A DNA stretch of 20,048 bases from positions 1 to 20,048 of the IMG/VR virus record IMGVR_UViG_3300025418_000511; one strand, 5' to 3'. The DNA comes from a virus. The position numbers and the translations under genes were made by a program. The notes below the pieces were generated by a model. It did not search any database, had not been told where the DNA came from, and saw only the letters and a program-made list of their open reading frames with translations. Shown here in pieces: positions 1-20,048 of the stretch (position 1 is its first letter; each line of letters opens with the position of its first letter).

Positions 1-1
1 C

Positions 2-1024
2 GACTTATACCGCTTTGCCCTCGACATGGAAATGCCCCTTGAGGACGAAGAAGCCATGCTCGATGACGGCATGAGCGAGGAAGAGGTTGAGGCACTCCGC
101 AAGGACAAGAAGTACCGCCACCTGCTTTACCGTGCCCACTACGAGGATCGGTGCAAACCAGAGAACCACAAGCGAACTGCCCCAGCCTACCCAGAGGGTT
201 GCCTGCTTGACCCTCGACGCCTTGGCTGGCGTGAAATCTCAGCCCTGATTGCCAACCGTGGTCAGCGGTACCGAGTGGTGTACCAGCAAGAAGATACCGA
301 CCCTGACGAGGTATTGGTCAAGACTGAGTGGGTCTGGGGTCATGGGGAGAACCCTGGGTGCGTGGACAAGGACCGTGACCTATGGGAAATCCCTAGGGGT
401 ATTAGTGCTAGGGACTGCCTAGTGGTCGCCACGGCTGACCCTTCGCCTACCCAGTTCTGGTCTATTCAGTGCTGGCTGTATCACCCTGAGTCCCAGCAAC
501 GGTTCCTGCTTGACCATTTGCGTCAGCGCATGGAAGCCTCACGATTCCTTGACTACAACCTAAATGACGGTAGATACACCGGAGTTATGGAAGATTGGCA
601 GAACCTGTCAGAGTCGCTCGGATTCCCAATTCAGTATTGGATTATTGAAAATAACGCCGCTCAGCGGTTTATGCTTCAGTACGATTACGTCAAACAATGG
701 AAGATGTTGCGCTCGGTTGAGATCATTCCCCACAACACAAATGCTATTAACAAGCAGGACGAAACGCTTGGTGTTTCCGTGTTACAGCCACACTACCGCT
801 TTGGTCGTGTAAGATTACCAGGTAAGGGCGAAGGCCGTATTCGCTCCATGAAGCTGATTGACGAGGTAACGAAGTACCCACATGGTACCCGTACCGATGA
901 CTGCGTAATGGCGCAGTGGTTTCTGGAGTGGAACATTCCAAACCTTTACATGCCTAAAACTACGCAAGCAACAGCGTGGCGACCCACATGGGTTAAGAAA
1001 GCCAACACTACATTGAGGTTATAA
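2..1024 (+). CDS. Terminase large subunit, C-terminal part (partial at window start)
   Basis: The frame is open to the window edge, so the methionine at 26 is internal and the true start lies upstream. What remains is the linker after the ATPase and the RNase H-like nuclease domain that cuts concatemeric DNA during headful packaging. Counting from the methionine at 26, candidate metal-binding acidic residues are D138 in an ATADPS motif, E208 in an IIENNAA motif and D291/D292 in a TDDCVMAQW motif, in the order expected for terminase nucleases. The linker segment around 70-110 (LGWREISALIANRG, then YQQEDTDPDEVLV) is also typical of phage terminases. The Walker A/B ATPase half is outside the window. 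The stop is followed directly by the portal GTG. I see the motifs directly; the family assignment rests on known terminase architecture. Confidence 0.9.
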   Translation, partial: DLYRFALDMEMPLEDEEAMLDDGMSEEEVEALRKDKKYRHLLYRAHYEDRCKPENHKRTAPAYPEGCLLDPRRLGWREISALIANRGQRYRVVYQQEDTDPDEVLVKTEWVWGHGENPGCVDKDRDLWEIPRGISARDCLVVATADPSPTQFWSIQCWLYHPESQQRFLLDHLRQRMEASRFLDYNLNDGRYTGVMEDWQNLSESLGFPIQYWIIENNAAQRFMLQYDYVKQWKMLRSVEIIPHNTNAINKQDETLGVSVLQPHYRFGRVRLPGKGEGRIRSMKLIDEVTKYPHGTRTDDCVMAQWFLEWNIPNLYMPKTTQATAWRPTWVKKANTTLRL

Positions 1025-2917
1025 GTGGCCCTATCCGCAGACAACGAAAAAGCCGCAGCCCAAGTCGTTACCATGTATCAGGAGCGACGCCGAGAGCGTG
1101 GCGGTCTGTTTGGTCGAATGGAAGAAATTCGCCGTCACTATAACGGCGACATCATTGTTCCCCTGCCGGAACTTGATGAGATGGAAAAGCCTGCGATTCC
1201 TAACCTGATTGCTCAGGGTATTGACCAGTTCGCTATGCGTGTGGCGTCAGTTATGCCTGACGTAAGTTACTTGCCAGTTCGCCCAGGTATTCAAGTGTCG
1301 GAGAACAAGGCCCGTGACCGTCGCCTTGCCAACCTTGGTTGGTGGGACATGAACAAAATGCCGACCAAGCTCCGTCGCCGTGCTCGTCACTTGACCGCCT
1401 ACGGTATGAGTGCCGTCACTATCTCACCTGTCTCGATCTATCACGATGACAAGCGCAACATGCCCCACTGGCGTGTACGCAACCCCCTTTCGACTTACCC
1501 TGCTCCAATGCTCGACCCCGACTCAATGGAGCCAGCAGACTGTATCTTTACTGACCGCCGCCCCCTCGGCTGGTTGAAGCAGAACTACCCTCACCAGATG
1601 TCCATTCTGTACCGTGGCACCAAGGCCGACAGCGACATGTTCGAGGTATTGGAATACATGGACAGCAATGAGACTGTCTTGATTGCCGTTGGTGCTGAGA
1701 AGCCTAAGTCCGACACTTACTCGGTTGAGACTGGTAAGGGAACTGCCTCGCACATTATCTTGGAGCGTATCCCTAACCGTGCTGAGATTTCCCCAGTGGT
1801 TATCGCTGGTCGCATTACCCTTGACCGTTTGCAGGGTCAGTTCGACCAAATGCTTGGCACCTATCAGCGCATGGCGAAACTTGACGCCCTTGACCTAATT
1901 GCCCGATTCCGTAACGTATTCCCCGATGAATGGGTTGTCTCGACAAGCAACAGCCCATCGAGCCCTCGTATTATCCAAGAGGCCAACGGTAAAGAAGGTA
2001 TCCGTGGAATTGTGGACAAGGGACAAATGCAGGTTACACACCTGCAACCTGGCTCGACTACCGGCGAAGCACTCGACCGAATGGAAAGGGCACAACGCCT
2101 CACGGGCGGTATTCCTGCAGAGTTCGGTGGAGAGTCACCAACTAACGTTCGCACAGCACGGCGTGGAGAAATGGTTATGTCCAACACCGTGGACATGCCG
2201 ATTCAGGAGTATCAGGAAATCTTTGCTAACTCGCTAGAGGCAGAGAACCGCCGAGCCATCAAGATTATGAAGGCGTACTACGGCAGCAAGCCCAGCATGT
2301 TTTTCATGGGTACTGACGGCAAGGTAGTTCACCCCGACTACACACCTAACGAAGCCTTCGAGACTGACATGAACTACGTCAAGTATTCCATGCCAGGATC
2401 GGACGTGAACGGTATGGTCATCGCTATTGGTCAGCGTGTGGGTACCGGCATTATGTCTACCCAGACTGCCCGTGAAATGGACCCAGCCATCGAGGACCCA
2501 ATCCGTGAGCGTGACCAAGTAGAAGTCGAATCACTACGTCGAGCCATGCTCGCTGGTCTTGAACAGCAGGCTACGCAGGGAACCCTTGACCCCTCGATTA
2601 TTGCCGAGATTGCTCTGGCTAAGGCTGAGCGTCACGTCACCCTCGAAGCAGCGGTGAAAAAGATTCACGAAGAAATGCAGAAGAAGCAGGCCGACCAAGC
2701 CAACCAGATGTCGCAAATGCAACAGCAGGGTGGACAGCAAGAAGCTACGCCAGAAATGCAACCTGGTCTAGCCGGTGCCGCAGCCCAAGCCGCAGGCGCA
2801 CCTGTACCACCACCGACTGCCGGTGTGCAAGACTTGAGCAGTATGCTTGGTGCTCTACGCCGTCCTGCTCGTCAGACCACAGCGGAGCAGGGACTCCAAG
2901 CCCCACAAGGAGCTTAG
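1025..2917 (+). CDS. Portal protein
   Basis: Portal (head-to-tail connector dodecamer) of 630 aa, the channel through which terminase packs DNA. It starts with GTG immediately after the terminase stop, with a GAGG Shine-Dalgarno-like sequence at 1015-1018. The N-terminal region (about 10-60) has a basic helix followed by HYNGDI and PLPELDEME, then NLIAQGIDQFAMRVAS and a run of basic helices, a pattern I associate with SPP1-gp6-type portals of actinobacterial phages. The C-terminal 80 residues are low complexity: Gln/Met-rich at about 550-577, then Ala/Pro-rich to about 600, likely disordered. Position directly after terminase and length are as expected. Alternative identities are unlikely, but no structure comparison could be run. 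Confidence 0.87.
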   Translation: MALSADNEKAAAQVVTMYQERRRERGGLFGRMEEIRRHYNGDIIVPLPELDEMEKPAIPNLIAQGIDQFAMRVASVMPDVSYLPVRPGIQVSENKARDRRLANLGWWDMNKMPTKLRRRARHLTAYGMSAVTISPVSIYHDDKRNMPHWRVRNPLSTYPAPMLDPDSMEPADCIFTDRRPLGWLKQNYPHQMSILYRGTKADSDMFEVLEYMDSNETVLIAVGAEKPKSDTYSVETGKGTASHIILERIPNRAEISPVVIAGRITLDRLQGQFDQMLGTYQRMAKLDALDLIARFRNVFPDEWVVSTSNSPSSPRIIQEANGKEGIRGIVDKGQMQVTHLQPGSTTGEALDRMERAQRLTGGIPAEFGGESPTNVRTARRGEMVMSNTVDMPIQEYQEIFANSLEAENRRAIKIMKAYYGSKPSMFFMGTDGKVVHPDYTPNEAFETDMNYVKYSMPGSDVNGMVIAIGQRVGTGIMSTQTAREMDPAIEDPIRERDQVEVESLRRAMLAGLEQQATQGTLDPSIIAEIALAKAERHVTLEAAVKKIHEEMQKKQADQANQMSQMQQQGGQQEATPEMQPGLAGAAAQAAGAPVPPPTAGVQDLSSMLGALRRPARQTTAEQGLQAPQGA

Positions 2918-2920
2918 TAA

Positions 2921-3409
2921 ATGCCACGTTCAGGTAGAGGCGGTGTTCGTCAAGGCACACCAGGTCAGGCTTACGGAAACCGTACCGATCTCAACGCAAG
3001 CCTGCCAGTCCAGACTGTCACAGGTCAGGGCTATGGCGTAGCGGCAGCACAGCAAGCCGCCCAGCGAGCAATTCCAATGGCGTCGCAACCAGTACCAGGT
3101 GCCAGCGCACCAGTCGCACCAGGTCAGGGTCCAATCCCTCAGCCAGCCCAGCCACAGCCAACAACTATCAGCAGTCAGTTGCCACCTATGCAGATGTACC
3201 CTGGCGAATTGAAGTTTGCTCACCCTACCGAAGCACCCAACGAACCCGTTACTACCGGACTGCCTTTTGGCGAAGGAGCCGGACCTGAAGCCTTGGCGAC
3301 CAACTTTGGTCCACCGCTATCCGATACCCTCGGTACTTTGGCTCGTTCTGCAAACGCAACCCCAGCACTGATGGACTTGGCGAGGGCCGCTAGAAACTTA
3401 GGTATCTAA
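2921..3409 (+). CDS. Small Pro/Gln/Ala-rich virion-associated protein
   Basis: 162 aa, function unknown. The N-terminus is basic and glycine-rich (MPRSGRGGVRQGTPGQAYGN); residues about 45-105 are rich in Pro, Gln and Ala and probably disordered; the end is a short amphipathic helix (LARSANATPALMDLARAARN). AAGGAG at 2907-2912 lies 8 bases before the ATG and inside the portal reading frame, which supports this start. The last base of its TAA is the first base of the next ATG, so it is probably translationally coupled to the giant gene. Small proteins with this N-terminus seem to recur beside portals in actinobacterial phages, which is a recollection and not a search result. It may be a minor head or ejection component. 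Confidence 0.75.
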   Translation: MPRSGRGGVRQGTPGQAYGNRTDLNASLPVQTVTGQGYGVAAAQQAAQRAIPMASQPVPGASAPVAPGQGPIPQPAQPQPTTISSQLPPMQMYPGELKFAHPTEAPNEPVTTGLPFGEGAGPEALATNFGPPLSDTLGTLARSANATPALMDLARAARNLGI

Positions 3410-6400
3410 TGGCAGCCGGTCCAGGTGCAGGTGAAGTAGCAGACATTCATAATGACTATGGCCTTGAGGTATCTCGCTATCAGCAAAACCTTAATCCGCT
3501 GACTGGTCAGAAGTTAAGCGCAGGGGAATACCTCGGCAAACTCACCTCTGAGAATCCTTATCTCATGCAGGCGAACCCACAACTCGCCTACTCATTAGCT
3601 CAGCAATACAAGTCTGGCTTGCTACCCAGCGACGTTAATTCGCAGTTGCACCTTGCCAAGATGATTCAAAGCGTGACCCAGCCGTACCAGAAGTTGTACG
3701 GAAGCAACGTTGGTATGTACGACACCCTAAATGAAAAGCAACCTGGCTGGTGGCAACAGGCTGTTACTGAGGGAACTAACTGGTTCGATAAAAACATCTT
3801 TAGCCCCATTCGTAATTTCATTGGCTCTAATCCGATTGCCAGAGACATAAACACTGGACTTAGTTATACGTTGCCTGGCGGTGCTGACTTGCAAACCGGC
3901 GTCGGTGCAGCAAGTGGAACCGTTGATTTAATTGGCGGTCTGTCCATGCTGGGTGTGAACACGGCTAACGATGTACGCAATCGCACGTTGCAAAACGGTG
4001 GTGACATAAACGGAGCATTAGCCGAAACACTTGGTCATGGTCTATACAGCGCAGCCGTTGGACCACACAACTTGCTATTTACGGCTAAGCACTACTACTC
4101 GTATTACAAGTCGCTTGAGAACATGTATGGCTCGGACTACGCCATGGGTACTCAGATTCCAGCTCTGCTGGCTGGTGCTTTTACTGGCGGTCTGGCTACC
4201 CCTGGTGCAGAAGCCGGTGCTGCAGCAACGGAAGTAATTGCCCCAACCATCGAGGATCAAGCCGCACTTGACGCCGCCCGTGCGACTATTGACCAAAGCC
4301 CCGAAGCCTCAGCCTTCAAGCAGTTGCTCGACAAGGCCGCTTCTGGCTGGCCTATCAGCAGTGAAGAGCGAGTGCAGATGGAAGCACTTATTGACCACTT
4401 GAAAGCTCAGGACAGCCAAGCCGTAGCCCGTGCCACGTTTGAGAACATGCTTGGCAAAGCCCGTGAACTGGCGACATCAAAGGTCGAAGGTGTTGGCTAC
4501 AACGAAATTAACGACGCCTTTTCGCAATTCAACCTAGGCAAGATTAGCCTTGACGAGTTCAAGAACGTTGCCGCCAAATACCTAGGCGAGTCACAGCAGA
4601 TTCAGTTCAACTCAGCCGCCGATGAGTTGTTCTCAGCCACCGCTAAAGCCTCTGACGCCGCCAACATCGCCGGTAATGCCATCTTAAAAAACGGTGACGC
4701 CTACTTACAAAAGTTTGGTGAGCAAGTGACGAAGAACGCTGGTAGGACGCTTCGCTTGGTTGGCAACATCAACAAGTTGATTGGTGGCAAGCAGGCTAAC
4801 GCTACTTACCTCTATGCCGCAGCACAGGCACAAGCCGACCCACACCTTTCGGCATTGTGGCAAGCTACGCAGGGCGGTGACGTAATCAACGCTGACGGCA
4901 CACGCACCGACCTTGGACTAGCACTTGCTAACTCGGTTGGTATTGACGGCATGTGGGGTACATTCACCAAGAGTCTGATTGACCTTGACCTTAACTGGGT
5001 TGTGGCTGACCCATTCGGTAGTGGGCTAGACGCCTTCAAGGAAGCACGTTCGTTTCATGGTTACTCAGGTATCCTCGGCAACTTATTCCCAGGCACAGGT
5101 ATCCGTGTCGAGGGCGACGTACACCGTGCCTACGCTTCTTATTCCAGCGTTCGCCGTGCCGTTAATTACATCGCCACTCACGACTTTAGCCAAATCAACA
5201 AAGCATTCAAGAACACCTTTTCTCGTTCACTAGCCGAGCGACTGGCAAAGGCTCAGACGCCACAAGAGGTGCTGTCTGTCCTTGAAGACGTGCGAGGTGG
5301 ACTGGACATCGTTGGCGATCGTATGCCAATGATGGGCTGGTACTCAATGGCTAAGACCGCCCTGCGTGGTGTGCCTAGCGAAGAGTTCGCCACTATTGGC
5401 GACGCCTTGGCTAGTGAAGACCCACTGGCTCAAGCCCTGATTCGTTCGATTGACGAGCAGACTGGCGTAGACCTGACCATTAACGATGTTGGGTTTGCTC
5501 TGGCTGACCCTGCCTCTAAGGCTGAGATTAAGTTAGGCGAGAAACTTCGTGCGCAATTCACCAGTCGCCCTATGTCTATCGAAGACGGGCAAATCCTTGA
5601 CTACGAGGTTCGCAACGGTTCACCTGCAAGTATCGTCAAGATGACTGACTGGCTCAAGCGTGTCTACATGAGTGACGAGTTCGTGAAGGCCGCTGGTGAT
5701 GCACTGACCCGTGCTGGTAACGACAACGAAAAGTGGAACCATGCGTTCGACAACATCATGTCGTTAGTGCTGTATCGCCACATGGCGGCTTCAATGCCTT
5801 ACGCTCAGTTCTTGCCTCACCTTGACATGATTAACTCCAAGGTACAAGAAGCACTACGCCGATTTACCGGACTTGACGGCGGTGGTGCCATGTCTGGTAT
5901 TGCCTATGGTGGCGGCGAGAAGGGTCTGATTGACTCCAAGGTAGACCAAGTAATCAAGGAAAACCCAGGGCCACTTGAGCCACCTACCAAGACCGCTGGT
6001 ATTGACGAATACAACCTGGGTGCTCGCCGTATTCCTGCCTATAGGAACATTCGTGACTTGGCTCGCTTTGCTACCGAGGTAGTCACCGCTACCAAGGACA
6101 GCGATTTACTTAAGTTTATTGCTGACGAGAACTCACGTCTTTCCCACATTGAGGCATTGGCACAACATGCTGGCGTAGACATCGAGCGAGCATTGGAGTC
6201 TTGGAAGCCAGAGGAAAACGCTTTCCTTATGGGCTCGCAGTCCAGTGCCGAAGCCTACGTTGCCAAGTCAAAAGAACTGATTGAACGATACATTGGGTGG
6301 AGCCCAAAGATTAAAGGCACTGGTGCCGAAGAGTATGCGAACATCATCAACGACCTGCAACAAGAAATCGCTAAGGGCACTGAACACCTCAAGCGTATTG

Positions 6401-9400
6401 ACTCTGAATTAGATCGTATTCACAGTGAAAACGTAGACCCAGCCAAGGCTATTCGTGAGCAGTTGGGCGAGAACATCGGTCAGCAGATTGACCGCCTAGC
6501 CGCCGAAGTTCGTGCCTCTAAGGACATGCTGGCTACGCTCAAGAAGGAAATCTCGTTTGGCTTCAAAAGCATGCCTAACGTTCGCAGAACTGCTGAGTAT
6601 GTAGCGGCACTTGCTGAACACCCAGACGTAGCGGCTAAGAACGCTTACGCCAAGGCCTTTGTTGAGAAGTGGGGCGAACTCAGTTCCCAGCGAGCCTTTG
6701 GCAAGATTGGTTCTTTCCTCAGCCACACGGCTATTTCTCACTTGCTGGAAAGGGGCTACCGCACTAGGTCGGGTGTAGCCGAGGACATTATCCAATGGTA
6801 CATGAACGCCTTTTGGAAGCCACTGGCGTTGCTATCTCAAGCCTGGGCGTTACACGTTTCGCTGTCTGAAGGAATCCTTAACTCAATCCGTATTGGTGGT
6901 GGCAACTTCTTTAAGGCCAAGCTCGCTTCGTCAATTACTAAGTACGAGGACAGTTTCGGCAAACTCTACATGGGCGAGCGTGAGCGTCGTGTGTTCCGTG
7001 ACTCGGTTGCTGCGTTCTTTCTTGGCATAGACCAAGGCTTGCTCAAGGGTATGGCACCAGCAGAGTATGACCGCCTAATGCAGAACGCCACCAACCTTTT
7101 CATCTTGAACGATGGTCACTTGCCACTTGGCGTACACGGCACAGGTAAGGACCTAAGTGGCGACGGCTTCAAGGTTGCTCAGTTTGAAGAATTGCCGGTG
7201 GTGGGCAGTGACGGTGAAATCAAGACAAGAAGGGGAACCCTCATCGACACCCACACCAAGTACCGTGAGAACGACAAGTACGCTGGCGCAGCCCTCTACC
7301 AAACCATCACCAGTAGCCACCAAGGTTTGCTTAGTCGCACGGCGGCTCAACTGTTGGACGCTGAGCAACGCCGTCTTGGTCAGTTGGAGTTCGACAAACT
7401 TGTAACTGGCGGCAAAGACCCTGCGTTCTACGAAAACTTAATCAACCGTAGGGCTGAGGCTGAGGTTCGCAAGCAAGGCAAGGTCAGCCTTCGCACCGGA
7501 AAAGTCAGCGAGAAGGCAACCCTTGTTGAGCGTGGTAAAGCCCGTGACCAAGTTCTGCGTGAACTAGGTGCCGCACAACTGAACCTTGAAGAGTTCCGAC
7601 CTAAGCTGGTTCAGCAGATTGAAGACCTCATTGGCAAACAGAGCGTTGAGTGGCGTAGTCGGTTCGAGCGCAACTCCCTTCGCTCGGCGGCTTACCCAGA
7701 ACTTGAGCCACACGCAGGTTGGGCTAACAGCGTTGTGGATCATGTCCTAGGAATCACCACACGCAACAACGAGATTTTCCCTGACCTCGTACGCCAGGTA
7801 GCCCACGGTGATTTCTGGAGCCGTGAGGAAACCGCCAAGTGGCTGAACGACAAAGTGCAAATGGGCGAGAATGTGCCTACTGGTTTCCCTGCCTACGCTA
7901 TGGCTGAAGGCCGCTGGAAGCAGATTGGCTCATCGGGCTTCGCTTACCTTAACGAGAAGATTCACTCCAAATGGCTGGCCCCGATTGTGAACAGCCTTGT
8001 TCGTGACCCCATGTTCGTCTACGAATACCACATTGAGATGGAGCGTTTGCTACCCAAGGTGGAAAGCGGTCTAATCTCCGAGGACGCTGCGATGATTGAG
8101 GCTCAATCCAACGCCGCTGTCCACATGTCCAAATACATTCACAACCCCTTGGACAAGTCCACGTGGGAAGAAAACATGCGTATTATCGCACCGTTCTACT
8201 TCGCTAAGAACCAAGCGTGGCGTCGTGCTTTCCGTTTGCTCGGTGAGGACCCAGCCAAGTTCGAGAAGTACCTCAAGACCAACCTGCTTTACACCAACTA
8301 CATTCAGCGAGCACGTTCCAAGAACGGCGTTTTGTCTTACCACATTCCAGGTTCGCAGTATGTCGTGGGCTGGGTCAATGGCGTTTTAGGAGCCGCCCTA
8401 CACGACAACATTGGCTCCTATGTTCTGCAAGCCAGTGGTAATTCATCAGACAGTTACATCATTACCGGAAACAGCAGTTCACTGACCGCTCTTGCCGACA
8501 ACTTTATTCAGATTCCTTACTCGAACGTAGTGACGGTTCCTGCCAAGATTACTTACGACTATTTTCAATTCCGTGCTCCGTTCCTTGCCAAGTTCATCGC
8601 TGGATTCCCTGGCATTGGTTTGGGTCAAGCAGGCATGCTTGGATCGTGGAAGAGCGACCTTATCCCTAGCTCATTCTTGCAGAATCTTGGGAAGGGTGTT
8701 TGGGGTCTTATTAGTGGCGACCACGTTGGTACTTACGTGACCCTTGAGAACCACGTCATTACCTCAAAGTTAGAAGTCAAGTACGCAGAGATTTACAACC
8801 AAGTAGCCGAGCACCTAATCAAGACTGGTCAGATTACGAGGCAGGACGCCAAGAACGGTACGGCTGGTGCTCAGATTCAATACTACGCACTTATGCAGTT
8901 GTCTCAGTGGGCTAAAAACCCAGATAACATTCACACTTTTACTACGCAAGCCAACGTGCACACGGCGGTTCTATGGGCGATTAAGACCTTCGGTTCGTTC
9001 CTATCACCTGCCGCATTGAGCGTCAGTTCGACCCAAAGTGCCCAGCAAGACATTGCCAAGATTGCTCAGATGAAGGGCCCAGACGGCAAGTTCCTGTACC
9101 CCAGTTACATTGACCAAGCCAACGAGTTTATGAAGTTGCACCCAACTCGTATCTTCGAGCTGATACCTCACACCTCTAGCCCAGAGGGTACGTTCTTGGA
9201 GAACGTAGGAACCACCAAGTTTCTTAACGAACACGCCGCTTTCGCTTTGAAATACAAGTACCTGACCGCAGCCATTACCCCCAGCATTGGTAAAGACGCC
9301 CAATACGACCCAGCCGCAGCCACTCTGCTTCTTTCCCTGCACCTTCGTGACCCCATGAGTGTCAAGGACACCGCCGACAACCTTTCGGTAATCATGGGTA

Positions 9401-9846
9401 ATGACCTGTATTACAGCACCGTCATGCCCCAATTCCAAAAGAACTACCCAGGCAACTACCAGAACGGCATGAGTCGTCAGGGAATTCAGGCTCTTAAGTC
9501 ATGGGCTACTGGCTACGGACAGACCACTAACCCACTTTGGTACGCCGACTTTACTGGCAAAGTTACTAAGTTTAAGGCTCAGCAGGCTTACGAGGAAGCA
9601 AAGCAGGTCATAGGTAACAAGTCCAATTTGTCGCAGTTGCCACTGTCTACCCAGCAGGCTCTTGGTGAATTGGTCAATCTGCGTAAGGAATACGAGCAGG
9701 CGTTCAAGGGCAGTAGCAAGTCGAGACAGTATCAGCTAGAAAACGAATGGTACAATTACATGACAAACCTGACGACCCAGAAAATCTGGCAGCCATACTC
9801 GAATCTTATTATCTCCGTCTTTAGAAAACTACCTAACCCACAATAA
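3409..9846 (+). CDS. Giant 2145-aa virion protein, putative internal/ejection protein
   Basis: Uninterrupted ORF of 2145 aa with the same composition and coupling as its neighbours, starting on a TAATG overlap. No enzymatic motif was recognised: I looked for lysozyme or transglycosylase, HExxH and RNA polymerase (DxDGD) signatures. Visible features are Gly/Ala-rich hydrophobic stretches near 150-190, 250-275 and 1725-1745; a long charged coiled-coil-like helix at about 972-1048; an aromatic segment near 1132-1160 (FWKPLALLSQAWALHVSLSE); and a PFYFAKNQAWRRAFRLL segment near 1595-1611. Its length, location in the head-gene cluster and mixed helical/hydrophobic makeup suggest an ejected internal protein comparable in role to T7 gp16 or the large N4 virion proteins. 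This is inference from context. Alternatives are a tape-measure-like protein or a divergent virion enzyme. Confidence 0.65.
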   Translation: MAAGPGAGEVADIHNDYGLEVSRYQQNLNPLTGQKLSAGEYLGKLTSENPYLMQANPQLAYSLAQQYKSGLLPSDVNSQLHLAKMIQSVTQPYQKLYGSNVGMYDTLNEKQPGWWQQAVTEGTNWFDKNIFSPIRNFIGSNPIARDINTGLSYTLPGGADLQTGVGAASGTVDLIGGLSMLGVNTANDVRNRTLQNGGDINGALAETLGHGLYSAAVGPHNLLFTAKHYYSYYKSLENMYGSDYAMGTQIPALLAGAFTGGLATPGAEAGAAATEVIAPTIEDQAALDAARATIDQSPEASAFKQLLDKAASGWPISSEERVQMEALIDHLKAQDSQAVARATFENMLGKARELATSKVEGVGYNEINDAFSQFNLGKISLDEFKNVAAKYLGESQQIQFNSAADELFSATAKASDAANIAGNAILKNGDAYLQKFGEQVTKNAGRTLRLVGNINKLIGGKQANATYLYAAAQAQADPHLSALWQATQGGDVINADGTRTDLGLALANSVGIDGMWGTFTKSLIDLDLNWVVADPFGSGLDAFKEARSFHGYSGILGNLFPGTGIRVEGDVHRAYASYSSVRRAVNYIATHDFSQINKAFKNTFSRSLAERLAKAQTPQEVLSVLEDVRGGLDIVGDRMPMMGWYSMAKTALRGVPSEEFATIGDALASEDPLAQALIRSIDEQTGVDLTINDVGFALADPASKAEIKLGEKLRAQFTSRPMSIEDGQILDYEVRNGSPASIVKMTDWLKRVYMSDEFVKAAGDALTRAGNDNEKWNHAFDNIMSLVLYRHMAASMPYAQFLPHLDMINSKVQEALRRFTGLDGGGAMSGIAYGGGEKGLIDSKVDQVIKENPGPLEPPTKTAGIDEYNLGARRIPAYRNIRDLARFATEVVTATKDSDLLKFIADENSRLSHIEALAQHAGVDIERALESWKPEENAFLMGSQSSAEAYVAKSKELIERYIGWSPKIKGTGAEEYANIINDLQQEIAKGTEHLKRIDSELDRIHSENVDPAKAIREQLGENIGQQIDRLAAEVRASKDMLATLKKEISFGFKSMPNVRRTAEYVAALAEHPDVAAKNAYAKAFVEKWGELSSQRAFGKIGSFLSHTAISHLLERGYRTRSGVAEDIIQWYMNAFWKPLALLSQAWALHVSLSEGILNSIRIGGGNFFKAKLASSITKYEDSFGKLYMGERERRVFRDSVAAFFLGIDQGLLKGMAPAEYDRLMQNATNLFILNDGHLPLGVHGTGKDLSGDGFKVAQFEELPVVGSDGEIKTRRGTLIDTHTKYRENDKYAGAALYQTITSSHQGLLSRTAAQLLDAEQRRLGQLEFDKLVTGGKDPAFYENLINRRAEAEVRKQGKVSLRTGKVSEKATLVERGKARDQVLRELGAAQLNLEEFRPKLVQQIEDLIGKQSVEWRSRFERNSLRSAAYPELEPHAGWANSVVDHVLGITTRNNEIFPDLVRQVAHGDFWSREETAKWLNDKVQMGENVPTGFPAYAMAEGRWKQIGSSGFAYLNEKIHSKWLAPIVNSLVRDPMFVYEYHIEMERLLPKVESGLISEDAAMIEAQSNAAVHMSKYIHNPLDKSTWEENMRIIAPFYFAKNQAWRRAFRLLGEDPAKFEKYLKTNLLYTNYIQRARSKNGVLSYHIPGSQYVVGWVNGVLGAALHDNIGSYVLQASGNSSDSYIITGNSSSLTALADNFIQIPYSNVVTVPAKITYDYFQFRAPFLAKFIAGFPGIGLGQAGMLGSWKSDLIPSSFLQNLGKGVWGLISGDHVGTYVTLENHVITSKLEVKYAEIYNQVAEHLIKTGQITRQDAKNGTAGAQIQYYALMQLSQWAKNPDNIHTFTTQANVHTAVLWAIKTFGSFLSPAALSVSSTQSAQQDIAKIAQMKGPDGKFLYPSYIDQANEFMKLHPTRIFELIPHTSSPEGTFLENVGTTKFLNEHAAFALKYKYLTAAITPSIGKDAQYDPAAATLLLSLHLRDPMSVKDTADNLSVIMGNDLYYSTVMPQFQKNYPGNYQNGMSRQGIQALKSWATGYGQTTNPLWYADFTGKVTKFKAQQAYEEAKQVIGNKSNLSQLPLSTQQALGELVNLRKEYEQAFKGSSKSRQYQLENEWYNYMTNLTTQKIWQPYSNLIISVFRKLPNPQ

Positions 9847-9854
9847 GGATCACC

Positions 9855-10439
9855 ATGGCAGACAAACCACTAGCAGAAGAGACGCAGGCCCCAGCCGGTA
9901 AGTCCATGTCGTTAGCCGACATGAAGCAACTAGCGCACGACTACGCCGTGCCTATGAGCGAGGGCACCTTGAAGCAGATTGCTGAGGACATGACCCCAGC
10001 CAAGGCTCAGGCGTTCGAGGACTACCTCAAGACCGCAGCCCAAGGGCTTTACCCCTCACTCGCCCCACAGATTGCGGCTGGTATCAAGACCGCCTACCTA
10101 CTCGACCCATACCGTCAAGTCGCTAAGCAAATGCTTGGTGAGCAAGCCGAGCCTGACTTTATGACCGACCCCAAGGCCAGTGCGGCTTTGAGCGGTGGAC
10201 ACGATCCTAAGACTGGACGCCCAGTTCCCATGAGCCTCGACGAGTGGAAAGGACACATTCGCTCTAACCCTGGCTTTGGCTACCAGAACACTCCAGCGGC
10301 TCAAGAGCAAATGCAGTCAATCGTTCAAGGACTACATCAAGAGATGGGCGCAGGTGAAGTAAACCCAGCGATGGCTCAAGCACCAATGCAGGCACCAGCT
10401 CCGGCTATGCCTAGCCCATCACCACAGGCAGGTATGTAA
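9855..10439 (+). CDS. Putative minor virion protein (194 aa)
   Basis: 194 aa. The SD AAGGA (9845-9849) overlaps the stop codon of the giant gene and sits 5 bases before the ATG. The body is helical with two conspicuous blocks: FEDYLKTAAQGLYPSLAPQI at about 53-72, and a DPKTGRPVPMSLDEWKGHIR segment beginning near residue 117 and followed by SNPGFGYQNT. The last 35 residues are a Pro/Ala/Met/Gln-rich tail, similar in character to the portal tail and the 162-aa protein. These blocks resemble a recurring family in actinobacterial phages, sometimes fused to larger proteins, but I know no assigned function. It is coupled by TAATG to the 533-aa gene, suggesting the two products work together, probably inside the capsid or at the portal vertex. 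Confidence 0.7.
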   Translation: MADKPLAEETQAPAGKSMSLADMKQLAHDYAVPMSEGTLKQIAEDMTPAKAQAFEDYLKTAAQGLYPSLAPQIAAGIKTAYLLDPYRQVAKQMLGEQAEPDFMTDPKASAALSGGHDPKTGRPVPMSLDEWKGHIRSNPGFGYQNTPAAQEQMQSIVQGLHQEMGAGEVNPAMAQAPMQAPAPAMPSPSPQAGM

Positions 10440-12040
10440 TGTCACGCAAGACCGCTAAACAAACGCCAAAGAAATCTACTACCACCACGACTAATCCTTA
10501 CGCCACTAGCGGAACTCCGTGGAGTAACGGTGGTAGTGCCGCAGGTTTAGGCACAATTAACTACCCTTCAGCCGACAAAATTACGGCGGCTCTGTCAAAG
10601 GCTGGACTACCAGCAGATGTGGTTGCTCAACTAGCCAAACTTGGTGGCACGGCTATTGACTCGTCTATTACTGCTGCGGCTAATGGATCGTACTCTGCCT
10701 CATCGGCGGCTGGTCTTGTAGACAAGGTATTGGCTCAAATGCCATACCAGTACGTTGGAAACCCCAAGGCTAATGAAGCCTGGTTCGACGTTATCTTTGG
10801 CGTTAAACCTACGTCTGCCAACCCCATTGGCATTTCTTACCAGACCTACCTTCAAGCACCTTTAGTTGTCTTAGGTGAAGTTGCCAAGGGAGCAACGGCT
10901 GCGGCTCAGTCAAGTGGCGTGGTCAGTGAAGTACCTGCCAACATCAACCTAGGCACTGGCTACACGGCGACTGAACTACGCAGTCAAGCCGTACAGCAAC
11001 AAATTATCAACGGTCAGTTGGTGGTGGCAAACGTCACCGCTTCAAAACAAGCCATGCTTGGTGCTTACGAGACAGCCAACGCACTACTTACCAACTACGA
11101 CTTAGCCTCAGTTGCTCCACAACTTTATAACTGGGTATTTAAGGACGGCTACACCAATCCCAAAGAACTGATGACGTTGATTCGGGGAACCGACCAATAC
11201 AAGCAACAATTTGCCGGACTTATTGAGCAACAACAGAACGCTGCGGCTATGGGCACTAAGCCCTTGACCGAAGCAGGCTACATGGCACTGACTCAAAAGT
11301 ACCAAGACATCGCTCAAAGTGCAGGTTTGCCTATCGCCATGCTTACTCAAGTAGACCCAAAGACCAAGCGCACCGTTATGGCTGACTTGGCTGCCGGTCA
11401 GGTATCGGCGGCTGAGTTCTCACGCCGAGTCTCGCTGGGCTACCAAGCAGTAGACAGTCTGCCTCAACAGGTCAAGGACGCCTTTATGCAACAACACGGT
11501 CTGACCCAAGGCGACTTAGTGGCTTACTTTCTCGATCCTGAGAAGGGCATGCAAGCCATCACAAACAAGAAAAACGCCCCTGCCCTTAGCCAGTCGGCTC
11601 TCGACCTAGCCAACCAACAGGCAATCGAGCGTCAGAAGCAGGCCCTCGGAGCCAACCTTGGCTACTCAGCCCAAGCCGCTGGACTCCAGAACTTCACCCC
11701 TAATCAGGCTATGGACCTAGGTGAGATGGTCCGTGTGGCTAGTCTAGGCAACGCTCAGGACCCCTACAACACCCTGACTTTAGGACAGGCCCAGAAAGCC
11801 CTTCAGACGGCTTCTAAGGACGTTGCGCTGACCGGCAGTGCTCCAGGTGGGACAGCCCCAACCGTGGACACTACGACCCTTATAGGGGCTCAGGTGGCAG
11901 GCTACGAGGGCACCAACCTACAGGCCGCTCAGTCTACAGCCCAGAAAGCCGCTCAAGCAGCCGCAGCCCCCTTCGAGAAGGGTGGCGGTTACGCCGAGAC
12001 AGCCAAGGGTGTTACCGGCGTAGGTTCAGGCGCAATTTAA
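10439..12040 (+). CDS. Putative minor virion/internal protein (533 aa)
   Basis: 533 aa, starting on the TAATG overlap with the upstream gene. The N-terminus is basic and Thr-rich (SRKTAKQTPKKSTTTTT), followed by Ser/Ala-rich helices. The middle, about 225-375, is the most family-like part: a GTDQYKQQFAGL motif from residue 250, an AGYMALTQKYQDIAQSAGLP segment, LAAGQVSAAEFSRRVSLGY near 317-335 and GDLVAYFLDPEKGM. This arrangement recurs, as far as I recall, in minor virion proteins of actinobacterial phages. The C-terminal 60 residues are Ala/Gln/Gly-rich. No catalytic motif is visible. The gene closes the block between portal and scaffold and is followed by the only long non-coding gap, so it probably ends a translational unit. 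Confidence 0.72.
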   Translation: MSRKTAKQTPKKSTTTTTNPYATSGTPWSNGGSAAGLGTINYPSADKITAALSKAGLPADVVAQLAKLGGTAIDSSITAAANGSYSASSAAGLVDKVLAQMPYQYVGNPKANEAWFDVIFGVKPTSANPIGISYQTYLQAPLVVLGEVAKGATAAAQSSGVVSEVPANINLGTGYTATELRSQAVQQQIINGQLVVANVTASKQAMLGAYETANALLTNYDLASVAPQLYNWVFKDGYTNPKELMTLIRGTDQYKQQFAGLIEQQQNAAAMGTKPLTEAGYMALTQKYQDIAQSAGLPIAMLTQVDPKTKRTVMADLAAGQVSAAEFSRRVSLGYQAVDSLPQQVKDAFMQQHGLTQGDLVAYFLDPEKGMQAITNKKNAPALSQSALDLANQQAIERQKQALGANLGYSAQAAGLQNFTPNQAMDLGEMVRVASLGNAQDPYNTLTLGQAQKALQTASKDVALTGSAPGGTAPTVDTTTLIGAQVAGYEGTNLQAAQSTAQKAAQAAAAPFEKGGGYAETAKGVTGVGSGAI

Positions 12041-12052
12041 TCCTGATACACT
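12025..12052 (+). promoter_or_regulatory. Candidate extended -10 promoter for the scaffold/capsid unit
   Basis: TGATACACT (12044-12052) matches the extended -10 pattern TGnTAnnnT just after the 533-aa gene. A poor -35 candidate, TTCAGG, lies 16 bases upstream at 12025-12030 inside that gene. A start near 12059 would give a leader of about 140 bases before the scaffold ATG. Position before capsid genes is sensible, but the -35 match is weak and the motif could occur by chance. Confidence 0.27.
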
Positions 12053-12198
12053 AAGTCTAGGAGTTCGGCCCCGTTCGCTACGGGTGAGCTGTACGCCAAA
12101 CCCGTCAGGGAGTTGCACAATCCCTGGTGCGTAACGTGTGCGTTTATCCATTTAATTTACCTCTGAATTAAGTGCGTACCCTTGAAGGAGCGATCAAC
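12041..12198 (+). promoter_or_regulatory. Structured leader upstream of scaffold gene
   Basis: This is the only substantial non-coding gap (158 bases) in an otherwise gapless module. It contains a hairpin at 12070-12084 (CCCGT, 5-base loop, ACGGG) and a second at 12106-12126 (CAGGGA, 9-base loop, TCCCTG), with a possible outer pairing of TACGC (12092-12096) with GCGTA (12129-12133). ACGGGT (12080-12085) can instead pair with ACCCGT (12100-12105), so the first stem has a competing partner. An AT-rich stretch follows (12141-12172). No U-run follows either hairpin, so a classic intrinsic terminator is unlikely. The function is unknown: 5' leader, RNA-processing site or translational control are all possible. 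Confidence 0.45.
12184..12190 (+). promoter_or_regulatory. Shine-Dalgarno deciding the scaffold start
   Basis: GAAGGAG lies 8 bases before the ATG at 12199. The longer in-frame alternative, GTG at 12172, would place this sequence inside the coding region, so ATG 12199 is preferred. Confidence 0.75.
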
Positions 12199-12690
12199 AT
12201 GTCAGACTTCGAAACTAACGAAGACGAGTCCACTAGCGACAACGTACTTGACCCGAACATTCGGCGTCAGTTGCGAGAAGCAGAAAAGGCTCGGAAAGAG
12301 TTAGAAGTGGCAAAGGCCGAACTGGAAGCGCAGAAGCGTGACCTTCAGTTCACTAAGGCAGGAATCCCTGAAACGGGCATAGGTGCATTACTTCGCAAGG
12401 CTTACGATGGCCCAGCAGACGCTGAATCTATCGCTAAGGCGGCGCAGGAGTACGGTATCCTTCAGCCTAACCAGGTTCAAGCCGAAGCCCCAGCCAATGA
12501 TGTTGAACTTGAAGCCCTGCGTCGTGCCCAAGGTGCGACCATCGGTACGTCAGGAGCCGGTCCCGACTTGGGACAGGAGTTCATGGCTCGTTTGAGTGAA
12601 GCGTCGAACCCCGAAGATGTTATGAAGATCGTGATGAACCCAGAATACGAGGCTGCCCTCAACATCTGGACTTCAAGGAGTGCTCGCTGA
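12199..12690 (+). CDS. Capsid scaffolding protein
   Basis: 163 aa from the ATG at 12199, chosen over an in-frame GTG at 12172 because of the SD at 12184-12190. It is acidic at the N-terminus (SDFETNEDESTSD), followed by a charged coiled-coil-like helix at about 20-50 (REAEKARKELEVAKAELEAQ), then KAGIPETGIGALLRKAYDGP and an EYGILQPNQ segment. Acidic head plus coiled coil, small size and position directly before the major capsid gene are classic for scaffolds that direct procapsid assembly and leave the head afterwards. No protease domain is visible. The 3' end takes part in a hairpin that precedes the capsid start. Confidence 0.85.
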   Translation: MSDFETNEDESTSDNVLDPNIRRQLREAEKARKELEVAKAELEAQKRDLQFTKAGIPETGIGALLRKAYDGPADAESIAKAAQEYGILQPNQVQAEAPANDVELEALRRAQGATIGTSGAGPDLGQEFMARLSEASNPEDVMKIVMNPEYEAALNIWTSRSAR

Positions 12691-12710
12691 TTCTCTAAAC
12701 AGAAAGCGAG
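12683..12710 (+). promoter_or_regulatory. Hairpin across scaffold stop and capsid RBS region
   Basis: CTCGCT (12683-12688) pairs with AGCGAG (12705-12710), and TTCT (12691-12694) pairs with AGAA (12701-12704). Together these make ten base pairs with a two-base GA bulge and a CTAAAC loop. The scaffold TGA (12688-12690) is inside the stem, which ends 9 bases before the capsid ATG. The only SD-like sequence for the capsid gene (GCGAG) is the 3' arm. This arrangement suggests translational control or RNA processing, but that has not been tested. Confidence 0.5.
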
Positions 12711-12719
12711 AACGGCCAA

Positions 12720-13757
12720 ATGGCTGACTCATTTACGGGTTCAGGAACCCTTGATTTCTCGAAGGCTGCTTATGACCGCATGGCGTACTTCGCCTTGCGT
12801 CCAGAGCTTTACTTCGACCAGGCTGCCGATGTGCAACCTACTGCTCAATCCATGCCAGGTGCGTCGGTTCAGTTCACCATTGTGAACGACTTGCCGATTG
12901 CTTCAACGGCATTGACCGAAACCTCAGACATCTCAACCGTCGCTCTGTCAGACAGCGTTGTTTCGCTGACCTTGGCTGAATACGGTAACGGTGTTCTTAC
13001 CACCGCTAAGTTGCGTGGTACCTCATTCGTAGACATTGACCCAATCGTTGCCAACGTAGTTGGTTACAACGCTGGTGTTTCTTTGGACACGATTGCTCGT
13101 GCTGCTCTCGACAGCGGTACCAACGTACAGTACGCTTCGGGCTTGGGTGCAACTGCACTTCAGACCTCGGTTACTGCTCGTTCAGCCGTTGCTGCGACCA
13201 ACACCATCTCCGCTTTGGACATTCGTGTTGCTCGTGCCCGTCTGCGCTCGCAGAACGTACCTACCTTCGGTGGTTACTACGTTGGATTCATTCACCCAGA
13301 CCTCGTTGCAGACCTTCAGGGCGAAACGGTTGCTGGCTCGAACATTCAGGGCTGGCGTGCTCCACACGTCTACGCTCAGCCAGGTGAAATCTGGACTGGT
13401 GAGCTCGGTGCGTTCGAGGGTGTCCGTTGGATCGAAACTCCACGCGCTCCTGTATTCGCTGCTGCTGGTGCTTCGTCCACCAACGTTTACGGCACCATCA
13501 TCATGGGTCGCCAGGCTCTTGCCAAGGCTCACTCATACGTAGACGGCAACTCAGCGTTCCCACACGTTGTACCTGGTCCTATCACCGACCGTCTGCGCCG
13601 CTTCGTACCAATGGGTTGGTACTGGCTCGGTGCTTACGGAATCTTCCGTCAGGCTTCAGTTATCCGTATCGAGTCAAGCTCGCTCTTGGGCTCCGACATC
13701 GGAACTGGTTTCAACCCTGCCATTGACACGGGAGAATCCGGAAACCCACTGGCTTAG
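12720..13757 (+). CDS. Major capsid protein (HK97 fold, N4-gp56-like)
   Basis: 345 aa. It follows the scaffold and has the features of the N4-gp56 family: early ASVQFTIVNDLPIASTALTETSD, then SLTLAEYGNGVLTTAKL, a helix-forming ISALDIRVARARLRSQNVP segment, YYVGFIHPDLVADLQ with IHPD at 191-194, GELGAFEGVRWIETPRAPVF, and a C-terminal YGTIIMGRQALAKA followed by the PMGWYWLGAYGIFRQASVIR strand. It forms the icosahedral shell. Codons here look strongly biased toward GCT, GTT, CGT and GGT forms, as expected for the most highly expressed gene, yet no strong Shine-Dalgarno precedes the ATG; a hairpin lies there instead. No N-terminal delta domain or protease site was seen. The length is close to usual for this family. 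Confidence 0.88.
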   Translation: MADSFTGSGTLDFSKAAYDRMAYFALRPELYFDQAADVQPTAQSMPGASVQFTIVNDLPIASTALTETSDISTVALSDSVVSLTLAEYGNGVLTTAKLRGTSFVDIDPIVANVVGYNAGVSLDTIARAALDSGTNVQYASGLGATALQTSVTARSAVAATNTISALDIRVARARLRSQNVPTFGGYYVGFIHPDLVADLQGETVAGSNIQGWRAPHVYAQPGEIWTGELGAFEGVRWIETPRAPVFAAAGASSTNVYGTIIMGRQALAKAHSYVDGNSAFPHVVPGPITDRLRRFVPMGWYWLGAYGIFRQASVIRIESSSLLGSDIGTGFNPAIDTGESGNPLA

Positions 13758-13784
13758 TCCAGTAGCGGCTTAGAAGGAGACAGT

Positions 13785-13943
13785 ATGCCTTGGCCTCGTC
13801 AATGTGCCCACTGCGGAAGCATGGACATACAAGCTGGTATAGATGAGATTATGTGTCTCACCTGTGGCGGTTTGACTGACAAGGACGGGCATGCTGTCTC
13901 CCGACAGGCCCAACACACCTCAGAAGAAAAAATTGAGTTTTAA
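13785..13943 (+). CDS. 52-aa zinc-ribbon protein
   Basis: A short ORF with a strong SD (AGAAGGAGA at 13772-13780) four bases before its ATG. Two CxxC knuckles are visible: CAHC at residues 7-10 and CLTC at 24-27, separated by 13 residues, the layout of a small zinc ribbon. The remainder is polar with an acidic end (TSEEKIEF). It sits between the capsid gene and other small structural genes. It could stabilise a protein or bind nucleic acid; a virion or assembly role is inferred only from location. Confidence that it is coding comes from the SD, the paired Cys motifs and the tight spacing to both neighbours. Confidence 0.8.
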   Translation: MPWPRQCAHCGSMDIQAGIDEIMCLTCGGLTDKDGHAVSRQAQHTSEEKIEF

Positions 13944-13952
13944 GAAAGCACC

Positions 13953-14132
13953 ATGACAATCCCTACCGGACTTGGACTTACCCGTGGTTTGGAATCAGCC
14001 AACCTACCTGGCACCTTCATCGCTAACCGTGCGACTGCTGCCTCTGCTAACGACGCCAAGTATGGTCGTCTTAGCACTCAACCCGACGCATGCTACTGCG
14101 GTTGCTGCGATCTAGAAAAGAGCCCTCTCTAA
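13953..14132 (+). CDS. 59-aa Cys-cluster protein, hypothetical
   Basis: A short ORF starting 9 bases after the zinc-ribbon stop, with only a weak AAGAAAG upstream. Most of the sequence is Ala/Thr/Gly-rich (PTGLGLTRGLESANLPGTF), and the C-terminus carries CYCGCC with cysteines at 47, 49, 51 and 52. Its TAA overlaps the next ATG by one base, which argues that it is translated. The function is unknown; the cysteines could bind metal or form disulphides. An overlapping longer ORF in another frame (from 14090) is better explained as an upstream extension of the following gene. Confidence 0.62.
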   Translation: MTIPTGLGLTRGLESANLPGTFIANRATAASANDAKYGRLSTQPDACYCGCCDLEKSPL

Positions 14133-14386
14133 TGGAATCACGCAAAGGCACACAAATCTCAGAGTACGACCTTCGTAGCACCGCTGCGAACTCTATTGAC
14201 ACTGGCATTATCCCCAGCAACGTCACTGGTCAAACCACCAATGGACCTACCCTTCGTGGCGTAGAAGCCAACACCGCTCGTGGCGTTAAGGGTTCACCCC
14301 TGGTCACCGGCATTACCCCAGTAACCTACGGAGCCAACACTGACGCTCCTGAAGTTACCCCCTACCGCACCTACGGAGAAAACTAA
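14132..14386 (+). CDS. 84-aa hypothetical structural-cluster protein
   Basis: 84 aa from ATG 14132. An upstream in-frame ATG at 14090 lies inside the preceding gene and lacks an SD, whereas 14132 forms a TAATG overlap, the junction type used repeatedly here. The sequence is Gly/Thr/Asn-rich with low hydrophobicity (NVTGQTTNGPTLRGVEANTA, later YGANTDAPEVTPYRTYGEN), suggestive of an extended or beta-rich minor protein. It is coupled by a second TAATG to the next gene. I do not recognise the family. The position after the capsid gene makes a decoration or minor head protein possible. Confidence 0.68.
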   Translation: MESRKGTQISEYDLRSTAANSIDTGIIPSNVTGQTTNGPTLRGVEANTARGVKGSPLVTGITPVTYGANTDAPEVTPYRTYGEN

Positions 14387-14628
14387 TGGCTGACCGCTTT
14401 TCATCAGAGTTCGACGTTGAGCGTCGCCAAGGCGAAGTCTCGATGTACGTAGACATGACCCCTGCCACCGTTCTTGAAGTGAACCTCATGGGCGGTTACA
14501 GCCGCACCACTAAGCCAGTTGGTCAGACACCTGCTGAGGGAATCAACACCAATGGTTCCGCAAGCCGTGGCACCACTGACGCTATTGCCGCTGCCAAGCT
14601 TGGACTCCCAGTAGTAAACAAGCGGTAG
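14386..14628 (+). CDS. 80-aa hypothetical structural-cluster protein
   Basis: 80 aa, TAATG-coupled to the upstream gene. The N-terminal half is charged and amphipathic (FSSEFDVERRQGEVSMYVDM), and the rest is Gly/Ala/Thr-rich, ending in IAAAKLGLPVVNKR. No motif was recognised. The next gene starts 6 bases after its TAG. It is probably a small virion or assembly protein, by context only. Confidence 0.68.
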   Translation: MADRFSSEFDVERRQGEVSMYVDMTPATVLEVNLMGGYSRTTKPVGQTPAEGINTNGSASRGTTDAIAAAKLGLPVVNKR

Positions 14629-14634
14629 TACCTC

Positions 14635-15021
14635 GTGGCAACTTTCACGCCACCGCAGGTAAAGGACAATCCACCGATCTTGCCGGACTCTATGGGTCCG
14701 GCTCGTCGGCTATGGAGATACTTTCCTAACCGTGCTCGGTATGTAGCTGTGTTCGCTCTCAGCGATGGCACGTTCGTCCAGGACACCGCCACCAACGAGA
14801 ACTCCAACACAAACATTCCGTACCCATACAACCCATACGACCCATCGGCCCCGTACTCAACGTCTTACTACATTGACTTCGAGCAGAAGCCACCGCACCC
14901 TACAGTTTCAACTGTTAGCCAGAACCCTTACGTCACTAAGGTATACTTAGGTGTTACTCAAGTCTCGGATAGCGAGGCTGCGGCACTCACGGCTGCCGGA
15001 TACGGAGATTTGATTTCATAA
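14635..15021 (+). CDS. 128-aa conserved phage structural-cluster protein
   Basis: 128 aa with a GTG start 6 bases after the previous stop; no convincing SD, so reinitiation is likely. The centre has a beta-strand RYVAVFALSDGTFVQD followed by a Pro/Tyr/Asn-rich loop (YPYNPYDPSAPYSTSYY). The C-terminal portion VTKVYLGVTQVSDSEAAALT and the AAGYGDLIS end match a motif I recall from many actinobacterial phages next to fibre and connector genes: a VYLG strand, then a short helix ending in TAAGYG. The exact role is unknown; a minor virion protein near the vertex is a reasonable guess. Confidence 0.75.
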   Translation: MATFTPPQVKDNPPILPDSMGPARRLWRYFPNRARYVAVFALSDGTFVQDTATNENSNTNIPYPYNPYDPSAPYSTSYYIDFEQKPPHPTVSTVSQNPYVTKVYLGVTQVSDSEAAALTAAGYGDLIS

Positions 15022-15344
15022 TGGCACGACACGTTCCCTCACCAGATTGCAAGCCAGACTGCTTCGGTTGCAAGATTCAGTCAGTCTCAATGGCGGCTTC
15101 GGCTATGCCTACTCGCTCGGACGCTGGGCGTATCAACTTCGAGACGAAGAAGAGCCACGCTGACGTAGCGGCTTACAAGCGTCTGCGTAAGGACGGCTTA
15201 CAGCCCAAGACGGTGAAGGGTGCCGCGGCACTAGAGAGTCGTGCAGTATCGAAGTGGGAAGTAGAGACTGGTCAGAACCTCGGTGGTAACGCCAAGCTCG
15301 GTGCCAAGTTCGACGCCGCCCAAGCCATTCTAGGAAGCAACTAA
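15021..15344 (+). CDS. 107-aa protein with N-terminal Cys motif
   Basis: 107 aa, TAATG-coupled on both sides. The N-terminus has a CKPDCFGCK motif (C10, C14, C17), and PSPDCKP before it may add to a metal site together with H4. A basic helical stretch follows (VAAYKRLRKDGLQPKTVKGA), then LESRAVSKWEVETGQ. The AYKRLRKDGLQP and LE-A-(S/T)K-(F/W)E-(V/I)E(S/T)G elements are familiar from many actinobacterial phage genes at this position, but I know no experimentally assigned function. The basic surface and Cys cluster would suit nucleic-acid or protein binding. Confidence 0.75.
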   Translation: MARHVPSPDCKPDCFGCKIQSVSMAASAMPTRSDAGRINFETKKSHADVAAYKRLRKDGLQPKTVKGAAALESRAVSKWEVETGQNLGGNAKLGAKFDAAQAILGSN

Positions 15345-18034
15345 TGCCATTACTGTCCGGTGTTGTAGACGGCCCCTCTGGAGCCCTGAACGGTGCACAG
15401 GTAGACGCCTGGCTCGCCTCACGCTTTACCGTAGTTCCAGCCGCAGGCACAACCCCACCGTCAGGATCGCCTGACGCTGGCCCAGTCATAACCGGCACTA
15501 ACTTCGGTGGACCTGGACAGTGGGAACTTACGGTCCCTTCTTCTTCGGCATACTACGTTCGTGTTACCTACCCAGTGGGTGCTACGAACGCTAAGTCCTA
15601 TTGGGCTTACGACAATACATTGGTTCAATCACAAGGCCCACAAGGGGCACAAGGAGCGCAGGGTGCTCAAGGTACGGCAGGTGCTACGGGTTCGACGGGC
15701 GCACAAGGTTATCAAGGAAATCAAGGAACAACGGGCGCACAAGGTGCCCAAGGTTCGCAAGGTACACAAGGTTTTCAGGGTGTTCTTGGAGCCCAAGGAC
15801 CCCAAGGCGTACAGGGCAATCAGGGTACGCAAGGCACCCAAGGATTCCAAGGAGTAACTGGAGCGCAAGGTACGACTGGCTCACAGGGCCCACAAGGCTA
15901 CCAAGGCCCACAGGGTTATCAAGGACTAATCGGGCCACAGGGCTCACAGGGAACAACGGGTTCTCAAGGCGCTCAAGGACCGCAGGGCTATCAGGGTGCT
16001 CAAGGTAATCAAGGAACACAGGGTACGCAGGGTGCTACAGGCTCTCAGGGGCCACAGGGATACCAAGGTGTGCAGGGTGCTGGAACTCAGGGCGCACAAG
16101 GAGCGCAGGGTGCTCAAGGTGGTAACGGAAACCAAGGCTTACCAGTTGGACTTACTGGTGCTACAACGGCTACTCGTTATGTAGGCGGTACTACAAACGG
16201 AGCACCTACTACTGGGACATTTGCTGTGGGCGATTTTGTTGTTGATCAAACAGCAACCATTTGGGTTTGCACGGTTGCCGGTTCGCCAGGAACGTGGTGG
16301 TCTACCATCTCGGACCACATTGTTTCTCGCACGGCAACTGCTACGGCAAAGGTAAACGAAGTAACATTGTTTACGGGTTCAACTTCAGGGCAAACAATTT
16401 CCGCTCCAAGCAGCCCGCAAGACGGTGCATCTTGGACATTTATTAACCACTCTACCGTCTCAGTGACATTAGGTTTTTCGTCAAACTCAATGGTGCCACT
16501 TGGTAGCAGTGCAGGAGTAACCACCTACACGGTATCAGTTAATGGTGCTTACACATTTATTAACAATGCTGGTGGCCAGTGGTACATGGTAACAGCCAAC
16601 GGTGCAGATCACTTAGTAGACACCTCACAAGTCAGCCTTGACAAGTGGGGAGCTGCTGCTGCCAACGTTGCAATGGGCGCTAACAAAATTACGGGTCTTG
16701 CTAACGGCACCGTCTCAACTGACGCCGCCGCCTTTGGTCAGATTCCTACCGCCCTTCCACCTAACGGTTCAGCCGGTGGTGACCTTACAGGTAGTTACCC
16801 CAACCCCACTTTGGCCGCCGCTGGTACCGCTGGCACTTATGGTTCGGCCACGGCAGTACCTATTGTAACCACCGACTCCAAGGGCCGAGTTACTTCCGTT
16901 ACTACCACCGCACCTAGCGACACAACCAAGATTCCCCTTTCGACAGTTACTACTGCTGGCGACCTCATTGTTGGGACTGGCTCTAGCACTGTTTCACGCC
17001 TGGGCTTAGGAACTGCTGGTCAGTCTCTCGTAGTGAACTCTGGCGCAACTGGTCTGCAATACGCCAACACCGGCGCAGGGCCAGTCGTGTTTTACTCCGC
17101 AAATGGAACGGCTTTACCTAACGAAACCTCAATTGTTACCTTTAGTTTGGGTATCGTCACACTTCCCACCGCACCACCAAACGGAACCGTAAATACGATA
17201 AGCAGTACCGGAAACTCATTCTACATTGCAAGGGGTGGTTCAACTGACACAATTACTTACATTTCGGCAGGTAGTACAAATAGCGGCGCAACCTCTTTTG
17301 CAACATTTGGCAACGGCGCTAGGCGTTTTGTTTATAACTCAGGCGTTTGGACAGAAATTGGCGCACCAACACTAAGTGCTGGAGTCGGACAGGTACCAAT
17401 TAGTTCAGGTGGAACTGGGGCAATTACCGTATCAACGGCTCGTGGAAACTTGGGCATAACGCCAGGTTCAGTATTCCCATCGGCCCACGGTGTCAAGGCT
17501 TGGACATTTGACCCAGCCACTATTGCAAGCAGCAGTACTATTATTCCTACTAAGGGCGTTGCTTACGCAACACGAATCCACATGACTACGGCTGCAACTG
17601 TTTCAACAGTTGGATTCTTTACTAATGCTGGTTCGGGAGCCTCTATGGTAAACTCCTACGTCAGTTTGTATTCAGCAGCAGGAGCCGTTCTTGGATACGC
17701 TTCGTTGGGTTCTGCCTTGCTTAACACTGGGTACAACACTTTTACCCTTACGGCTGTTGGTTCGCTGGCACTTGCTAACGACACCGATTACTACATTGTT
17801 TTTCAAATTGGTACAAGTACTACAACTGCACCAGCCTTGGTTGTGGCAGGTGACTCTAGCGGTGGTGGACCCCCAAACACAGGGGCGTTAATGAACTTCA
17901 ATACCACAAACGCCGCGGGGGCATTAAACGGGCGTTGTTCGTTTTGGGGAACAAGTCTGAACACCACTCCGGCTGCGGTTGGAGCAAACACCCCTGCGTT
18001 TAATCAGAGCAACTTCTTCGCCACACTCAACTAA
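15344..18034 (+). CDS. Collagen-like tail fibre / receptor-binding protein
   Basis: 896 aa, TAATG-coupled upstream. Residues 1-95 form a small beta domain (SGVVDGPSGALNGAQVDAWL) that probably anchors the fibre to the virion. Residues 98-267 are a collagen-like Gly-X-Y tract, dominated by Gln in Y. A module at about 271-320 has GDFVVDQTATIWVCTVAGSP. Around 430-560 come tail-fibre repeats (NKITGLANG near 447; GGDLTGSYPNPTL from 478; TAGDLIVGTGSSTVSRLGLG). A C-terminal jelly-roll-like beta domain starts near AWTFDPAT (719), with DTDYYIVFQIG later, and is a good candidate receptor binder. A homotrimeric fibre with a collagen-like stalk is the family expectation. The receptor cannot be read from sequence. 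Confidence 0.88.
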   Translation: MPLLSGVVDGPSGALNGAQVDAWLASRFTVVPAAGTTPPSGSPDAGPVITGTNFGGPGQWELTVPSSSAYYVRVTYPVGATNAKSYWAYDNTLVQSQGPQGAQGAQGAQGTAGATGSTGAQGYQGNQGTTGAQGAQGSQGTQGFQGVLGAQGPQGVQGNQGTQGTQGFQGVTGAQGTTGSQGPQGYQGPQGYQGLIGPQGSQGTTGSQGAQGPQGYQGAQGNQGTQGTQGATGSQGPQGYQGVQGAGTQGAQGAQGAQGGNGNQGLPVGLTGATTATRYVGGTTNGAPTTGTFAVGDFVVDQTATIWVCTVAGSPGTWWSTISDHIVSRTATATAKVNEVTLFTGSTSGQTISAPSSPQDGASWTFINHSTVSVTLGFSSNSMVPLGSSAGVTTYTVSVNGAYTFINNAGGQWYMVTANGADHLVDTSQVSLDKWGAAAANVAMGANKITGLANGTVSTDAAAFGQIPTALPPNGSAGGDLTGSYPNPTLAAAGTAGTYGSATAVPIVTTDSKGRVTSVTTTAPSDTTKIPLSTVTTAGDLIVGTGSSTVSRLGLGTAGQSLVVNSGATGLQYANTGAGPVVFYSANGTALPNETSIVTFSLGIVTLPTAPPNGTVNTISSTGNSFYIARGGSTDTITYISAGSTNSGATSFATFGNGARRFVYNSGVWTEIGAPTLSAGVGQVPISSGGTGAITVSTARGNLGITPGSVFPSAHGVKAWTFDPATIASSSTIIPTKGVAYATRIHMTTAATVSTVGFFTNAGSGASMVNSYVSLYSAAGAVLGYASLGSALLNTGYNTFTLTAVGSLALANDTDYYIVFQIGTSTTTAPALVVAGDSSGGGPPNTGALMNFNTTNAAGALNGRCSFWGTSLNTTPAAVGANTPAFNQSNFFATLN
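15635..16144 (+). repeat. Collagen-like Gly-X-Gln coding repeat
   Basis: Encodes 49 consecutive Gly-X-Y triplets, a two-residue Gly-Ala interruption at fibre residues 245-246, then seven more. About three quarters of Y positions are Gln. The DNA repeat is imperfect because glycine and glutamine codons alternate freely (GGT, GGC, GGA, GGG; CAA, CAG). The long alternative-frame ORFs here are by-products of the nine-base periodicity. Confidence 0.93.
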
Positions 18035-18042
18035 GGAATAAC

Positions 18043-19290
18043 ATGGCAACTCTTATTACAGTCGGCGGTTCAGCAAGCACCGGAAATGGCTACACCTTTG
18101 GCGATCTAATCGAGAAGGTCTACCGCCGTGTGATGGGTGGCGTCCGTGAGATGTCAGTCGTCCTTGTGGGCAACGGCACCTCAGCAAGCCTGTCTGCTAC
18201 CGACACCACGGTTCAGGTATCAGGTCAGCAGACCTCGATGATTCAGCCAGGTACGGTTCTCAGCGTGGAGCTAGAACTCATGCTGGTTCTGTCCTTTAAC
18301 CAGTCCACCGGCGTGGCTACCGTCGAGCGTGGGTACTGGGGTTCAGTAGCCAGCCAGCACGTCACCGGCATTGTGGTCTACATCAACCCTCGCTACTCTC
18401 GCTACGACATTGGCGTGGCAATCAACGACGACCTGCGTTCGCTGTCCTCACCCACCAACGGTTTGTTTCGTGTGGGCGTGGCTCAGATTACTTACAACCC
18501 TGTCTTTCAGGGCTACGACCTAGGCGACCTGCCCGACAACTTCATTGACATTCTTGAGGTTCGCTACCGTATTGCACCGCCTTACCGCACATTCCCAGCC
18601 ATCAAGAACTGGAAAGTTGTACGTTGGCAACAGAACTCCACCGACCCAGTGTTCCCATCGGGTAAGGGAATCATTTTGCGTGAAGCTGGTTGGCCTGGAC
18701 TCCCCATCTACGTCACCTACTCAGCCCCATTCCTACGCTTTGTAGACACCTCGGACAACCTGCTGAACACCCCAGTAACCAACGACGAGGCACCGCCCTA
18801 CAACGGGTACACCATGTCAGCGGCTGTGAACTTCACTGCTACGGCAACTAACGGATCGAACACGCTGACCTCAGTATCGAGCCTGACCGGATTGTTCCCA
18901 GGGCAGGTAATCTCTGATGGTGCTGGAGCGTTCCCATTCGCTACCACCATTACCGCTATCAACACCATCACCAACCAAGTTCAGTTGTCCAACACGGCAA
19001 GCCTGACCTCGGCTGGCGATTCGTTCCAAGCGGCTAACCCCACCACGGTTCCTAACCTGACCGCCACCATGCTCGACCTGCCCCCACTCGGTGCAGAGAT
19101 TGACCTGACCTTGCCCCGTGAGATTAGCCGTAACTTTATGGAGTCTCAGCCTGACCCACGTAAGGCCCAAGAAGTCGTGCCTGGTGCGGTTGCTGGCTCG
19201 GTGAACGCTTTGGTGAACCGCCGTATGCAACGAATCAGCGAAGAGGCTGACCGCTTGACCCGTCAATACACCAAGGTTCGTGGCTGGTAA
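18043..19290 (+). CDS. Head-tail connector/tail adaptor-like protein
   Basis: 415 aa, with AAGGAA (18033-18038) overlapping the fibre stop and four bases before the ATG. An N-terminal helix (GYTFGDLIEKVYRRVMG) is followed by a small beta barrel: VLSVELELMLVLS near 71-83, ERGYWGS at 95-101, H107. Next come a helical NPRYSRYDIGVAINDDLRSL and FRVGVAQITYNPVFQGYDL, and strands VPNL...LPPLGAEIDLTLPRE. The end is a helix with NFMESQPDPRKAQEVVPGA, MQRISEEADRLTRQYTKVR. The overall pattern matches a common actinobacterial phage family next to nozzle-like proteins, which I take to be a T7 gp11/P22 gp4-type connector role. Residues about 260-331 look like an inserted beta module. The role is inferred; structural comparison would settle it. 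Confidence 0.65.
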   Translation: MATLITVGGSASTGNGYTFGDLIEKVYRRVMGGVREMSVVLVGNGTSASLSATDTTVQVSGQQTSMIQPGTVLSVELELMLVLSFNQSTGVATVERGYWGSVASQHVTGIVVYINPRYSRYDIGVAINDDLRSLSSPTNGLFRVGVAQITYNPVFQGYDLGDLPDNFIDILEVRYRIAPPYRTFPAIKNWKVVRWQQNSTDPVFPSGKGIILREAGWPGLPIYVTYSAPFLRFVDTSDNLLNTPVTNDEAPPYNGYTMSAAVNFTATATNGSNTLTSVSSLTGLFPGQVISDGAGAFPFATTITAINTITNQVQLSNTASLTSAGDSFQAANPTTVPNLTATMLDLPPLGAEIDLTLPREISRNFMESQPDPRKAQEVVPGAVAGSVNALVNRRMQRISEEADRLTRQYTKVRGW

Positions 19291-20048
19291 TGGCGGCACC
19301 TGTAGGTTCCGACCTTCGCTCTACCTTATTCGGTTGGAGCACCACCAGCACTAAGTCTGCTGACGCCTTCATTGGATCGCTCAGTGCTTCAGTTGCTGGA
19401 GTAGCCAACCTCGCCACCCTCGGTCAGTACGCTGTGGCTATTGGTGGTCGTGCCTTTGATGTGGACACGTCCTTCGAGCCATACCGCCGTGAGGCTTTCC
19501 GTCACCGCACCTTGGCAGCTCAGCGTCAGTCCATTAACTTCACCAACATCATGGGTGAGGGAACGGTAAACACTGAAGGACTCTGGCGGCGTGAGCAAAC
19601 CGACTGGGCTATGGGTGCTGGTCAGTTGTTGCTGGACCAGAAGCGTGACTCACAGGAGACTAGGTTCCGTGCCTCAAAGGGCTTGGACGCTTTCTCCATG
19701 CCTTACCAACTCACCTTGCAGAACGACGTTACTCAGCAATACCAGTCGTCTTACAAGAACACCATGACCCTGCGTTGTGGTGGATACATCATTGTCATTG
19801 ACGGCACTGAAGTATTCTCCGTCACCAGTTGGGCCAGTTCAGGTTTCGTTTCACAAAACATCACTTGGGGAACCACCGGCGTTACAAAGATTTACTCAGC
19901 AGACGCCAACGACAACTACGTTTATCTAGCCACTGACCAGGGCATTTATTTCTTTCAGCCCACTACCGGCTCGCTGACCCTGACCAATGCGGCTAACCGC
20001 TACGCCCAGAACGACACGGTTGGCGGTGGCTCAGCAGGTGGTACCTTC
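19290..20048 (+). CDS. Tail nozzle-like protein, N-terminal part (partial at window end)
   Basis: Starts on a TAATG overlap with the connector-like gene and stays open for 253 codons to the last base. The beginning is Ser/Ala-rich (TKSADAFIGSLSASVAGVAN). FEPYRREAFRHRTLAAQRQS is followed by a conserved-looking block: EGLWRREQTDWAMGAGQLLL, then RFRASKGLDAFSMPYQLTLQ. After that come repeated beta strands (GGYIIVIDGTEVFSV; KIYSADANDNYVYLATDQGI) with propeller-like spacing. Such proteins in podovirus-type gene clusters form the tail nozzle (T7 gp12-like) or a tail hub. The order connector then nozzle supports this reading, but the missing C-terminus leaves a tail-fibre or hub identity open. Confidence 0.65.
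   Translation, partial: MAAPVGSDLRSTLFGWSTTSTKSADAFIGSLSASVAGVANLATLGQYAVAIGGRAFDVDTSFEPYRREAFRHRTLAAQRQSINFTNIMGEGTVNTEGLWRREQTDWAMGAGQLLLDQKRDSQETRFRASKGLDAFSMPYQLTLQNDVTQQYQSSYKNTMTLRCGGYIIVIDGTEVFSVTSWASSGFVSQNITWGTTGVTKIYSADANDNYVYLATDQGIYFFQPTTGSLTLTNAANRYAQNDTVGGGSAGGTF

Follow-up and report, generated by a model that had tools for sequence, protein, structure and literature searches.

A giant head-block protein with four fixed insertion slots in freshwater phages: a proposed internal virion cargo platform

The giant gene and its conserved block

The window analyzed here is a whole IMG/VR record (IMGVR_UViG_3300025418_000511; 20,048 bases), and the feature of interest is a giant plus-strand gene at 3409 to 9846. 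The frame is intact over 2,145 codons, from an ATG at 3409 to a stop at 9844 to 9846, and belongs to a tightly packed run of plus-strand genes that begins at the portal gene (1025 to 2917; phrog_104, E = 4e-9). Between portal and giant lies P0004 (2921 to 3409), which encodes a P/Q/G-rich protein of 162 aa (phrog_8200) and is the conserved partner directly upstream; the giant's start codon overlaps the stop codon of P0004 by one base (TAATG) and is preceded by AGG. P0005 (9855 to 10439; 194 aa; phrog_34303/6654) starts nine bases past the end of the giant and is overlapped by P0006 (10439 to 12040; 533 aa; phrog_8424), the third member of the block. There follow a scaffold candidate, P0007 (12172 to 12690; phrog_7813), so assigned from its position ahead of the capsid gene, and the major capsid protein gene (12720 to 13757; PF13252, phrog_1357). 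A preliminary description of this DNA had placed a single intact open reading frame in a head-gene cluster, and that is what we find, with the portal on one side and the scaffold-like gene and capsid on the other. Elsewhere in the window are a terminase (phrog_38 match) and, at 15344 to 18034, an 896-aa protein with some 50 collagen-like G-x-y triplets at residues 98 to 247, which is probably a tail fiber.

The giant frame is real and under purifying selection. Against the sister contig L002, the giant has a dN/dS of 0.116 over 1,652 codons (98.5 synonymous and 40.5 nonsynonymous differences), while the portal has 0.009 in the same comparison; thus, the giant is constrained, yet it evolves much faster than the portal.

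Wherever a listed locus extends across these junctions, the order portal/P0004/giant/P0005/P0006/P0007/capsid is kept. The block is shared by many IMG/VR contigs from fresh water, by Streptomyces podophages of the Beephvirinae, and by phage E7, whose host, Ca. Planktophila, is a freshwater actinobacterium in culture. By scanning IMG/VR with capsid and giant profiles, we gathered a family of about 70 distinct long giant sequences, in which complete proteins run from 1,814 aa upward and the longest open frame has 3,531 codons, its 5′ end being cut. Two of the contigs deserve separate mention. L078, a capsid relative at 59% identity, has no recognizable giant in the 10 kb that precede its capsid gene; the giant block may have been replaced there. 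In L003, the capsid gene (4822 to 5879) is broken into two overlapping frames, probably by a sequencing or assembly error.

As a single query, the window giant returned nothing significant from Pfam, PHROGs, PDB, or phage GenBank (tblastn on phages), and phage GenBank searches with other family members likewise returned no relatives. No enzyme domain is detectable anywhere in the protein by Pfam, PHROGs, or PDB searches, in agreement with the initial report of no recognizable enzyme motif, and Pfam families such as LPD or MuF are not matched by the core either. The large open reading frame found elsewhere in the genome of Bacillus phage Pony has no detectable similarity to the giant in the part compared. 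The only match in a genome collection came from a metagenome bin labeled Legionella; the 6-kb contig concerned is probably misbinned phage DNA and was not used to assign a host.

With 21 giants aligned, conservation falls in three core blocks: residues 450 to 940 (4756 to 6228), 1110 to 1300 (6736 to 7308), and 1400 to 2145 (7606 to 9843), the last being mostly helical and the best conserved. Conservation peaks at residues 1550 to 1650, where a family signature, MSKYIHNPLDKSTWEENMRIIAPFYFAKNQAWRRAFRLL (residues 1573 to 1611; 8125 to 8241), consists of invariant or near-invariant columns with the consensus HNPxDKTxWExNMRxxAPFYFAKNQAWRRAxR. An AlphaFold2 (AF2) model of residues 1118 to 2145 is mostly helix (pLDDT, 78; pTM, 0.56), and a model of residues 430 to 1117, only partly confident within the first core block, has a pLDDT of 64. 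The latter includes helices at residues ~973 to 1006 and 1013 to 1053 (6325 to 6567), where PDB profile matches are to coiled coils only and at nonsignificant E values; the long coiled-coil-like helix noted at the outset is therefore borne out. The several hydrophobic Gly/Ala-rich segments noted with it are not. The protein is indeed rich in Ala and Gly (11.0% and 8.3%), but by hydropathy no 19-residue window reaches a Kyte-Doolittle value of 1.5 (the maximum is 1.38, at residues 165 to 183), and shuffled versions of the sequence have a mean of 3.3 windows that do.

Foldseek searches of PDB with the two modeled parts gave no fold match, whether to T7 core proteins, to a polymerase, or to anything else; when PDB was searched with the family profile, coiled-coil noise was all that came up. 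These results bear on two alternatives. The first is that the giant is a virion enzyme with a catalytic conserved core, such as a virion RNA polymerase of the N4 type or an enzyme of unknown fold. Phage N4 packages a giant RNA polymerase, the giants are conserved across the group, and the capsid protein of the relative Abafar is of the N4 type (TIGR04387); like the N4 polymerase, the giant comes from a group of phages with this type of capsid protein. However, no single-subunit RNA polymerase domain was found in the window giant by sequence search of PDB or by fold in the two modeled parts, a virion RNA polymerase appears in BFVD only at an E value of 1.4, and the most conserved stretch, residues 1573 to 1611, is a helical region without a recognizable catalytic motif. 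We regard a catalytic core as very improbable.

The second alternative, that the giant is a tail tape-measure protein (or, as first suggested, an analogue of one), fits its size, its helical content, and weak, nonsignificant matches to tape-measure proteins in BFVD. A tape-measure protein belongs to a long tail, and its gene lies downstream of those for tail tube and tail chaperones, whereas the giant gene precedes the capsid gene, its relatives are short-tailed (Abafar is a podovirus by transmission electron microscopy), and none of the scanned window proteins matched a tail-tube, tail-chaperone, or tape-measure family. We regard this reading as the least probable of all those considered here.

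Giants of Streptomyces and Planktophila phages

The capsid protein of the window is 38 to 41% identical to the capsids of Streptomyces podophages of the Beephvirinae, and in three of these phages, Immanuel3, FlowerPower, and Abafar, a "hypothetical protein" of about 1,640 aa stands at the giant's place in the equivalent block. In phage E7 of Ca. Planktophila LanE-43 (OX376640; L008, 8703 to 14021), a cultured freshwater actinophage (PMC10202952), that place is taken by an open frame of 1,772 codons. Comparison of the family profile with that of the Streptomyces giants by hhalign gave a probability of 91.6% and an E value of 8e-7 over 542 columns reaching to near the C terminus; a second match, of profile columns 397 to 503 with 204 to 320, is colinear but weak and lies near the start of the first core block. 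The E7 giant is matched by the family HMM at an E value of 1e-12 over its C-terminal part and by hhalign at 97.3%. The PHROG of the Streptomyces giant, phrog_10618 (unknown function), is matched by 15 of 41 family members (best E value, 3e-7), the window protein itself not being among them, and the AF2 model of residues 1118 to 2145 finds the giant of phage Manuel in BFVD by Foldseek at an E value of 3.7e-7.

Given that hhalign, the family HMM, phrog_10618, and Foldseek agree, profile and model comparisons provide solid support for membership of the C-terminal half in a Beephvirinae-type giant family. Over the C-terminal ~540 columns, and only there, homology to the Beephvirinae giants is firm. 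Gene position tells the same story as sequence and profile homology, the order being portal, small genes, giant, one or more phrog_6654 proteins, a phrog_8424 protein, scaffold, and capsid. The differences are also clear. The Beephvirinae giants (Immanuel3 gp09 and relatives) are about 1,635 to 1,648 aa long, in contrast to 2,145 in the window, and pairwise similarity is not significant; the E7 giant is also shorter than that of the window, with detectable homology in its C-terminal part only. In the Streptomyces podophages, moreover, the giant is directly followed by two proteins, one with an NlpC/P60 domain (E = 4e-30) and the other with an SLT domain (E = 2.5e-5), each domain standing ahead of a shared phrog_6654 module at the C terminus. 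P0005 of the window is the counterpart of that module minus the enzyme.

WhiB genes are present in 12 of 18 related records, and WhiB is described as exclusive to Actinobacteriota and is used as an actinophage marker (PMC10202952). Based on these genes and on the Streptomyces and Ca. Planktophila relatives, the window phage, a lake virus, likely infects actinobacteria.

Four slots and their exchangeable contents

In the family HMM alignment, long insertions occur mainly at four sites, which in window numbering are residues 941 (6229 to 6231), 1186 (6964 to 6966), 1357 (7477 to 7479), and 1548 (8050 to 8052), with few outside them (e.g., at 1095). Slots 941 and 1186 each lie within a stretch with a pLDDT below 50, the former in the model of residues 430 to 1117 and the latter in a loop of the C-terminal model. 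Inserts of at least 100 aa fill one or more slots in 21 of 49 non-redundant members; empty slots are the commonest state (28 of 49). The window giant is a bare backbone, with all four slots empty and no domain detected elsewhere.

What do the relatives carry? Cassettes at slot 941 are 154 to 842 aa long and include ADP-ribosyltransferase (ART), NADAR plus DUF4326, and ParB-like domains, among others; those at slot 1186 are 108 to 445 aa; those at slot 1357 are 111 to 1,566 aa and include kinase-like domains, among others; and those at slot 1548 are 196 to 1,171 aa and include inserts that are zincin-like by an HExxH motif and ParB-like by eye. Matches above the Pfam cutoffs are DUF4326 (1e-33) and NADAR (6e-25) in L127, ADPrib_exo_Tox, an ADP-ribosyltransferase exoenzyme (5e-14), in L121, ParB_N (1e-7) in L030, and PI3_PI4_kinase (4e-7) in L113; below the cutoff are DUF3990 in L097 and PI3_PI4_kinase in L106 and L035. 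The kinase domains are of a PI4K/HipA-like kind. Two further kinds of insert were set aside. Zincin-like inserts (L150, L111, and L151) were so named solely from a conserved HExxH with a DExxAE farther downstream, and they have no Pfam or PDB match, and GNAT-like inserts (L044, L142, L053, L132, L083, and L111), recognized by eye and by a nonsignificant PDB acetyltransferase match (E = 0.6), were not counted. The slot 1186 inserts of L143, L139, and L152 (327 to 445 aa) are not convincingly matched by any family; the inserts of L143 and L139 are alike.

The giant of L127 (3,033 aa; frame at 6822 to 15923) lies in a virion gene cluster, and its insert DNA (9459 to 12101) encodes NADAR and two DUF4326 stretches. 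NADAR goes unmentioned in the account of polyvalent proteins by Iyer et al. 2017 (PMC5512222), and a later survey describes phage NADAR as typically standalone (PMC9503650); the arrangement in L127 is thus unusual. It is possible that this insert is counterdefense cargo.

The cleanest exchange is seen between L131 (the contig that is L044 in our insert/core comparison) and L130, which are 99.4% identical over 14 kb (8,681 plus 5,661 bases) and differ in only one block. That block, 8682 to 9246 in L131 (565 bp) and 9557 to 10019 in L130 (463 bp), is an in-frame cassette wholly within the giant, at slot 941, and the encoded inserts of 188 and 154 aa are 16% identical. In a more distant pair, L020 and L091, the cores are 62% identical over 1,914 columns and the inserts are 220 and 0 aa long. 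Two presence/absence pairs with near-identical cores, L133/L135 and L149/L141, were discarded because the contigs of L135 and L141 end at the slot. On a tree of the core, at least 12 insert gains or losses fall across well-supported branches, and the window giant sits beside relatives with ART-like inserts (L020, L021, and L097) and without inserts (L091 and L093). In total, the L131/L130 swap, the L020/L091 pair, and the changes on the tree indicate that inserts have repeatedly been gained, lost, and replaced at the slots.

This variability has a bearing on a third alternative, namely, that the giant is an assembly factor, scaffold-like or core organizing, which is needed inside the forming head and does not enter the cell. 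Its place between portal and scaffold in a single packed gene run would suit such a role, as would its fast evolution and variation in length. Nonetheless, a scaffold would have little use for a backbone of some 1,800 to 3,500 residues bearing ART, NADAR, or ParB-like domains, and P0007 is a separate scaffold candidate. We consider an assembly factor improbable.

A proposed ejection and cargo platform

The family can be compared with two known kinds of phage protein. Phages encode polyvalent proteins among their virion genes, and injection is predicted for them (Iyer et al. 2017; PMC5512222). They are likewise giant, the window giant too is encoded among late virion genes, and the kinds of domain found in them (ART, ParB-like, kinase, and zincin; PMC5512222) recur in members of the giant family. 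By definition, however, a polyvalent protein combines at least two disparate functional domains in one polypeptide; Pfam finds none in the window giant, whose core also lacks matches such as LPD or MuF, and finds two, NADAR and DUF4326, in the relative L127. The second kind is represented by the gp16 ejection proteins of T7 and P22, which are likewise large and helical, come from a small head-protein operon, and have a mosaic domain makeup (PMC8954989). The window giant has no SLT peptidoglycan hydrolase domain and no sequence or fold match to these proteins, and its gene lies between portal and scaffold, whereas the gp16 genes lie after the tail genes. An SLT domain is not strictly required of the type, since P22 gp16 lacks it too, but membrane-spanning elements are described as universally conserved in gp16 homologues, and by hydropathy the giant has none. 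Since the window giant by itself is neither polyvalent nor of the T7 gp16 type, we place it solely in the Beephvirinae-type giant family, of which it is a divergent member.

Ejection modules of short-tailed phages pair large helical proteins of the head cluster with cell wall hydrolases (PMC8954989). We posit that the giant is an ejection protein, carried inside the virion of a short-tailed actinobacteriophage and injected, and that it serves as an exchangeable cargo platform in the polyvalent style, the window copy being cargo free; we think this reading rather better than even. The ejection part of the reading follows from gene position and company, that is, from the NlpC/P60 and SLT partners. 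Judging by its position, the giant would be a virion component, made together with portal and capsid and then packed in the head. It would be delivered into the cell with the DNA and with the products of the adjoining P0004 to P0006. The conserved, mostly helical core would do the structural and delivery work, while loops at the four fixed sites would take up whole enzyme domains that vary between phages, so that the family would act as a delivery platform with swappable cargo, in the manner of polyvalent proteins. Several observations stand against a cargo platform: no cargo is detectable in the window copy, which itself falls outside the polyvalent definition, the giant has no transmembrane-like segment, unlike T7 gp16, its modeled parts have no PDB fold match, and L078 has a related capsid without a recognizable giant upstream.

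Could the giant instead be a plain ejection machine in the style of T7 gp16, with the core as a conduit or DNA clamp and the inserts of relatives as incidental decoration rather than delivered effectors? The late block adjoining the portal, the SLT and NlpC/P60 partners in Streptomyces phages, and the mostly helical core are all consistent with this, as is the fact that slots are most often empty, and mosaicism and variable size are known features of ejection proteins (PMC8954989). On the other hand, the window copy lacks an SLT domain and membrane-like segments, there is no PDB fold match and hence none to the solved T7 core proteins, and the inserts are of protein-modifying, nuclease, and ADP-ribose-processing kinds, which are suited to the host cytoplasm. 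We consider this reading unlikely, although less so than the other alternatives.

Among the three options that had been raised for the gene beforehand, a large ejection machine is the best supported, given the conserved late block, the Streptomyces hydrolases, and the podovirus relative. A divergent virion enzyme is not supported for the window copy and is half right for the family, in which enzyme domains are inserted into the backbones of relatives.

Freshwater actinobacteria are among the most abundant bacteria of lakes, and their phages are poorly understood. We speculate, at somewhat less than even confidence, that actinobacteriophages of a class widespread in fresh water rely on a single dedicated giant virion protein as their standard cargo chassis, with four fixed docking loops into which interchangeable enzymes of host manipulation and counterdefense (ADP-ribosyltransferases, NADAR/DUF4326 ADP-ribose processors, ParB-like nucleases, and kinases) have been recombined very recently, so that phages near-identical in other respects inject different effectors. 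The window's bare copy has a use of its own, since it defines the minimal backbone. For phrog_10618, hitherto of "unknown function," the work provides a functional hypothesis that is directly testable in cultured Streptomyces phages. If the giant is injected, the slots would be where these phages keep their first-minute tools for host takeover and counterdefense, and the contents of the slots could be read from any metagenome.
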